64,000 nucleotides of DNA from a virus. How positions within the stretch are numbered: position 1 is the first letter of the stretch; the number at the start of each line of letters is the position of its first letter. This document shows, in pieces, positions 1 to 64,000 of the stretch. A model generated the notes under the pieces. That model did not search any database. It worked only from the letters and a program-made list of their open reading frames with translations, and had not been told where the DNA came from. The position numbers were made by a program, and so were the translations under genes. The stretch is taken from IMG/VR virus record IMGVR_UViG_3300008261_001864, positions 1 to 64,000 of that record; one strand, 5' to 3'.

Positions 1-1193
1 GCCGTGACGCGGATCGCCTTGATGGTCTGGTCCGAGGGGGCGTCGAACGAGTAGGGTCGCAGGATCGTCTCCACGATGCCCCGCAAGGCACGCGCCCCCG
101 TGGGCCGCTTCCGTGCCTCTGCCGCGATAGCCCGCAGGGCTTCCTCGTCGAACTGGAGGTCAATGCCGTCCATGCTAAAGAGCGCCTGGAACTGCTTGAC
201 GATGGCGTTCTTCGGCTCCGTCAGGATGCGGACCATTTCCTGCTCGGTGAGTTCCAGCGTGGTGGTCAGGACCGGCAGACGCCCCATGAGTTCGGGGATG
301 AGGCCGAACTCCAGAACGTCGTCCTCCGTCGCCTGTAGATAGACGTCGGTACGAGACAGCTTCTTGGCCTCACGCGCTCCGAAGCCGATGCCCGCCCCAC
401 GGTTGACCCGCTTCTCGATGACCTCCTCAAGGCCCGCAAACGATCCCGCACACACGAACAGAACGTTCGTGGTGTCGAAGGCATCCCCGTACATAGACAT
501 CCCGCCCCGTGAACCCATGCCACGCGGGACAACCATCTTGGAGCCTTCCAGAAGTTTGAGGAGCGCCTGCTGGACCCCCTCGCCGCTGACGTCGCGGTAC
601 CCCGTGGCCCCACGCCCAGACTTGCGGGCCAGCTTGTCGAACTCGTCGATGAAGATGATGCCCCATTGGGCACGCTCCACTTCACCGTCGGCGTCCTGCA
701 CCAACCCTTGCAGGAGGCTCTCAACGTCGTCGCCAACGTATCCGGCCTGCGTGAGACGGGTGGCATCCCCGACGAAGAACGGGACCTTGAGCATACGGGC
801 GATGCTGCGAGCCAACTCCGTCTTGCCGGTTCCGCTCGGACCCATCAACAGGATGTTGGACTTCTGAACCTCCACCCCGAGGTCGAGTCCGTTCTTGACT
901 GCTTCCCGCCGCTTGTAGTGGTTATAGACCGCGATGGCCAGGTCTGTCTTGGCCTTGTCCTGCGCGATAACGTGCCCGTCGAGGATCGCCTTGATCTCTC
1001 GTGGCTTGCGGAGAGGTTCTTCCTTGGCGGCCGTCTGTACGTCGGCCTTCTGGGACTGCGTGTACGCCTTGTGCCCGTCCTCCAGACAGCGGTTGCAGAT
1101 GTAGGGGCCACCGTCGTTGCCGATCAGAGCCTTGACCTCGTTACGGGGCCGGTTGCAGAAGCCACACTTGGCGGTTGTCTTGGTGGTCGTCAT
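1..1193 (-). CDS. clpX: ATP-dependent unfoldase ClpX (3' end cut by window)
   Basis: AAA+ unfoldase that feeds proteins to the ClpP protease. About 397 codons are visible and the C-terminus runs off the window; E. coli ClpX has 424 residues, so little is missing. The N-terminus has a zinc-binding C4 set (CGFC and CNRC). Then come HVIAQDKAK, Walker A GPSGTGKTE, the pore loop GYVGDD, Walker B IIFIDEFDK, the ClpP-docking IGF loop (GAGIGFGA) and the EFGLIPELMGRLP segment. ATG at 1193 follows an AGAGGGG ribosome site. A terminator separates it from the upstream hydrolase gene, and a promoter-like element lies between them, so it is probably its own unit. All key motifs look intact. No clpP is seen here, so it may use the host ClpP (inference). 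Confidence 0.93.
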   Translation of the reverse strand, partial: MTTTKTTAKCGFCNRPRNEVKALIGNDGGPYICNRCLEDGHKAYTQSQKADVQTAAKEEPLRKPREIKAILDGHVIAQDKAKTDLAIAVYNHYKRREAVKNGLDLGVEVQKSNILLMGPSGTGKTELARSIARMLKVPFFVGDATRLTQAGYVGDDVESLLQGLVQDADGEVERAQWGIIFIDEFDKLARKSGRGATGYRDVSGEGVQQALLKLLEGSKMVVPRGMGSRGGMSMYGDAFDTTNVLFVCAGSFAGLEEVIEKRVNRGAGIGFGAREAKKLSRTDVYLQATEDDVLEFGLIPELMGRLPVLTTTLELTEQEMVRILTEPKNAIVKQFQALFSMDGIDLQFDEEALRAIAAEARKRPTGARALRGIVETILRPYSFDAPSDQTIKAIRVT

Positions 1194-1196
1194 GAT

Positions 1197-1209
1197 CCCC
1201 TCTTACACC
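1197..1209 (-). promoter_or_regulatory. GGTGTAAGAGGGG leader motif before clpX
   Basis: Minus-strand GGTGTAAGAGGGG followed by ATC and the clpX ATG. The AGAGGGG part can act as ribosome binding site; the preceding GGTGTA is not needed for that, yet recurs before other genes (5485, 8434, 18922 and, with T for the second A, 9055 and 17151). Confidence 0.6.
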
Positions 1210-1267
1210 GACGAGCGATAAGGCCCGTATGGTTTTGGCTCCGATGCCTCGAACGGACCATCGGCAC

Positions 1268-1302
1268 ACCCACTAGGCAGAGCGTTCGCGGACAATCAAC
1301 CG
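1268..1302 (-). promoter_or_regulatory. promoter-like element upstream of clpX
   Basis: Minus strand reads CGGTTGATT, 16 bases, then CCTAGTGGGT. The same two blocks with the same 16-base spacing occur on the + strand at 18971-19005, before the only + strand gene. Both copies lie just after a terminator. As a sigma70 site it would be TTGATT-N18-TAGTGG, with a poor -10, so a phage-specific or alternative factor is possible. Promoter activity is inferred. Confidence 0.5.
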
Positions 1303-1309
1303 AGGCAAC

Positions 1310-1342
1310 AAAAAAGCCGCCTGACCCGAAGGCCAGACGGCT
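1310..1342 (-). terminator. rho-independent terminator after the C-N hydrolase gene
   Basis: Minus strand: AGCCGTCTG, short CTTCGG-containing loop, CAGGCGGCT, then TTTTTT. It lies 20 bases after the hydrolase stop and before the clpX promoter-like element. Confidence 0.85.
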
Positions 1343-1362
1343 TTAGCCTGCAAGCACGCCCC

Positions 1363-2109
1363 TTAGACGTCCGCGTACACGATGCAGTCGGCGTCCCAGA
1401 CAAGCCCATCGCACTTGATCTCGAAGGGGTTGGCTGTAATCGCACAGACGCCACCATGCCCGAAATCGTTGTGGGACTCCTTGCCGTAGCGGTTCGACAC
1501 CAACAGGGTGATGTTGTTGTCCCGCACAAAGTCGATCCATGCGATGGCGGGAAACCCGCCGTTCCCCCAATTTGACGAGAACGCAACGAGGTCCGCATCG
1601 CCCGACTCGTAGAAGTCAGACCACTTATCGTTCTTGCGGTCCCTGACGTCACGGCAGATGAGTAGCCCGACCTTCTTGGTGCCATGCTCGCCAAAGTCAC
1701 ACGATAGGATCGGGGGGTTGGCTCGGCCTTCATCGGCCCATAGCCAATCGTTACCCCACGGGTTCACCTTCTGGTAACTGACCCACTGACCGTTCGGTGC
1801 GACCAACACCTGCGAGTTGTGAACCTTGCCGGTCTGCGGGACCTTCTCGACCATCCCCCAGACGACGTGGACGCCCAGCCGCTCCGACAAGGCTTTCATG
1901 ACCTTGAAGGTCTGGCCTTCCGGGATAGGCTCCGCACACTCGGCGGCCTCGGCCTTCGACATGAAGGAGTATCCCGTGGTTGCCAGTTCCGGCAGCACCA
2001 CCAGCTTGGCCCCGTTCTGGGCCGCTTCCTTCACAAAGCCCGCGAGCTTCCGCAGGTTGTCCTGCATGGCCTTGAAAACGGGGGCGAACTGGACGACGGC
2101 AACCTTCAT
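1363..2109 (-). CDS. carbon-nitrogen hydrolase (nitrilase superfamily)
   Basis: 248 residues, the usual length for this fold. The Glu-Lys-Cys triad can be placed at E41 (VVLPELATTGY), K114 (SYQKVNPWG) and C152 (LLICRDVR). Members cut non-peptide C-N bonds such as those of nitriles, amides, carbamoyl groups or deaminated glutathione; the substrate cannot be told from sequence. ATG at 2109 is preceded by AGGAGATA. It sits downstream of an unknown gene and ThyX and is followed at once by a strong terminator. Such enzymes are uncommon in phages; a role in nucleotide, NAD or polyamine metabolism is only a guess. Confidence 0.88.
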   Translation of the reverse strand: MKVAVVQFAPVFKAMQDNLRKLAGFVKEAAQNGAKLVVLPELATTGYSFMSKAEAAECAEPIPEGQTFKVMKALSERLGVHVVWGMVEKVPQTGKVHNSQVLVAPNGQWVSYQKVNPWGNDWLWADEGRANPPILSCDFGEHGTKKVGLLICRDVRDRKNDKWSDFYESGDADLVAFSSNWGNGGFPAIAWIDFVRDNNITLLVSNRYGKESHNDFGHGGVCAITANPFEIKCDGLVWDADCIVYADV

Positions 2110-2147
2110 GGTGGGTATCTCCTATGGGGGGCGTCCCATCAAAAGAA

Positions 2148-2552
2148 CTACGGGGTCGCCATAAACTGCCGTTCCCAGAGTTTCACCTTCGGGCCTCGCC
2201 ACGTCATCGGGTTCCGCACAGGGCTGCCCACCATGAGGCTCGTGCTGACCTTGCCGGTCCGCTCCCCTCGCTGAAAGACAAAGCCTTCGGTCGAGCGATA
2301 CACCACACCGTGACCCCGCTCCTGCAAAGCACGCAGCCCAGCCAGAGGGTCTGCGACGTCGGATCGGAACCGCATGAACTTGGTGGCGTTCACCTCGATG
2401 ATGCCGAGGCTCTCAAGGCCAAAGAAAAGAGTCTTGGCCTTCTTGGCCGCCTCGCAGAACATCCCTGCGATCTGGTGGGGCGTCACCGTCGTCATCATCT
2501 CGACGGCGAAGAAGGTGGTCATCGGGGGCGGCTTGGTGGTCGGTGTCGTCAT
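2148..2552 (-). CDS. hypothetical protein, downstream of thyX
   Basis: 134 residues with no family I recognise. It starts with a short Thr/Pro-rich stretch (PTTKPPP), followed by what looks like a compact alpha/beta domain (PHQIAGMFCEAAKKAKTL and GHGVVYRSTEGFVFQRG). Its ATG overlaps the thyX stop by one base (TGATG), so the two are probably translationally coupled. The last codons read MATP before the TAG. Function unknown. Confidence 0.7.
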   Translation of the reverse strand: MTTPTTKPPPMTTFFAVEMMTTVTPHQIAGMFCEAAKKAKTLFFGLESLGIIEVNATKFMRFRSDVADPLAGLRALQERGHGVVYRSTEGFVFQRGERTGKVSTSLMVGSPVRNPMTWRGPKVKLWERQFMATP

Positions 2553-3379
2553 CAGAGGGCCGGTTCGTAGATGGCCTCGTTGGCCTGTAGTTTGCGGAAC
2601 TGCTGCCAGCCCGTGAAGTTGCCGCTGATCTCGGGGGATTCCAACGCTTGGGCAACGTGTTCAAAGGGACTCATGTGGCCGCTCGCCTGCAACCGCTGGC
2701 AGAGGTCGATGTCGGCCTTCGGGTCACGCTTGCCGTCATGGGTCAGGTAGGAGACTCGGGCGCACCGCCCCACGGAGATGAGTCGAATCTGCTCCTCCGT
2801 GTAACCATCGGCTCGAAGCTGATCGGCGTCGTCCGTCAACGGCATATGCCAATGACCCACGGGCACGACGGTAGGGGCATGGGCATCGTAGAGCGCCTTC
2901 ATGAGAACGGCGATCTCACGAATCTCGGGCTGCGCGTCCTTGTGCGCCCGCAGGGCAAAGAAGTTCTTGAACTCGGTGGCCGTCACGATCACGGTCTGCC
3001 ACATGAACGGCTCAAGGAGACGGTTCACCAACTGCTTGTGAACGCCAAGGTCGAGGAGGCGGCGAGCGTTGAGGACCGCATCCAACTTGGCCCCTTCCCA
3101 CAGGCCGTCCGCGATGCGGCGCTCCTTGTCGCTGAGTTCCTCGTCGGCCTGCATCCCCTTCTGGTTCTTCCCCCAATAGGTCGGCACGAACGGATCAGCC
3201 TCCACACGGGCCAGCATCTTCTCGACGGGGATGGCGCGGGACGACGCGGAGTTGCGTGAAAACTGGCGGTGCGTGTTGAACTCGGCCAACACGATGCGAG
3301 GAAACGTCACCTCGAAGGTGGTGAGCCGTTGGCCCGAGGGGGCCATATGGTCAGCGAGAATCTTCGCAGAGTACGCCAC
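2552..3379 (-). CDS. thyX: flavin-dependent thymidylate synthase ThyX
   Basis: 275 residues. Makes dTMP from dUMP with FAD, NADPH and methylene-tetrahydrofolate. The ThyX signature is at residues 36-48 (THRQFSRNSASSR): HRxxSxNxxSxR is intact but the usual first Arg is Thr. The C-terminal HMSPFEHVA matches the substrate-binding segment. The start is GTG at 3379 with AAAGGA upstream; it overlaps the nucleotidase gene by 29 bases. Placed next to a deoxyribonucleotidase, it fits a dNTP-pool module. Some phage thymidylate synthase relatives make hydroxymethylated pyrimidines; with the glycosyltransferase at 12951 that alternative deserves a test. Confidence 0.92.
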   Translation of the reverse strand: MAYSAKILADHMAPSGQRLTTFEVTFPRIVLAEFNTHRQFSRNSASSRAIPVEKMLARVEADPFVPTYWGKNQKGMQADEELSDKERRIADGLWEGAKLDAVLNARRLLDLGVHKQLVNRLLEPFMWQTVIVTATEFKNFFALRAHKDAQPEIREIAVLMKALYDAHAPTVVPVGHWHMPLTDDADQLRADGYTEEQIRLISVGRCARVSYLTHDGKRDPKADIDLCQRLQASGHMSPFEHVAQALESPEISGNFTGWQQFRKLQANEAIYEPAL

Positions 3380-3950
3380 GGTCGATCCTTTCGGTTTGGA
3401 GGCGCACCGCTTCTACCACGTCGTCCCATGAGGTCGCACGAGTTAGTCCACGGTCTAGCCTGTTGTAGGGCGCTTCCCATAACAGCCCTATGCCGTCTGG
3501 GTTCTCCTTCGTCCAAGCCATGACGTTCTCGGGCTTGTCGTCCACGAACACGTCGCCCCTGCACAGGTGCTTGGCCTCCGTATAGACAAGGTGCGTATCG
3601 GGGATGCCAACCTGTCGAGACAGCCAGCCTGCTCGGTCGGTGTACCAAAAGGGTGAGTTCCTCATCGGAGCCGTCACCGCGTACACCTCGGCCACCCCTT
3701 GGAGGCGAGACACTCCCTCCGAGACACCCTCGTAGCGGGCGAGCCTGGCCGCTACACCAGGTCTCGCACACTCGTAGAAGAACTCGTGCTTCCACGCTGG
3801 ATCGAAGGTCTGGAACAGGTCCCAATCCGTGAACTGCTCACGGGTGTAGGTCCTGCCGCTCAACTCCTCCATCGTCTGGATGGCGAAGCCAAGGAAGTCG
3901 GCCAGCACCCCATCAACGTCCAGCAACACCCTCGGCCTTCTCTGCGCCAC
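3351..3950 (-). CDS. 5'(3')-deoxyribonucleotidase, HAD superfamily
   Basis: 199 residues. HAD motif I is DVDGVLADF (D11 nucleophile, D13 acid/base), motif II lies at AVTAP and motif IV is FVDDKPENV. The whole layout resembles the NT5C family that removes the 5' phosphate from deoxynucleoside monophosphates. The start is GTG at 3950 with GGAG upstream. It overlaps the HTH gene by 38 bases and thyX by 29, so the three are likely cotranscribed. A role in trimming host or competing dNMPs beside ThyX is inferred. Confidence 0.85.
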   Translation of the reverse strand: MAQRRPRVLLDVDGVLADFLGFAIQTMEELSGRTYTREQFTDWDLFQTFDPAWKHEFFYECARPGVAARLARYEGVSEGVSRLQGVAEVYAVTAPMRNSPFWYTDRAGWLSRQVGIPDTHLVYTEAKHLCRGDVFVDDKPENVMAWTKENPDGIGLLWEAPYNRLDRGLTRATSWDDVVEAVRLQTERIDRGVLCEDSR

Positions 3951-4665
3951 GGTAAATCTCCAACTTCTTGAGCCAGTAGATGATCGACATGGGCTGAGTT
4001 CCGAATCGGGCGGCGATCTTATGGGGCGACAGCCCCTCCCCGTACAGGCGAATCACCTCATCGACGTCAACTCGGCCGTGTGTGGGCGCTCCCATGACCT
4101 CGCTGACGAGGTTCCCACAGACCTGTTCTCGGAGGTCGGGGTCCGCATAGACGTAGTTGCGGAGTGTATACATCGAGACGCCACAGACCTCGGCCAACTC
4201 CCGCCATGTCCTCCCCACCGCGAGCCGGATGATCTCATCGTCGGGGGGCTTCTTGTGGGACTTGTCCTTCAAGACCACCCCGTGCTTGTCCGCGATCAGT
4301 TTGACCTCGGCGGGAGTGGTGCCAATCTCGGTGGCGATCTCCTTGGCGGTACGCTCGGGTGACAAAGCCGCCTGTATGCGGGCGTGCCGCTCCTCTCGCT
4401 TCGCATCCGAGAGCCGTGGCAGGTCGGCTCCAGCCTTCTTGCGCCATTGGGAAACCGCCTGCCGCGACACTCCAAGGCGGGCCTGGACCTCATCGGTGGT
4501 CAGTTCGTACAACTTCTCGGTCAGCCAGTAGTGTCGCAACTCGTCGGGATCAGGGTAACGGGCATCCGGCCCCAACCCCCGCACAGCCTCGGCCTTGTTG
4601 GGGAACATCCCGTACCGCACAGGCGCACTCCCCTGCTGAGAGCAGAACAGCTTGAGGCCACTCAT
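3913..4665 (-). CDS. DNA-binding protein with about four tandem helix-turn-helix motifs
   Basis: 250 residues. Four HTH-like units can be read: LTTDEVQARLGVSRQAVSQW, RTAKEIATEIGTTPAEVKLI, RTWRELAEVCGVSMYTLRNY and LSPHKIAARFGTQPMSIIYW, each about 28 residues and separated by charged linkers. This array suggests sequence-specific binding over a long site, as a regulator or a DNA-organising protein. No catalytic domain is seen. Its ATG overlaps the stop of the alpha-CTD-like gene by four bases (ATGA), so both are made from one message, which supports a transcription role for the pair. Confidence 0.72.
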   Translation of the reverse strand: MSGLKLFCSQQGSAPVRYGMFPNKAEAVRGLGPDARYPDPDELRHYWLTEKLYELTTDEVQARLGVSRQAVSQWRKKAGADLPRLSDAKREERHARIQAALSPERTAKEIATEIGTTPAEVKLIADKHGVVLKDKSHKKPPDDEIIRLAVGRTWRELAEVCGVSMYTLRNYVYADPDLREQVCGNLVSEVMGAPTHGRVDVDEVIRLYGEGLSPHKIAARFGTQPMSIIYWLKKLEIYRGAEKAEGVAGR

Positions 4666-5090
4666 AGCGTCTCCTTGATCTGGAGGGACAGCCGCTCCAT
4701 CTCCGCGATCAGTTCCCGCTGCCGCTCCATGAGAGCCAACACCTTCTCCTCCTTGGTCGGCTCGGGCGGCTTAGGCGGGGGCGGCGGCTCCACCTTGACC
4801 CACAGGGGAAGCTGCGGCGCTCCAAGGAACAGACCGAGTTCCTCCAGGTAGAACTCGATGATCTCCACGGTCTGGCGTCCGAGATTCTGGATTTTCAGCA
4901 ACTCGAACCTTGACATCTTAGCAAGGTCGGCAAGTGTCTTGATGGCCCGACGGTCAAACACCCCCTGTGCGCGGTTGCCGAACGGCACCACATGAACGGG
5001 CGTCTCCAGCAACTTCTCTCGCGGCAACGCCTTCAAGTGAGCAAATAGAGGCTTGTCCTTGGTGTAAATCTTCATCGCTCTAGCGGCCAT
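4662..5090 (-). CDS. RNA polymerase alpha-CTD-like protein
   Basis: 142 residues. Residues about 30-82 resemble the C-terminal domain of bacterial RNA polymerase alpha: a first helix, DRRAIKTLADLAKMSRFELL, then the helix-hairpin-helix IQNLGRQTVEIIEFYLEELG (compare IRNFGQKSIDEVKEKLEELG in bacterial alpha). A proline-rich linker (PPPPPKPPEP) leads to a C-terminal helix that may form a coiled coil. The N-terminal alpha domain that joins the polymerase is absent. The start is ATG at 5090 with AGGAGG; upstream in-frame ATGs lack such a site. It may bind promoter DNA or sigma in place of host alpha (inference). Confidence 0.75.
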   Translation of the reverse strand: MAARAMKIYTKDKPLFAHLKALPREKLLETPVHVVPFGNRAQGVFDRRAIKTLADLAKMSRFELLKIQNLGRQTVEIIEFYLEELGLFLGAPQLPLWVKVEPPPPPKPPEPTKEEKVLALMERQRELIAEMERLSLQIKETL

Positions 5091-5133
5091 GTGTACCTCC
5101 TGCGCCGCTATCAGAGCGGCAGCATGGGGTAAC

Positions 5134-5162
5134 AGGTAACACAGCGTAAGAGCAACTGTCAA
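5134..5162 (-). promoter_or_regulatory. candidate sigma70-like promoter for the alpha-CTD/HTH genes
   Basis: Minus strand has a perfect TTGACA, 17 bases, then TTACCT, 44 bases before the ATG at 5090. The -35 is consensus but the -10 is weak. The flanking direct repeat TGTTACC-TGTTACC could be an activator or repressor site. Confidence 0.4.
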
Positions 5163-5172
5163 GCGTTGTCGA

Positions 5173-5481
5173 TCAATCTTTTGACAAATCCACACTGGCC
5201 CGCTGGATGGCGGCTTCCAGCGAGGCGGGCAGGGCGTCATCGTCGAGGAAGTCATCGACGTCGAAGGCAGACCGCATGAGGCGTGAGAAGGCGTCATCGG
5301 AGTCCCGCCAGCCGTCGATGAAGTGCCGCAGGGCAGCGGTCACTTGATCCTGCTCCTCTTGCGTGCGGGCACGACGGTACATGGCCTCGAAGCGGGCCAC
5401 CTCGTCGGGTTTCATGTTGGTGGTGAGTCCTCGGAACCGAAGGACGTCGATGAGCAGGTTCTTCCGCTTCCGCTTGTTCAT
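5173..5481 (-). CDS. hypothetical protein, acidic C-terminus
   Basis: 102 residues, no family recognised. The N-terminus is very basic (MNKRKRKNLL), the middle is helical with many Arg/Glu, and the C-terminal part is acidic (DVDDFLDDDALP). The ATG at 5481 follows GGTGTAAGAGGGG, whose TAA is also the stop of the upstream gene. Size and charge pattern are typical of small phage regulators, but nothing points to one function. Confidence 0.7.
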   Translation of the reverse strand: MNKRKRKNLLIDVLRFRGLTTNMKPDEVARFEAMYRRARTQEEQDQVTAALRHFIDGWRDSDDAFSRLMRSAFDVDDFLDDDALPASLEAAIQRASVDLSKD

Positions 5482-5484
5482 ACC

Positions 5485-5497
5485 CCCCTCTTACACC
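5485..5497 (-). promoter_or_regulatory. GGTGTAAGAGGGG leader motif
   Basis: Exact copy of the 13-base motif, three bases upstream of the ATG at 5481. Here it overlaps the end of the upstream coding region, whose last codon and stop are GTG TAA. Confidence 0.6.
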
Positions 5498-5712
5498 GGG
5501 GCAGGTAGCGACTCGGGCGTTTCTTCGGAGCCGTCCAGCCGATTGACCTCCTCGACCACACAGCCCTGCTGGGCAAGCCACTCCATGAAAGCGGGGGCTT
5601 CCTCGTCGGTGAGTGTCGTGGTGAAGAGGTTGACGCCTGGGAATAGAACGAGCCGTTGGTCGGGCATCGCCACTTCCTCGTTCGTGCGAACAACCATCGA
5701 GTAGTAACCCAT
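5491..5712 (-). CDS. hypothetical small protein
   Basis: 73 residues starting MGYYSMVVRT. I chose the ATG at 5712, just after the previous stop at 5724, with AGGGGTGCAGGGC before it; the open frame extends 81 bases further upstream but that part lies inside the previous gene. The C-terminus (LDGSEETPESLPAPV) is acidic and probably unstructured. Function unknown. Confidence 0.6.
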   Translation of the reverse strand: MGYYSMVVRTNEEVAMPDQRLVLFPGVNLFTTTLTDEEAPAFMEWLAQQGCVVEEVNRLDGSEETPESLPAPV

Positions 5713-5723
5713 GCCCTGCACCC

Positions 5724-6860
5724 CTAGTCGAGAACAGTGACGGTCGCTTCTCGGGGAAGCCGTAGTCCGACGGCCTTCGACCAATCCACCCACAGCGTGT
5801 ACTCGACAGAGGCCACAACCTCCCAGCGATCTAGGACCTCTCGGGAAGCCACCCGATAGGTGTCGGAGTGGACTTCCAAGACGCCTACGCTGCCCCGCAG
5901 GCCCACGGCAAGGTCACCATCGAGCGCGAGGTACGGCCAATCCTGCCGCCGACACTCCTCGACGACGGCTGCGGGGCCAGCCCAGAAGGTCGCCTCGTCA
6001 ATGTCCTCGGGAGTCACTTCGTCGATGTCTCGGATGTCGGGACACGCAAGCGCCAGCGTGCGAGCCATCTCGATGACCCATTGGGTGCCGATCACGCTCT
6101 GCTGGTGGGTCAGCACGTCGAACCGCAGGTTGAGGCTCTTGAAGTCTGCCAACCCCATGCTGGTCCGCACAAAGGCCGTCGCCCTCGGCAACGGTGTCGC
6201 CCACGAGGGCGGGCCATCCTCCAGCGTGAAGCCGCCAGTACCGTCGGCGTCGAAAGCGTCCAAGAAGTCTCGGGCGTTACCCTTCACACCGGCCAGCAGT
6301 TGGTCGGCGTTCGCCCGTAGGCGCTCCACGATGCCCTTGCGGCCCTCGTGGGTGATAACCTTTGCCATCGACGTTTGAGCCTGCGTGGCCGTCAGCGTAG
6401 CCAACGCATCGCTCTCGCGGGAGCGGTCAAACGTCCATTGAAGCAGGAAGCCTTCGAGGTCGGGCCTCAGACGGGGAAGCGGCTTGACGAGCGTGCCGTC
6501 CTCCCGCTTCACGGGGGCCGGTTGCCAAACGTCCTCCTCGGTGATGCGAGCCAGCACCTTGCCTGTCTCACGGCTCACCAGCAGGATGCCCTCTCCGTCC
6601 TGTAGGAACTCGTCCGACAGGTAGAGGGCGGCCTCCCGCAACTCGGCGGCCTCACCTTCCAGTTGCTCTTGGAAGGTCGGACAGAGGGCGTCGGCAAGTT
6701 TGTCAGCCGACCAGCCTTCGGCCTTCGCGGTCAGGAAGGCTGCCTGTAGGGAAGCATCCCGCTGCACGAGGCCACGGGCTGCCAAAAGAGAACCCGAGGC
6801 GGGACGCGCCAGCGTCCTCACCTCGGAGGCCAAACGGGTCAGAGCGTTTTCAGTCGTCAT
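5724..6860 (-). CDS. hypothetical protein downstream of the Ycf46-like ATPase
   Basis: 378 residues from MTTENALTR at 6860; a TTG two codons upstream is an alternative start. The start lies inside the last codons of the AAA+ gene (stop at 6850), indicating coupling. The N-terminal 100 residues are helical (ASLQAAFLTAKAEGWSADKL). The centre has DAFDADGTGGFTLEDG, which recalls an EF-hand-like Asp/Gly loop but is not convincing, and the C-terminal part is rich in beta strands and Trp. No family recognised. Its coupling to the ATPase makes it a candidate partner or substrate. Confidence 0.72.
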   Translation of the reverse strand: MTTENALTRLASEVRTLARPASGSLLAARGLVQRDASLQAAFLTAKAEGWSADKLADALCPTFQEQLEGEAAELREAALYLSDEFLQDGEGILLVSRETGKVLARITEEDVWQPAPVKREDGTLVKPLPRLRPDLEGFLLQWTFDRSRESDALATLTATQAQTSMAKVITHEGRKGIVERLRANADQLLAGVKGNARDFLDAFDADGTGGFTLEDGPPSWATPLPRATAFVRTSMGLADFKSLNLRFDVLTHQQSVIGTQWVIEMARTLALACPDIRDIDEVTPEDIDEATFWAGPAAVVEECRRQDWPYLALDGDLAVGLRGSVGVLEVHSDTYRVASREVLDRWEVVASVEYTLWVDWSKAVGLRLPREATVTVLD

Positions 6861-8430
6861 TGGCAATCAGTTTGAGTGCGCCTGTCTTACGGTCAGGGGC
6901 CGATGCGAACTTCGCACGGATGCCGTCATTGGCATCCTCATCATAGCCCACCCACTCCAGAATCTCACGAACGTCGTCTGTCATGGTGCGGATAATGCGG
7001 GGCTTGTAGGCCAACTCGGTAGCCAACACTTCCTCGTCGAGCGACGGCTTGCCTTGGTCGAAAGACTCGATCATGGCGGCCCCGATAGCCTGCTCCATCT
7101 CGCGCCCCACCATGCCACCAGCCTTTTCAGCCAGCAAGGCCAGATTGAAGTCCTCGACGTTCTGCCCCGCCTTTCGCAGGTGAATCTTGAGGATGTCAAC
7201 CCGATCTTCTTCGGCAGGCATATCGAAGAAGAACCGCTCGTCCATGCGGTTCACGAACTCGATGGGCAGGGTCTTGAGGGAGTTCGCGGTCATGGCGAGA
7301 CAGACCGGCGCATCCGTCTCCTGCAACCACGTTGACAGGATGCCGATGGTGCGGCTTGTCGTGCCAGCATCCGACTGCGCGGACGACGCCCCACCCGACA
7401 GCGACTTCTCGGCCTCGTCAATCCACACGATGCAGGGAGCCGCCGCCTCGATCATGCGGGTCACTCGGTAGATGTTGGCCTCGGACTCACCGACGCCACT
7501 CGACCGCAACTTGCCCATCTCGACCTGCACGACAGGCAAGCCCCAAGCGTGGCCCATCGCCTTGACGGACAGGCTCTTACCACAACCCCACACGCCAGCC
7601 AGCAACACACCCTTGGGAGGACGCAGGCCGAACTTCTGCCCCTGCTCCGTCCATGCTGCCCGCGTCTTACGCGCCCACGCCTTGAAGCGTCCCGCACCAC
7701 CAACGTCGTCGAAGTTGAACGCCGAGGTGTCGATGTACTGCACGAGGTCCGACTTGCGGAGTTGCTTCTGGCGGTAGTCCGAGACGATCTTGGGGTCGAT
7801 GCGGCGAGGGTTCTTGGCATCCTTCTTGGTAGCGATGATGCTCTGCGAGATCGCCATTTTGATCTCGTAGGAGGTCATGCCCTTGAACACCTTGGGAGTG
7901 TTGTCGGGAACGGGCGTGTGGAGTTGACGGGCCGCATCCTCCACGATGGCGAGAATCTCCTCGCTGGTCAGCCCCTTGTCCTGCACGACATCAATGTAGC
8001 GGGACAGCTTCTCGGGAATGACTCGCCGCGAGCCGACGAAAATGACGATCTTGACGACCGTGTTATCCTGGTGCAACTGGTGGGCGATGTTGAGGAACCG
8101 CCGCTGAACGTGCGGGTCCACCAGCCAACGCTCGGGGTCCGTCACGACGTAGATGTTCTGCTCACGCTTGGGATCATCCCGATACATCTGGATGAGAGCC
8201 TGATGGATGCCCAGCGTGTTGGGGTCCTCCGTGTGGGTCCGCTGCTTCCAATCGTTCACGAGATTGTCGAGCGGCACCAACCCCATCGCAGCGTTGTAAA
8301 CCCACGTCCGCTTCGAGAAGTCCTTGAGGGTCTGCTGTAGGTTGACAAGGAAGCGGTCCTCCTCGTCGGTCACGAAGTAGATGAAGCGGGCCAGACTGCG
8401 AAGGTGGAATGTCAACTCTGGGTTCGTCAT
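6850..8430 (-). CDS. Ycf46-like AAA+ ATPase
   Basis: 526 residues. A long N-terminal helical region (about 1-235) is followed by one AAA+ domain: Walker A GVWGCGKS near 279-287, VGESEANIYR, Walker B CIVWIDEAEK near 333-342, sensor 1 AMTANS and the arginine-finger region NRMDERFFFDMP. The WGLPVVQ..GKL..SGVGESEAN..PCIVWIDEAEKSLSG pattern is close to chloroplast and cyanobacterial Ycf46, also about 500 residues long. The ATG at 8430 follows the GGTGTAAGAGGGG motif. A terminator at 8453 separates it from DUF1257- and DUF2997-like genes, which are associated with this family elsewhere (recall). Substrate unknown. Confidence 0.85.
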   Translation of the reverse strand: MTNPELTFHLRSLARFIYFVTDEEDRFLVNLQQTLKDFSKRTWVYNAAMGLVPLDNLVNDWKQRTHTEDPNTLGIHQALIQMYRDDPKREQNIYVVTDPERWLVDPHVQRRFLNIAHQLHQDNTVVKIVIFVGSRRVIPEKLSRYIDVVQDKGLTSEEILAIVEDAARQLHTPVPDNTPKVFKGMTSYEIKMAISQSIIATKKDAKNPRRIDPKIVSDYRQKQLRKSDLVQYIDTSAFNFDDVGGAGRFKAWARKTRAAWTEQGQKFGLRPPKGVLLAGVWGCGKSLSVKAMGHAWGLPVVQVEMGKLRSSGVGESEANIYRVTRMIEAAAPCIVWIDEAEKSLSGGASSAQSDAGTTSRTIGILSTWLQETDAPVCLAMTANSLKTLPIEFVNRMDERFFFDMPAEEDRVDILKIHLRKAGQNVEDFNLALLAEKAGGMVGREMEQAIGAAMIESFDQGKPSLDEEVLATELAYKPRIIRTMTDDVREILEWVGYDEDANDGIRAKFASAPDRKTGALKLIANDD

Positions 8431-8433
8431 AAT

Positions 8434-8446
8434 CCCCTCTTACACC
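8434..8446 (-). promoter_or_regulatory. GGTGTAAGAGGGG leader motif before the Ycf46-like gene
   Basis: Exact 13-base copy. Together with the start codon it reads GGTGTAAGAGGGGATTATG, differing from the clpX leader by one base in this stretch. It lies directly after a terminator, so transcripts that pass the terminator carry it. Confidence 0.6.
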
Positions 8447-8452
8447 GACTCG

Positions 8453-8486
8453 AAAAGAAACGGCCCACCTTTTTAGGGTGGGCCGT
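8453..8486 (-). terminator. rho-independent terminator between DUF1257-like and Ycf46-like genes
   Basis: Minus strand: ACGGCCCACC, loop CTAAAA, GGTGGGCCGT (10-base perfect stem), then TTCTTTT. It begins 26 bases after the stop of the DUF1257-like gene. The ATPase ATG is only 22 bases further on, so no full promoter fits between, and the ATPase probably depends on read-through. Confidence 0.85.
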
Positions 8487-8511
8487 CACGCCGCAAACGT
8501 GTTGCGAGGGA

Positions 8512-8838
8512 CTAGCCCACCGCAATAATCATCTCGACCTCGCCATCGCGGTTCATCTGGCGAGACTCGATCATGATGCCCTGACGGGCGCACTCCAACT
8601 TGTACTTGGCCTCTCCGTAGTGCATACGGAACAGACCCAGCTTGTCGGTGGTGTGGCCGTAGTCGGTGTCGCCTGTGATGTCACCCGTCTTGAGGTTGAG
8701 GGTGGCGTTCTTCATGGTCCCGCTCGTGAAGCGGAGTCCGTTGACATCCTCGACGAACGAGATGCCAGCGGCGGTTGCAGCCTGCTTGGCGAGCGCCAAG
8801 TCCTTGATCTCGGTCTGCGTGGTAACTCGGTGGGACAT
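8512..8838 (-). CDS. DUF1257 / Ycf35-like protein
   Basis: 108 residues starting MSHRVTTQTEIKDLALAKQA, the typical DUF1257 (Ycf35) opening (MSHF.TI.T.IKD...L). It continues with a beta-rich middle and the C-terminal run AKYKLECARQGIMIESRQMN, then DGEVEMIIAV, as expected for the family. The ATG at 8838 has AGAGAGGAACAC before it; an extended frame upstream to 9018 lacks support. It follows a DUF2997-like gene by 19 bases and ends at a terminator. The biochemical role of the family is not known to me. Confidence 0.82.
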   Translation of the reverse strand: MSHRVTTQTEIKDLALAKQAATAAGISFVEDVNGLRFTSGTMKNATLNLKTGDITGDTDYGHTTDKLGLFRMHYGEAKYKLECARQGIMIESRQMNRDGEVEMIIAVG

Positions 8839-8857
8839 AGTGTGTTCCTCTCTGAGC

Positions 8858-9040
8858 CTAGCGGCCCTGGGTTTCGTGAACGGTGTCGCACTCGGGTCCA
8901 ATCTCCTCGTCGGAAAGCTGCTTGCCGACTGCGTTGGTGACCCGGTAAATCTCGCTGCAAAGGTGCGAACCACGGTCCAGCACCTCCGTGACAACCTTAC
9001 CGTCCTTCTTGATAACAACCTTGACTCGCATCGCGGGCAT
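8858..9040 (-). CDS. DUF2997-like small protein
   Basis: 60 residues. The strand MRVKVVIKKDGKVVTEVLDRG followed by a Cys, a helix and an acidic tail matches my memory of DUF2997 (roughly IKPDGTVTEEVEG..G..CLE). The ATG at 9040 follows AGAGGAGGACACG, a strong ribosome site; the farther in-frame ATG at 9067 lies inside the upstream gene's end. A conserved GGTGTATGAAGGGG sits at 9055-9068. Next to the DUF1257-like gene it forms the family pair expected around Ycf46-like ATPases. Confidence 0.68.
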   Translation of the reverse strand: MPAMRVKVVIKKDGKVVTEVLDRGSHLCSEIYRVTNAVGKQLSDEEIGPECDTVHETQGR

Positions 9041-9054
9041 CGTGTCCTCCTCTA

Positions 9055-9068
9055 CCCCTTCATACACC
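9055..9068 (-). promoter_or_regulatory. variant GGTGTATGAAGGGG leader
   Basis: Variant of the recurring motif at the end of the upstream gene (its stop TGA is within it) and 14 bases before the DUF2997-like ATG. A stronger GAGGAGG site follows it. Confidence 0.4.
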
Positions 9069-9680
9069 AGAACCCTTGAACTTCACTCGCCCGCCAACCG
9101 GGACGACGTTTGTGGCTGGCTCTGGTGCCGCCCACGCATCTCGTGGCGGTGTCTGATCCCCTCTTACACCGGCCAACATCCGGCCCCCTTGAAAAGGTGA
9201 GTTGATAGGGAAAGATTCTGGTCGCACGGCTGGCTCCCTCGCCACAACAGGCTCGACGGGCTGCGTCGGAGGAACCTCGACGGGCGCAGGGGTGACAACA
9301 GGCTCCGCTGCGATAGGCCTGGTCACAACGGGCGGTCGCCGTACCTCTGCGACAGGCTCGGCCCGCACGGGTGCCTCGATGACCGGCGTGGCATCGGGGT
9401 CAACCCACGATCTGATGTCGGGCGGCCTGCTGGCATCGAGGGACAGGAACTTCTTGCCCGCGATGATCTTGAAAAGGGGGTCGGCAGGGTCCATGCGAGG
9501 AGTGTTCTTGAAAAGCCGGTCCTCCCATGTGTTGACCCGCATATCAAACCGACTCTGGCCGAACAGGCTACGAGTACAGTCGGGGTTGATGCACCGCTTG
9601 CACCACCCCTCTTGAAAGGTCGCCAACGGCTCCCCAGCGGTGTTGCACTCGGACAGTTGATCTCGTCGCGGGACCGTCAT
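9060..9680 (-). CDS. Cys-cluster protein with proline-rich linker, downstream of DNA polymerase
   Basis: 206 residues from MTVPRRDQLSEC; the ATG at 9680 overlaps the polymerase stop by four bases. C12, C27, C30 and C35 (GWCKRCINPDCTRS) form a plausible zinc or iron-sulphur site. Residues about 95-165 are a Pro/Val/Glu-rich linker (VVTRPIAAEPVVTPAPVEVP) similar in style to the one in the polymerase C-terminus. The tail (VPVGGRVKFKGSGV) is short and basic. It is likely a replisome accessory, inferred from coupling only. A copy of the GGTGTAAGAGGGG motif lies in frame within its 3' part (9158-9170). Confidence 0.7.
   Translation of the reverse strand: MTVPRRDQLSECNTAGEPLATFQEGWCKRCINPDCTRSLFGQSRFDMRVNTWEDRLFKNTPRMDPADPLFKIIAGKKFLSLDASRPPDIRSWVDPDATPVIEAPVRAEPVAEVRRPPVVTRPIAAEPVVTPAPVEVPPTQPVEPVVAREPAVRPESFPINSPFQGGRMLAGVRGDQTPPRDAWAAPEPATNVVPVGGRVKFKGSGV
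9158..9170 (-). other. GGTGTAAGAGGGG motif inside a coding region
   Basis: Reads GGTGTAAGAGGGGATCA on the minus strand, identical over 17 bases to the clpX leader, but continues GACACC where clpX has TGACGACC, so no ATG follows. It may be the relic of a gene start that lost one base and fused to the upstream frame. Confidence 0.4.
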
Positions 9681-12532
9681 GCACCCCTCTCCTCCCCTAC
9701 CTTGCCGTCCGATAGGTTCTTCTCCAGTAGTTGCTCTGCGAACCGTCCCGCGTTGACCCGTATCTTGAGGTTGGGGTCGATCAGTACGTTGCCAAACCCG
9801 TCGATGAGCCGCAGGTAGTGGCCCGTGTCCACCGTCATCCAACGCCCGATGGCCTCCCTGACCTGTGCGACCGAGAGCGCCGTCGTGGTCTTGAGCCGTA
9901 CCGTGGCGGTCCTCACCTTCTCGGTACCCTGCTGGGCAGGTGCGGAGGGCGGCGGGGGTGCCGTGGGGGCCACCGCCACAGGTGCCGCCGCAGGTGCGGG
10001 TGTTGTCTGGGGGGCGACCTCAACGGCTGGCTCGACCTGCTTGGCTTCGACGGCTACTGCGGTGCCCTGCGGGACATAGGGCAAGAGGGCGGCCGGTACC
10101 TTCTTGTAAACGTACCCGTGAGAGATGAAACCACCCTCGGGAGGCTGCTCGCCTTCCTTGGCCCTGTGGCACCCGAACTCGGCACCCCAAGACTCTCCCA
10201 GCAGCGGGTCCGTCACCAACGGGACCAGCCACTTGGGCGAGTAGGGCGGCCTCGCCATGATGGTGGGCTTTTCCATCTCGCGGGTCAACACGGGGATGAC
10301 CTCGAACACGAGATCATGCCGCACCTCAAAGACCAACTCATCGTGGACGGTCAGGAGCATCCTGACCGCATCCGCTGCGTCCTTGAGCCAGCCTTGGCGG
10401 TACAGTTCCTTGTGGATCAGCACCATGCTGATCTTCATGATGTCGGCACCGCTACCCTGGATCGGGTAGTTCGTCGCATGACGCTCGCCAGACGCCCGTA
10501 GGCTCCGAACGTCCTCCTCGGTCTGGACAATCTTGCCCCATGAGTCCTTCTGGCCCTTCTGGAGGTTGGCGTCGGGAATCGCAATCCATCGCCCGAACGC
10601 CGTCCACACTCCAAGGTCACGCTTGACCTTCTCGTGCTGACCCTTGACCCAGTTGGCGAACGTGGACACGGCCTTGTCGAACGCCTGCTTGCGCCGCTGG
10701 GCCTCCAGCCGGTTGCAGCCGGTCGCCCGCATGATGGAGGCGGGGCCGCCGCCGTACACAAGGGCGAAGTTCGCCACCTTGCCCATCTTGCGTTCGTCCT
10801 TGGTGACCTCCTTCTTGTTGAAGAACGCCCTCGCCGTGATGCTGTGGAGGTCGCCGTCGCCGTTCTGGAACTCCTTGATCCAGACAGGCTCGTTGGAGAG
10901 GTTCGTGACGATACGGAGTTCCTCGGCGGCGTAGTCGCACTTGACCATCGTGTATCCCGGCCGGGCCACGAAACTCGTGCGGACGTCCGAGGTGCCAGGG
11001 ATGCCGTGGATCGGGATGCCGCTGAACCCGTCCTCCGCGTTGCCTGCGGGGGCCGAGAAACGTCCCGTCGCTGCACCCGTCTGTTTGAACGAGAACCGCA
11101 GTTCATCGTTACGGTCAGGGTTCGCGGACAGGCTCTCCAGATAGGTACCCAGCATCTTATCTTCTTCGCGGTACCCGTCCACCCACTCCAGCACCTCGGG
11201 GGCGTTGACGCCCAACTCCTCCCTGATGGCCTTGAGGCTCTCGTAGTCCGTCTTGTACTGCTGGGACTTCTCGTTCAAGGGAGGCTTGGGGTTGATGTTC
11301 AACCCCCGCTCGCCAAAGAGGAACTCGCCAAGTTGCTTGGTGGAGCCAGGCTCGAACGCCTCAAAGCCCTTGGAGGTCGCCAATGCAACGATCTTGTCGC
11401 GGTACTCCTGCCACTTGGCCCTGTGGGCGTTCCGCAGCCCCTCCAGACGGCTCCGATCCACCCTGACCTTGTTACGCTCCATGACGCGGACGACCTGCGT
11501 GACCTGCTTCTCCAGCCGGTAGATGAACTTTCGACCCGTCGGGTCCCTGTCGATGACAGGCAGGAGGTCGGGTCTGGCACACAGGAGCCGCGTACAGATG
11601 GCGTCGGAGCCAGCGTACTTGACGACACCTGGCTCGTCAGGGGAGAGGCTCGGGAAACTGATCTTCCGCGATGTCGGGAACAGTTCCTTGAGCTTTATCA
11701 TCTCGTAGGGCGACCCGTCGGGGGCGCGTAGCAACTGTGCGGCCTTGTCCTTGAGGGACAGGTTGTGGTCGCCCGAGTACAACGTGAAGTAGGCGAGCAT
11801 CCCGTCCTCGAAGGAGTCGGGGTGCCAGAAGTCAATGCCCGTCACAGGGTACAGGAACTCTTGGTCGAACTTGGCGTGCCAGAAGTCGATCACCACCCTC
11901 GGGGGCGTCTCGAAGTCCTTGAAGGCCAGCGGGTCTGTCTGGCCGGGCTTGGGGGTCGGCTGCGCTGCCCGACAGAGCCGTGTGATGGCGGCCTCGACAC
12001 GCTCGACGGGTTTCACATTGAGGTCAGGGCCACCGTCCAGCGCCTTGTGTCGGACGGGGATGTAGTAACCCGTCTTGGCCTCACCGACCGCGATACAGAA
12101 GCCGACGATCTGATGGTGGGTGCGGGGCCGTCCCTGTGCGTCCCACTCGATGCGGTTGTCCAGCCCTTCCGTCTCAAGGTCCAGCGAACACTTGCCGTTC
12201 GCCAACGCCTCATCGACGATACGCTCAACCTCGTCCGAGGTACGCACCAGCACGAACTCGTGGTACTTCATCCACGGCTTCGTGATGTCGGGCACCTCCC
12301 GCTCGGCCTTGATGCCGGTGGCACTCAGGAACGATTCGAGATCGTCGCCCTCGTCCTCATCCACCTTGAAAAGGCTGGTCTGTTTCGTTGTCTCGGAGGC
12401 GACAGCTTCCCGCAACTCGGACACGAGGTCCAAGTCATCGGGTTCCTCGGCGGGTGGGGTGGGTACCTTCGCGGGTGCGGCTTCCTCGTCCAACAGGGCT
12501 GCGATGTCATCCAAATCGTCGATTTCAGTCAT
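9677..12532 (-). CDS. polA: family A DNA polymerase with 3'-5' exonuclease and C-terminal extension
   Basis: 951 residues. Exonuclease motifs are SLDLETEGL near 116-124 (Exo I), DFWHAKFDQEF (Exo II) and YAGSDAICTRLL (Exo III). Polymerase motif A is VKCDYAAEELR, motif B KMGKVANFALVYGG and motif C LLTVHDELVF. An acidic N-terminus (about 1-80) carries DEGDDLESFLSATG near 60-73, also found in the protein at 13870. The polymerase core ends near residue 785. A further 165 residues hold a Pro/Ala linker and a small alpha/beta-looking domain (TATVRLKTTTAL to EKNLSDGK) that I do not recognise. The ATG at 12532 has GGAG upstream. The same transcript carries the helicases and primase. Confidence 0.95.
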   Translation of the reverse strand: MTEIDDLDDIAALLDEEAAPAKVPTPPAEEPDDLDLVSELREAVASETTKQTSLFKVDEDEGDDLESFLSATGIKAEREVPDITKPWMKYHEFVLVRTSDEVERIVDEALANGKCSLDLETEGLDNRIEWDAQGRPRTHHQIVGFCIAVGEAKTGYYIPVRHKALDGGPDLNVKPVERVEAAITRLCRAAQPTPKPGQTDPLAFKDFETPPRVVIDFWHAKFDQEFLYPVTGIDFWHPDSFEDGMLAYFTLYSGDHNLSLKDKAAQLLRAPDGSPYEMIKLKELFPTSRKISFPSLSPDEPGVVKYAGSDAICTRLLCARPDLLPVIDRDPTGRKFIYRLEKQVTQVVRVMERNKVRVDRSRLEGLRNAHRAKWQEYRDKIVALATSKGFEAFEPGSTKQLGEFLFGERGLNINPKPPLNEKSQQYKTDYESLKAIREELGVNAPEVLEWVDGYREEDKMLGTYLESLSANPDRNDELRFSFKQTGAATGRFSAPAGNAEDGFSGIPIHGIPGTSDVRTSFVARPGYTMVKCDYAAEELRIVTNLSNEPVWIKEFQNGDGDLHSITARAFFNKKEVTKDERKMGKVANFALVYGGGPASIMRATGCNRLEAQRRKQAFDKAVSTFANWVKGQHEKVKRDLGVWTAFGRWIAIPDANLQKGQKDSWGKIVQTEEDVRSLRASGERHATNYPIQGSGADIMKISMVLIHKELYRQGWLKDAADAVRMLLTVHDELVFEVRHDLVFEVIPVLTREMEKPTIMARPPYSPKWLVPLVTDPLLGESWGAEFGCHRAKEGEQPPEGGFISHGYVYKKVPAALLPYVPQGTAVAVEAKQVEPAVEVAPQTTPAPAAAPVAVAPTAPPPPSAPAQQGTEKVRTATVRLKTTTALSVAQVREAIGRWMTVDTGHYLRLIDGFGNVLIDPNLKIRVNAGRFAEQLLEKNLSDGKVGEERGA

Positions 12533-12534
12533 GG

Positions 12535-12951
12535 TTACGGCTCCTCCACGATCACCACATACACCGACTCCCGCCACAGCCGGATGAGTTCCTGCCCGAT
12601 TTCTGGAGGCACCCCGACGGGTTCAAAACAGGTAGGCATCTTGGGGGCTTTCGGGATGCAGTCGGCCTTACGGTAGAAAATGCACTTGCCCGACAACGCG
12701 CATTGGCGCGAGTCGGGCGACAGTCGGTGCAGGATGAGTTGTGGGGATGGCCCCAGAGCCTTTACGAGCGGACTCGTCCAGCCATGCAGCGCGTGATCGA
12801 CCATCTCCTTGGTGGTGACCAGCAGGTACTCGGCGTAGCGGCTGGTCCTCAGAGGCTCCCAAGCGGCTTCCCAGACGCCAGCCTTGCTGCGAACCAGCAT
12901 GAGGTGGAGGTCGCCCATCTCACGGGTCTGGAGTTTGATCTGTCGAGCCAT
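12535..12951 (-). CDS. hypothetical protein with four cysteines
   Basis: 138 residues, unknown family. A beta-rich N-terminal half (MARQIKLQTREMGDLHLMLV) precedes a Cys group C84-C90-C98-C108 (CALSGKCIFYRKADCIPK) that could hold zinc or an iron-sulphur cluster. The C-terminus is helical (EIGQELIRLWRES). The ATG overlaps the glycosyltransferase stop by one base, and the polymerase starts two bases after its stop, so it belongs to the replication operon. Confidence 0.7.
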   Translation of the reverse strand: MARQIKLQTREMGDLHLMLVRSKAGVWEAAWEPLRTSRYAEYLLVTTKEMVDHALHGWTSPLVKALGPSPQLILHRLSPDSRQCALSGKCIFYRKADCIPKAPKMPTCFEPVGVPPEIGQELIRLWRESVYVVIVEEP

Positions 12952-13880
12952 CAGTCTTGCTCGTCGTCGTCGCCGTAGCCCTCCTCAACGACGGGAGCGG
13001 GTCCAACTCGACCCTGCTGACGGTCAGCCAGCACCATCCCGAAGTTGTTGACCCCCTGCGGGATCACGAGGCCCGCCTTGCGGCGCAGCACGTTGGTACG
13101 AAAGGGGCGGTAGTCCACATGGTGGTGCCACCGTCGGAACTTCCAGACCACCTCCGCAACGTCGGGGTGCATGGCGGCGAGCATCCTGCTCTTGTTGAGC
13201 GTACCCTCGATCTCGTAGAACTCTCGGGTGTTGCCGCCCGTCATCCGCTGGGTCGCCACCTTCCCACACAGGAAGGCGTTGAACTGCACGGTCACCCACT
13301 TGTCCTTCAAAACCCGCAGGGACAGGTCGGTGTCCTCGTTGTAGCGCCCCCGCCAACGGTACTGGATGTCGTTGCGGATCAGTAGGCACGAGTAGATACG
13401 GGTGTTCAGCACATAGGGGGGCAGAGCATCGACGGCCTTGGCGAACCCTTGGTAGTTGAAGCCCGCGACCGCGACATTCTCGTACCGTTCCACAAAGTCC
13501 TCGGCGGCTCGAAAGACGCTGCCCGTCTCACAGACGATGCGGGTGTTGCGGTTCATCCTGTAGAAATGCTCGAAGTTGTCGTCCATCACCCAATGCCACG
13601 CGGCCCCCTCCGAGATCGCATGATCCCAAGCGAAGTTGCGTGCGGGGCCTGGCCCCTTGCTCTTGGTGGTCCCAAGATCATCGAAGGCGTCGTACTCCTC
13701 GATGTACCGTGGGGGTAGGATGAGTAGCTTGTCGGCTCCGACCTCGGCGGCGTACAGGTCGAACTCGGGTTCCTCGACGATGATGCGGTACGGGGTCCGC
13801 ATCCGATCCAGCGCCTTGCTGGTCAGCCGCGACTCCCATCGGCCCTTCGACACCACATAGATGGGGTGGCTAGGATTCAT
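12951..13880 (-). CDS. TET-associated-type glycosyltransferase (TAGT-like)
   Basis: 309 residues from MNPSHPIYVVSKGRWESR. The order PIYVVSKGR, TSKAL, YRIIVEEPE, GPGPARNFAWDHA and HWVMDDN (D100-D101, a DxD-like metal site) matches phage glycosyltransferases first noticed next to TET/JBP DNA-base dioxygenases. These are predicted to put sugars on oxidised or hydroxymethylated bases. The C-terminal half has YNEDTDLSLRVL, fitting a GT-A fold acceptor region. The start at 13880 overlaps the upstream stop (13870) and places the conserved strand right at the N-terminus; the alternative at 13910 has no better site. No TET/JBP gene is in this window. It could instead modify a protein. Confidence 0.68.
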   Translation of the reverse strand: MNPSHPIYVVSKGRWESRLTSKALDRMRTPYRIIVEEPEFDLYAAEVGADKLLILPPRYIEEYDAFDDLGTTKSKGPGPARNFAWDHAISEGAAWHWVMDDNFEHFYRMNRNTRIVCETGSVFRAAEDFVERYENVAVAGFNYQGFAKAVDALPPYVLNTRIYSCLLIRNDIQYRWRGRYNEDTDLSLRVLKDKWVTVQFNAFLCGKVATQRMTGGNTREFYEIEGTLNKSRMLAAMHPDVAEVVWKFRRWHHHVDYRPFRTNVLRRKAGLVIPQGVNNFGMVLADRQQGRVGPAPVVEEGYGDDDEQD

Positions 13881-14181
13881 CGACGTACCGCTTGTCGGTG
13901 CCAGGCCCACCCCAATGAGACTTGTAGGGATGCCAGATGCTCTTGGTCTTGGCGTTCAACTTCTGGCCGATGCGGGCCGCGAAGTCGTCGAGGTCCTCCT
14001 GCGAGTTGAAGCGGACCACGATGGTCGCATAGGCCACCTGCTTGTCCTGCACGAACTCGGGCATATTCTGCCACTCACGCCGCCACACAGGCTCGCCCTC
14101 GGGGTCACCAAGGCCCGTGGCCTCCAAAAACGAGTCAATGTCGTCGCCGTCGTCATCTTCCCAACGCCTGTCCTGACTCAT
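13870..14181 (-). CDS. small protein sharing an N-terminal motif with the DNA polymerase
   Basis: 103 residues. The N-terminus DDGDDIDSFLEATGL (10-24) nearly repeats DEGDDLESFLSATGI of the polymerase, and the similarity may go on through a W..xxEFV patch. The rest (YATIVVRFNSQEDLDDFA, then IGQKLNAKTKSIWHP) is a compact alpha/beta unit that I recall from other phage proteins, sometimes fused to DNA-modifying or ParB-like domains; I cannot name it. The ATG overlaps the primase-fragment stop by four bases (ATGA), and its own 3' end overlaps the glycosyltransferase start. It is a likely replisome accessory. Confidence 0.75.
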   Translation of the reverse strand: MSQDRRWEDDDGDDIDSFLEATGLGDPEGEPVWRREWQNMPEFVQDKQVAYATIVVRFNSQEDLDDFAARIGQKLNAKTKSIWHPYKSHWGGPGTDKRYVDES

Positions 14182-14801
14182 CGCTGCCTCTCCTTGGCCC
14201 CTATCTTGTCGAGGACCTGCCGCATCACCACGACAGCCTCGGCGTTCGTCTGCTTGCCGTTCGTGAGCCGCCAGCGGAGCCGATCCAGCACGCTGCCGAC
14301 CCGCAGGTATCCGTCCATCGTGAAGCTGGGTTTAGCGGCACGCAGCCGCCTCTCACAGACACCCAACAACTGCTCGGCCTCCGTCGAGATAGGACCTTCC
14401 TCGAAGGTCACAACCTCTCGGGGCAACTCGGGGGTCGGTAACCCGAAGGCCCGCTCCATGAGCGCCAGTAGCCGTGTGAAGGGAACGTCGAGTTGCTCGA
14501 ACTTCTTGAACAGGGCGATGCAGTCCCACTTCTCCTGACAGACAAAGCACCACACGCCCGCTGGCTTGCCATCCGTCGCCGGATAGTACCTGGTGGACGG
14601 CTTGTTGTCCTTGCCGTGGAAGGGGCACGAGAACTGCTCGGGCTTGTGGCCGTTGTAGCGTAGGGCCGACCCGTAACGGGCCAACACGTCCCCGACCTCT
14701 ACCCTGTCCCGCAAGGTGGCAACCCGCTGCCGCACCCATTGACGGGCGGCCTCGGACTGCCGTGCCTCCTGTGTCGCTTCGGCGTGGAAGTCCCTTGCCA
14801 C
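14178..14801 (-). CDS. CHC2 zinc-finger primase-like protein
   Basis: 207 residues. C59-H62-C85-C88 (FSCPFHGK and WCFVCQ) form the CHC2-type zinc ribbon of DnaG primases, which reads the template. The usual RNA polymerase/TOPRIM part is missing: after residue 110 there is only a helical region (LLGVCERRLRAAKPSFTMDGYLRVGSV in pieces). It may work with a separate catalytic subunit outside the window or with the host DnaG. The start is GTG at 14801 with GAGG upstream, 7 bases after the helicase stop. Confidence 0.82.
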   Translation of the reverse strand: MARDFHAEATQEARQSEAARQWVRQRVATLRDRVEVGDVLARYGSALRYNGHKPEQFSCPFHGKDNKPSTRYYPATDGKPAGVWCFVCQEKWDCIALFKKFEQLDVPFTRLLALMERAFGLPTPELPREVVTFEEGPISTEAEQLLGVCERRLRAAKPSFTMDGYLRVGSVLDRLRWRLTNGKQTNAEAVVVMRQVLDKIGAKERQR

Positions 14802-14808
14802 TGTGACC

Positions 14809-16281
14809 TCACACGTTGTTCATGGCGTCCAAGACCGCCTGATGATCCTCGACACCCATGCCGCGACCGTCGCTGCCCTGCCATGTGTCGAGGTTGTAGA
14901 TGCGGCGGCAGGCGAACTCGACCTTCGCCATGAACGGCTCAATCAGCGGGTTGTCTCGGTTCTTCATGTTGCAGAACAGGGTGGTGCCGTTCTTGCGATG
15001 CTCGTCGTCGAGGAACGTGGTCGTGATGACGTCCGCTGACTTCTCGACCTCGTTCGCATAGGCAAGAGCCGACATCTTGTAGCGGCCCTGATTCTTGACG
15101 GCCTCCTCCTTGCCCTGACGGTTGATCTGGAACAGAAGCAGGGTGGGGATTTTCTCACCGTTGTTGAAATGCAGGCAGAACTTCTTGGTGTCGCGGATGA
15201 TGCTGTTGAGTTCGACCGTGTAATCCTTGGCCCGCTTCTCTTTCCGCGCCTCCATAAGCTGCCCGTGGTCAATGACCACCAGCCCAATCTCCATCTGCTT
15301 GTGGGTGAGTTCGGCGTCCATGCGGATGTCCGTGATCGTCATGTCACGGTCGGGGGCGCGAATCTCGAACGAGCAGTAGTCTTGGTTGTTGCAAAAATCG
15401 TCGATGACCGTCTGGTAGAAGGCTTCATCCTCGGGCGTCAGTTCGCCGTCGCGCACCTTGCGGTAGTCGAGGGGGCGATACCCCTGCGCCCGAAACTTCG
15501 CATGGCTGCTGTGGAGGACGTAAATCTGGAGCCGCAACTGCTCGTAAGGCATCTCCAGCGAGTAGTAGAGGACGTTCGTGCGGTAGCGGGTGACGAGGTT
15601 GTAGCACCAGTTGAGAGCGAAGGTGGTCTTGAGTTCGCCAGGGAACGCCGCGTGAACCCAGAGTTCGCCCTTCTTGATGCCGTGGCTCACCGAGTCGATG
15701 TTGTTGAGGCCGGTGAACCGACCCCACACCTTGTCCTTGTTGACCTTGGCATCCTTGTAGGAGTCCCACATGGCCTGCCCGTCTAGCCGGATGTCGCCAG
15801 CCGTTCGGGCATTGAAGTCCGAGATCACAAGGTCATGGGCCTTCTGCTGGAAGTAAACAAGCCCTTCCCTGACGCCCTGCTTGCGTATCTTCTCGCGCCC
15901 CTCCTGCACCACCAGACCCTTGTTGATGATCTCGTGGGCCTCCTTCAAGAGGGCCGACGCCTTGATGCGGTTCTGGTCCTCCTGTAGGGTCTGGATGAGG
16001 TGCGTGTAGTTGGTTCGGATGTACCACGGGGCGGCCTCAACGTCCTTGAGACGCTCCGTTACCTCGATGTCGCCGGTCTTGTCGAAGTAGTCAGCGACCG
16101 TCTGCCCGCTGGGCATTTCGAGACGCTGCTGGAAGTATTGCTTGAGGAAGTCAAAGAGCCGCCCGTCGTCGGGGCGCGTCCACTCCAGATGCGACTGCAC
16201 GAGCTTCTGGAAGTTCTGGACGAGGTTCTCGGGCGCGATGTTGCTGTCGAAGTCAATGCACGAGCGTAGGAGCCTTTTCAT
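14809..16281 (-). CDS. DnaB-like replicative helicase with altered Walker A
   Basis: 490 residues. A helical N-terminal domain (1-185) precedes a RecA-like core: HAAFPGELKTTFALN near 210-224, VLYYSLEMP, Walker B IGLVVIDHGQLME, TLLLFQINRQGKEE and the SALAYANEVEKSADVITT segment, all in DnaB order. The P-loop reads PGELKTT: the lysine is kept but the glycine usually before it is Leu. Its ATG overlaps the zinc-ribbon gene stop by four bases. Altered loops of this kind may occur in phage helicases; reduced ATPase activity or replacement by the SNF2-type helicase is possible but not shown. Confidence 0.86.
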   Translation of the reverse strand: MKRLLRSCIDFDSNIAPENLVQNFQKLVQSHLEWTRPDDGRLFDFLKQYFQQRLEMPSGQTVADYFDKTGDIEVTERLKDVEAAPWYIRTNYTHLIQTLQEDQNRIKASALLKEAHEIINKGLVVQEGREKIRKQGVREGLVYFQQKAHDLVISDFNARTAGDIRLDGQAMWDSYKDAKVNKDKVWGRFTGLNNIDSVSHGIKKGELWVHAAFPGELKTTFALNWCYNLVTRYRTNVLYYSLEMPYEQLRLQIYVLHSSHAKFRAQGYRPLDYRKVRDGELTPEDEAFYQTVIDDFCNNQDYCSFEIRAPDRDMTITDIRMDAELTHKQMEIGLVVIDHGQLMEARKEKRAKDYTVELNSIIRDTKKFCLHFNNGEKIPTLLLFQINRQGKEEAVKNQGRYKMSALAYANEVEKSADVITTTFLDDEHRKNGTTLFCNMKNRDNPLIEPFMAKVEFACRRIYNLDTWQGSDGRGMGVEDHQAVLDAMNNV

Positions 16282-17144
16282 ACCGGCCCTCCCCCACCAC
16301 GCTTCTTGCCACCCTTCTTGAAGCGAGGAGCGTCGTCGCCAAAGATTGCCCCCATCTCCACGGCGGGTGCCGTGAACTGCGAGGCAGGGGCGTGGGTGGG
16401 CCTCGGAGCCGGTTCTGGGCTTGGCGTTCGGACCCCCATGCCAACGTCCTCGTCGTCCTCCGTCCCGTCAAAGCCGTGGAGGGCATCCGTGGGGCGTTGC
16501 TCGATGACGAGGTTGATGACCTCAAAGAGCCGGTGGATGTAGCCGCCGACGTCCTCGTTGTACGAAAAGTGGCCGTAGCCAAACGGGCTGCTGGGCACCT
16601 CGACGAGCCACGTTGGCTTATCAGCCGCCTCCCGCAGCATGAGGGCTTCCTTGAGGACGCCAGGCATGGCGACGTTCTTGTATCCGAGGAAACCCAGCCG
16701 CAGGATCACGAGGTCGATCTCGGGGCCGACCAAATCCCCGATGCTGTTGTAGGTCACCACGTCGTCCCGCGTGTCGCGGGAGCGCGTCTTGTAGGACTCG
16801 TTCCCCAGATAGACGGTCTTGAGTTTCTCGTCCGTCACGATGCGGTAGCGGAACATCGGCCCCTTGCAGGCCAGCGTCCACTTGAGGTGGGGCAGCAGGT
16901 CCGACCAGTAGGACTTGATGAACAGGTTGTCGCCGGTTCGGTCCACCTTCGGCGGCAGCCCCTTGCCCGCCAACTCGTAGAGAGGGCTGCGCGTCATGGT
17001 GGGCGCGGAAGCGATCTCGGGTCCGAGGTACGCCTTCAAGGTCTTGGCGTAACTACAGATACATTGGGTGACACGGCCCTCGTCGCCATCGACGTGGGTG
17101 AACCCCGTGTAGTTGCACTTGGAGCAGCCCTTTTGCTCGGTCAT
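16278..17144 (-). CDS. zinc-ribbon protein, helicase-loader candidate
   Basis: 288 residues. The N-terminal C7-C10-C28-C30 set (GCSKCNYTGF and CICSYAK) looks like a zinc ribbon. The middle (LVILRLGFLGYKNVAMPGVLKEAL and DKPTWLVEVPSSPF, quoted in parts) runs like the Walker B to sensor 1 region of DnaC-type loaders, but no Walker A is visible. The C-terminus is a Pro-rich, then Lys/Gly-rich tail (FKKGGKKRGGGG). The start MTEQKGC at 17144 has GAGG upstream within a GGTGTATGAGG copy. The four-base overlap with the helicase gene supports a loader role; this is inference. Confidence 0.62.
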   Translation of the reverse strand: MTEQKGCSKCNYTGFTHVDGDEGRVTQCICSYAKTLKAYLGPEIASAPTMTRSPLYELAGKGLPPKVDRTGDNLFIKSYWSDLLPHLKWTLACKGPMFRYRIVTDEKLKTVYLGNESYKTRSRDTRDDVVTYNSIGDLVGPEIDLVILRLGFLGYKNVAMPGVLKEALMLREAADKPTWLVEVPSSPFGYGHFSYNEDVGGYIHRLFEVINLVIEQRPTDALHGFDGTEDDEDVGMGVRTPSPEPAPRPTHAPASQFTAPAVEMGAIFGDDAPRFKKGGKKRGGGGPV

Positions 17145-17150
17145 GTGCGC

Positions 17151-17160
17151 CTCATACACC
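17151..17160 (-). promoter_or_regulatory. variant GGTGTATGAG leader
   Basis: GGTGTATGAGG, variant of the recurring leader motif, in the 24-base gap between the SNF2-like stop (17169) and the ATG at 17144. It supplies the GAGG ribosome site. Confidence 0.4.
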
Positions 17161-17168
17161 GGCAAGGG

Positions 17169-18920
17169 TCATTCATCGGAGGAATCCTTGCCCTGTAGGC
17201 GTCGGATGAGGTCCTTGGTACCTGACCCCTCACGCTCGAAGTCGAGAGCGCCCACCGCCGCCTCGCCCAGCACTCGGTCGATGAGGTTCTTCTTGGACTG
17301 CAAGAGAGCCAGAACGTGATGGTCAATCGTCTTGCGGTCCTTCTTCTTCTCGCGGGGCCGCTCTGCGATGAGGTGGTAGCAGACGATGTGCTGATGGGGG
17401 CTGCCAATACGGATAGGCCGCCCGAGAAGCTGGACGTAGTTACCCCATGACCACGGGGCATCGTAGAAGATCATCGCGGACGCAGCCTGTAGGTTGATGG
17501 CCTCGCTGCCAGCGTCCGTGATGAAGATGACCTTGACATCCGACTCAAGGTTCTGAAAGACCTCCTGATGGCGGCGACGAGTCTTGTCGTCCTCCCGCCC
17601 CGTGATCCGCACGCTCTTGATGCTGGCCTCTGCGAGGATGTGCTGGAGGCGCGTCACAACCTTCTCAAACCGCGTATAGACGATCACCTTGTCGTTCTCT
17701 AGTTCGTCCGTGATGAGGTCGAGGAGCGCCTGCTCCTTGGCCCCCAACTTGTCGATCTTGAGTAACTCGTCCCTGTAGATGCCCGTCTCGATCTCGGACT
17801 CGGCCTCGAACTTGAGGATCGACAGGGAATCCACAACCTGCTGGCAGTAGATGAGGGACACGAACGCCTTGTGTTCCTCGTAGTCCTTCACGGTCCCGTC
17901 GCCCATCTCAAAGACGCCCGACAGCGCCTCACCGTACTTGGAGTCCTCGGCGGGGCTGAGTTCGCAGGTGATCTCCTTGGTGATGAGGGTCGGCAGTTCG
18001 TCCGAGACGACGTGCTTGGGACGCCCGAGGAAGAACGGGTCGATCTTGTCACGGAAGTGCTGGAGGTTCCGATACCCGACGACGAGCGGTACCTGTCGGC
18101 CCCCTGCCACACGGGTCAGCCGCGTCACGCAGTAGTCGTTCATGAACGCCGTCTTGGTGGTGAACAGGTCGGGTACGAGCGCCTTGTAGATGGAGAACCC
18201 CTCCATGAGGTTGTTCTTGAGCAGCGTGGCGGTCAGCCCGTAGGCCCGATGGGCCAGCCCCGAGAGTTGGGCGCAGACCTGCCAGGTCTTGGTCGAGTTG
18301 GTCTTGAAGGCCGTCGCCTCGTCAAAGACCACCACGACGTTCTGGGTGTTCTGCACGATGCCGTGGACCATGCCCGGCTTGACGGGAGACTTCGGGTCCT
18401 TGGGGTCGGCGCGACCAGCCCCCTCCGTCCAATCCTTCACCAGCAGGTGATAGTTGACGAGCAGGACGGCCTTCTCGTCCGTGTTGGTGGGGTGCTTGGC
18501 CCACGCCTCATAGACCTTGCGGCGCTCTTTGGGGGTCGAGGTAGTCACCACGAACGTCTTGACGTTGTGGGCAAACCTGTGAATCTCCCCCTCCCATTGA
18601 CGCAGGGCTGACTTCGGGGTGACGACGATGACCTTGTTGGCCGGTTCCTTGGGCCACAGGTAGCAGAGGGTGCCGATCACCTGAGCCGTTTTCCCCAGGC
18701 CAGTTCCGTCACCCAGCACCATCCGCTTCATCATCAGAAGGTGGTAGATGCCCTGCGACTGATAGTACCGCAGCCGCAACGGTTGGGGCTTGCCGTCCAG
18801 CCCCTTGATCTCCGTGCGGAGCATTGGAGTCGGCTTGAGCGCCACCGTCTTGGAAGCCCGTATCTTCTTGAGGTTGTCGTAAGCGGCTTGGATTTCTGGG
18901 GCGAGCGGTTTGTCTGCCAT
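17169..18920 (-). CDS. SNF2-family (SF2) DNA helicase/translocase
   Basis: 583 residues. Motif I is GDGTGLGKTAQ near 70-80, motif Ia VIVVTPKSALRQW, motif II VVVFDEATAFKT (DEAT instead of DEAH), motif III GLTATLL, motif V DAGSEAINLQAAS and motif VI QLLGRPIRIGS. The order is that of SWI2/SNF2 ATPases, which move along duplex DNA rather than open it. A role in replication restart, recombination or clearing host proteins is likely. I set the start at 18920 (MADKPLAPE) after AGAGAGGGGG; the open frame extends to 19442 but crosses the regulatory region and the + strand gene. C-terminus LIRRLQGKDSSDE. Confidence 0.9.
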   Translation of the reverse strand: MADKPLAPEIQAAYDNLKKIRASKTVALKPTPMLRTEIKGLDGKPQPLRLRYYQSQGIYHLLMMKRMVLGDGTGLGKTAQVIGTLCYLWPKEPANKVIVVTPKSALRQWEGEIHRFAHNVKTFVVTTSTPKERRKVYEAWAKHPTNTDEKAVLLVNYHLLVKDWTEGAGRADPKDPKSPVKPGMVHGIVQNTQNVVVVFDEATAFKTNSTKTWQVCAQLSGLAHRAYGLTATLLKNNLMEGFSIYKALVPDLFTTKTAFMNDYCVTRLTRVAGGRQVPLVVGYRNLQHFRDKIDPFFLGRPKHVVSDELPTLITKEITCELSPAEDSKYGEALSGVFEMGDGTVKDYEEHKAFVSLIYCQQVVDSLSILKFEAESEIETGIYRDELLKIDKLGAKEQALLDLITDELENDKVIVYTRFEKVVTRLQHILAEASIKSVRITGREDDKTRRRHQEVFQNLESDVKVIFITDAGSEAINLQAASAMIFYDAPWSWGNYVQLLGRPIRIGSPHQHIVCYHLIAERPREKKKDRKTIDHHVLALLQSKKNLIDRVLGEAAVGALDFEREGSGTKDLIRRLQGKDSSDE

Positions 18921-18921
18921 G

Positions 18922-18937
18922 CCCCCTCTCTTACACC
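18922..18937 (-). promoter_or_regulatory. GGTGTAAGAGAGGGGG leader motif before the SNF2-like gene
   Basis: The recurring motif with two extra bases in the purine run, directly before the ATG at 18920. It supports this start over the upstream in-frame ones. Confidence 0.55.
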
Positions 18938-18945
18938 AACCCGAG

Positions 18946-18965
18946 AAGCCACCGGGGCTTTTTTT
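18946..18965 (+). terminator. + strand terminator-like hairpin
   Basis: AAGCC, loop ACCGG, GGCTT and a run of seven T in all on the + strand. The stem is short (5 bases). It would stop antisense transcription coming from the left, just before the + strand promoter-like element. Confidence 0.5.
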
Positions 18966-18970
18966 GGTGG

Positions 18971-19005
18971 CGGTTGATTTCCGCTGGGGTCGCTTCCTAG
19001 TGGGT
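18971..19005 (+). promoter_or_regulatory. promoter-like element for the + strand gene
   Basis: CGGTTGATT, 16 bases, CCTAGTGGGT: the same blocks and spacing as at 1268-1302 before clpX. It ends 27 bases before an ATG with GGAG. Conservation of both blocks and of spacing on opposite strands makes chance unlikely; activity is inferred. Confidence 0.5.
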
Positions 19006-19031
19006 ACAGAACGCCAACCACGGAGACTCAA

Positions 19032-19193
19032 ATGACCATCGACCCGACCGACTTTGGCAGCATCGAGGACAGCGCGGAGTTCGCAGAGTTCGAGCGTGAC
19101 GAGGAGGCTCTCGCCCAACTGATCGCAGAGGGCTTCATCGGACGCCCCGTGGTCGCCCAGACCCCCGTGGTCGAGGACGACATCAACTTCTAA
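19032..19193 (+). CDS. small acidic + strand protein
   Basis: 53 residues, starting MTIDPTDFGSIED and ending VVEDDINF, strongly acidic with one helical core (EFERDEEALAQLIAEGF). It is the only gene on the + strand. The ATG has CGGAGACTCAA before it, and a promoter-like element lies upstream. Codons favour G/C in the third position as in neighbouring genes. The stop lies at the edge of a minus-strand terminator. Acidic proteins of this size are often inhibitors or DNA mimics in phages; that role is a guess. An early gene opposed to the late direction would fit. Confidence 0.6.
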   Translation: MTIDPTDFGSIEDSAEFAEFERDEEALAQLIAEGFIGRPVVAQTPVVEDDINF

Positions 19194-19214
19194 AAAAACG
19201 AGGCCCACGGCCTC
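19192..19214 (-). terminator. terminator after the lysis genes
   Basis: Minus strand: GAGGCC, loop GTG, GGCCTC, G, then seven T. It ends transcripts arriving from the endolysin gene and sits tail to tail with the + strand gene stop. Confidence 0.75.
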
Positions 19215-19481
19215 ATACGGACGAGCCGGTGTAGCAGCCGGATAGTCGGGTGGCCCCCGATGAAGCGAAGCGGGGTTGCTCCCCGTAAAAAAGCCGCAAC
19301 GCCTACGCAAAGCAGGCCGGTGCTGGACGGCACCGCATGGATGGAGTGGTGGAGGGCGCAAGCCCGATGAAGCCCCCCGACCAACCGTCCCTACCCATAC
19401 ACCCACAGCCCACCAAAGCATCGGCCCGCCGCTTCCTGCCATGTGGTCAGGGAGGGCGGGCCGACGTCTTTCGAGCGAACG
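19215..19481. other. non-coding stretch with several hairpins
   Basis: No convincing gene. On the minus strand it holds GCCTGC-TTTGC-GTAGGC followed eight bases later by TTTTTT (a possible weak terminator near 19290-19320), a CGGGG-CCCCG hairpin near 19270-19290, and the large stem at 19421. No tRNA T-loop is seen. It may be an untranslated 3' region or a structured RNA. Confidence 0.4.
19421..19464 (-). other. long hairpin downstream of the endolysin gene
   Basis: TCGGCCCGCC and its exact complement GGCGGGCCGA flank 24 bases that hold an inner CCTG/CAGG pair. There is no strong T run on either strand, so it is not a simple terminator; it could protect the 3' end of the lysis message. Confidence 0.5.
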
Positions 19482-20408
19482 CTAGGCAACCGCCTCGCTG
19501 TCCACGGTGCGACCGTGACAAACGAAGGGCGTGGCTAGGTCCCACTTACCAGCGGCGATCAGCTTGCTAAGGGCATCCTGCCGGTACACGCACTTCTGGA
19601 CGAGCGGGTTGCTGTTCGCGGCCAACCAAGCCCGACGAACCGCGATGTACTCCTTGACCCACTCCTTTTCGTCACCCCCAGCGGCGGGGGTCGGTTCCTT
19701 GACGGCAGCCTTGTGGGTCGCCACACGGCCAGGGCCCGAATGGATGCAGGTGTCGTAGATGGTCAACAGCCCCAACGCCGACGTGAGGCCAAAGGACTCC
19801 GCGTGCTTGACGGCGGGCGAGAAGTACACCTCGTCGAACACCTCGTCCTGCGCCCGCTGCATGAACGCATCCTTGCCCGCCTTCTTGAGCAGCGCGATCA
19901 GATCGTTCAACCACGCCGGATAGGGACCGCCTGGCGTCACCTTGGTGGACTCATTGGAGGCGATCTGGGGGAGGTACTTCTGGAGGTCGCCCGCCAACGG
20001 GCCGCCCAGAGCGATGTACCGCTTCACCACGAGGTCCAGCGACCCCGCCTTGTCGGTACACTGGTGCTTGCCATACGAGATGCCAGCCCCATCCTTCAAG
20101 ATCGTACACGTTGCGTAACTCTCGGGGGTCGGGACCTTACCCGTCTCGAAGATGGCGAGAACCGCATCAATCGCCTTCTTCTGCGCCGCCGTGTAGGCCA
20201 GCTTGCCCGACTTGGCCGCAGGAGCCGCCTTCGCAGGGGCCGCCCCCTGCTTCAACGACGCCTCATAGGCTAGGCTCTGCTTCTCGGTACCAGCACCGTG
20301 GATGCCGTCGGCCTTACCGACGTTGAATCCATGCTCGTTCAAGAACTCCTGCCACGCCTTGACGGCCTCGCCCTTGTCGCCTTGCTTGGTTCTGATTGGT
20401 GTCGTCAC
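19482..20408 (-). CDS. endolysin: peptidoglycan-binding domain plus GH46-like (chitosanase-type) domain
   Basis: 308 residues. Residues 1-55 (GDKGEAVKAWQEFLNEHGFN, then KADGIHGAGTEKQSL) are a PG_binding_1 repeat. After an Ala/Pro linker, residues 70-308 resemble glycoside hydrolase family 46: E88 in IFETGK and D106 in LKDGAGISYGKHQ are 18 apart, as are the catalytic Glu22 and Asp40 of Streptomyces N174 chitosanase. LGLLTIYDTCIHSG fits the family's second half. Such domains act as cell-wall hydrolases in phages. The start is GTG at 20408 with AGAGGT. No signal peptide, so export should need a holin. The upstream gap carries a palindrome and a G-rich repeat. Confidence 0.82.
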   Translation of the reverse strand: MTTPIRTKQGDKGEAVKAWQEFLNEHGFNVGKADGIHGAGTEKQSLAYEASLKQGAAPAKAAPAAKSGKLAYTAAQKKAIDAVLAIFETGKVPTPESYATCTILKDGAGISYGKHQCTDKAGSLDLVVKRYIALGGPLAGDLQKYLPQIASNESTKVTPGGPYPAWLNDLIALLKKAGKDAFMQRAQDEVFDEVYFSPAVKHAESFGLTSALGLLTIYDTCIHSGPGRVATHKAAVKEPTPAAGGDEKEWVKEYIAVRRAWLAANSNPLVQKCVYRQDALSKLIAAGKWDLATPFVCHGRTVDSEAVA

Positions 20409-20433
20409 GTTTGACCTCTACCCTGGTTAGATA

Positions 20434-20451
20434 ATGAACAATGAGGTTCAT
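20434..20451. promoter_or_regulatory. palindrome upstream of endolysin gene
   Basis: ATGAAC-N6-GTTCAT, a perfect 6-base inverted repeat 26 bases before the endolysin GTG. It could be an operator or a small RNA hairpin. Confidence 0.35.
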
Positions 20452-20453
20452 CT

Positions 20454-20474
20454 GGGTATGGGTCTGGGTAGGGG
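20454..20474 (+). other. G-quadruplex-type motif
   Basis: Four G runs of three or four separated by three-base loops (GGG TAT GGG TCT GGG TAG GGGG) on the + strand, which is the template strand for the endolysin gene. It lies in the only gap between two lysis genes. Confidence 0.55.
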
Positions 20475-20480
20475 TCTGGT

Positions 20481-21329
20481 CTAGGTCTTGGCCTTGCCGC
20501 GAGGAGGCTTGAGAGCCTTCTCGATCTTCTTGAGGCGGTCCTCTAGGTCATCGAAACCCTCGGGAAGTTCGGGCGACTCGACCTTGGACTCCAACTTCGC
20601 CACCCGCTCGGATACCTCGGAGATCGAGGTGTGGAGAGAGGACAGCGACGACACCGCGCCATGCAGCTTCTTCAACTCCTCATGGATAGCGGCGTTCTCG
20701 GCCTTGCAGGAGGGGTGCTGGTTCTGCGGCTGTGAGGCTTGCAGTTCCATCTCCTTGAGCTTCTCCTCGTGTTTCTCCTTCGACCGCTGAGAGTAGAACT
20801 TCCACGCCGCACCACCGCCGAGGACCGCGATGGCGGCAATCACAACGGTCATGCCACCGATCTGGCCGTTCGCAGGGATGAGTTTGGACAGTTCATCCGT
20901 CGCGGTAGTCGGCACACCCACGCTCGCCACCGTGTTGGCAGGCGGGGTAGGCATCGGAAGTTGCTGGGGCATCGGGTACTGCGGAGTGGCGTCAGCCAAC
21001 AGGACCGGCAACTCCTCGTGGGCCACCACAACGTCGGCCTCATCGGCCTGCGCGACCTCGGCGTGGTGCTTCACCTTGGCGTGCTTCACCTTGGCGGCGT
21101 GGTGAATCTCGTGCTTCTCGCCCTCGTGGGCTTGGACCCCTTCGTGCTGCTCCATCTGACCGTCCTCTCTTTCGAGTGATTGTTCCACCGATGTTGTTGT
21201 CTCATCCGATCCATCTGATTCTTGATAGTGAAGTATGATAGTGGTGCCCGGCGGGATTAGGCAGTTTTGCAGCCGGGGATCGGTGAGACTGATCGGCTCG
21301 GTCGGAAAGATGCAGTTTTCCGTGGTCAC
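20481..21329 (-). CDS. single-pass membrane protein with His-rich region and coiled coil
   Basis: 282 residues from a GTG at 21329 with GGGGGTGA. Residues 60-90 are His/Lys/Glu-rich (HHAAKVKHAKVKHHAEV). A Pro-rich stretch (MPQQLPMPTPP) precedes one membrane helix at about 159-178 (GMTVVIAAIAVLGGGAAW), then charged helices with heptads (VAKLESKVESPEL, LEDRLKKIEKALK). This layout could fit an envelope-spanning lysis protein, but no spanin signature is clear. It lies between the endolysin and J-domain genes. Confidence 0.68.
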   Translation of the reverse strand: MTTENCIFPTEPISLTDPRLQNCLIPPGTTIILHYQESDGSDETTTSVEQSLEREDGQMEQHEGVQAHEGEKHEIHHAAKVKHAKVKHHAEVAQADEADVVVAHEELPVLLADATPQYPMPQQLPMPTPPANTVASVGVPTTATDELSKLIPANGQIGGMTVVIAAIAVLGGGAAWKFYSQRSKEKHEEKLKEMELQASQPQNQHPSCKAENAAIHEELKKLHGAVSSLSSLHTSISEVSERVAKLESKVESPELPEGFDDLEDRLKKIEKALKPPRGKAKT

Positions 21330-21337
21330 TCACCCCC

Positions 21338-22447
21338 TTATTTCATCTGAGCGAGGGTCGCCTCCAAGATGGCGCGAGTCGCACCAGACAAGGAAAAGTT
21401 GTTGAGAATCGTTTGTATGAGTTGTTTCCCCTCCTTCATACGGGTCAGACTCTTTTTCTCACCCCCGTAGGTGTAGTCACCAAAGACCCGACGCACCAAC
21501 CCCGCCTTCACGAACTTGGTGAGGTCACGCTCGTTCAGATACTCTGGCTTCCCGTTGCACACGATGGCGACCGCCTCGTAGTCCCCCGAGTACCCGCCTC
21601 GATCCACCTTGTAGTGGTCGGGCTTGGCGTCGTAGGACTTGCCGTAGGTGATCTCGACGACGTTCTTACGCCCCGCCACGCTCGCCGCATCCCCAGCCAC
21701 CTGCCCCGACTCCACCAACCAATGCTTGATGGAGATGCCCGTCCCTCGGGGCATCTTGTCGTCGTCCAGTTTCCAGCCCTGTGCGTCCACGACCTTCGAG
21801 TTGAACTTGCCGTCGAAGTCCACGAGCTTCATGGCCTTCACGACGTTCCCATAGAGCCACGCGGGCTGGGAACCCTCGTCGGCTTTGATGGGGAACTCGA
21901 AGGAACGGATCGTCCAGATGTCTTGGTCGGCCCCCGCGCCAATGAACATCTGCTCGTAAACGAAGTGCCGCATCGCCACAAAGACGTGCTTTGCGTCGGT
22001 TCGACCGTAGGCGACTCGGCAGGTGTCGGAACGGCTGTACTCATCGGACGAGTACCCCGTGCCCCGCTGGAGGTCCGTCACAAACAGCCACCCGACGCCT
22101 GCCGGAATACCGGCTTTCCCCTTGGCGTCGTTGAAACTGACCTCCTTGGCTCTCGGCTTATCGTACCGTACCTGACCGCCAGAGGGCGGCGGGGGCGACG
22201 AGGGACCCGTCGAGGGGCTGCTCCGATCATAGGTGGGCCGCTGCCGTCCCGTCAGAACGTCACGGGCGACGTTGACCTGTACCATCTGATCTTCGCTACC
22301 ACCCCGATCAGGGTGCGCCTCGAACGCCTTGGCTCGGTACGCCTTGGTGATCTCAGCCTCGCTGGGGTTGTCAGACGGCGAGAAGCCAAGCAGGGACTTG
22401 GCCTCGTCGAGCGTCATGGCGATTCGCAGGAATGAGTAACGGTCCAT
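21338..22447 (-). CDS. J-domain (DnaJ-like) protein
   Basis: 369 residues. The N-terminal 60 residues form a J domain: LLGFSPSDNPSEAEITKAYR, then HPDRGGS near 45-51, the HPD loop that stimulates DnaK ATPase. A Ser/Pro-rich linker (SSPSTGPSSPPPPSGG) leads to a 270-residue C-terminal region I do not recognise, rich in Tyr and beta strands (YGKSYDAKPDHYKVDRGGYSG in parts). There are no zinc-finger or G/F domains, so it is not a classical DnaJ. The ATG at 22447 is chosen; an in-frame ATG at residue 11 is possible. Recruiting host DnaK to phage assembly or lysis is inferred. Confidence 0.8.
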   Translation of the reverse strand: MDRYSFLRIAMTLDEAKSLLGFSPSDNPSEAEITKAYRAKAFEAHPDRGGSEDQMVQVNVARDVLTGRQRPTYDRSSPSTGPSSPPPPSGGQVRYDKPRAKEVSFNDAKGKAGIPAGVGWLFVTDLQRGTGYSSDEYSRSDTCRVAYGRTDAKHVFVAMRHFVYEQMFIGAGADQDIWTIRSFEFPIKADEGSQPAWLYGNVVKAMKLVDFDGKFNSKVVDAQGWKLDDDKMPRGTGISIKHWLVESGQVAGDAASVAGRKNVVEITYGKSYDAKPDHYKVDRGGYSGDYEAVAIVCNGKPEYLNERDLTKFVKAGLVRRVFGDYTYGGEKKSLTRMKEGKQLIQTILNNFSLSGATRAILEATLAQMK

Positions 22448-22451
22448 CGTG

Positions 22452-23045
22452 TCACCAGAGGGAAAACGAGAGAGCGACGTGCGGCCCGCCCGTCAACGAT
22501 CCGAAGGCCAGCGCGTAACCCGCGTGCAGGCCCATGTTGCGGGTCAGGTCCAACCCCACGTTCACGCCAATCGACCTTACACCGACGTACCCGTTCAAGT
22601 TGAAGGAACGGTAGAAAAACGGCTCCAGCATGAGGCCGATGTCCACACCGGCCCCCGCGTCACGCGCCTGTAGGGCATCGAGCGGCAAGTACCCAGGGGC
22701 CACCTTGACGCGCCACCTCATCCCCCACTCGGGTTCGACGTAGCGGGCGACCTGCATGGCAAGGTTCGCCGTCACGTCCACCGTGTAGGTACACCAATCG
22801 AGGCGCACCTTGTAGGAGTTGCCCCCGCTCACGAACATCCGACCCGCCTTGTCCTCGGTGATCTGGATGGGGTCGAGTTTGACGGTAGGCTTGTTCTCCA
22901 GCAGGCACCGCTTCTCGTCCATGACCGTCAGGAAGGTCGCTAGGTCGGCATCCTCCACACAGGTATTCCCTGCGGGACACTCTGCGGCCCCAGCGACCCC
23001 CGCCGACAGGATGACGGGCAGCACCGTACAGATGAAGCGCCTCAT
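22452..23045 (-). CDS. exported protein, predicted outer-membrane beta-barrel
   Basis: 197 residues. The first 20 residues form a signal peptide (MRRFICTVLPVILSAGVAGA) with cleavage likely after AGA or AGAA. No lipobox. The C-terminal 100 residues alternate polar and hydrophobic positions (NGYVGVRSIGVNVGLDL, GLHAGYALAFGS, PHVALSFSLW) and end in Trp, as outer-membrane barrels do. A phage-encoded outer-membrane protein could block superinfection or aid lysis; the sequence does not choose. ATG at 23045, 5 bases after the previous stop. Confidence 0.72.
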   Translation of the reverse strand: MRRFICTVLPVILSAGVAGAAECPAGNTCVEDADLATFLTVMDEKRCLLENKPTVKLDPIQITEDKAGRMFVSGGNSYKVRLDWCTYTVDVTANLAMQVARYVEPEWGMRWRVKVAPGYLPLDALQARDAGAGVDIGLMLEPFFYRSFNLNGYVGVRSIGVNVGLDLTRNMGLHAGYALAFGSLTGGPHVALSFSLW

Positions 23046-23049
23046 CGGC

Positions 23050-23574
23050 CTACCCCTTCCTGTACTTGTCGGACAGGCTCTTGATGTCCTTGACGGTCAC
23101 CTTCGAGGAGTCCTTGACGGACACCGCGATGACCTCGGGCGACACCACGACGATCTCTTTGACGTCGGTGTTGCGAACGCCCTCTGGCAGCTTCACCTTG
23201 ACAGGCTCGGTCTGGCCGACCGGCACATACTCAACGGTTGTCGGGTCCGAGAACAGCCCAGGAGGCTTGATCGCTACAACGCCAACCTGCGTGTGACCCC
23301 CAGCGTCGGGCGTCCCAATGGGGATCGGCTTGCCATCGGGACCCACGCGGTCAGGCGGCACCGTATCGACCGTGGGGAGGCTCTCCTCCTTCTTGCCCAA
23401 CAGCTTCCCGAGGATGCCTCCGATCTGTAGGTTCTTGAACCCTGCCTTGAAAAGGATGAACGCACCCACGACGAGCAGTAGGGCGACCCCAGGGGCCGCC
23501 AGATACTTGAGGCACCAGCGGCCAATCGACTTCAAGCGTTCCCAGACCAACTTCATGAACTCGCGGATCGTCAT
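23050..23574 (-). CDS. single-pass membrane protein in the lysis cassette
   Basis: 174 residues: short basic amphipathic N-terminus, one membrane helix at about 24-43 (YLAAPGVALLLVVGAFILF), then a soluble domain of about 120 residues with Pro/Gly and beta strands (VEYVPVGQTEPVKVKLPEG). The topology (N in, C out) is that of an inner-membrane spanin or a pinholin partner, without clear family resemblance. The ATG overlaps the holin-candidate stop by four bases; the ribosome site GAGGAG lies within that gene. Confidence 0.68.
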   Translation of the reverse strand: MTIREFMKLVWERLKSIGRWCLKYLAAPGVALLLVVGAFILFKAGFKNLQIGGILGKLLGKKEESLPTVDTVPPDRVGPDGKPIPIGTPDAGGHTQVGVVAIKPPGLFSDPTTVEYVPVGQTEPVKVKLPEGVRNTDVKEIVVVSPEVIAVSVKDSSKVTVKDIKSLSDKYRKG

Positions 23575-23993
23575 AGCTTCTCCTCAACCACGTCCGTCGT
23601 GGGGCTGGATAGGTCAGCGGGCGGGCTGTCCAGCGGGATCACATCGCTGGCATCCGTCTTGGTGGTGCCGTCCTTCTTCATGAAGCCTCGGAACCGCCCG
23701 TACAGCCAGCCGCAGCCAAGGCCACAGACCAGCGCGTACATGACACGGCCCGACAGGCTGCCCGCGACCTGTTCGGGCCACGGAAAGGCTCTCATGCAAA
23801 CGGCCAGAATGATGCCGTTGCCAACCGGCCCCAGCGGCAAAAAGACCTCCCGCCACCACTTGCTCTGCCTAATGGCGGGGCGGTACGTCTCGATGACTCG
23901 ACGGATGCCAGCCGTCATCACATAGATGGTCAGGCCCAGCGCGACCGTCTGCCAGTTCGTGAAAAGTTCCAGCCCAGACTCCATAGAAGCCAT
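23571..23993 (-). CDS. three-helix membrane protein, holin candidate
   Basis: 140 residues. Hydrophobic helices lie at about 16-31 (TVALGLTIYVMTAG), 51-70 (FLPLGPVGNGIILAVCMRAF) and 83-98 (VMYALVCGLGCGWLYG), followed by an acidic/Ser-rich soluble tail. Size and three segments fit a class I holin; it heads the cassette that ends in the endolysin. Two in-frame ATGs (MASM) recall dual-start holins. The first is inside a hairpin described at 23992-24025, with AAGGAGG in the loop. Function is inferred from topology and position. Confidence 0.65.
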   Translation of the reverse strand: MASMESGLELFTNWQTVALGLTIYVMTAGIRRVIETYRPAIRQSKWWREVFLPLGPVGNGIILAVCMRAFPWPEQVAGSLSGRVMYALVCGLGCGWLYGRFRGFMKKDGTTKTDASDVIPLDSPPADLSSPTTDVVEEKL

Positions 23994-24025
23994 GAGGGGT
24001 TCCTCCTTACAGAGAAACCCCTCAT
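23992..24025 (-). promoter_or_regulatory. hairpin over ribosome site and start of holin candidate
   Basis: Minus strand ATGAGGGGTT, 14-base loop containing AAGGAGG, then AACCCCTCAT whose last two bases are the AT of the start codon. The 10-base stem is perfect. It may delay translation of the holin candidate. Confidence 0.65.
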
Positions 24026-24048
24026 CGAAGCATTAGGTCCTGCGAGTG

Positions 24049-24288
24049 CTAGGCGTCGGCTGGACCGTCCTCGGTGGTTGTCACCTCGGGTGACTCAGCG
24101 GACAGGACGGGGAGTTCCCCCGCCTCCCATGACGCCAAGTGGCGTACACGCTCCTCAAGCAACACACGCTGCTCGGGAGTCAGGGACGGGTCCATCATCA
24201 TGCCCCGCATACGCTCCTTGGCGTCCTTGGCGGCCTTGTGGCGCACCTCGGGGTCGATGTCGAGATAGGTGTAGTGTCGGATTGCCAT
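24049..24288 (-). CDS. hypothetical small protein between tail and lysis genes
   Basis: 79 residues starting MAIRHYTYLDIDPEV, mostly helical and charged (RHKAAKDAKERMRGMMM, LTPEQRVLLEERVRHLASWE) with an acidic Ser/Thr tail. The ATG at 24288 lies against the stop of the preceding giant gene (24290), suggesting coupling. Function unknown. Confidence 0.68.
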   Translation of the reverse strand: MAIRHYTYLDIDPEVRHKAAKDAKERMRGMMMDPSLTPEQRVLLEERVRHLASWEAGELPVLSAESPEVTTTEDGPADA

Positions 24289-24289
24289 G

Positions 24290-27200
24290 TTACGGCCCCG
24301 CAAGCTGGATGGTGGACGGATCGAGGTCGGCCTTCACGTTGTCGCGGATCAGCGGGTGTCCCTCGATGCGGTAGTAGTCGAGGGCAGCGTTACCCTCGCC
24401 AACGCCCACGGTCGAGAACGCCACGACGGCGGGCGCATATCCCAACACAGTAGGCCGCTGGACCTGTGTGGCTACCATCATCATCAGTTCGTCGCCAGCC
24501 GAACCCTCATAGACCCCCTTGGGAGTCACGGTGTTGCGAACCAAGTAGGCGACACCAGCCAATACCTTCGTCTCGTCGTTGAAGGGCAGCATGGTACCCA
24601 CGATGCCAGGGGCCACCCACCCACCCGGGTTGTCGCCACTCACCGTATAGCCTGACCCGCCTCGGTTGGTACGGAAGTTCGTGAAGGGTGCCGCAGCATC
24701 GGGGGTCGAGCCGTCCACATGGACAATCATGTTTCCGGCTGCGCCGGAACTGTCGGCCAACCGCACAACGCTCGTGACCTCTAGGCTGGACGAGGGGGCC
24801 ATACCGGCAAACTCACCGACAAGGCTGGGGTTCCCCATCACGGTCTGACCAAGCTGATGCTGCGCGAAGTAAGTGCCGGTGAAGTCCTTGTCACGCCACA
24901 GGGCACCCAAGGGCAACCGCTCCGTCAGGCCGTTGTACCGCGACACATAGGTGTGCGGGAAGTCAGCGGAGAGGAAGGTGTTGCCATAGAAGTTCGGGCG
25001 ATCAGCCGACGGGTTGGTTGGGGGATAGTTGGTGAGGTCCTCTTGACCAAGGTTTCCGAGTGGGTTGACGTCACTCACCTGCCCCGCGATGCGCCCCGTA
25101 CCAGCCGTCGTCATGAAGGGCAACGACGCCAGCACCTCAAAGACCTTCTCGTTCGGCCTCGTCAGCGCCGAGACGTCGGGCTTCGTTGTCGCAAGCTGGT
25201 TGGCGGTACCCGAGTCCAACGGACCCACTAGCTGGCCGATGTCCAAGTTGGAGGTCTGCGTACCCCACGCATCGCCACCATAGGGCGTCCTGCTGTAGTT
25301 GAAGAGAGCCGTGTCGCTGGCAGGTAGCGGGGCCGGAAGTACGCTGACAGGACCAGCCACCATCGCCGTAGTGCCCGCAGCGATGGGGTTGATGTTGTTG
25401 GTGTAGCGGTTGGCAACGTTCGTATCGGCTGCCTGCGTCCGCATCGTCGTGCTGCCCGACGACACATAGCGGGTCAACACGATACGGACCTCCCGCTTCG
25501 TCATGGACGCGATGTTGAACGGAGCCTCCTCGGGCGGCTCCGAGAACGCATCACGGTCAAACCCGAAGATGCTCGCCTCGATGACGTAATCGCCAGCCGA
25601 GAAGTTGGCGAGGGGGTTGGGCGACCGCGACACGTCCAAGCAGGCAGAGTTCAAGATGAACGTCGCATCGCCGTCCTCGTCCACCTCGATCCAAAAGGTC
25701 GGTCCCTGCACGTCCTGCCGCAGCAGGTTGACGGCACCCGTCGGCGGGTCGATGAGTTGGCGGGTCAACGAGTTGAAGGGCGACCCGTTGTCGCGGTAAT
25801 CCGCTGCCTCATAGACACCAAAGAGGCGAGCAATACCGTAGAAGGGCGGCAGTTCAAGGCCGGTCCGACCCATCCCTCGGGGGTCCGAGAAGTGCCGGAT
25901 GCCCGCGTAGTTCTGCCCCGACCGCGAGAAACTGCCGTTGTAGACAGCGGGCGGGTAGGGCGTATTGAGATTCAGGGTCGAGAAGATCGCATAGCTGACG
26001 TTGTTGAGGTACGGGACAAAGTTCCGCTCGGAGTCCGCGAAGGACGAAGCCGTGCCCGAGTAGAACATGAAGTTGATGCCCCGTCCGAACGTCGCTCCAT
26101 CCGAAGGCTGGATGGGAACGTGGACGGCACCGGCCTTCGGGATCAGGTGGGCAGGCAGGCTGACGTACATATTCTTGGAGGACGTCTGCCCGTCCGTCGA
26201 ACCAGAGAACAGGCCCAGCGGGTCTGTCGTCGTCCACTTGGAGGATAGGCCGTCACGCTTGAACCTCGGCATCAACCCTTGCGCGGTACGGATTTCGTAA
26301 CTGAGTCCCGTTTGCGTGACATGGATGGGCCGATCCAACGTCACCGACGCCGTTGCGACGGCCGTGATCGTGTACCGCCCCTGCTGGAAGCCATCCTTGA
26401 TGATAAGCGCCATGCCGACTGTCACGCCCGACAGCGTAAAGTTCTGGGTGGCGTCCGTAAACCCTCTGAAACCAGATGACGTTTGGCCTGCCGTGCCCGC
26501 CAGGAAAACGGTGCCCGTCGAGACGTTCGCAGCGGTACCGTCCATCGTCTTGAGGGTAGTGGGCCACGAGAACCGACGGAACGGCTGCACCACCAAGGTC
26601 TTGGAGCCAGCGTCAACGTAGGACTCGGCGGTGACAGGCAGCGGGCCTGGAACCCCAGCGGGCGGCAAGTCCGCGTACTTGCTCCACGAGGGCGCAAAAG
26701 CCGTGTCCATCCGATAGTTGTCGGCGGGGTAGGAAGCGGCTCGCCGCAGAACCGTTGTGGATGGTCCCTGTAGGTTGACGGAGTGGATCGCATCAGAGAC
26801 GCGAGCCGTACCACGCCCCGCCCCGTAGAGCGCCCAGACCTTGATGAACATTCGGCGGTTTGCCACGGTCGGGAAGCTGTTGACCCCATCGCCCAACGTG
26901 ATGAGCATATCGTCGTTGGCCGTAAACTCCGTCGGAACGGCGTTCGTGGAGGTCACCGTGTAGTACAGGGGCGAGATCGGGTAGGTGTCGCCGTCGAGCC
27001 GCAGTTCAACCGTGAAGTTGACGTCGTTGACCCACCGCACTTGATCGAGGTCCGATCCCAAGCCAGCCTTGAGTTGAGCGATCTCCAACTTCAAGACGTC
27101 GCCGTTGTCAAACTGCGCGGCTCCAATCGTCGAGGGAGCGATCCGCTTGACCTCTAGGTTGAGATCGAACGCCGAGTTGTAGTTGACGGGCGCGGTGCCC

Positions 27201-28693
27201 GTGACCGGCTCGATGACCACCTCAAAGGGCTGGGCAACGATAGCATCCGAGAAGATCAGACGGTTTCCGTCGGGCTGATCCAACTCCGAAACCGCCAGCG
27301 AGGTTCCCGTCGAAACCATGTCCTGATAGGCAACGAGGGTACCCTGCGTACCACCGTTGGACCGCTTCCAGTTGGCCCGCAACTCGCCCTTCAACAGCTT
27401 GTCGAAGTTGTAGCGGAGCAGGGACTCGTAGTTGAAGCCGTTGGGGTTCACGACGTGCCGCAGGTCGAGGATGTCCGTGGACGCCACCTGATCTGCAAAG
27501 AGTCCATCGGGACGGCTCGACAGCACACGGACCACCGACCCCACAGGATGGGCCTCGGGGATCGTCCCAGCCTGACCCCGAAGGACGTTGTTGAGCGTGT
27601 TGCCGGTGGTCCCTTGGTAGGTCAGAATCTCATCGCCAATCTGGATGGTGATGGGCGACAACGAGGCCAACGGGAGCGGGGTGTTGGCGATGTTGGTCAA
27701 CGTGACATTGGTGGCAACCGCGCTGCCCGTGAGTGCTACCGAAAGCGTCGGAGTGACCGAGAACGTCTTGACACCCGTGCGGTCAACCGCCGTGGGGTTC
27801 CTGTTGATGGCCCCGTTCAAGTTGGGGCTGGGATGACCCAACCACACCACGGAGTTGCGACGGAACACCGCGCACAGGGGGATCGCATAGACGTACCCAT
27901 CGACGGTGCCGAGGGCGTTCTGGGTGCCGTCGCCAGCCCGCCAGAGGCCAGCGTCACCCAACTCCTGCCTCATGTTCTGGAAGGTGTAGAGGGTGGGCGA
28001 TGTAGCCGCGCCCTGTCCCTTCACATAGGAGGTGTCGAACCCGTCGGGGAAGTTCGAGAGTCCCACAGGACCCTTCACGACGCGGATTCGGTACTGTAGC
28101 TGGACTCGCTGGCTCGACTCAAAGCCGAGGCTGGGGTCCAAGAGATCGTCGGGCAGGAACGTGTAGCCTCCCTCGACGTTGCCGTAGCGGTACAGGTTGG
28201 ACGACGTAGGCTTGTTGGCCGTCGAAGGGTTGGGGGCCACGCGGGCTTGCCAAACCTCAAGAAACACGAAGTCGGCCCGCTGGTCCCCCGCATTGGCAGG
28301 GGGCGGGTCAAGTGCGATGATGTTGGTGGTGTCGAGATCGTTGGCGGCACCCGGCGGGGTGCCCGTGCGGGTGCCCATCACGGGGACAAGCCACCCATTG
28401 ACGTTCGCCCACATCACAGACTGATTCTCGCCAAGCCGCTGACGCCCAAAACGGAACCAGTTGGACCACATGGGGTTCGTCTGGAAGTCCGCAAGAAGGC
28501 TCGTCTCGTTGCCAAGCCAACCCGACGGCACACCGCTCAATACTCCCTTGCGGGAGACGTCCAGCATCATCTCCTGCAACAGGTTGAACTCCGCGTCCAT
28601 CGGAGGCTTACCCTGTTGCAGGATGACCTCACGGAACTCACGCGCCGTGGGATCGAGAACTCGTGAAACGCCGGGGCCCAGATTCGTCGCCAT
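24290..28693 (-). CDS. giant virion protein, paralogue of the protein at 33060
   Basis: 1467 residues. The first 480 residues share an ordered set of motifs with the 33060-35630 product: QQGKPPMDAEFNLLQ, FVFLEVWQAR, LLDPSLGFESSQRVQLQYRI, LGTVDGYVYAIPL and RPDGLFADQVASTDILDLRH followed by NYESLLRYN. The remaining 980 residues are beta-rich and Thr/Asn/Pro-rich with no recognised domain, ending in YDYRIEGHPLIRDN-like text before LAGP. It is probably a baseplate-attached fibre or its anchor. ATG at 28693 has GGTAGGGA. Four more structural genes lie upstream in the same direction. Confidence 0.8.
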   Translation of the reverse strand: MATNLGPGVSRVLDPTAREFREVILQQGKPPMDAEFNLLQEMMLDVSRKGVLSGVPSGWLGNETSLLADFQTNPMWSNWFRFGRQRLGENQSVMWANVNGWLVPVMGTRTGTPPGAANDLDTTNIIALDPPPANAGDQRADFVFLEVWQARVAPNPSTANKPTSSNLYRYGNVEGGYTFLPDDLLDPSLGFESSQRVQLQYRIRVVKGPVGLSNFPDGFDTSYVKGQGAATSPTLYTFQNMRQELGDAGLWRAGDGTQNALGTVDGYVYAIPLCAVFRRNSVVWLGHPSPNLNGAINRNPTAVDRTGVKTFSVTPTLSVALTGSAVATNVTLTNIANTPLPLASLSPITIQIGDEILTYQGTTGNTLNNVLRGQAGTIPEAHPVGSVVRVLSSRPDGLFADQVASTDILDLRHVVNPNGFNYESLLRYNFDKLLKGELRANWKRSNGGTQGTLVAYQDMVSTGTSLAVSELDQPDGNRLIFSDAIVAQPFEVVIEPVTGTAPVNYNSAFDLNLEVKRIAPSTIGAAQFDNGDVLKLEIAQLKAGLGSDLDQVRWVNDVNFTVELRLDGDTYPISPLYYTVTSTNAVPTEFTANDDMLITLGDGVNSFPTVANRRMFIKVWALYGAGRGTARVSDAIHSVNLQGPSTTVLRRAASYPADNYRMDTAFAPSWSKYADLPPAGVPGPLPVTAESYVDAGSKTLVVQPFRRFSWPTTLKTMDGTAANVSTGTVFLAGTAGQTSSGFRGFTDATQNFTLSGVTVGMALIIKDGFQQGRYTITAVATASVTLDRPIHVTQTGLSYEIRTAQGLMPRFKRDGLSSKWTTTDPLGLFSGSTDGQTSSKNMYVSLPAHLIPKAGAVHVPIQPSDGATFGRGINFMFYSGTASSFADSERNFVPYLNNVSYAIFSTLNLNTPYPPAVYNGSFSRSGQNYAGIRHFSDPRGMGRTGLELPPFYGIARLFGVYEAADYRDNGSPFNSLTRQLIDPPTGAVNLLRQDVQGPTFWIEVDEDGDATFILNSACLDVSRSPNPLANFSAGDYVIEASIFGFDRDAFSEPPEEAPFNIASMTKREVRIVLTRYVSSGSTTMRTQAADTNVANRYTNNINPIAAGTTAMVAGPVSVLPAPLPASDTALFNYSRTPYGGDAWGTQTSNLDIGQLVGPLDSGTANQLATTKPDVSALTRPNEKVFEVLASLPFMTTAGTGRIAGQVSDVNPLGNLGQEDLTNYPPTNPSADRPNFYGNTFLSADFPHTYVSRYNGLTERLPLGALWRDKDFTGTYFAQHQLGQTVMGNPSLVGEFAGMAPSSSLEVTSVVRLADSSGAAGNMIVHVDGSTPDAAAPFTNFRTNRGGSGYTVSGDNPGGWVAPGIVGTMLPFNDETKVLAGVAYLVRNTVTPKGVYEGSAGDELMMMVATQVQRPTVLGYAPAVVAFSTVGVGEGNAALDYYRIEGHPLIRDNVKADLDPSTIQLAGP

Positions 28694-28725
28694 GTCGTGT
28701 CCCTACCTTACCGATGTGGGTCTGA

Positions 28726-29382
28726 TTAGTAGATGACCGCCCAACCACCAAGTCCACGGGGGGTCGATAGACTGCCCGTCCCTGTGAACTCAAGGATCAG
28801 TTGCGTACCTTGGTTGATGACCGGCACAGTCAACACCCCTCCAGAGGTAGCGGTCAACCACGAGCCGCCGTTGTCGAACGACACGTTGCAGGTGAGGTCC
28901 GATGGCGACCTCTCCGTGTAGGTCAGGGCGGTCTGGCTCGTCGAAGTGGATGTCGTCCGCGTCGTCTCGAACGCCTCCCACACGATCACACAGGTGGATG
29001 GAGCGGGGGCTGTCAAAGTCTGCATGACCGTCCGAACGGTCTGGGTGGCCCGCAGCCGACACTTGCCTCGATCCCCAAACGCCCCCTTGGGCGTGTATGC
29101 GCCAGCCGCCACAAGGTTGAGGTCCGTGATGTCCAGCAGGTCATCGGTGGCGATACGGGTGAAGCCTGGGTAGGCGGCCAGCATCGCCGTGGCCTTCTGG
29201 GTGATGAGGCCCGTCTGTGCCGTGTAGAGGCCCACAGGGTCCCGCACCGTCAGGTAGTCGGGGACGTTGACGATGCAGCCCCCTGGGTACTGCACGGGAG
29301 CGGAGCCACCCACGAGAACGTCCACGATCTTGGAGTTCGCAAAGGTCGCCGTGTGGTAGTCGATGACGTAGAGACTGCTCAT
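28726..29382 (-). CDS. virion structural protein, unknown
   Basis: 218 residues. The N-terminal half is mixed (MSSLYVIDYHTATFANSKIV), the C-terminal half is beta-rich with many Ser/Thr (TTRTTSTSTSQTALTYTERS) and ends GLGGWAVIY, like phage fibre or decoration proteins. Its ATG overlaps the stop of the small upstream gene by four bases. Structural role inferred from place and composition. Confidence 0.62.
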   Translation of the reverse strand: MSSLYVIDYHTATFANSKIVDVLVGGSAPVQYPGGCIVNVPDYLTVRDPVGLYTAQTGLITQKATAMLAAYPGFTRIATDDLLDITDLNLVAAGAYTPKGAFGDRGKCRLRATQTVRTVMQTLTAPAPSTCVIVWEAFETTRTTSTSTSQTALTYTERSPSDLTCNVSFDNGGSWLTATSGGVLTVPVINQGTQLILEFTGTGSLSTPRGLGGWAVIY

Positions 29383-29636
29383 GGCGTGTCACTCGCGGGG
29401 GCGTCGGGTGTAGCCGTACCCGAAGATGCCTGTTCAAGTGCTGGTCGTTGTGGTTTGTAGCGTTCTTTCCAGTCAAACCCAACCTCCAAGTCGTAGCCCA
29501 TTGGAGGGTGCTTGTTCTCGTCGTACTGCTCTCTGGTATAGGGGGCTTCGCCTATCGGGCGAACGCCGTCCCACCAAAAAATCTCTACGATTTTGTTTGT
29601 CTCGGGGTCGATGCTCACCCATTCCGTCGCAGGCAT
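29379..29636 (-). CDS. small protein following the glycine-rich fibre
   Basis: 85 residues starting MPATEWVSIDPETNKIVEIF. The segment WWDGVRPIGEAPYTREQYDE is Trp/Tyr-rich; the tail is Ala/Ser/Pro. The ATG at 29636 has AGGAGGG, 6 bases after the fibre stop. It might be a fibre-assembly chaperone or a small tail component; no family recognised. Confidence 0.62.
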   Translation of the reverse strand: MPATEWVSIDPETNKIVEIFWWDGVRPIGEAPYTREQYDENKHPPMGYDLEVGFDWKERYKPQRPALEQASSGTATPDAPASDTP

Positions 29637-29644
29637 ACACCCTC

Positions 29645-32600
29645 CTAGTACAGAAAGACAATGACGGTGCCAGACGAACCCCTGCCGCCGGTTCCACCGT
29701 CGCTGGCTACCAAGTTGAAGCCCGCTGAACTCCCGCTGACGTAACATCCAGCGCCGCCACCGCCGCCACCGCCGCCGCCTCGACCAACGCCGCCCGCCCC
29801 GGGTGACTGTAGATAAAAGGTGGTCTGAAACGGGCCAGAGAAGTAAGTGGCACCACCACCGCCACCACCACCACCACCCGCACTACGAATCCAACTCGGA
29901 CCACTATCCCCGCCACCCGTGCCACCAGCCCCGCCGGGGTTACCCGATGGAGTACCACCGCTGGTAGAAGCAAAAAGGGATGTGCCTCCCTGCCCACCGT
30001 CGCCGCCGTAGCGTTCTGCGGTGAGGGAATAAGCGGGGGACACTCCACTAAACGTGGGGTCGTTGATACTGCCGCCACCGCCACCGCCGCCAGCACCATA
30101 GGAAGCGCCAGAGCCGTCCGAGCCTGCTCCTGTCGTCTGTGACCCGCCTCCCGCAGCCCCAGCGCCTTCGTAATCGTGGGGTTCGCCATAAACAGCCCCA
30201 CCAGAACCTCCTGCGGCAGAGGCGGTGTTGGCGGGTGCTGCAACAGCCCCACCCGCGCCACCGTTACCGGGACGCGCTTGGGCTATCCTCTTGTAGCCCG
30301 TTCCGTCGGCTTCACCATAGTTCCGAGTGGAACCGTCATGCACAAGAACGTAAGTATCCCCTCCACCCGCACCGCCGGGGTTACCCGTATCGTAATCATT
30401 TTCGGGTAGGCTACCACCCGAACCACCAGTACCACCAGCAGGCACCTTGAAGTAGAACTTGGTAATATCGGATAGAGGAACAACATCTAAACGAGGCGTA
30501 CCCCAGCTACCACCACCACCGCCACCACCACCGCTGGCTTTCGCGTAAGAATAAAAGACAGGGCCGGGAAAGGCCGTGGTCTGGGCCGTCCCTTTACCGC
30601 CGCCGCCGCCACCGCCACCAGCCCCGCAAACATAGACGCGGGCAAAGTTGTACCTAGAGTCCCAAGCCGTGCCTTTGACGTATTCGCCGGAACCGTCCGT
30701 GCTTGTGATAATCCAAACTTTTGTCGGAGCGAACGCCGTCCAACCCGTCCCGTTGTGCGACAGCACGTCACCAGCCACACCGGCAACGCCCGTCACGACC
30801 TCCGAACTATTCAAAACTAGGGCTTCGTTGGGGCCGGTGCTTGACGTATCTAGCCAAACAATCCGGCTCCCATTACCAATCTTGATCCTCTGGATAATGG
30901 CAGCAGAAGTACCAATGTCGATTCCTTCCGTGCCTTCTATGTAGGTCGTGGTCAATGACCCGTTCGGCCCTAGTTCTCCGATTCTGATGGTAGTATCTTC
31001 GGAGCGGTTTCCAATAACTATGTCTGTGCCAGAGATTGTCGTTTTAGTAGCGACCTTTTCGCCGGGGTTTGCCCAATCGCTTCCTACCCAGACTTGCTTT
31101 CCCCGCAGGTAGGTATTTGTGCCTGTCGCGTCATAGTTGCCGACGTAGGTTGAAGCGTTGTTCGCCAGCGTGGTGCCAATCAAAATCTGGGCGGTCGAGG
31201 TACTGGCCCCGACAAAGACGTTGTTGCCGCGCAGGTAGGTGTTGGTGGTCTGGTTGGCCGCCCCCGTCGAGGCGTTCTTGGCCCCGAGGTACAGGTCGGT
31301 CGTAGCCTCCACCCACGTCGTCGTTGCGTTCGTGGGCGTCGGGGAAGCATCGTCGCCACCCACAAAGACCGTCGTGCCTCGCAGGTACGCCTTCGTGGTC
31401 GTCGCCACCGTGCCAAGGTACAGAGTGGTCGAGTCCGTACCAACCGAAAGAGTTACGCCTTGCAGCGACACGGTGGTGCCGTTTTCCCCTACCGTGACCG
31501 TCTGCCCTCTGATCTGGGTAATCACGCCTGAGTTGGCTTGGCCTATGTAGATGTCAGCCTTTGCGCCAGGCGAACTCCCAATCCTGACCATCTGAGCGTC
31601 ATCATCGAACCCAATGTTTATAAAAGTCCCTCTCAAAAAGGTGTTGAGGGAGGTGCCGATGGGGGGTGAGTGGCCCAAGAACAGAGAACCACCGTCGGTG
31701 ATTTGTGATCCGACCGAAACCGTAGTGGTTGTGTTGTTACCTACCACAATCTGCACACCCTTGACGTAGGTGTTGGCAGACACCTCGGCGTTATCGCCAC
31801 CGACATAGACTTTCTCGCCTCGCACGGAAGTCTCGACTCCCGTGGTGGCCGTGACAGGCCCGACCGTCACGATACCGTTGGCCGCCATCACCGTGCCGAC
31901 GGATGTGATCGTAGTGTTTAGGGACGATCCAAAACTGGCTGTATTTCCGTCAATCTCAACATCGACCGCACCCCCAGACGGAGCGTAGCCCATCTTGATA
32001 TTGGCAAGAGTGGGGTTCGTGAGAGTGCCAATGTTGATGTAGCCGGTATTGGCGCTGACCCCGATGTTGACCGTAGAACCACGCAGCCAAGTGGTGGTGG
32101 TCTGGTCGGCGTCACCGACAGAAGCGTTCTTGGCTCCAAGGTACAGAGTGGTAGCCGCCTCAACCCACGTCGTCGTTGCGTTCGTGGGAGTCGGGGAAGC
32201 ATCATCGCCACCCACAAAGACCGTCGTGCCTCGCAGGTACGCCTTTGTGGTCGTCGCCACCGTTCCCATCGTGAGCGTGGTCGATCCAACACCGACGTTC
32301 ACGGTGTTGCCAGCCAGAGCCGTCGTCACCGTACCAGCCGTCGTGTTGCCGACCGTGACGGTGGCCGAGTTTGCGGTCGTCGTACCAACGCTGATCGCGG
32401 ACGTGTTCGTGTCGTTTCCGACACCCACCGTGTTGCCGTGGATGTTCGTCGCAACCGCGCCGCCGACGAAAGACGATGCGTTACCTACCTGAACGGTCGC
32501 GGTAGCGTCCGTGACGCTACCGACGCTGATCGTGGTCGTGTCGGAGTCGTTACCCACCCCGACCGTGTTGCCGTGGATGTTCGTCGCAATCGTGCCGCCC

Positions 32601-33052
32601 CACGCGGCGAAACCCAGTTGAATCAATGCGTTGTTAGCGACCGTGTTACCGATCCAGATGGCCGTTGTATCGTCGTCATTACCAATGGCAACCGTGTTGC
32701 CGTGGATGATCGTATCGACCGTGCCACCGGGAGGCGCGTTGCCTAGCTGGATGGTAGCGGTCGTGGAAGTCTGGCCCAAGAGGCCGATACGGATGTTGGA
32801 GCCACGGATTTCGGTGTCCGAGGCGACCCTGCCCATCGTCAGAGCCGTCTGCGACACCGTACCGATGTCGAGAGCGCCCGTGGAATCGAACCACGGCGAC
32901 AAGACCTGTGTGGAGGCGAACAACACCGAGACGCTGGTGATGCCCGTACCAGCCCCCGAGGGAGCCAGCAGGGCGTTGGCAGGCACCGTAGAGGCAGGGA
33001 GTCGGCCCGCCCCCGGTTGAACGATCTGGTTAGGGTCTGAGTTGATAGGCAT
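29645..33052 (-). CDS. glycine-rich tail fibre / adhesin with repeat stem
   Basis: 1135 residues. Residues about 60-700 repeat 12-20-residue units built on TxVxVGN and LRGTTVFVGGD, a beta-solenoid-like stem. From about 770 (RVYVCGAGGGGGGGGKG) to the end there are many runs of 4-10 glycines ending GTVIVFLY. This resembles the polyglycine-type receptor-binding tip of phage S16 gp38 and similar adhesins. The stem contains two near-identical DNA repeats (31241 and 32092). Paralogous C-terminal design occurs in the 41707 gene. ATG at 33052 with GAGGACGTA. It likely recognises the host surface. Confidence 0.8.
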   Translation of the reverse strand: MPINSDPNQIVQPGAGRLPASTVPANALLAPSGAGTGITSVSVLFASTQVLSPWFDSTGALDIGTVSQTALTMGRVASDTEIRGSNIRIGLLGQTSTTATIQLGNAPPGGTVDTIIHGNTVAIGNDDDTTAIWIGNTVANNALIQLGFAAWGGTIATNIHGNTVGVGNDSDTTTISVGSVTDATATVQVGNASSFVGGAVATNIHGNTVGVGNDTNTSAISVGTTTANSATVTVGNTTAGTVTTALAGNTVNVGVGSTTLTMGTVATTTKAYLRGTTVFVGGDDASPTPTNATTTWVEAATTLYLGAKNASVGDADQTTTTWLRGSTVNIGVSANTGYINIGTLTNPTLANIKMGYAPSGGAVDVEIDGNTASFGSSLNTTITSVGTVMAANGIVTVGPVTATTGVETSVRGEKVYVGGDNAEVSANTYVKGVQIVVGNNTTTTVSVGSQITDGGSLFLGHSPPIGTSLNTFLRGTFINIGFDDDAQMVRIGSSPGAKADIYIGQANSGVITQIRGQTVTVGENGTTVSLQGVTLSVGTDSTTLYLGTVATTTKAYLRGTTVFVGGDDASPTPTNATTTWVEATTDLYLGAKNASTGAANQTTNTYLRGNNVFVGASTSTAQILIGTTLANNASTYVGNYDATGTNTYLRGKQVWVGSDWANPGEKVATKTTISGTDIVIGNRSEDTTIRIGELGPNGSLTTTYIEGTEGIDIGTSAAIIQRIKIGNGSRIVWLDTSSTGPNEALVLNSSEVVTGVAGVAGDVLSHNGTGWTAFAPTKVWIITSTDGSGEYVKGTAWDSRYNFARVYVCGAGGGGGGGGKGTAQTTAFPGPVFYSYAKASGGGGGGGGSWGTPRLDVVPLSDITKFYFKVPAGGTGGSGGSLPENDYDTGNPGGAGGGDTYVLVHDGSTRNYGEADGTGYKRIAQARPGNGGAGGAVAAPANTASAAGGSGGAVYGEPHDYEGAGAAGGGSQTTGAGSDGSGASYGAGGGGGGGSINDPTFSGVSPAYSLTAERYGGDGGQGGTSLFASTSGGTPSGNPGGAGGTGGGDSGPSWIRSAGGGGGGGGGATYFSGPFQTTFYLQSPGAGGVGRGGGGGGGGGAGCYVSGSSAGFNLVASDGGTGGRGSSGTVIVFLY
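31241..31417 (-). repeat. direct repeat copy A in the fibre gene
   Basis: Encodes a stretch with LRGTTVFVGGDDASPTPTNA and TTWVEATTDLYLGAKNAS. The core 31305-31410 matches 32157-32262 with only a few mismatches. The offset is 852 bases, a multiple of three. Confidence 0.85.
32092..32269 (-). repeat. direct repeat copy B in the fibre gene
   Basis: Partner of 31241-31417; same protein segment with TTWVEAATTLYLGAKNAS. Recombination between the copies would remove or add 284 codons in frame. Confidence 0.85.
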
Positions 33053-33059
33053 TACGTCC

Positions 33060-35630
33060 TCACGCCCGCTTGTTCAGAAGGTTGCCCTTGATGTGGAAAA
33101 CACAGGCCGTCGTCGTGTTGCTGTTGGGGTCGGGGTTGAAGAACACCCCGTTGGTCTTGTCAAAGATCGCCGCACGAACCAGCAGCACCATCACAAGCTG
33201 CCCCTTGCGACCAAAGAAAACCGAACCGCCCGCCGCGTCATCCGGCAACTCGGCCAAGAAGGCCAAGAAGTTGCGGTGCCGCTTCGCATCCGTGAGAGGC
33301 TGCGAGTAGGCGTTGGGGTCATAGAAGGAGGCCGTCGCCACGGGGTAGAAGGTGCGATCCTCGACATCGACGTGACCCGCAACCCGCTCGAACGACACTT
33401 CCTGCGGGCTGGGGGTGTAACCAACGTAGATGGGGAGCCGCAGGAGGCCCGTCGAAGCGTTGAACTCCGAGGTATAGACCTTGCCACCAGCCGACAACTC
33501 GTGGTCGCCGTTGAAGGTGCCCGTAGCCGTAGGGTAGATGCCACCGATCTGCGTGAACGCCGAAGGGTACGGGTATGCGGTGTCGAGCGATCCCGAACCG
33601 ACCGTCAGAACGTGCAGGAAGTTCTCAATGAAGCGGGGCGTCACCGTCAACGGGTTGGGAAGGCTCGCTTCCTTGCCGGTCTGCGGGTACCGAGACTCGT
33701 AGGGGATGTTGACTTGGATGGTGTTGGCCTGCACGGGCCGTAGCGGCGTGTACTGAACGACAATGGTGTGGCCTGCCGTCAACGCTGACGGGAACGTGAG
33801 GATGGTGCCGTCACTCGAAAGCGTCGGCGTGGCACCCACACCGTTGACCGTGACGGTCCCGATGCTGACCGCTCGTTCCGGCAAACGTTGGGTGGTCGCG
33901 GCCACCGCGATCATCGTGTAGGCAGCCACCACGGGATGCTGGGCTTGTAGCCGGATGCCTCGGTGGGCCGTATCGTAATCGCTGCTCAACGTCACGCCTG
34001 GCAACGCCGAAGGGTTGTTGATCGAAACCGACGACGCATAGGTGTTGGTCGGGGTGCGGGACAACCCTAGCCCTGCGGGGTACTCGACGACGAGATCAAT
34101 GAACAGGCGCTCGTTCGTGAGGCCGATTGCAGGGAGGCTCGTGAACGTAAAGGTGGGGGCGACAATCGGGAAGGTGCCGAGGTTCGTGATGGGGCCAACG
34201 TAGTCCTCGGCGCTGTAGTTGGCTTTCTTGCCAGCCACCTCACCGACCCACCTCATGTTCGTGACATCCACGAGGATGCCGCCCGCCGGGTTGCAGTTCA
34301 ACCAGTTGAAGGCGCTCGCCCCATAGACAGGCAGGGACGTTGGGTCGATGGTGATGGCGTCTCCGACCGTCCACGATCCACCAGGGGCACTATAGACGAC
34401 CGTGATGATCTCGGTGTTGGGCTTGTCGGTGAAGAACCGCCGCACGCTGTCAAACTGGCCGATGAAGTTGCCACCGTCCGTGTAACCCGTGACGTTTGGA
34501 ATGGTGCCCGGCTGCACGCCGATCTCGTCACAGGTCAGGACCGTGGCTCCGAAGTACCCACCGCCCTTGACGGTAGCGCCCCACTCCGTCCGAAGATTGT
34601 TGTCGAGGAGCAAGCCAAGGTTACGCGCCAGAACCTCTTGGTAGTTCCAGCCGGTCGGACTGACACCCCTGCGAAGGTCGATGATGTCTCGGGCGTCCAC
34701 GACGTCCGCAAACAAGCCGTCGGGCCGCCCCGAGATACCAGACGAGAAGATGCCTGCCCCGTTGTGGTTGGAGAGACGGTCATAGACCGTGCTGTTGCGG
34801 CGCACCACTCCCACGAGTGGTACCGCGTACATGAAGCCGTCCACGGTACCAAGGTCCGTCTGTGCGGTACCCGAACCGTCACCCGCTACCCAGAGGCCCG
34901 AGTCTCCTGCGGACGATTGATTGGAGTAAGTATAGGAGATCAGCGAAGTGCCATCCGGCACACCAGCCGAGGCCGGAACCGTGCTGGCCGTAACAGTCGG
35001 ATCGTCCATGCCCTCGGGGTAGGCTTCCAAGTCCACGTTGGGGATGACCCGTAGGCGGTACTGAATCTGGACCCGTTTGGTTGTCTCGGCCCCCACGTTG
35101 GTATCGAGGAGGTCATCATCCAGCGTGTACGGGTTGACGTCTAACGTGACCTTCACGTTACCGTTCGACCAGATGCGGGTCAGGCCGCTCTTACCGTCGC
35201 CCGTCGCCGCCGAGATGAGTCGCCGCCAGACCTCAAGGATCACTAGGTCGGTTCGCCTTGCCCCAAGCCCCACGGGGGGCGCAGGTAACGTCAACTGGTT
35301 CCTAGAGGTCGAACCTGTGTTGGCAACCGTGAGGAGCCAACCGTTCACATGGGCTGTCAGGTTGTTGGGGATGCGGAGGGTGTTGGAAAGCGTGGTGTAC
35401 TGGAAGATGCCCGACGTGGCATCGGACGTCCCCAGAAAGTCAGTAGCGATCCAGCCCGAAGGCATCAGTTGGCGTAGGGCTGCCTGAGTCAGACCGCCCG
35501 CCAAGTCGCCGCCAAGGTTCAGTTCCTTGTCGAGGACCGGCTTGCCCGCCTGATAGACGGGCGTTTCCCAATTTCGCCCCGAGGGGTCAAGGTAGCCACT
35601 GACGGCAGGGCCGTAGTTCTTGCTGCTCAT
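33060..35630 (-). CDS. large virion protein, paralogue of the protein at 24290
   Basis: 856 residues. Shared N-terminal motifs: YQAGKPVLDKELNLG, TDLVILEVWRR, LLDTNVGAETTKRVQIQYRL, LGTVDGFMYAVPL, GRPDGLFADVVDARDIIDLR and NYQEVLARN. The later part contains beta-sandwich-like stretches and ends with NTTTACVFHIKGNLL. It lies beside the fibre genes and is probably a baseplate-fibre connector or fibre. ATG at 35630. The pair flanks the glycine-rich fibre, as if duplicated around it. Confidence 0.8.
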   Translation of the reverse strand: MSSKNYGPAVSGYLDPSGRNWETPVYQAGKPVLDKELNLGGDLAGGLTQAALRQLMPSGWIATDFLGTSDATSGIFQYTTLSNTLRIPNNLTAHVNGWLLTVANTGSTSRNQLTLPAPPVGLGARRTDLVILEVWRRLISAATGDGKSGLTRIWSNGNVKVTLDVNPYTLDDDLLDTNVGAETTKRVQIQYRLRVIPNVDLEAYPEGMDDPTVTASTVPASAGVPDGTSLISYTYSNQSSAGDSGLWVAGDGSGTAQTDLGTVDGFMYAVPLVGVVRRNSTVYDRLSNHNGAGIFSSGISGRPDGLFADVVDARDIIDLRRGVSPTGWNYQEVLARNLGLLLDNNLRTEWGATVKGGGYFGATVLTCDEIGVQPGTIPNVTGYTDGGNFIGQFDSVRRFFTDKPNTEIITVVYSAPGGSWTVGDAITIDPTSLPVYGASAFNWLNCNPAGGILVDVTNMRWVGEVAGKKANYSAEDYVGPITNLGTFPIVAPTFTFTSLPAIGLTNERLFIDLVVEYPAGLGLSRTPTNTYASSVSINNPSALPGVTLSSDYDTAHRGIRLQAQHPVVAAYTMIAVAATTQRLPERAVSIGTVTVNGVGATPTLSSDGTILTFPSALTAGHTIVVQYTPLRPVQANTIQVNIPYESRYPQTGKEASLPNPLTVTPRFIENFLHVLTVGSGSLDTAYPYPSAFTQIGGIYPTATGTFNGDHELSAGGKVYTSEFNASTGLLRLPIYVGYTPSPQEVSFERVAGHVDVEDRTFYPVATASFYDPNAYSQPLTDAKRHRNFLAFLAELPDDAAGGSVFFGRKGQLVMVLLVRAAIFDKTNGVFFNPDPNSNTTTACVFHIKGNLLNKRA

Positions 35631-35652
35631 AGGGTGATCCTCTCGGCCCGTA

Positions 35653-36297
35653 CTAGAAGGTCAAGCGCCACACAATCGTCATCGTGGAGGTCGGAGGCTT
35701 GCTGATGACGGGAAACGTCAGGTAGTTGATGAGCGTTTCCTTGGTGGTGAGGACCACGGTGGCGTCGTAGGTGCCGTTCGCGGGCGTCACAGGGTTCTTG
35801 ATGGCGAGGTTCGACGACACGTTGCCGCCCACCAGACCCATCTCACAGAGGGGGCCGACGGCCTCCGACTCCGTAAAGGTGGTGGTGAAGTCCACCACGT
35901 TCGTGGGGTACCCGACAGGGATGCCGCCCGAGTTGATGAACTGTGTGTTTGCAAAAGTCTTGCGGGCGATCTCACTGTAGAGGGATCGCTGCGTGTTGGT
36001 GGGGGCCGGTGGCGACAAGACGCTCCAACCGGCGTCACCCGTACCTACCGCGAGACAGAAGGCACCGAAGGGTGCCTCCGAGTTGTCCTTGAGAAGTCGG
36101 GCCAAAAGGATGCTGGCATCCTTGACGACGAGATTTCGATGCTCGCGGCGCTCCACGAGGTCACCCGAGGTCCCGTCCCGCAACTCCACGGTGACGTCAC
36201 CCCTGATGTAGTACCCCTTGGGTTCTTCCACGCGGCTGACGAGGTTGAGGGAGAGACGGGACTCTTGGGCGGTCGGCAGCGACTCAACACTCTTCAT
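35653..36297 (-). CDS. virion structural protein, unknown
   Basis: 214 residues. Starts MKSVESLPTAQESRLSLNLV with a beta-rich first domain (YYIRGDVTVELRDGTSGDLV), a helix (KDASILLARLLKD) and a second beta-rich half ending TMTIVWRLTF. Comparable proteins sit near baseplates or fibres in myoviruses, but I cannot name this one. ATG at 36297 with AGGAGAACC. A 51-base gap without features follows its upstream neighbour. Confidence 0.65.
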   Translation of the reverse strand: MKSVESLPTAQESRLSLNLVSRVEEPKGYYIRGDVTVELRDGTSGDLVERREHRNLVVKDASILLARLLKDNSEAPFGAFCLAVGTGDAGWSVLSPPAPTNTQRSLYSEIARKTFANTQFINSGGIPVGYPTNVVDFTTTFTESEAVGPLCEMGLVGGNVSSNLAIKNPVTPANGTYDATVVLTTKETLINYLTFPVISKPPTSTMTIVWRLTF

Positions 36298-36348
36298 CTG
36301 GTTCTCCTGTTCATCTTGGGTGGGGCCATAAGTGGAAGTGCGACCCCC

Positions 36349-37527
36349 TTACGGCTCCAAGTTGATGTGCGACGGTGTAGGTACCACAGGAATAAGGTTG
36401 TTGGCGGTGATAAACGGAGCGTGCCCAGCCGCCGCAGGGACACCGAGTTCCCAATAGGTGTTGTTGAGGAACGCCACCTGCGCGGGGTCCCAAGTCAAAA
36501 AGTAGGCGTCGGCTGGCCCGTCCTCGGGAACGGGCATCGTTTCCGTGCGGAGATCGTCCACCGTGATGGTGGCCTCCATGAGACGCGGAAAGGCTGCCCA
36601 CAGCACTACCCCTGGGCCATTGAGGAGACGAGGCGATACCCCCGACTGCCAAGTGTAGAGGGGGAAGGGGTCGAGGACGGCCGGAAACTCATAGGTGTCA
36701 TATGCGGCCGTGCAGACATCCACGCTCTGCACCTCGATGGCAGAGTTGGCGATAGGGGCTTCAAGGGCGGGGCTGAAAAACACCTGTCCGAGAGGAGTGC
36801 CGAACAACCCTCCCTGCACCTCGCCGGTAAACCGAGACAGCGGTACCGTCACGGTGAGGTCTGGGTTGACCCATTGGAAGGTCGCCGTTCGAGGGATCAG
36901 GGACAAAAACCCTGTCGTCACCACCTGGTTACTGACCTCGACGATGTTCCACTCCGTCGTCGAAAGGTCGCTGGCAACCCGCAACACCAACGAGGTCGGG
37001 CTGCCTGGCTGCTCCTGTGTGACCTCTTGAACGACGTTGAAAACCCCTGCGACGTCCTTCACGGCATAGCTGGCGACGTCAAGCAGAGCGGCGTTCACCT
37101 GCATGGGCCGAACGAAGATGAGGCGCAGCCGTCGCGGACCCACGGCAACCGCCGTAAAACACGGCTCCGTACTGTACCCCGTGAAGATGGCCGACCTGTG
37201 CTGCCCATCCAAAGGGATGTTCGAGAGGGTGAGCAGCGAATCGACCACCACCGTGTAAAGCTGGTAGGACTGAACAGAGGTGTAGAGATACAGGGAGGCT
37301 GGGCTAAGGGGATCGGGTACGACACGATTGATGGTCAGCCCGGCAATCGTGTAGTTGGACGGCTGGAAAGTTGCTGGGTAGGTCGGATCGAGGTTGTCAT
37401 CGAAGGTCAGCCGCACCACATAGGGGTTGACGGCCTCCGCAGCGATGAGCCGGAAGGTAGTGGTGGCGATGCCGCCGTAGGTGCCGGTGCCGTATGGCCC
37501 CGTGCCGAAGTAGCCGACAACAGGCAT
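36349..37527 (-). CDS. virion protein with GTGPYGTGTYGG head and Ig-like domains
   Basis: 392 residues. The first 20 residues (GYFGTGPYGTGTYGG) resemble the start of the next protein upstream (GYEPYGAGTYGGG). Then come Ig-like beta domains of the SbsA/Big kind: VNPYVVRLTFDDNLD and YTIAGLTINRVVPDP, then RRLRLIFVRPMQVNAALLDV. Such domains are common in tail fibres and tail decorations. ATG at 37527, directly after the neighbour's stop. Confidence 0.7.
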   Translation of the reverse strand: MPVVGYFGTGPYGTGTYGGIATTTFRLIAAEAVNPYVVRLTFDDNLDPTYPATFQPSNYTIAGLTINRVVPDPLSPASLYLYTSVQSYQLYTVVVDSLLTLSNIPLDGQHRSAIFTGYSTEPCFTAVAVGPRRLRLIFVRPMQVNAALLDVASYAVKDVAGVFNVVQEVTQEQPGSPTSLVLRVASDLSTTEWNIVEVSNQVVTTGFLSLIPRTATFQWVNPDLTVTVPLSRFTGEVQGGLFGTPLGQVFFSPALEAPIANSAIEVQSVDVCTAAYDTYEFPAVLDPFPLYTWQSGVSPRLLNGPGVVLWAAFPRLMEATITVDDLRTETMPVPEDGPADAYFLTWDPAQVAFLNNTYWELGVPAAAGHAPFITANNLIPVVPTPSHINLEP

Positions 37528-37530
37528 CGT

Positions 37531-40500
37531 TTAGCTCACAACCGTCACGGTGACGGTGTTGTGGGACGGGTTTCGGACGATCTGGTAAGTGTGGTACGCC
37601 CCGTCAAGGAAGTCGAAGGGGATGCCTGCCAGCACACGTTGGGCGTTGAGGTCCACCACCGCGACGTACCGCTCTCCCGAAGGCAGGGTCTTGAACGCTA
37701 GGGCGACCGTCATACCAATCGCTGAAAAACCAAGCCTGATCTGGGAGTCACCCAACCCGTAGGTACCGTCCTGCTCGACTCGGATGCGGAACGACACACG
37801 GGTAGAGAGGCTCGGAGAGTCGGTGAGAGGGGTGTTGTTCCGATAGATCGTCCTCGTGCCCGTCGCATCCGTGCCGTAGTTCAAGTGCAGGTAGGTCGCC
37901 TGCCGTGTGACGTGTGCGGCGTCGTCCGATGCCATCGTCCAAGGGGTAGGCTGGTTGGCGGCGTCCTCGGGCAGCGTCGTCCCGTCGTAGGAGAGGCAGA
38001 CTTCCTTCTGCCACTCGAACGAGTAGTGGTGGAAGCTGTCTTGGTCGGTGAAGGGCGCGATCTTGTTGGGCTGGCCGGTAGTCTGCTCGATGACCTCAAG
38101 GCTGTTGTAGAGGACATCATCGGGCACGAGCAGTCGCCACACCGACGTACCATCGTTGAACTTGAAGTCGCCGTCCACGTTCATGACGTCCTCGGCACGG
38201 TTGAAGGCCGAGAGGAAGCGGCGGTACGGCGTGGGGACTCGGACCTCCGAAGTCTGTGTGCGCGGGTAGAGGGGCGTGTCCTCGTTTAGCTTCGTGTACG
38301 CCTCAAGGGCAGGGTTGCGGAAAACGTCGTCCGTGCCCTGCGGAGGGATACCCGTGCTGCTCGACCAGAAGTTCGTGTGGGGGTGCGGGATGTTGGTCCG
38401 AAGATGCTCGGGACTCGCCATCACGTTCCGCTGGTTCATGTTCTGGTGATGCGGGACGATGCGAAGTTCGTTGGGCGATCTCGTGATCCCATAGCGAACA
38501 TAGTCCCACGCCGACGAGGATAGGCGCGTGGGGTCGAAGGCTCCCCAACAGATGCTCGGGAGGCCGCCAGCCAGTTGCCGAGGGATGCCAACCGCGCTGT
38601 CGGGAAGGTCAACGTTGTTGTAGCCGACCGAGATGAAGGGTTCTGGGTCGGCATCTTGGATGACCGTCACGGCCCCTGCGGGCGTTCGAGCGATCTTGTA
38701 GTTGTGGGCGGTACGCCAATCCGTCTGCAACGGAACTCGGAAACTCACCGTGCTGGGCTGCAACGCCACCACACGGTCGAGCGACAGGGCGTTCGAGGCT
38801 ACCGAGAGGATACCGTACACCCCCTTGTTGGGGCCGTCGTCGATGATGAGGTCATCCCCTGCCACCAGTGAAGGGGGAGGCAGGGTCGGAAGCGTCACGG
38901 TACTGCCCTGCACGGTGACGTTGCGGTAAGACGCCTTGAGCGGGAGGTGGTAGCCGATGAGACTGTCGGAGTCCTGCCCGCGCCACAACCCCACATAGAA
39001 CTTCTGGTCCGACCAGAGCCGCCACGCATTGACGTAATGCCAATCTGTCGTGCTGACCGCTTGGTTGCTGGAAGGCACCGCAGAACCAAACGACAGAACG
39101 CCTGTCAGACCTCCCCCAGAGGGCGCGGCAAAGGCCGTGTAGGGAAGGATACCCAGCAGCCCTTGGTCGGCAAACAGCGTGACGTTGCCCCCAATCTTTG
39201 CCACTCGGTAGATGTGTGGCTCGCCGTCCCCCCACTCGAACGGGTACCCCGCCAACACCGTACCGTCTGAGTGGAAGGCCACCTCGCGGACGCCACCGTT
39301 GACTCGCAACAAGACCCCGAGGGTACGCTGGCCGTCGTAGGCGTCCGCAGACACCCCGCAGAAGCCCACCCCGTCTGCCGTGTAGGAGTGAACGTGGCAG
39401 CGGAACTCCACCATGTAATCGTTGGAGGCACCGATGACGCGCTCATCCGACGTGAAGGGGGCAACGTCGTCCACATAGTAGACGAGGCCGCTTGTCGCCT
39501 GCGTGTCGGTGATGCGGAGGACTCGGCCAACCATCTGTGAGGAGGCCGTACCCATCTGGGACCACGGCGTGGGTGCCCACTCGGTCGGGAAACTACGGCC
39601 ACCGTACCCAAGAATGGGAGCAGCCTTGCTGGTGAGAAACGAGAGTTGTGTGAGACGGGTACCATCGTCAATCGCCACCATCACGGCATTGGGGGCCACC
39701 CCATGCGTGTAGGTGTACCCTTGGACGGAGACATCGAGGATGACGTCCGATGAAACCTCCAAGAGAGGCTCGATCCGCATGAGGCCACGGAAGTCACCCC
39801 CAACAAGCCCTGCTTTCTCGACGGTCGCTGCGTCGGTGGCGCTCGTTGAGCCGATAAGGACGAACTGTGAGGAGAGAATCGTCTCTGTCCCGTGGTAGCC
39901 CACGGGCGTCCAAGGGAAGGCCGCTTCCTCGGGGTGATCGTTGCCCTCGTAGCTTACAAAGACGCTAGGTGCCGTCTGGAGGGGGTTGGTAGGAAGCACT
40001 TGGTAACGGACGAAGTTCCACGCCGAAGTGTTGGTGGCGGCCCGACCAAGCGAACCCCAGAACACCTGCTGGACCTCGTTGAAGGGCGCAGGGACGTCCT
40101 CAAGGAAAGGTAGATCGTCCTCGTGAACCTTGAGGATTTCCACCACCTCGCCGTCGATGTAGAGCCGAACAATGCCGTCGCGGCCTCGGAAGATGCGGTA
40201 GCTGCGAGGGAGCGACCAATCGAGCGTAGCGGGCGCGTTCGTAGCGTCCCCGTTCGTGTCGATGCCGCCCGTCCATGCCGCAGCGTCATCCGGCGTGTCA
40301 GCGTAGTCCTTCCGCAGGAAACCCACCTTCTTGATACCGCCGACTTCAACGAAGCCCACCAGCATGGCTCGAAGGTCCGTAGAGTACCCCGCCGCCAACC
40401 CAGACCACACCCCTTGGTAGAGGGTGGCGGTTGCCGACTCGATGCTCCACGCCAACGCAAAAGCATGGGGGAACGTCTGGTCGAGCCGCCGCCGCCAAAA

Positions 40501-41694
40501 GAGCGGGTTGCCGTTCGGGAACACACCCGCAGACGTTTTCTGAACGACGAGGTTGGAAGCCGTCAGAGTAGTCGAGCCAGACCCTATCCGCTCCCACGGG
40601 TAGTAGATGTCGTTCTCTGGTAGCCCCGTCGGGGAGTACGAGATGAACTGCGAGGTGACGGTCCGCTCAAGGGGCGGGTAGGCGATCCTGTGGGTAGGGG
40701 TGTTGAACACCAAGAGGTTGGGATCGTTGAAGATCGCCGTGTAGGCCCGCTCGTAGGCTCGGTAATGCAACTCACGCTGGGTGGGTTGCTCCAATGCGGC
40801 GGGCACAACGTTGTCGAGGTCCAGCAGCGTCCAAGACGTGTAGGGTCCGACCAGACCGGCCAACGTCACCTGTAGGCTGGTGGTCGATAGGATTGCCCCC
40901 ACTTGCCTGTAGGTCGTGCCCGTTGTCCCCTGCAACGCCAAAGTGAGGCCGACGAACCCACTCAGTAGTGAGGCGCTCGTGAGCGTCACGGTGTCGGGGG
41001 CCGTCACCGTCACACCCGTACCCTGTTGGATGGTGCGGCTGGCCCTGTAGGAGGATGGCTCCAGCAGGACGTTGTTGTATCGGTAGGTGTGGTTTGTACC
41101 CGCGTTGGGTCGCCCGATGTCATGGTTCCAGCCGTTGAACTTGAACTCACGGGAGTTCAACCGCGTCACATCGACGGTGGGGTTACGAACCCACGAGTAG
41201 TCCACCTCAACGTGATCGCCCGACGCCAAAGGGCTGGGCATGACGATCTGCCCCAGCAGCCCATAGACGGCATCTGGGGCCACGGGGGTACCGTTCACCC
41301 GTACCGTCACATGGCTGGGCTGGTCAGCGATCTGCCCTGTGCGAGCATCATAGACCCGCCACGATGTCGCAGGCGTGTCGGGGAGCGAGAAGCTGGCTCG
41401 CAACTTGAGTCGGTTCGAGGAGGGAACGCCGAGGATCAGATAATCGCCGTCGTGCTTGCCCGACCCCGTGAGGTTTAGGTACTGGCCGACAAGGCTGGCC
41501 GAGAACTGCCCGCCGCTAACCTGCACGGTGTCATAAGACACGAAGGTTGCCGTGCTGCCCTGCAAGAGGGTGAGGGGCGGCTTGGCGATGGGTCCCTTGT
41601 CGGTGAACACCGAACGGGCATAGGGGGGTTCACCCGGTGGCCCGCCACCGTATGTCCCTGCGCCGTATGGTTCGTACCCGTAGCCTGTTGGCAC
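37531..41694 (-). CDS. giant adhesin with repeated lectin-like (ConA-type) modules
   Basis: 1387 residues from a GTG at 41694 with GAGG. After the YGYEPYGAGTYGGG head and an Ig-like region come at least three modules with the same ending: WGSLGRAATNTSAWNFVRYQ, FGSAVPSSNQAVSTTDWHYV and WGAFDPTRLSSSAWDYVRYG. Each follows a strand set like YRIFRGRDGIVRLYIDGE, as in LamG/concanavalin A folds. The C-terminus repeats DGAYHTYQIVR. This suggests multivalent sugar binding on the host surface. It lies between the two other adhesin-type genes. Confidence 0.75.
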   Translation of the reverse strand: MPTGYGYEPYGAGTYGGGPPGEPPYARSVFTDKGPIAKPPLTLLQGSTATFVSYDTVQVSGGQFSASLVGQYLNLTGSGKHDGDYLILGVPSSNRLKLRASFSLPDTPATSWRVYDARTGQIADQPSHVTVRVNGTPVAPDAVYGLLGQIVMPSPLASGDHVEVDYSWVRNPTVDVTRLNSREFKFNGWNHDIGRPNAGTNHTYRYNNVLLEPSSYRASRTIQQGTGVTVTAPDTVTLTSASLLSGFVGLTLALQGTTGTTYRQVGAILSTTSLQVTLAGLVGPYTSWTLLDLDNVVPAALEQPTQRELHYRAYERAYTAIFNDPNLLVFNTPTHRIAYPPLERTVTSQFISYSPTGLPENDIYYPWERIGSGSTTLTASNLVVQKTSAGVFPNGNPLFWRRRLDQTFPHAFALAWSIESATATLYQGVWSGLAAGYSTDLRAMLVGFVEVGGIKKVGFLRKDYADTPDDAAAWTGGIDTNGDATNAPATLDWSLPRSYRIFRGRDGIVRLYIDGEVVEILKVHEDDLPFLEDVPAPFNEVQQVFWGSLGRAATNTSAWNFVRYQVLPTNPLQTAPSVFVSYEGNDHPEEAAFPWTPVGYHGTETILSSQFVLIGSTSATDAATVEKAGLVGGDFRGLMRIEPLLEVSSDVILDVSVQGYTYTHGVAPNAVMVAIDDGTRLTQLSFLTSKAAPILGYGGRSFPTEWAPTPWSQMGTASSQMVGRVLRITDTQATSGLVYYVDDVAPFTSDERVIGASNDYMVEFRCHVHSYTADGVGFCGVSADAYDGQRTLGVLLRVNGGVREVAFHSDGTVLAGYPFEWGDGEPHIYRVAKIGGNVTLFADQGLLGILPYTAFAAPSGGGLTGVLSFGSAVPSSNQAVSTTDWHYVNAWRLWSDQKFYVGLWRGQDSDSLIGYHLPLKASYRNVTVQGSTVTLPTLPPPSLVAGDDLIIDDGPNKGVYGILSVASNALSLDRVVALQPSTVSFRVPLQTDWRTAHNYKIARTPAGAVTVIQDADPEPFISVGYNNVDLPDSAVGIPRQLAGGLPSICWGAFDPTRLSSSAWDYVRYGITRSPNELRIVPHHQNMNQRNVMASPEHLRTNIPHPHTNFWSSSTGIPPQGTDDVFRNPALEAYTKLNEDTPLYPRTQTSEVRVPTPYRRFLSAFNRAEDVMNVDGDFKFNDGTSVWRLLVPDDVLYNSLEVIEQTTGQPNKIAPFTDQDSFHHYSFEWQKEVCLSYDGTTLPEDAANQPTPWTMASDDAAHVTRQATYLHLNYGTDATGTRTIYRNNTPLTDSPSLSTRVSFRIRVEQDGTYGLGDSQIRLGFSAIGMTVALAFKTLPSGERYVAVVDLNAQRVLAGIPFDFLDGAYHTYQIVRNPSHNTVTVTVVS

Positions 41695-41706
41695 GATGAG
41701 CCTCGC

Positions 41707-43896
41707 CTACCAAGTGTAGATGACGACAAGACCACCGCCGCCTTTACCGCCAGCCCCCGAGGTGTACCCGTTGCGGGCCGCCCCACCGCCGCCGCCACCA
41801 CCACCGCCGAGGCCACCAATCCCACCGGCACCGCCGTTTGCCGTGTAGCGACCTGCCCCACCACCAGCGCCACCTCCCGCAGGATAGAGAGGGTTACCCG
41901 TGAAGGTTGCAGCGGTTCCGGCCGACCCGTTGGGAGAGGCTTGGGAACCGCCCGCACCACTATTACCACCGCCCATGAACGGAGCGCCTTGGCTGCCTCC
42001 CGTACCGTACCCGAGGGTTGTGGCGGCGTCGATGCTACCACCGTTCCCACCTGCACCCGCACCAGCGTTTGACAATGAGGGGACGTAGGTAAAGCCAGAA
42101 GTCACCACAGAACCAGAAACAGCGATGTTGGATGCCCCCTTGTAAAGGGCATCGCCACCGCCCACCGTCGCCGTAGGTGTGGCAGAGGCCCCGGTCCCGC
42201 CGTAAGCAATCACTCGATTGGTAAGGGTGACCCCAAACGTCACCGAAGAAGCAGCACCGTTGCTCCCAGCGGCGCTTATCGGTCCCGTAACCCCAGACCC
42301 ACCATTTCCCCCACCCGAGACAGCAACGCTGCCGGTGCTGGGGAGGTTACTAGCCAGCAGGGTGGTGTCTGTGATACCGCCCCCACTTCCTCCCCCGCCG
42401 CCGTAACGAAAAGCCGTCGAGTCACCGCATTGGCCGGAAGCCCCGCCACCCCCGCTTCCCACCGCGATGATTCGCACGAACGTCGCATTAGCAGGTTTCG
42501 CCCAAGTGTAGGTACCAGCCGTCGAGTAAGCAAACATCTGCACGGGCGTCGTCTGGGGAGACAAGTTCATCTGCACCCAATAGTTGCCGTCGTACATGAA
42601 CTCGACAATCTCACGGGTGGCTATGGTGACATTGTTGAAAGGCAACGACAACTTCGACCCGACCAGCGGCCCACCGAGAGCGGCATCCTTCTGCAAAGTG
42701 ACGGCTTCACCGATGTTCTGGAGGCGAATACAAGTGCCGACCACGACGGGGACGGTGGTGAACGCGGTAGCCTTCATCGTCGTCTTGATGGTCGGTGTCG
42801 CACCAAGCGTCATCGAGAGCAGCGGATTGACTTGAAGGAACGGTTTGGGGGAGGCGTTGGGACCGCCCGCCGTGTTCGAGATTTCGATGGGTACAGACGT
42901 GGAAGCCAGAACTTGCGTCGTCTGCGGGGGGTACACCAACAACCCGTCCAGGTTGATGTTGAACCCGTTTAGGTTCACAGGGCCAACAAGTCCCGCGCCC
43001 TCACCACCCCTGATAGTAACAGCCGTGCTAGTAGGGAAGGTGGAGAAGCTCGGCTGGATCAGTAGGTCGCCGTTATACGCTCGGCTGGTACCCTGCTGGA
43101 CCAGCCACCCGTTCGCAATCAGCGGGGAGGACTCGTCGCCAAGGTAAGTGCAAGTAACCTCCGTGGTAGTCACTTGGCCGAACAAACCGGCCGTAGGACG
43201 CAGCCACAGGAGGCCACCATCAAACGAGATAGTCACGCTAGGGGCATCCGCTTCTGCCCGAAAAACAAACGTGAATGTCGCACCCTTCTGAATGTTCACA
43301 GGAAGGATGTTGTAATCGAACGGGTGTGAACTCGAAATGTCCACCACCTGTATGGTGGCATCCACGCCGTACTCAAGGTCGAGGGTGACGATTCCGGCAG
43401 CCGTGTGATGAAAGTAGGCCACGTCACCCGCGTACCGACCCTCGCGCTCCCGCCGCTTTCGGAGGTAGGCGTCCAACAGGTAGTTCGAGTCACCCCGCTG
43501 ACCACCCGCCCATCCAGAAGCCGTAGCCTCTGAGTCGCCAAGGTCACACATCTCGGGCGTCATGCCCGCTGACGGTAAGGACAAACCGTCGGCATCAGCC
43601 ACGCCGAAGAACCTGACATCGCGGGTGGTACCTGTCTCGTCGATGCGAGTCAGTTTGACGATGTAGATGCCATCGACAAACGGCCCCTGCGCGGTCGCCA
43701 CCTGACTGTTGGAGTCAAGGATCGCTGGGGGGTTTGCCTGCGGGGAGGGCCATGACAGGAACTCCCAATAGGTGGTGACAGACGGTCCACCGAGGTCAGT
43801 CATGACCACGTTGGCGTCGGGGGCTAGTCCAAGAACGGACTTACCCGCTGCCCCGACCGTGCTGTTCTGTGAAAACTGGATGCTCGCAGAGGCCAT
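41707..43896 (-). CDS. second glycine-rich tail fibre / adhesin
   Basis: 729 residues from MASASIQFSQNSTVG; ATG at 43896 with GGAGGGCGG. The N-terminal 400 residues are beta-rich. From about 500 (AYSTAGTYTWAKPANATFVR, then IIAVGSGGGGASGQ) a glycine-rich domain begins and runs to GGKGGGGLVVIYTW. Its shape matches the C-terminal third of the 29645 fibre. The host-range tip may thus exist in two versions. It follows the tail protein I-like gene with a 35-base gap. Confidence 0.77.
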   Translation of the reverse strand: MASASIQFSQNSTVGAAGKSVLGLAPDANVVMTDLGGPSVTTYWEFLSWPSPQANPPAILDSNSQVATAQGPFVDGIYIVKLTRIDETGTTRDVRFFGVADADGLSLPSAGMTPEMCDLGDSEATASGWAGGQRGDSNYLLDAYLRKRREREGRYAGDVAYFHHTAAGIVTLDLEYGVDATIQVVDISSSHPFDYNILPVNIQKGATFTFVFRAEADAPSVTISFDGGLLWLRPTAGLFGQVTTTEVTCTYLGDESSPLIANGWLVQQGTSRAYNGDLLIQPSFSTFPTSTAVTIRGGEGAGLVGPVNLNGFNINLDGLLVYPPQTTQVLASTSVPIEISNTAGGPNASPKPFLQVNPLLSMTLGATPTIKTTMKATAFTTVPVVVGTCIRLQNIGEAVTLQKDAALGGPLVGSKLSLPFNNVTIATREIVEFMYDGNYWVQMNLSPQTTPVQMFAYSTAGTYTWAKPANATFVRIIAVGSGGGGASGQCGDSTAFRYGGGGGSGGGITDTTLLASNLPSTGSVAVSGGGNGGSGVTGPISAAGSNGAASSVTFGVTLTNRVIAYGGTGASATPTATVGGGDALYKGASNIAVSGSVVTSGFTYVPSLSNAGAGAGGNGGSIDAATTLGYGTGGSQGAPFMGGGNSGAGGSQASPNGSAGTAATFTGNPLYPAGGGAGGGAGRYTANGGAGGIGGLGGGGGGGGGAARNGYTSGAGGKGGGGLVVIYTW

Positions 43897-43931
43897 GAGC
43901 CGCCCTCCATGCAGGGGTCGGTATTGAAAGA

Positions 43932-44735
43932 CTAGAAGTGATGAATCTCTGCGGTGACGTGAGCGTTGGCCTTCGTACCAAGCCGATCCTTGTCGCGGAG
44001 GCCACCCCAATAGGAGCGGAAGTCATCGTAGTAGTAGTTGGACATCGCCCATCGCATCGCATCCCCGATCACACCGTCCGTGGGGATGATCTTGTCTTGG
44101 AAGATGTAGCGGATGCGGTACAGGGTGTGGGCAGGTCGCACGATGTCGATGATCTGCCGGATGGTCTTGTCGGCCTCGAAGGTGTTGGATGGGAACCCAC
44201 CGCCAAGCGGGATCACGACGTCCACATCGAACCCAAACTGGTCCGAGATGTCGAGGCCGCTACCCCCCTGTCGAACGATCAGGTAGTTCTCGGTCACCTT
44301 GATGGTGCCCTGCATGAACAGGCCGACCACCTCGGCCAAGGACGTAGGGATGCTGCCTTGGAAGTAGATTCGGATGAGGTTGAGCAGGACGTTGCGGAAA
44401 CCCTCGTCCGAGAACTCCAGTTCGGGCAGACGCCCGTTCAAGAACACGAAGTACCCGACGGTGGTGTAGAGGAACTCGCTTCGTGTGGTGTCAAAGGCGA
44501 AGTCGCTGGAGATGTCCTCCAGAGCCAGTTCCATCCTCGCCAACTCGACCGCAACAGCCTTGAGTTCGACCGTGTAGTTGGGTCCCTCGACGGTTGAGGT
44601 GTAGTTCGAGGGCAGCAGGGCCAACAACTGGCTAAAGATGCCCTGCGCCCGGCGCACCAAACGTAGGTTGTACTCCTGACCTGTCTGCGAGACGGTCAGG
44701 TTTTTTCGCCAGCTTTCGCTTACAAAACGAGGCAT
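43932..44735 (-). CDS. baseplate protein, tail protein I-like
   Basis: 267 residues. A helical N-terminus (RLVRRAQGIFSQLLALLPSN) with a second helical region (ELARMELALEDISSDFAFDT) precedes an alpha/beta part containing IRQIIDIVRPAHTLYRIRYI. In P2-like and T4-like phages the gene after baseplate J is tail protein I, with the same LPxxY start and a 'rPAHtly' helix. Place and these features support the call. ATG at 44735, 4 bases after the J-like stop. Confidence 0.55.
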   Translation of the reverse strand: MPRFVSESWRKNLTVSQTGQEYNLRLVRRAQGIFSQLLALLPSNYTSTVEGPNYTVELKAVAVELARMELALEDISSDFAFDTTRSEFLYTTVGYFVFLNGRLPELEFSDEGFRNVLLNLIRIYFQGSIPTSLAEVVGLFMQGTIKVTENYLIVRQGGSGLDISDQFGFDVDVVIPLGGGFPSNTFEADKTIRQIIDIVRPAHTLYRIRYIFQDKIIPTDGVIGDAMRWAMSNYYYDDFRSYWGGLRDKDRLGTKANAHVTAEIHHF

Positions 44736-44738
44736 TGG

Positions 44739-47700
44739 CTATCCCGCCCGATAGGTGACGGTGAAGTTGCCGAGATCGAGGTACTCGACCTCGGACCCGT
44801 AAACGTCGTGCGGCCCCTTGTCGCCTCGCACACGGTAGGAAACGCTGTAGGAGTGGTTGGCCGGAACATCGGGCACCACACCGGCCCCCGAGATCGACAC
44901 CAAGACCTTGTTGGCGACCGTCGCCGCTGTCGTGACGTCGGTGAAGCCAGGCAGCACCGCGCCAGAGTTTCCAATGATGTAGGCTTGGTTCGGCTGACTC
45001 CCCACCAAGAGCAGGTTGTCCACCAGCGTGAGAGCGATGTCGTCTTGAAAGACCCCTCGGTGTTCCGTCGCTAGACCACCCCCATCCGTCGTGGGGTAGT
45101 TGAGGGCGTCGTTCAACAGATAGACCCGCTGACCACCGGCATCGAGGCCCGCTATGTAGGTGCTGCTCGACAACACCTGCTCGCGGAGGATGAGAGCGCC
45201 GTCCGCATACGCCATACGGGCCAGAGGTACCACCTCGTAGTCAACGCCGCTTGTCCCGTCGATGGCCTTGATGACGTCCGACTGAGCGACACCCTGCCCG
45301 ATCACACGGCTGTTGAGTTCCACGCTCAGGTTGGCACGAACCAAGGGGTCCACCTTGTCCTTGGCGGCACCCGACTTCAACTGAACAGTTGTCTCGATTT
45401 CTACCGAGTTGACGATGGCCTGCTTGGCAAGGACGTCGGCCGTCGCATGACGGCGGTTGTTCAACACCGTCTGGAACTGCTGGAGCAGGTCATTCACCAC
45501 ATAGGTGACGGTGAAGTTCTCGTCCTTGGTGTAGTCCACGACGACAGGCTGGCCCGTCAGGATGGTGGAGGCCGAGGTACGGACAATGTTGATGGGAGTA
45601 CGGTCGGTCCCGCCCACGATCTCGAAGTCCACCCCCACCGTGTACTCGATGGAGCGATCCGAGTTGAACACGCGGACTGTGTTGGTGTTGATGCCGATGC
45701 TATCCAGAGGCTCCTGCACGAACCCGATGAGGACGTGCGCCTCGTCGTTCACGAGAATCTGAGAGCCTGCGGGCTTACCGTTCGCTTGAACGACCGAGAG
45801 GTAGTCCTTGGCCGCCGTACTCTCGCCTTGCAGGAGGGGGTCCTCCAGCCGGTACAGGTTGAAGTTGACGGACGCATCTAGGGCACCCGAGGACTCACCG
45901 ACCACCGATGTCACTCGACGGACGGGCTGTAGGCTGGGAATGAACTGGTTTTCCGAACGGAACCGATAATCCGCGTACACCACGTCATCGAGCGTCGTGA
46001 CGGGCTGCGCGATGGAGGTGTTGAGCCGGAAGGTCTGGAAGTCGATGACCTGCACACCCGAGAGGTCATAGTCGGCACCAAGGGTGGCGTTCCGCACCCC
46101 GTATCCTTGGGTGGGGTCATTGAGCATCTCGATGATGGGCGTCGTGGCCGTCACACGAGAGTCCAGAACTCGGAACGTCAGGGTTGTCAGGTCCACGAGG
46201 CTGCATTGGATGTTCTGGGCGAGGTTGAACGAGAACGAGAACTTCTCCGTGACCTGCCGCTCTCGGAGGCCCTGGACCCAGACATCGACCTTGCCGCCGA
46301 TGTGCTTCTTGCGAACTTCGTCCCAATCCCGCATCATCAGGCGGTCGCCCGACTTCACAACCTTTGACTTGATGATGCCGACCTGCTCGGCCGCCGTCTG
46401 GTAGTAGCCGTTTTCCGTGCCCGTATCGACGGAGACAAACGCCAACATACAGCGGGTGGCAAGGTCATAGTTCGATTCAACGTCGGTCCCGCCCACCAGT
46501 GACTCGACGTTCGTGACGGATAGTCCCGAGACGCCGCTGTTGCCAGTGATGGAGCCAGGCGGCACGTTCCCATCGGCTCCGGGGTTGAGGGCGGCGACGT
46601 CCGCAACCACCTCGTACCGCTTGGTTGTGTAGTTGTAGAAGGCTTCCGCGTTTGCAGCGGGTAGGATGTAGGAGCCGCCCACGCGGAACGAGGTGGCTAC
46701 CCCGGCAGCTTTCAACTCGACGCCCGCTGGGATGATGATGTCGATGGAGGGTTTAGAGGTGGTGTAGAACACCACCTGCCCCACCGCAGACCGACCGCCC
46801 AGACGTGCCTTGTTGACGTTCCGCGCCAGCTTGTCGAACTGGAGGTCGATCAGGTTTTGAACCGCCCTGTCCGAAGTGTACCCAAGTGCCGATCTCAGGG
46901 CGTACTTGTAGGGGCTGGTCAACACCGCGTCACTTGTCTCGCCCCCCAGCGCGTTGTCCATCTGCATGAGGGTCAAGAAACTCTGGCTGCGGTGAACGAA
47001 GTCCATCAGAAACCAGAGACGCTCGGCCTCCGAGGCGAACGGGTCAATGCTGACATCGCGGGTGGTCGAGCCAGGGATGAGGCTGATCTCGTTGTTGACC
47101 CTCCCAACGTAGTTGATGTAGTCGGTGACGATGGCCGTCTGGGTTCGGTTGGGTAGGTCGATGACGCCCGTATCAACCAGCAGGGGAGCGCCCAGCACCT
47201 CTTGGGAAAAGGGCGACTCGAACTCCGTGTTGGTGGACTTGTCGAAGTAGACGGTGGTGACGACGTAGTAGAGGGGGTCTGTGTCGGGCACGCCGTTCCA
47301 CTGGTCGGCGTTGATGATCCCTAGACCGCCGCCCCGATAGTGCGTGAACTTCGTATAGGTGACGAGGTTGTACGCCTCGACGGTGCCCTTGAAGCGGACG
47401 TCGGCATAGCTGCGGGACAGGTCGATGGTCTGATTGAGCGGAACCGCAAGTTCGTTCCCAAACTCATCCATTTCCGTGAGCCGGATGTTCAGCAGATAAT
47501 GATTGCTGTCGGACCACGACGTTGCGACGGGAAAGGTATCGGTAACGAAGTCCTCATAGACGTCTCCCGTCATGGGGAGTGGGGCTTCATTGACCTTGTA
47601 GTACCCCGTCTTGCCAGCGGGGGTCTTGGACGCATAGACGTTGTAGCCGATAAACACCTTCTGGTAGAGAATCTCGATCCCTCGGGACACCAGCAGATCG

Positions 47701-48095
47701 ACCCCGCCTCGACGCCGTGCGACCTTCAATCCTGTGGGGATCGTCGTGGCAGCGTTGAAGGCGTCCGAGGTATCTACCTGGGTGATGGTCGCCGTCGAGG
47801 TTCCCGACACCCCGCCGATGATGTCGATGGCCCGAAAGGCTACCGTGTTGATGCCTGGGCTAAGGATAAACCCCGAGGAGTACGCGGCAGGGTTGGGGAA
47901 CGAGAAGGTGTTGAGTTCGATCTTGAGCAGGTTGGGGTCGGTTACGAACGCCCCACCGTTCACCGACACCTGTAGGGCGACGGTATCCGTCGTGACGGTA
48001 CCCCTGATGACAACGGCCTCTTGGTTGGTGGTGAAGTTGAGGGCCGTCGTGTAGCCGGAACCGTCTCGTGCTTCTAGCTGGGGCGCGGTAGCCAT
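44739..48095 (-). CDS. baseplate J-like wedge protein
   Basis: 1118 residues, much longer than P2 gpJ (about 300). The family core is in the middle: PSIDIIIPAGVELKAAGVAT, then DVAALNPGADGNVPPGSITG and SLVGGTDVESNYDLATRCML (the GGxDxES signature). The N-terminal 370 residues hold beta-rich structural domains, and the C-terminal 400 include VDPLVRANLSVELNSRVIGQ as in gp6-type proteins. It forms part of the ring around the hub. ATG at 48095; AGGATAAACG precedes it. Confidence 0.85.
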   Translation of the reverse strand: MATAPQLEARDGSGYTTALNFTTNQEAVVIRGTVTTDTVALQVSVNGGAFVTDPNLLKIELNTFSFPNPAAYSSGFILSPGINTVAFRAIDIIGGVSGTSTATITQVDTSDAFNAATTIPTGLKVARRRGGVDLLVSRGIEILYQKVFIGYNVYASKTPAGKTGYYKVNEAPLPMTGDVYEDFVTDTFPVATSWSDSNHYLLNIRLTEMDEFGNELAVPLNQTIDLSRSYADVRFKGTVEAYNLVTYTKFTHYRGGGLGIINADQWNGVPDTDPLYYVVTTVYFDKSTNTEFESPFSQEVLGAPLLVDTGVIDLPNRTQTAIVTDYINYVGRVNNEISLIPGSTTRDVSIDPFASEAERLWFLMDFVHRSQSFLTLMQMDNALGGETSDAVLTSPYKYALRSALGYTSDRAVQNLIDLQFDKLARNVNKARLGGRSAVGQVVFYTTSKPSIDIIIPAGVELKAAGVATSFRVGGSYILPAANAEAFYNYTTKRYEVVADVAALNPGADGNVPPGSITGNSGVSGLSVTNVESLVGGTDVESNYDLATRCMLAFVSVDTGTENGYYQTAAEQVGIIKSKVVKSGDRLMMRDWDEVRKKHIGGKVDVWVQGLRERQVTEKFSFSFNLAQNIQCSLVDLTTLTFRVLDSRVTATTPIIEMLNDPTQGYGVRNATLGADYDLSGVQVIDFQTFRLNTSIAQPVTTLDDVVYADYRFRSENQFIPSLQPVRRVTSVVGESSGALDASVNFNLYRLEDPLLQGESTAAKDYLSVVQANGKPAGSQILVNDEAHVLIGFVQEPLDSIGINTNTVRVFNSDRSIEYTVGVDFEIVGGTDRTPINIVRTSASTILTGQPVVVDYTKDENFTVTYVVNDLLQQFQTVLNNRRHATADVLAKQAIVNSVEIETTVQLKSGAAKDKVDPLVRANLSVELNSRVIGQGVAQSDVIKAIDGTSGVDYEVVPLARMAYADGALILREQVLSSSTYIAGLDAGGQRVYLLNDALNYPTTDGGGLATEHRGVFQDDIALTLVDNLLLVGSQPNQAYIIGNSGAVLPGFTDVTTAATVANKVLVSISGAGVVPDVPANHSYSVSYRVRGDKGPHDVYGSEVEYLDLGNFTVTYRAG

Positions 48096-48098
48096 CGT

Positions 48099-49238
48099 TT
48101 ATCCTGTGAGGACGTAGTTCCGAAGGGACTGTCGGAGTATCCCCTGCTGTTGTGTGGAGCCAAGTAAATCCTGCGGCTCTGGGATGCGGATGCCTCGGTC
48201 GATCACGATGTTCCTGCCCGAACGGTTCTGTACGGTGATGTTTACGAAAAAAACCGTAGGGTCGGTGTTGCTCTGGGAGACGTCCACCCCAAGGAGGCGA
48301 TACGGGTACTCCTCGTCGGAGACTTCCTGCCCCACCGCTACCTCCTGCTGGCGCTTGATGGACTGCCAACGTCCAAACGCTCGGTAGATGTCGGAGACGA
48401 TGAGGTTCTGGATGATGCCGCTGGCACCGATCTTCTGACCGATCTGGTCGATGAGTCTTGTACCGTACCAGGTGTGGAAGGGGTTGGACCCTTCCTCAGT
48501 GTAGATGAGTTTCAAACACTCTTGGATGAGGAGGGCTTCATCCCTCACCTCCACGGTCCCGCCCGTCCGTGTGTACCGCCAATCGTTCTCCACCCCCGTC
48601 CCCGCACATCGGCGGCATTGTTGCTGGAAGGTTGTGTAGGACAGTTGGAAGAAGTCTTTGCCCCCTCGAAGGGGGCGATCAAAGATGATGAAGCGATAGG
48701 GCAGCCCTTCAACGGTGCTTTCGTCGTTCACCAAGGCCCACGGCGGCAGCAGGTCCTTGCCCCTGTAGTCCACGTTGGCGGCGATCCCAAGGGTGGCAGC
48801 GACCGTGCTGGTGGTAGGCACGAACAGGCTGGCCGATGCCCCCTTGTGGATGCTCTCGCAAGAGAGCCGCCCATTCATGTTCGAGAACATGGCTCCGATA
48901 CGGGCCTCGTTCAAGATGCGAACGAGGTTGTCCGTGGTCATGCTGGAGTTGGCTGGAAGGGTAACCTCTCGAAGGGCCGTCTGGTTGAGCCGCACCCTAA
49001 ACAGGTCATTGACCCCCGTTTGGATGCGGAAGGGACCAGCACGAGTTCCCGTCATGGTGGGTGGGGTCTGCACGCCCGTTGAGGGCACCTCGATCTCACC
49101 GTTCAACACCACTTTGACTTGATTGCCCGCAGCGATGCTGGCGGCTGGCGCGAGGGTCTGGTAATCGTCCGAGAGGTAAATGGCCTCGTTGACGATCCCA
49201 TGCTGGCAAACCTGGTCGATCTGGCGGTCATAACTCAT
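48099..49238 (-). CDS. baseplate wedge protein with gp25-like C-terminus
   Basis: 379 residues. The C-terminal 150 (ECLKLIYTEEGSNPFHTWYG, IQNLIVSDIYRAFGRWQSI, then LLGVDVSQSNTDPTVFFVNI) matches the order of GPW/gp25 proteins: T..GS-P..W-G, a helix, then a final strand pair. The N-terminal part has beta strands and CRRCAGTG, a possible half zinc site. T4 gp25 is far shorter, so this is a fused form. The ATG overlaps the upstream stop by four bases and is followed directly by the J-like gene, as expected. Confidence 0.55.
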   Translation of the reverse strand: MSYDRQIDQVCQHGIVNEAIYLSDDYQTLAPAASIAAGNQVKVVLNGEIEVPSTGVQTPPTMTGTRAGPFRIQTGVNDLFRVRLNQTALREVTLPANSSMTTDNLVRILNEARIGAMFSNMNGRLSCESIHKGASASLFVPTTSTVAATLGIAANVDYRGKDLLPPWALVNDESTVEGLPYRFIIFDRPLRGGKDFFQLSYTTFQQQCRRCAGTGVENDWRYTRTGGTVEVRDEALLIQECLKLIYTEEGSNPFHTWYGTRLIDQIGQKIGASGIIQNLIVSDIYRAFGRWQSIKRQQEVAVGQEVSDEEYPYRLLGVDVSQSNTDPTVFFVNITVQNRSGRNIVIDRGIRIPEPQDLLGSTQQQGILRQSLRNYVLTG

Positions 49239-50002
49239 GCCAACCCTTCCTCGTCGCCTGTCACACCGGCAGGGATGAATCCACCGTCGTCGCGGCCCGC
49301 CACACCCGGCTCGACCTGCGGGAGCGTCGTGCCCCTCTTGGAATACGGTAGGAAAGGAGCATAAACGGACTTACCGTGGGGGTCCCTGCCCTTGTCGTCG
49401 TAGATGGCAAGGTAGTTGTCGTTGGTCAGCAACTCGCTTATCTTGGTGGCAACCCACTCAAGTGACCCTTCGGTGTCGGCTGGCTGCTGGATGGACGCCA
49501 GCAACTCCAGTTCGGCGTCCAGTTGGTCCACATAGTCGATGACCCGTCGAATCTTCCGCTCCAGATACTCCCGCCGATAGTGAAGGGCTGGGTGCATCCA
49601 CTCACGGGCCGTTCGGATGTACTCCGCAGAGGCGCTGTCTCGCAGACCCTTGCCGCCCACCACCTCCCCGTTCGACATATACTGAGCGGGCGAGGTGTCG
49701 GTACCAGCCACCAAAAAGACGGACTGCGCCCGTGTCCGCACCTGTAGGTCGAACTTGACGTCGCCCCCCAGAGCCTCGTAGGCCGCCACCAGACCCCCGA
49801 TGTACGTCGAGGTCGAACTAGAGGCCGAGTAAGCGGTAGGGACCCCGCCCCCGTCGTAAGTGAAGGTGAGGGACCCTGCCCGCAGCTTCTCGTAGTTGAG
49901 GTGTGCGACTCGACCCGAGATGTCGGCAAACTGCGATCTGGCGAACGTCATGAAGCGGTCGAACTGGCTCTTGTTGAACGTGCCGAGAAAGTCAAAAGCC
50001 AT
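49235..50002 (-). CDS. structural protein near baseplate, unknown
   Basis: 255 residues starting MAFDFLGTFNKSQFDRFMTF. A helical N-terminus, a strand region (LTFTYDGGGVPTAYSASSS), then a long charged helix (YRREYLERKIRRVIDYVDQL) likely forming a coiled coil. The C-terminus carries LPYSKRGTTLPQVEPG. No family recognised. ATG at 50002 with AGGAGG. Confidence 0.62.
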   Translation of the reverse strand: MAFDFLGTFNKSQFDRFMTFARSQFADISGRVAHLNYEKLRAGSLTFTYDGGGVPTAYSASSSTSTYIGGLVAAYEALGGDVKFDLQVRTRAQSVFLVAGTDTSPAQYMSNGEVVGGKGLRDSASAEYIRTAREWMHPALHYRREYLERKIRRVIDYVDQLDAELELLASIQQPADTEGSLEWVATKISELLTNDNYLAIYDDKGRDPHGKSVYAPFLPYSKRGTTLPQVEPGVAGRDDGGFIPAGVTGDEEGLA

Positions 50003-50011
50003 CGCAGCCTC

Positions 50012-52291
50012 CTAGCCACCAAAGATCATCTTGAAAGCCGTCGCAAAGCCCGCAACGTCGGGTGCCGCATAGGCAAAGCAGGCACCACACGTCATCCCGT
50101 CGGCCGCGTTGCTCTTGGGCTTCTGTCCCTGCGCGTTGTCAACCGCGCTGTACCACTCGTCCACACCACCTGTGATGTTGGCCGCCGCCAACAGGTAGAA
50201 TCCGAACGAGAGGGACTCGATCCAATCTATGATCTCAATGATGAACTGTATCCATTTCTCAAGAACGTCGATCTTTGCGTTCACCGTGTCGATGAAGTCC
50301 TTGACGTCTTGAATGATGCCTTTGTAGGCGTCCACCAACGCCTGAGCCTTGTCGGCCAAGTCATAGAGCATCTTGGAGGACCACGGGATCATGTCGTCCA
50401 AGATGGAGATACGCTGCCAATCTGGGGGCACCCCTTGGTAGGATAGACCCCGAACGAAGTTCACAGCGGCGAGGACGTTCTTGCGAACGTTCTTGTCGTC
50501 ATACGCCCACGCAAACGTGACCGCATCATCCCGCTTGGCCGTGGCATTGAAGCCCGTGCCATCGACCTCGGCGCGGGTAAGCCTTTGCACAAGGGCCAGC
50601 GGCGTCGAGAACGACGCCAGATTGTTGGGGGATGTCCTCAACTCAGCCTGTGCGGGGGGACCGAACGGCAAAGGACCCGTCATGAGTTGCTTGAAACTCT
50701 CTGCGAACCCACCACCACCGCCTTCGAGCGCCGCATAGGTGTAGCGGTTCATGAGCCGAGCGGCCTTCACCCGATAGTTGGTGGAGGTCCACGGGGCCAT
50801 CATGCCCTGCACGCTTATGGCCGCAGGGTTGATGTTCTTGTCGGGCACGGGCGGGTAGCTTTTGAGGTTGTATGCCTGACCACCGAACTGCGACATCGTG
50901 CCCTTGCCGATGTCGGAAACCTGGTAGCCCGGCAGGGGGTCGCCCTTGTCGTCGAACGCCGGATCGTACAGGATGTTCCCTTGATCGTCGGTGGCGACCA
51001 CACCGCCAACCTTCTTCGGCTTGAGTTCAAGGTCGAGGTGGAACCCAAGCGAGAAGGCCGCCAAAAACAGCGACCGAAACGCCTCCATGACGTCAAACTC
51101 GGTTGGGAGGGTGGGGTAGATGGCCTGCTGGATGGGGGTCGGCAACCCCATCACGAGATTGGTGCCCGCGTACTTGTAGTTGTAAATCCCCGTCGCGGGG
51201 TTCCTTTCCACGGTCCCAGCCTTGAGCGTCCCCCAAGACTCGGAGTCTTTGCGGTCAATACCAAGTTCCCCACTGAAAGCCCGCACCCGATACCAATATG
51301 TCTTGTCTCGTTCTATGCCGTTGTCGGTGAACCGCCACTTCCCCAGCACGTCGAAAAACTTGACCCAAAACCCCGACGTATCCCTCGTCATCACGAAAGC
51401 GTCCTTGAAGAGGACGACGGGCTGCCCGTACTCGTCGAGAACTGGTGTCTTGGTCTTTATGGGCTGCTGGGTCCGAGGGTCACGCAGCCCTGTGTCCAGC
51501 ATGGTGTAAACGATACCAGGCTTATCAAACGTGTCGATCAGGTCCTCGCTAGGGTACTCATCTGTCGATTCGATAAGCCAAGCGGGAGGGGTGAGAAAGG
51601 CTCCTCCCGTCTCAGCCATCAACCCCTCAAGAGCGTTATCGGCAGTCGGCACGGTTTGTCCGAGCGCCCACTCCAACGCAAAGGCTGGTTTCTCGATCTT
51701 GTTAGGGTCCTTAAAGAGTTCAGCCAGCCCGTCCACAATGTCGCCGTTGCGGTTGGATTGGCGCACCTTGAAGTTCACGGGAGCGGGGTAGGGAGGGATG
51801 ACCTGACCCTCGTTACCCTTGAACAACTTTTGGAGTACCGTCCACCCCTTCTGGATGCCAGGCCAACCGTTGGAGTCCACGACGACGAGGACGAACCCGC
51901 TGTTCGTCAAACCCGCCTGCGGCTTGGGTCGGTTGATGTCCTTGGCGTCCTGTAGCGAACCCTTCCACCGCTGGAGGAAGCCGGGCCAACCTCCACGCAG
52001 CCTCTTTAGCTGGGGATCGTTAGTGAAGTCGGGCAGCAGCAGCCACATATAGATGCCCGTCTGCCGCAGCGACTCCAAGATGGAGTTGATGGCTGCGACG
52101 AGGGCATCCACGAGGACTTTGATGGGGTTGCCGAGGTCCACCAAAAACGTCTTGATGGTGTTCAAGACGGCCTTGACGATCTCAAGGTAGTTCCCCAAGG
52201 TTTCGGCCACAGAGCGGGTCTGCTCCAGCAGGTCCTTGCCGGGGATGTAGTTCTCAACCGAGAAACTGAGCCAAGGGGTGGCGGCGGTCAT
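50012..52291 (-). CDS. large structural protein, possible fibronectin III element
   Basis: 759 residues. The N-terminal 80 residues are helical and hydrophobic (LGNYLEIVKAVLNTIKTFLV). GFVLVVVDSNGWPGIQKGWT and later KTYWYRVRAFSGELG look like strands of an FnIII-type domain. The C-terminus has AQALVDAYKGIIQDVKDFID, then VLEKWIQFIIEIIDWIESLS, amphipathic helices that may contact membranes or form bundles, and a final Cys pair (CGACFAYA). It may be a tape-measure-like or baseplate part; 759 residues is short for a tape measure. Confidence 0.62.
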   Translation of the reverse strand: MTAATPWLSFSVENYIPGKDLLEQTRSVAETLGNYLEIVKAVLNTIKTFLVDLGNPIKVLVDALVAAINSILESLRQTGIYMWLLLPDFTNDPQLKRLRGGWPGFLQRWKGSLQDAKDINRPKPQAGLTNSGFVLVVVDSNGWPGIQKGWTVLQKLFKGNEGQVIPPYPAPVNFKVRQSNRNGDIVDGLAELFKDPNKIEKPAFALEWALGQTVPTADNALEGLMAETGGAFLTPPAWLIESTDEYPSEDLIDTFDKPGIVYTMLDTGLRDPRTQQPIKTKTPVLDEYGQPVVLFKDAFVMTRDTSGFWVKFFDVLGKWRFTDNGIERDKTYWYRVRAFSGELGIDRKDSESWGTLKAGTVERNPATGIYNYKYAGTNLVMGLPTPIQQAIYPTLPTEFDVMEAFRSLFLAAFSLGFHLDLELKPKKVGGVVATDDQGNILYDPAFDDKGDPLPGYQVSDIGKGTMSQFGGQAYNLKSYPPVPDKNINPAAISVQGMMAPWTSTNYRVKAARLMNRYTYAALEGGGGGFAESFKQLMTGPLPFGPPAQAELRTSPNNLASFSTPLALVQRLTRAEVDGTGFNATAKRDDAVTFAWAYDDKNVRKNVLAAVNFVRGLSYQGVPPDWQRISILDDMIPWSSKMLYDLADKAQALVDAYKGIIQDVKDFIDTVNAKIDVLEKWIQFIIEIIDWIESLSFGFYLLAAANITGGVDEWYSAVDNAQGQKPKSNAADGMTCGACFAYAAPDVAGFATAFKMIFGG

Positions 52292-52294
52292 CGA

Positions 52295-52507
52295 CTAACT
52301 CCCGTACTTCAACTTTTCGAGTTTCCGCTGTAGCCGAGCAGCCTCAGATTCAGCGAGCGACTTTGAGACAAGGGCAATATCACGCAGCTTTGCGAAGATC
52401 GGCAACTCCTCACGGTACTGCCATTGTGGCTGCCCAGCGGGTTGTTCCTCCGCAGGGGGTTGTTCCTCCGCAGGGGTGGTCGCTTCATCCTTGGGGGTGT
52501 CCGTCAT
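52295..52507 (-). CDS. small Glu/Pro-rich protein
   Basis: 70 residues. The first half is unstructured (EEQPPAEEQPAGQPQ), the second half is a basic helix (LAESEAARLQRKLEKLKYGS). ATG at 52507 with GGAGA. It may be a small baseplate factor or chaperone; unknown. Confidence 0.6.
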   Translation of the reverse strand: MTDTPKDEATTPAEEQPPAEEQPAGQPQWQYREELPIFAKLRDIALVSKSLAESEAARLQRKLEKLKYGS

Positions 52508-52516
52508 GCGCGTCTC

Positions 52517-55500
52517 CTACATGGAAGCCAGTTTGGTGAGGTTCTTCATCTGCTCGTCGAGGTCGGATAATCGCTTGGCCGCATAGCGATCCACCAGGTA
52601 AAGCAGACCTGTCTGGACGTTCACCCGTCCGTCGATCCAGATGAACCGCTTGTTGTATAGCTGGTCGCGGTCTTGGAGGATGAGGCTTATTTTGGTGGCC
52701 GGTCCCGTGGGACTCGCCAAGTAACCCTGCCGATCCGATAGGGCGTTGGAGCGGTTGGAGACGTCATCGCCCATCAACCTGTTGACGTAGGTGAAGGCGG
52801 CGTCGGGACCCGCCACGACAGAGGTTTGGTCAAGCAGGGCTGTCCATGTGTTGGCTGCGGCCCCCCAATCCTGTGAGGCGTGCAGGACGCCAAGAAGGTC
52901 CCGCAGGCTGCTCACCGAGAGGCCGAACACGTTGACGAGACGGTAGGTGACGTTACCCGCCGTAGGAAACGGAACGTCACACGTTAGGGTCTGGGGGGTA
53001 ACTGCCGTGACAGCATAGACGCCACGGTTGTCGCCACTCTCGACGTACACGAAACAGCCGACGGCGATGTTGGCGGCCTCAAAGTCGAACGAGGCATCGG
53101 TGAGGTCGGAGCCGTTGACCGCGCCCGTGCGCGTGGTTGTCGTGAGAAGGTCGGTGAGAATACCGTCCGTGCCCTTGGCGGGGTTGCCGTCAAGGAACCG
53201 CTGGATCGCCAACACCTCGGAATCCACACCGCCAGCGGGGCTGTTGTTGGTGAGGACAAACGGCTTGACCTTGTTGGCGGCGATCTTGGGGGCGACCCAC
53301 AACTGCGAAGTCGAGAGGTGGTTGGAGACGCGGAACGTGCAAGTGCTGGGGGTGCCAATAAACGACACGGGGTAGTCAAGGGTTGCCGTCGTCGAGTTAG
53401 GCTTAGTGACGATCTGCCTCCGCTTCCCAGCGTTGACGTGAGTGGGGTCGGTAAAGATGACGGTGTGGCCTATGGCGGCCGATGCCAAGGCTGCCCCCGA
53501 GATCAAAGTAGAAGAAGAAATCGTGCAGGTCCCAGAGGCAACGTTCGGGGCGCTGGTGATGAGAACAGTCTCGGCACCGCTGGTGGTGGGAAAGGGAGGG
53601 TCCACCGTTAGCGTTGTCGCGGTGAGGGCGGTGATGAGTCGCCACCCAGCCCCCGCATTGGGGCCGGTCATGAACCGAACGATGTCGTACTGCTGGGGGG
53701 CTGGCGTCCCAAACCCTCCCGTGCGAGTCAGGGAGTTCGTGAAGTTCAATGCAACACCTGGGATGGTGTTGGTGGTTGTGGTGGAGATGGCGAGGGTTTG
53801 AACGGCGGCGTACTCCTCGTCAACGTAGGTCTGCTCACACTCGAAGGTGCGGGTCTGGATAGGCAGGCCCATGTCGTTGATGTCCGACTCGGCCAGACCG
53901 TCGAGGGCGGGAAGCCTGTAGGGTTCCGTCCGCTTGTTGACGAGATACACCGACTTGCACTCGACGAACTCGTTGGTGAGCGGAGGATCGTTGAAGTAAA
54001 AAAAGTTGTTGGAGTACAGCAGGGTCCCTGTGGCCTTTACGAGGGACGCCTCGAACTGCTTTTGGAACACGGTGTCGGTGGGGTCCAGCGAGATGGTGGC
54101 CCCTCGGGGGATGGCCGTCGTCACCGCTGGGGTGACGGTCAGCGCCGTGCCCGTCGGATCGACCGTCACCGTCCCTGTGTAGGTGGGGAGCGCGGTCCCG
54201 AGGACGGTCACGAGAACCTTCATGTCCTTCTTAAAGCCGGGCCGGAAAAACACGCTGGTCCCTGTGGCGTTATCGACGGGGATCGTTGTCGCACCCGCAG
54301 GGACGTAAGCGGTGATGAGGGCGCGTGGAAACCGCCTGTAGTAGGACTCAACCAACGAGTCGATGTCGGACGTCCCGAAACTCAGGATAGGGTCGCCGTC
54401 CTTGATGTCTGCGGTGTCGGAACCTGCAAACGTGGCGTTGAAGATGTGGTCCTTGTAGGTCGGGTACAGGCGCGAGACGGTGCTGGGCAGGTACATCTTG
54501 GTGTATCGCGGCGTTTCCACCCACCAGATGAACCCGCCGATGACCCACTCTTTTTTGTAGAATAACTGATCGTCGATGTCGTTCGTGACGTCGGCGTAAA
54601 GGTCACGCGGGGGGTTGTCCACCTTGCCGTCAAAGCGAAACCGTCCGCTGTCCGCACCGACGAGCCGACCGTCGAAACTCTGTATGGCATCCTCAAGGTG
54701 GTTGATGCTGTCGTTGGAATACTTGAGGAACCGGCGAGCCACGAGGTCCATGTTGGAGGTGTGGGCCTCTTTGTAGAAGATGGACTCGCGCCCTTGCCCT
54801 GGCAGCCCTGGGCTGCTGGGCGCGTTTTCGGTGCGGGGGCCATAGCTGGGGGCTGATCCCTGCGCCTGTGCGGCGAAGTACGCGGTGACCTCACCACGGA
54901 AGTTCGTGAGGGTTTCAACACGGAAGTAGAAGGTGTCGGCGCTCCAGATGGTGTACTCCATCTTGAGTACCTGTCCCAGCATCCCGTTGGGTTCTTCGTC
55001 CGACGTCGTGTTCGGAACGATGCCGTGCGTGTAGGTGTACTTGAGACGGCTGGCGGGCTTCACCGACACGTTGCCCAGGTAGCAGATGCCCACCTCGTCG
55101 GCCCCTGACAGGGGCGGGTCAAAGTTGACGATGCCCGCGCTGTCGATCCCGTAACTGACAAACTGACCAATCTTCCCGCTCGCCTTTCGGAAGATACCGT
55201 AGGGCTGAGACAACACGGGAGGCAGCAGCGTAGCGGCCCGTGTGTCACCGTCCTCACGGATGGTTCGGATGGATCGCTTCAAGATGGCTGTGGCAGGAGC
55301 GTACTGACGTTGAGCGTTGCTGGTAAGCTGTACCTCGGTCCACCCATTGAGGAACTTGGTCCCCACCACAAGGTAGTAGTCAGAGAATGTGTGGGTCCCG
55401 TCGGTGAACAGCAGGACGATGCCTGGGACGTAAACGGACGTCTGATCCCCGTACACCTTGATGCGGTTCATGCCCCGAGGGATGACCTGATAGGGATTGT

Positions 55501-58500
55501 CCTCGGTGGTGAAGAAGTAGTCCGTGAACGGGGTTCCGTCGGGCGGCGTGGACGATAGGAACAGGGGTGGGTCGGATGCCTCGTTGACGATTACCTGCCC
55601 TGCCGCCAAGGACACAAGGGTTCGGTTGGTGGTGCCAGGTGCCGGGTACGTCGCGCCCGCGATCTGATAGACATTCTGGGTGCCCACACGCAACAAAGAG
55701 CCGGTGGGCAGCTTGCTAGTCTGGTTGCCTGCCAACGTGAACGTCGAGGTGTCCTCGGTAAGGATGACCTTCTCGACGTAGAGGGGATACAGGAGGGTGA
55801 CGGACTGCTCACCTCCAATCGCCTCGTACACGTTGTAGTCGATCTGGAGTAGTTCCGAAGGGCCAACAATGGCCCCGTGGGGCACGGCGTCCGTGGTGGG
55901 CTTCAAGTCGGGCTGGAAAGTCATCGAGGACGACGACGTAGTGACCACCACCTTCGCGGGCGTCTGCGGGCGACCCCCACGATAGACTTTGGGGGGAGGG
56001 TAGGCGGCGACCGTGCGACCATTGGGATTGAACGAGAAGGTGGTACCGGGCTCCGAACGGGGTGGGAGCCTCTCTCGACTGATTCCGAACGTCACCCGCT
56101 CTGTCGTGACGGGGAGTTGGTTGCCACTCTGGTCAAGGGGGATGTAGGTGACGATAGCCTCCTCACCCGCCGCAAACCTCTCGGTGAACTCAATGAACCC
56201 AAGGGGCGGCTGGAGGCTGTAGTCGGTACCGGGCGTCTGCGTCACGCAGGCATACACCTTCGGAGGGGTGCCCGAAGGGATGTCGGCCGCGCTAAAGTTC
56301 AAGTTCCCCGTCGCAGCACTCACCTGCACGGTGCCCGTGGTGAGTGTGGTGGAGAAATCGTTGTCGGTCGGAACAGCCGTCGTCGAGCCTATCTGGGTGT
56401 AGTTGTTCTGCCCGACTCGGAAGCGAGTATTGGGAGCATCCACGACGTCGAGACGCAGGCGGCGATAGATGAGGTAAGCCCTCGGGGTGCTGGAGTTGTC
56501 CACCGGGCTACCGAGAAACGACAAGAAATCGGTACCTACGGACGACACCACATAGCTTCCGATGTCGGGTCCCGTGCTGATGTAAAGGGTGTCCCCTGCC
56601 GTGACGCCTATAGCGATGAAGTCTCGGGTGGTGTCTTGGAGGGACCCGTCGGGGGAGACGATCCCGTAGGCGTTGGCCGACTGAGGGATGATGTCGGTCT
56701 GGTTCTGGATGAATCCCAACTCGCGGATGCGTTCGACCCTCGTGATGGGATCGGGAAAGCTGATGGGCTGCCAGTAGCGGTCAGCCATGACCTCGGGGGA
56801 GCGGCGAATCTCGTACTCGACGTTGGTAGCGTTGATGAAGTCACCGAGGTCGATGTCTGTGAGGAGCGGGGTGACGATAGACCCCGCACTCAACCGATAG
56901 ATGCCCTTCGCTGGCCCTCCCTTGACCACCAAGACGTCATTAGACTCGACTTGAAAGGTGGCCGAGTCGGGGTCCCAGAAGTTGCCGTTGTCGAGGATGC
57001 CGGTGGTGCCCTGCGCGACCACCTTGCCGACCGTGTTGACGAGAGTGACGACGCCTGGTACACGGTCCAGCAGATAGTCCACACCCTCTGTAAGGTCATT
57101 GAACAGGTTGGAGGACGGCGCAGACTCTAGGGCGAACTTGTTGTTGGCCCCGAGAATCAAAGGGTTGGGGAGCGGGAACGTGCCGTTCGGCTTGGTGAAG
57201 GTGAGGAACTGGTCCTTCTTACGGTTGGCAAACTTGAGTTGCCCATCCTCGTAGGAGAGGACGTACCCGAGGCCCGACGGAGGATCGCCGCTGTCGGCGG
57301 TAAGGTTGGTGAGGTTGCCCGTAAAAGTGCCCGTGCCTTGTTCCACAAAGACCTTGATGGGGAATCTGATCCCCTCGACAGGTAGCGCGGGCAGGGAGAC
57401 AAACGGGGTCTGTCCGATGGGGTCTGCCAGCACGGCTGCGTAGTCGCCGTACTGCTTCCAGTATGAGGTCAGATCGAACTGGTCGGGGTTTGACCCTGAT
57501 AGGTTGAGGAAGTTGCGAAAGAAACGGAGGCCCACACCGTTCTCAAGCAACAAGTCGCCAAACACCACTTGGACGGAGTGGCTGATAGTCCACGCCGAGA
57601 ACTGCACCTGCCCGACGTCGTTGACCTGCACGGTCCCAGAGGCTTGGAGGGCCGCAGCACCAAAGGACTCCACCCGCTCCACGGTAGGGAACTGGTAGCC
57701 GTCATCCTGTACGAAGATGAGGTCGCCACCCCGATCAGGCGCTCCCACAATCGCATTGGGGGCCGAGGTGGTGCCGAGGTCCTGACGGGGCAGTTGTTTG
57801 CCGTACTCGATGAAAACGCCGTCGTAGTATATCTTGGAAGCCGCCAAGGCATCCGTGTACGAGAGCCTGATGAGGCCCGTTGCCCTCGACCATTGGAAGG
57901 CCCCTGGCAGAGGCATCGTGAAAGCGGTTTCATCCGCGACCTCCGTGGGGGTCAACCAGACCCCGTGATCGAGGCGAACGACAGGGCTTTGTCCCGTGGC
58001 GGGTAACGGGCTGAGAATGATGCCCTTCGCAAAATACTCCTCTGTCGTCCCGATCTGTCCGTCGCTCTGGTCGGGGGTGAAGAACGCCTGACGTTGCCAC
58101 CGCAGAGTTTGACCTTCCCATGCGGTGAGGTCCGACGGGTTCCAGTTCAACTCACCCGTTGACCGCAGCATCTCGACGGTGCCCGAGGCAGGCGACCCGA
58201 ACGCGCTTACGATGACGACGCCGATGGTGGTGCCACCCCCAATGGCCCCGTAGGACAAACGGTAGGGAGCCGCAGGCAGCCCCTCAATCGGCACGGGAAG
58301 ATGCAGACGCGGAGAGTCATTGAGGGTGGCTTGAACAACGCCGATGACCTCTACGGGACCCCCCGGCAGCAGCTTGAAGGCTTGGGTGGTGTTGTCGTAG
58401 GTGAAGCGGTCGAAGGGTTGCGTGGTGGTTCCTTCGTTCTTGGACCACGCAAACTTGGCCTCGACGAGCGACTGCCCTCTGGGGACGCCGCCCAATAGGG

Positions 58501-58684
58501 GCGGGGGGTGAGGCACCACCGTCACGAAGTAGTCCACTCGGGGGACGTTTTCGGACCCATCCGTAAAGTGCGCGTTGTAGGCCGTGGCGTTCAAGATCGC
58601 CGTCTTGGGCGTGAACGTAAACGGGGAGTTAGCCGCCCCGATGCGGGCTGGCTCGACGACGTAGCCCTTGACCGACATTCCCAT
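52517..58684 (-). CDS. 2055-residue virion protein of the baseplate region
   Basis: A giant beta-rich protein without a domain I can name. Many repeated units end in a strand after 'TG-RF' or 'GDTLYISTG-GSYVVSS' (about residues 680-700), and a like pattern 'GCFVYVESGDNRGVYAVTAV' recurs near 1880, suggesting repeated small beta domains. The region near 1320-1400 (LVARRFLKYSNDSINHLEDA) is helical. The C-terminus is a heptad helix (LSDLDEQMKNLTKLAS). It lies between the spike-associated genes and the wedge genes, so it is probably a baseplate or central tail part. ATG at 58684 with GAGG. Confidence 0.75.
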   Translation of the reverse strand: MGMSVKGYVVEPARIGAANSPFTFTPKTAILNATAYNAHFTDGSENVPRVDYFVTVVPHPPPLLGGVPRGQSLVEAKFAWSKNEGTTTQPFDRFTYDNTTQAFKLLPGGPVEVIGVVQATLNDSPRLHLPVPIEGLPAAPYRLSYGAIGGGTTIGVVIVSAFGSPASGTVEMLRSTGELNWNPSDLTAWEGQTLRWQRQAFFTPDQSDGQIGTTEEYFAKGIILSPLPATGQSPVVRLDHGVWLTPTEVADETAFTMPLPGAFQWSRATGLIRLSYTDALAASKIYYDGVFIEYGKQLPRQDLGTTSAPNAIVGAPDRGGDLIFVQDDGYQFPTVERVESFGAAALQASGTVQVNDVGQVQFSAWTISHSVQVVFGDLLLENGVGLRFFRNFLNLSGSNPDQFDLTSYWKQYGDYAAVLADPIGQTPFVSLPALPVEGIRFPIKVFVEQGTGTFTGNLTNLTADSGDPPSGLGYVLSYEDGQLKFANRKKDQFLTFTKPNGTFPLPNPLILGANNKFALESAPSSNLFNDLTEGVDYLLDRVPGVVTLVNTVGKVVAQGTTGILDNGNFWDPDSATFQVESNDVLVVKGGPAKGIYRLSAGSIVTPLLTDIDLGDFINATNVEYEIRRSPEVMADRYWQPISFPDPITRVERIRELGFIQNQTDIIPQSANAYGIVSPDGSLQDTTRDFIAIGVTAGDTLYISTGPDIGSYVVSSVGTDFLSFLGSPVDNSSTPRAYLIYRRLRLDVVDAPNTRFRVGQNNYTQIGSTTAVPTDNDFSTTLTTGTVQVSAATGNLNFSAADIPSGTPPKVYACVTQTPGTDYSLQPPLGFIEFTERFAAGEEAIVTYIPLDQSGNQLPVTTERVTFGISRERLPPRSEPGTTFSFNPNGRTVAAYPPPKVYRGGRPQTPAKVVVTTSSSSMTFQPDLKPTTDAVPHGAIVGPSELLQIDYNVYEAIGGEQSVTLLYPLYVEKVILTEDTSTFTLAGNQTSKLPTGSLLRVGTQNVYQIAGATYPAPGTTNRTLVSLAAGQVIVNEASDPPLFLSSTPPDGTPFTDYFFTTEDNPYQVIPRGMNRIKVYGDQTSVYVPGIVLLFTDGTHTFSDYYLVVGTKFLNGWTEVQLTSNAQRQYAPATAILKRSIRTIREDGDTRAATLLPPVLSQPYGIFRKASGKIGQFVSYGIDSAGIVNFDPPLSGADEVGICYLGNVSVKPASRLKYTYTHGIVPNTTSDEEPNGMLGQVLKMEYTIWSADTFYFRVETLTNFRGEVTAYFAAQAQGSAPSYGPRTENAPSSPGLPGQGRESIFYKEAHTSNMDLVARRFLKYSNDSINHLEDAIQSFDGRLVGADSGRFRFDGKVDNPPRDLYADVTNDIDDQLFYKKEWVIGGFIWWVETPRYTKMYLPSTVSRLYPTYKDHIFNATFAGSDTADIKDGDPILSFGTSDIDSLVESYYRRFPRALITAYVPAGATTIPVDNATGTSVFFRPGFKKDMKVLVTVLGTALPTYTGTVTVDPTGTALTVTPAVTTAIPRGATISLDPTDTVFQKQFEASLVKATGTLLYSNNFFYFNDPPLTNEFVECKSVYLVNKRTEPYRLPALDGLAESDINDMGLPIQTRTFECEQTYVDEEYAAVQTLAISTTTTNTIPGVALNFTNSLTRTGGFGTPAPQQYDIVRFMTGPNAGAGWRLITALTATTLTVDPPFPTTSGAETVLITSAPNVASGTCTISSSTLISGAALASAAIGHTVIFTDPTHVNAGKRRQIVTKPNSTTATLDYPVSFIGTPSTCTFRVSNHLSTSQLWVAPKIAANKVKPFVLTNNSPAGGVDSEVLAIQRFLDGNPAKGTDGILTDLLTTTTRTGAVNGSDLTDASFDFEAANIAVGCFVYVESGDNRGVYAVTAVTPQTLTCDVPFPTAGNVTYRLVNVFGLSVSSLRDLLGVLHASQDWGAAANTWTALLDQTSVVAGPDAAFTYVNRLMGDDVSNRSNALSDRQGYLASPTGPATKISLILQDRDQLYNKRFIWIDGRVNVQTGLLYLVDRYAAKRLSDLDEQMKNLTKLASM

Positions 58685-58693
58685 CCGACAACC

Positions 58694-59266
58694 TCATATG
58701 ATCTTGCCCACACCCACCCCGGAGGACGGGGAAGGTGCAGGCGCTCCCACAATAGGGACCGGGATAGTGAATCCTGCAAAGGCTATGTCGAGGCCCATCC
58801 CAATCGCCGTGGCGAGTTGAGCCACCGAAGTCCCTGTCATGCCCGCTGCCGCAAAACCCGCCAGCATCGACGGTACCGAAGAAGGCCCTGGGAAAGAAGC
58901 CACCCCTGTGCCGACCCCAACCGTGGGATGCACGGTTGTTATCATGCCCTGCAAGAAAGCGAGCGAGAGGCCGTTTGCAAGAGCGGCTATTAGCTGGGGG
59001 GCCGATGTGCCCGCCATGTTCATGCCCGCAAACCCCGTGGTAAGGCCCGCCAGCAATAGGGGCTGGGGGATCGCACAAGGGAATAGCCCCGCACCAACCC
59101 CAAGGGTGCCGACATCTACGGTTGTGACGACAAGGGTACTGGATGTCCACAGGTTGACGCCTGTGCCCACCCCGAGGGAGAGTTGTGGCAACCCAACGCC
59201 CGTAAAGGCGACCCCCGCAAAAGACGCAGCCAGCGTACCTGCTATGGTGGGGGGTGTAAGTGGCAT
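58694..59266 (-). CDS. three-repeat Gly/Ala-rich protein next to the spike
   Basis: 190 residues made of three copies of a roughly 60-residue unit: FAGVAFTGVGLPQLSLGVGT, FAGMNMAGTSAPQLIAALAN and FAAAGMTGTSVAQLATAIGM, each followed by strands and VGVGTG or the like. Both small residues and hydrophobics are frequent. It has no Cys/His set, so it is not a PAAR cap. Three repeats may fit the three-fold symmetry of the spike, or cap its tip or base. The ATG overlaps the spike stop by one base, giving coupling. Confidence 0.72.
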   Translation of the reverse strand: MPLTPPTIAGTLAASFAGVAFTGVGLPQLSLGVGTGVNLWTSSTLVVTTVDVGTLGVGAGLFPCAIPQPLLLAGLTTGFAGMNMAGTSAPQLIAALANGLSLAFLQGMITTVHPTVGVGTGVASFPGPSSVPSMLAGFAAAGMTGTSVAQLATAIGMGLDIAFAGFTIPVPIVGAPAPSPSSGVGVGKII

Positions 59267-61446
59267 CAGATCGACCTTACACCAGCACTCCCAAGAAGCG
59301 GTAGCCCTGTGATGTAGTCGAGGGTCGGAGTCCCAGGGGGCAGCGAGGGCGTTGCCCGCACCACACCAAGAACTGCTGTGGCCGCGCCTCCCAGCATGAT
59401 GTTTGGGGAGGAGAGGTCAATACCCGCAGGACTCACGATGGTCACCAAGGCACCCGCTGTGACGCTGACCGCCGCCGCCGCCGTCAACGAGTATGCTGCA
59501 CCAGACGAGACGGTGAAGGCCGCGCCAGAAGTTTGAGTGATGGATGCACCCGAAGATTCCGTGATGGCCGCCGTTGCCGTTGTGGAGATCGTGCCGTTGA
59601 CGGTGACTGTCTTGGACCCTGCCGCGAGCGACTCGACGACAGGCCCAGCGATGACGTTCTTGAACTCCCCTCCCGAGATGATGGTTTCGTTCTTGTCTTG
59701 GGCATACGTCAGATAGGTCATACCATTGATGTTGACGTTACACCCGCCCGCGTTCATCGAGTAGCCGCTGATCGCCGTTTGGCTGATCTTGTCGGCCCGA
59801 GTGGTCGCCGCACCGTTGGAGGCGACGATGAAAGAACCACCCGTCTGGAGGTAGGTGTCGCCCGCCGACATCATGGTGTGCTTGCCCGAGACATCCGTGG
59901 ACAGGCTGTTACCCTGCGCGTCGGCGGCTCCGACATACCTGTTCTTCACAGGGCCGCGATACACGATGTCGAGAGAGTTCCCTGTGTCGGTGTTGCGACC
60001 AATCTCAGCCTTGATGCCGCCCTCCAGCTTGGCGAAAAGGCTCGTGTTGGAAGGAGAGGCCGCGCCGACAAAGAGTTTCAAGGCTCCCAGCAGGTTGAGG
60101 TCCGCAGACACTCCCTTCACACTGTCGCCGTAGGCGTCGTTGGAAGGCTTCGGCACCTGCATGAGCAGCTTGCCCTGCTTTTGAACAGCGACCGCGAACG
60201 GTACGTCGTCGGCTGTCGTAAAGACGGGGTTGATGCGGAACAGGAAGGCGGCTGCCGAGGTCTTGGCATCGAGGTCCGAACTGTTGCGATTGATAGTCTC
60301 AAGGGTGAACTTGCCTGGCGTCAACGCCTTACCCATCCCCCATAGCTGGGGGCGTAGGATTTGCCCGTACTGCTTGATGCCTAGCGTCGAGTAGGGATCG
60401 TTGCCGATCACCGTCCCCATGACGTGTTCGATGTAGGTCATTCTCGGGTTGGGGCAGAACCCGTCGATCTCCGTGTGGACCTCTTGGACGAGTTCGGTGT
60501 CGTGGGCGATCTCGGTACGGACCTCCGTGAAAGCGGCACCGGCACCCTCATCCGGCTTCGCCTCGATGCCAGCCTCCGAGGAGGTGGACGGGTAAAAGAC
60601 GGTCTTGCCGTTCGAGTAGGTGACGGGAGGGAAGTCCGTGGCGTTGTTGAACTGCTCCAACAGCACACCGCTCGGTGACGCAAACTTGTAATCGCCTCCG
60701 ACGGGACCTGGGCCGAGGTTCTGGTAGTCATCACGGCCATAGTACCCAGCGGCCTCGTCCTTCAAGGTCTTGGTCGAACCATCGGCTGTGACCACCTCGC
60801 GGGGTATCCAGAACACCTGTCGGCGTACCGGCCCCGAGTAACGCTTGACGCCTGCCTCGTTGTCGAACCGATGGATGGCTTGCGTGACGAGAGTGCGTTC
60901 CTCGTCCCTGAGTTCAATGAGGTCGCCTGCCCTGTTGACAAGGTTGACGCTGCGGTTCAACCACATCTCTGCGCCGCTCGACGACATACCGCCGACGTCA
61001 CCAGGCTGCATCTTGAACCGCTTGTACCGTACAGGACCACCGACATAGTTCCGATAGTCGGCCTTGTCCTCCTCGTCGATGTCGTTGGGGTCGCTGGCTG
61101 CAAAGGGATCGTACCGTAGCCCCTGCCGGTTTCCTGTCGGCAGGTACCCAAGGATGGTGGCCTCCGCGATGTTGTGCTTGGGCGACACCATTCGGTAGCC
61201 CACCATCACGAACGAGCCTACCTCGGGGATACCTCCCCAGAAGCTACGAGGCCCGCACATGGCCTGCGACAACTCCACCTCCATCCGATAGCCGCTGCCC
61301 GTGATGATCTTGACGTCCACCTTCATGTTGACTTCATCGACCCTCTGGACCACCCCAACACGGAAGCCGTGTGAGGTGCCGTGGTTGTCGATGAAGTCCT
61401 CGTTGACGGCGAAGTTGTCGGGGTACTTGGAGACGTAGTGGATCAT
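59266..61446 (-). CDS. baseplate spike protein (gp5/VgrG-type, OB-like and beta-helix parts)
   Basis: 726 residues. Residues about 25-105 look like an OB fold (FRVGVVQRVDEVNMKVDVKI and EVGSFVMVGYRM). The middle is mixed. Residues about 520-690 repeat short V/T-xG patterns (SGASITQTSGAAFTVSSGAA, AAVSVTAGALVTIVSPAGID) typical of the triple beta-helix that forms the needle. The end LPPGTPTLDYITGLPLLG follows. It probably pierces the outer membrane. No lysozyme domain is evident. ATG at 61446; hub stop just before. Confidence 0.78.
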   Translation of the reverse strand: MIHYVSKYPDNFAVNEDFIDNHGTSHGFRVGVVQRVDEVNMKVDVKIITGSGYRMEVELSQAMCGPRSFWGGIPEVGSFVMVGYRMVSPKHNIAEATILGYLPTGNRQGLRYDPFAASDPNDIDEEDKADYRNYVGGPVRYKRFKMQPGDVGGMSSSGAEMWLNRSVNLVNRAGDLIELRDEERTLVTQAIHRFDNEAGVKRYSGPVRRQVFWIPREVVTADGSTKTLKDEAAGYYGRDDYQNLGPGPVGGDYKFASPSGVLLEQFNNATDFPPVTYSNGKTVFYPSTSSEAGIEAKPDEGAGAAFTEVRTEIAHDTELVQEVHTEIDGFCPNPRMTYIEHVMGTVIGNDPYSTLGIKQYGQILRPQLWGMGKALTPGKFTLETINRNSSDLDAKTSAAAFLFRINPVFTTADDVPFAVAVQKQGKLLMQVPKPSNDAYGDSVKGVSADLNLLGALKLFVGAASPSNTSLFAKLEGGIKAEIGRNTDTGNSLDIVYRGPVKNRYVGAADAQGNSLSTDVSGKHTMMSAGDTYLQTGGSFIVASNGAATTRADKISQTAISGYSMNAGGCNVNINGMTYLTYAQDKNETIISGGEFKNVIAGPVVESLAAGSKTVTVNGTISTTATAAITESSGASITQTSGAAFTVSSGAAYSLTAAAAVSVTAGALVTIVSPAGIDLSSPNIMLGGAATAVLGVVRATPSLPPGTPTLDYITGLPLLGSAGVRSI

Positions 61447-64000
61447 CTATTTGCCGTACTTCTTGGAGGCACCCGTGGCACCGGCACCATAGGTGGGTTC
61501 GGGGGGCGGTGCGGACGGAGTGTTGACAGCGGCATCCGAAAGCGGGCCTCCGTTGACGGCCTGTGCAAGTTTCAGCTTCTCCTCGTCGAGTTGCTGCTGG
61601 TACTTGTTGACGCGGGCTTGGGCCTCATCCAACACATATTGCGGGACAGGGGGGACCGCCTGCTGTGCCTTGGCAAGGTCGGCCTGTGCTTGTGCGAGAG
61701 CCTCGGCGTTGCGGGCGACCGAGAACTCAAGGTTCTTGATGACGGTCCCTCGGACAAAGCTATCCGCAGCGGTGGTGACCGCCTCTTGGAAGCCCAGCTT
61801 GGCGGTATCGACCATCCCTGCAATATCCGTGAAGCCCATAGCCGCCCAACGGGCTGGGTCATTGAAGGGCGGCTTGAAGCGGCTGTCGGGCGTGCCTGTA
61901 TCGTTGTCTGGGAAGCGGCCAGGTGTTGTCGGTGCGTCACCGCCTCGAAGCGCCTTCTCTAGTTCTTGGTGTGGCTCGTCCAAGGCTTTGTAGAGGTCGA
62001 ACAGGTACTTGTTGACCTTGGTGATGACTTGATCGGACGTAATCGCAGGCAAGGTGTCGGTGTTGACAGGTCGGTTGTCGGTCCTGCCGCCCGTGGTTGT
62101 GATGGTGGTGCCTTCGAGCGTGACAGGAGCGCCGGTTAGACCGTTGACGGGTTCAATCTTGGTGGCTTGGCTCATAAACGCCAAGTCGGACCGCGACAAC
62201 AGACACGAACAAGGTGACGCACCCCCCGTGACGTCACCCTTGACCGACATCTCGGCAAGGGTGAGGGCGCGGGTTAGCTGCGTGGCCTCAATGCTGTCAG
62301 GTATCCGCAGCGTCTCAGTGGACCCCAGAGGAGCGGAGTTGATGAGGTTGGTGGCCGTCGATGAGTAGTCGGGAGTGGTCACTGTGGGGGTGCCAGAACT
62401 AAACTTGGAGCCGAACTGAGTGGCCCCCGTCTCTAGGTCCTCGGGCTGCAAGGTCGCAAGGTTCCGCGCAGGGTTGGGGAACGCTGTCGTGACCCCTCGG
62501 AGGCCCACGGACTGCGCGATCAGCGTGTCCGACAAGTTGCCCGAGAGCGTGGTCTGGAGGGAGATACTGGCGGCCTGATTGGCTTGGTTGGCGTTCCAGA
62601 CAAGGGACCCGTCTCGTAGCGACAGGCCACGGCCGTACCGAAACTGACCGACAACCTCAAAACCACGCTCATCCGAGACGGGACGGATGAGCGCCATACC
62701 ACCTCGGGAAGTAGTCTTGAACCCCGCAGAGTCATCGCTGATTCTCGCGGCACTAAGAAGGATTGTCTCAGCGACGACGGGCTTATTGTTGGAAACCGCA
62801 CCGCCCGCGTCGTACAGGTAGGTGAACACACCTGCCGAGTTCAGCCCGTATTGATAACGGTTCTGCATATACTTGACGCGGAGGGCACTTGATTTTCCTT
62901 CCTGTAGGGACTTGTCATACGCCGCTGCAAGGGAGGTCATGTTCGTGGTGCGTCTTTCTTCTGCGGTCTTACGAGCCTTGTCCTCTGCGGCCTTGGGCAA
63001 CCGTTCTACCTTTTTGATCTCGGAGCCACCCACCCCTGACTCGGAGGGTAGCTTCGTGGGCTTGAAAGGCCGTGTGTAGGCCATGACCACGTTAGGGAAC
63101 CCGCAGGGGCGTCCCGTCTTTGGGTGGCGCAAGATGAGAGGCGCGTAGGGGTTCTGGGCAGCGGGCTTATCGAACATCGACAAATCTTCGGGGGGCAGCA
63201 CGGCGGCGTCCCCCAACTCGATCTTGAACTTCGCCGCCTCGGCCAACTGCCTCGCCGTGTACTTGAAGATGCCCGGATTCTGCTCGATGGTTTCCGGCGC
63301 TGCCACGGTACCCGTTGGGGCTGCCTTTCCTGTTGTCGCGGCTTTTGAGACGGCGGGAGGGGTATAGCCCGTGAGTTTCAACTTGCCGATGCCTCTCGGC
63401 GCGAAGAACTTGGTTCTACGAGCCGTCAACGTCAACGTCGTCTGGGCCGACCCACCAAACTGAATGTTGTGCGATACGCCCGTGACGTACCACATCTGGT
63501 CTTTGGGAGCGACGTAGATGGGGAACCCCATCCGTAACTCGGGCCGCAGCGGGATGCTGACCGTCCCGCGATGACGACGGGCGTTCAAGCGATCCATCAC
63601 GTCCATGCCGTAGTAGAACATGAGTTGGGGGTCGCCCATGAACTCGCTGTTCAACTGGTGGGTGCGCCAGCCGTACTTACGAAGGAGGTGCCAATCCGTC
63701 ACGCTGGTGAACGGCTCAATGTCCTGCGGCATACCGTAGTCGATGGCACCACCGAAACTACCCGCCATCTGGACCTGGGTGACTACTTCCGACTCGGACT
63801 CCGAGAAGTCCCAATCTATGATGTCGATGTCCTGTATCCAACTGACCGGCTTGTTGGGCAGGGTGTCGAGGTTGTAGAAGGGCGGCTTGAACACGATGTC
63901 GCCCGTCACGTCCATGTAGAACTCGTACCCAATGGCGTCCTTGGCGGCGTTGGCGATCTCTAGCTTCGTCTGGTACTCGGACTGCCACAGGTTGACCTGC
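61447..64000 (-). CDS. baseplate hub protein (gp27/gpD-like), 5' end outside window
   Basis: About 850 residues visible, with no stop or start before the window edge: the frame reads LEIANAAKDAIGYEFYMDVT across the ATG near 63915, so that ATG is internal. PIYVAPKDQMWYVTGVSHNI with the preceding RPELRMGFP resembles hub domains of gpD/XkdQ/gp27 that hold the spike. The C-terminus has a coiled coil (ARNAEALAQAQADLAKAQQA) and a Pro-rich tail. It is directly followed by the spike gene, as in many myoviruses. Confidence 0.75.
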   Translation of the reverse strand, partial: QVNLWQSEYQTKLEIANAAKDAIGYEFYMDVTGDIVFKPPFYNLDTLPNKPVSWIQDIDIIDWDFSESESEVVTQVQMAGSFGGAIDYGMPQDIEPFTSVTDWHLLRKYGWRTHQLNSEFMGDPQLMFYYGMDVMDRLNARRHRGTVSIPLRPELRMGFPIYVAPKDQMWYVTGVSHNIQFGGSAQTTLTLTARRTKFFAPRGIGKLKLTGYTPPAVSKAATTGKAAPTGTVAAPETIEQNPGIFKYTARQLAEAAKFKIELGDAAVLPPEDLSMFDKPAAQNPYAPLILRHPKTGRPCGFPNVVMAYTRPFKPTKLPSESGVGGSEIKKVERLPKAAEDKARKTAEERRTTNMTSLAAAYDKSLQEGKSSALRVKYMQNRYQYGLNSAGVFTYLYDAGGAVSNNKPVVAETILLSAARISDDSAGFKTTSRGGMALIRPVSDERGFEVVGQFRYGRGLSLRDGSLVWNANQANQAASISLQTTLSGNLSDTLIAQSVGLRGVTTAFPNPARNLATLQPEDLETGATQFGSKFSSGTPTVTTPDYSSTATNLINSAPLGSTETLRIPDSIEATQLTRALTLAEMSVKGDVTGGASPCSCLLSRSDLAFMSQATKIEPVNGLTGAPVTLEGTTITTTGGRTDNRPVNTDTLPAITSDQVITKVNKYLFDLYKALDEPHQELEKALRGGDAPTTPGRFPDNDTGTPDSRFKPPFNDPARWAAMGFTDIAGMVDTAKLGFQEAVTTAADSFVRGTVIKNLEFSVARNAEALAQAQADLAKAQQAVPPVPQYVLDEAQARVNKYQQQLDEEKLKLAQAVNGGPLSDAAVNTPSAPPPEPTYGAGATGASKKYGK

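Follow-up and report, generated by a model that had tools for sequence, protein, structure and literature searches.

Jumbo-phage ClpX with a retained AAA+ motor and replaced degron-reading loops, a candidate alternative cap for host ClpP

The ClpX described here is encoded at the left end of a 64,000-nucleotide window, the whole stretch of DNA that was analysed, which corresponds to bases 1–64,000 of a 99,443-bp IMG/VR record lacking terminal repeats. The protein retains its AAA+ motor and the core of its ClpP-docking loop, and both of the loops used by E. coli ClpX to read the ssrA/C-terminal degron have been replaced, as they have throughout its phage lineage. With moderate confidence, it is proposed from these sequence features to be a catalytically competent ClpX that serves as an alternative cap for host ClpP with retuned substrate choice. 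The gene and its upstream surroundings are as follows.

3–1193, minus strand: clpX-like gene encoding 397 aa, truncated at its 3′ end where the contig stops
1313–1344, minus strand: intrinsic-terminator-like hairpin (14-pair stem) with T-run, from a pattern match alone, between the nitrilase-family gene and clpX
1363–2109, minus strand: carbon-nitrogen hydrolase of the nitrilase superfamily (PF00795, 4.4e-23) with the conserved Glu-Lys-Cys triad

The clpX sequence forms a single open frame that begins with ATG at position 1193, contains no stop, and is directly preceded by an AGAGGGG stretch seen by eye. The lack of a stop codon is due to the end of the IMG/VR record at that point. The contig end cuts the gene and, consequently, no sequence can be read to the left of window position 1; judged against relatives, the protein appears to be short by roughly 15–40 C-terminal residues. 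Complete homologues are encoded in L007 (9992–11218, plus strand) and L009. The first-pass annotation had called it a phage-encoded ClpX, and this is confirmed: the curated cut-offs of NCBIfam PRK05342 (474.5 bits versus 359, 2.7e-142) and TIGR00382 (440.5 bits versus 370.75, 6.3e-132) are passed, the Pfam domains zf-C4_ClpX, AAA_2, and ClpB_D2-small are present, and the AlphaFold2 model (pLDDT 84.5) matches ClpXP structures at E values of 1e-36 to 1e-44. The motifs that had been named, including the IGF loop core, GYVG, both Walker motifs, and the N-terminal zinc domain, are all found in the frame.

1086–1166, minus strand: C4 zinc-binding N-terminal domain, Cys10/13/33/36 (PF06689, 4.4e-9), cysteines kept in 9/9 lineage loci
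819–842, minus strand: Walker A GPSGTGKT, residues 118–125
732–743, minus strand: pore-1 loop GYVG, residues 151–154, Tyr153/Val154 equivalents in 9/9 loci
642–659, minus strand: Walker B IIFIDE, residues 179–184
279–281, minus strand: arginine finger, Arg305 (E. coli Arg307)
90–92, minus strand: sensor-2 arginine, Arg368 (E. coli Arg370)

The query is about 48% identical to E. coli ClpX, and it shares with bacterial ClpX the zinc domain, AAA+ motor, GYVG loop, IGF core, arginine finger, sensor 2, and overall structure, whereas Thr199 is replaced by Tyr, the RKH motif is absent, and Val274 is replaced by Glu. In the alignment, Lys125, Asp184, Glu185, Tyr153, Val154, Val202, Gly269, Phe270, Arg307, Arg370, and the four cysteines are kept in all nine lineage loci, that is, the query and L002–L009, among which L002/L003 and L005/L006 look like duplicates. 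By sequence, the AAA+ motor is complete, and the protein is predicted to be catalytically competent.

These eight loci are the closest relatives of the query (61–65% identity, on IMG/VR contigs of up to 529 kb). Bacterial matches mostly lie at 45–50% identity, and the scan of genome contigs contained no bacterial ClpX above 53%, a value reached by a partial match. The maximum-likelihood tree groups the query with its relatives in a monophyletic clade with 100/100 support and a long stem. Purifying selection acts on the gene, the L002/L004 pair giving a dN/dS of 0.09. The clpX neighbours in the window are phage genes, encoding DNA polymerase A, a DnaB-like helicase, a baseplate wedge, a tail protein, ThyX, and NT5C. 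Bacterial contamination or an assembly artefact was considered, since contamination accounts for several of the "phage" clpX records in databases, such as H6 with its tig-clpP-clpX. This explanation was tested and rejected as highly improbable, given the phage neighbours, the distinct clade, and the conservation of the nitrilase-clpX order and the downstream block in independent phage contigs of up to 452 kb.

A nitrilase-superfamily gene precedes clpX in the query as well as in L002, L004, L005, L007, and L009. Nta1 is a member of this superfamily. A link between this neighbour and N-degron formation was set aside, the Nta1 match being weak and generic (8e-8) and the terminator-like hairpin lying between the two genes. 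The genes adjoining clpX in the relatives are not clpP. Two conserved genes lie 3′ of clpX there, represented in L009 by a 449-aa family without any match (11455–12801, plus strand) and a DUF1848 protein (12830–13669, plus strand), and both would be expected immediately past the left end of the window. Elsewhere in the window, the minus strand encodes a protein with an RNA polymerase alpha-CTD-like domain (4662–5297; PF03118, 1.6e-7; no PHROG match), a TET-associated glycosyltransferase (12951–13910; PF20691, 2.9e-47; phrog_842), which suggests glucosylated modified DNA bases, and a member of the chitosanase family, glycosyl hydrolase family 46 (19482–20408), which also shows a weak peptidoglycan-binding domain and is perhaps a lysin.

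The first-pass annotation overlooked that the loops responsible for degron reading are not intact. Two segments are concerned.

579–614, minus strand: pore-2 loop RGATGYRDVSGE, with Tyr at the Thr199 position (codon 597–599)
477–533, minus strand: RKH-loop segment without Arg-Lys-His, variable in length and sequence within the lineage

In E. coli ClpX, Thr199 and the RKH residues contact the ssrA degron; replacement of RKH by AAA abolishes ssrA degradation by ClpXP, and the T199A, V202A, and H230A substitutions strongly raise KM for ssrA substrates (PMC7652416, PMC7112951). The alignment shows Tyr or Phe at the Thr199 position and no Arg228, Lys229, or His230 in any of the nine lineage loci, whereas Thr199 and the three RKH residues occur in 145/145 bacterial ClpX proteins, a sample biased to canonical proteins (80 picked for their resemblance to the query and 60 as the top scorers from two phyla). 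In the AlphaFold model, the flanking strands of the RKH segment (219–222 and 237–240) are retained and the tip is disordered. The segment is also among the most variable parts of the protein within the lineage, in which the IGF core remains constant between variable flanks.

The RKH motif has been described as conserved in ClpX-family enzymes (PMC7112951). However, it is a specificity feature, and His230 is altered in human ClpX too; consequently, its absence was not used against ClpX membership. Human mitochondrial ClpX resembles the phage proteins in missing both Thr199 and His230, a change tied to lost ssrA recognition: it carries Leu at both positions, and loop transplantation is needed before it degrades ssrA-tagged proteins (PMC7652416). 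The resemblance is limited, since position 199 is Tyr or Phe in the lineage and the RKH segment varies there (the human residues are those given in that paper, the human sequence not being part of the alignment). The full ClpX architecture and motor would also suit an ordinary back-up ClpX that sustains host ClpXP on the same substrates through a long infection. This role is regarded as quite improbable, since no lineage member retains any of the four ssrA-reading residues.

The docking loop, which had been annotated as intact, is so only in part.

375–389, minus strand: ClpP-docking core IGFGA, residues 269–273
369–371, minus strand: codon for Glu where E. coli ClpX has Val274, a ClpP contact (PMC7112951)

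The I-G-F core stands, whereas the third ClpP-contact position, Val274, is Glu. The core reads IGF in the query and L/V/M-GF in the relatives, all of these forms occurring in bacteria as well, and the Val274 position is occupied across the lineage by Glu, Asp, Ala, or Ser, which are non-hydrophobic or Ala. The V274A and I268L substitutions severely weaken ClpP binding of E. coli ClpX (PMC7112951). With the Val274 contact lost and V274A binding poorly in E. coli, docking of the lineage proteins to ClpP may therefore be poor.

The gene content of the lineage bears on the choice of partner. No PF00574 match was found in G000–G006 or G008, most of these records being incomplete, and a phage-ClpP profile likewise found none in the same records. 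G006 is probably complete (451,925 bp, with its first and last 273 bases 97.8% identical); it carries one ClpX, and an ORF scan of it contained no ClpP. G007 encodes a divergent ClpP-like protein that keeps Ser and His (L055, 1423–2778, minus strand), and a search of the lineage with this protein as query gave no true ClpP either, so that it is the only ClpP-like protein obtained by any of these searches. A second ClpP-like protein resembling it is also encoded by Lak phages, Phosso, LR756504, and LR756511. No ClpS adaptor was found in the lineage. A self-sufficient phage ClpXP pair of the phage G gp257/258 type was not encountered, there being no true ClpP in G000 or the long relatives. As no true ClpP was found in the lineage records, any ClpP partner of the query protein is most likely that of the host.

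The earlier suggestion that the phage protein redirects host ClpP thus gains support from sequence features, namely the replacement of both degron loops, the retention of the motor and IGF core, and the failure to find a true ClpP in the phage or its long relatives. In the proposed mechanism, the phage ClpX would form hexamers and bind host ClpP as an alternative cap. It would refuse ssrA-type substrates or take them only weakly, and substrates chosen by the phage would enter through either the N-domain or the new loops at the entrance.

The protein could instead work independently of ClpP, acting as an unfoldase or remodelling chaperone on the complexes of phage replication, transcription, or virion assembly. 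This alternative is a serious rival, although the less probable of the two. No ClpP was found in the lineage, whereas among nine well-characterised ClpX-bearing jumbo phages, all of which have a PF00574 match, eight encode a clear ClpP that retains Ser and His, the exception being LR756511, which has a divergent PF00574 match alone. The lost Val274 contact points in the same direction, as does the location of clpX in a gene block for replication and AAA proteins (DNA polymerase A, AAA ATPase). Moreover, Iyer et al. (2021) suggested a translocase or virion-assembly role for phage ClpX (PMC7824862). However, the Gly-Phe-Gly core is kept between variable flanks, which is unexpected if ClpP binding had been abandoned, and other phage ClpX proteins have degraded it, such as L015 and the IGV forms L020, L039, and L043.

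Comparison with other phages places these changes in context. ClpX had been considered rare in phages, which is only partly correct: it recurs among jumbo phages, including phage G, Lak, Atu_ph07, Phosso, PA5oct, and SCTP-2, and has already been discussed there (PMC7824862, PMC6102473). A role in replication control was proposed by the authors describing Atu_ph07 and AP-J-162 (PMC6102473, PMC11242549). In the same tree, jumbo-phage ClpX is polyphyletic overall, with phage G and Lak placed beside bacteria. The ClpX proteins of phage G (gp258, with gp257 as ClpP), Lak, Atu_ph07, and Phosso are likewise jumbo-phage proteins. Nevertheless, these four phages encode a clear ClpP, unlike the query lineage, and the ClpX proteins of phage G, Lak, and LR756511 branch near bacteria and keep both RKH and Thr199. 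The RKH motif has also been lost in PA5oct, SCTP-2, LR756504, and the short marine phage ClpX forms. These belong to lineages separate from the query clade in the tree; moreover, PA5oct, SCTP-2, and LR756504 encode ClpP, and the zinc domain is missing from the marine forms. Lost degron-reading loops in phage ClpX were not reported in the literature searched, although absence there is no proof. What is new here is where the ClpX of this lineage has changed, the presence of ClpX in jumbo phages itself being already known.

Two further records were noted during this comparison. The ClpX of Lak-A1 (MK250016; L145, 2968–5181, plus strand) reads as one 738-aa frame whose AAA domain is interrupted, in frame, by an insert of ~310 residues that is possibly an intein; a Pfam search gave no intein match. 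In the "phage" record L146 (CAKLQH020000005.1), clpX lies within a bacterial tig-clpP-clpX operon, which represents bacterial contamination of the phage collection.

Three large members of the lineage encode full tmRNAs (109–122 bits), a type of phage gene that is already known (PMC4131195, PMC7162821).

G001, 249708–250060: tmRNA (L237), tag ANDNALVPMQMAA
G006, 27073–27435: tmRNA (L239), tag ANDNSIADRLVA
G007, 175160–175518: tmRNA (L238), tag ANDNGTVITALKAAA

These genes allow a phage degron system to be envisaged, in which the phage ClpX, though not necessarily that of the host, would recognise through its new loops a tag written by the lineage tmRNA. Such a system would agree with the variation of both the tag and the RKH segment between lineage members, but it is judged unlikely. 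All lineage tags still have Ala as their last residue, like host-readable degrons, and tmRNA is also present in phage G and LR756511, both of which have unaltered ClpX loops. In addition, the one tmRNA of G006 is accompanied by 48 tRNAs and, according to the ORF scan, by no SmpB, and the query fragment contains no tmRNA. A clearly orthogonal phage tag was set aside in view of the Ala-ended tags and the tmRNAs of jumbo phages with unaltered loops; on the same grounds, a co-evolved pair of tag and reader may or may not exist. It is similarly improbable that a reprogrammed channel exists, in which phage ClpX reads the phage tmRNA tag or other phage degrons and feeds the substrates to host ClpP. 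If such a channel were real, a phage-specific degron code would replace host quality control.

The alternative-cap reading remains the one favoured here. The specificity of ClpX has so far been dissected through laboratory mutants and the human protein, and here a phage lineage has replaced the ssrA-reading residues in nature. The prediction is a protease cap that would escape the host tag and aim ClpP elsewhere. If this is true, giant phages would seize targeted proteolysis, going beyond the carriage of a spare chaperone.
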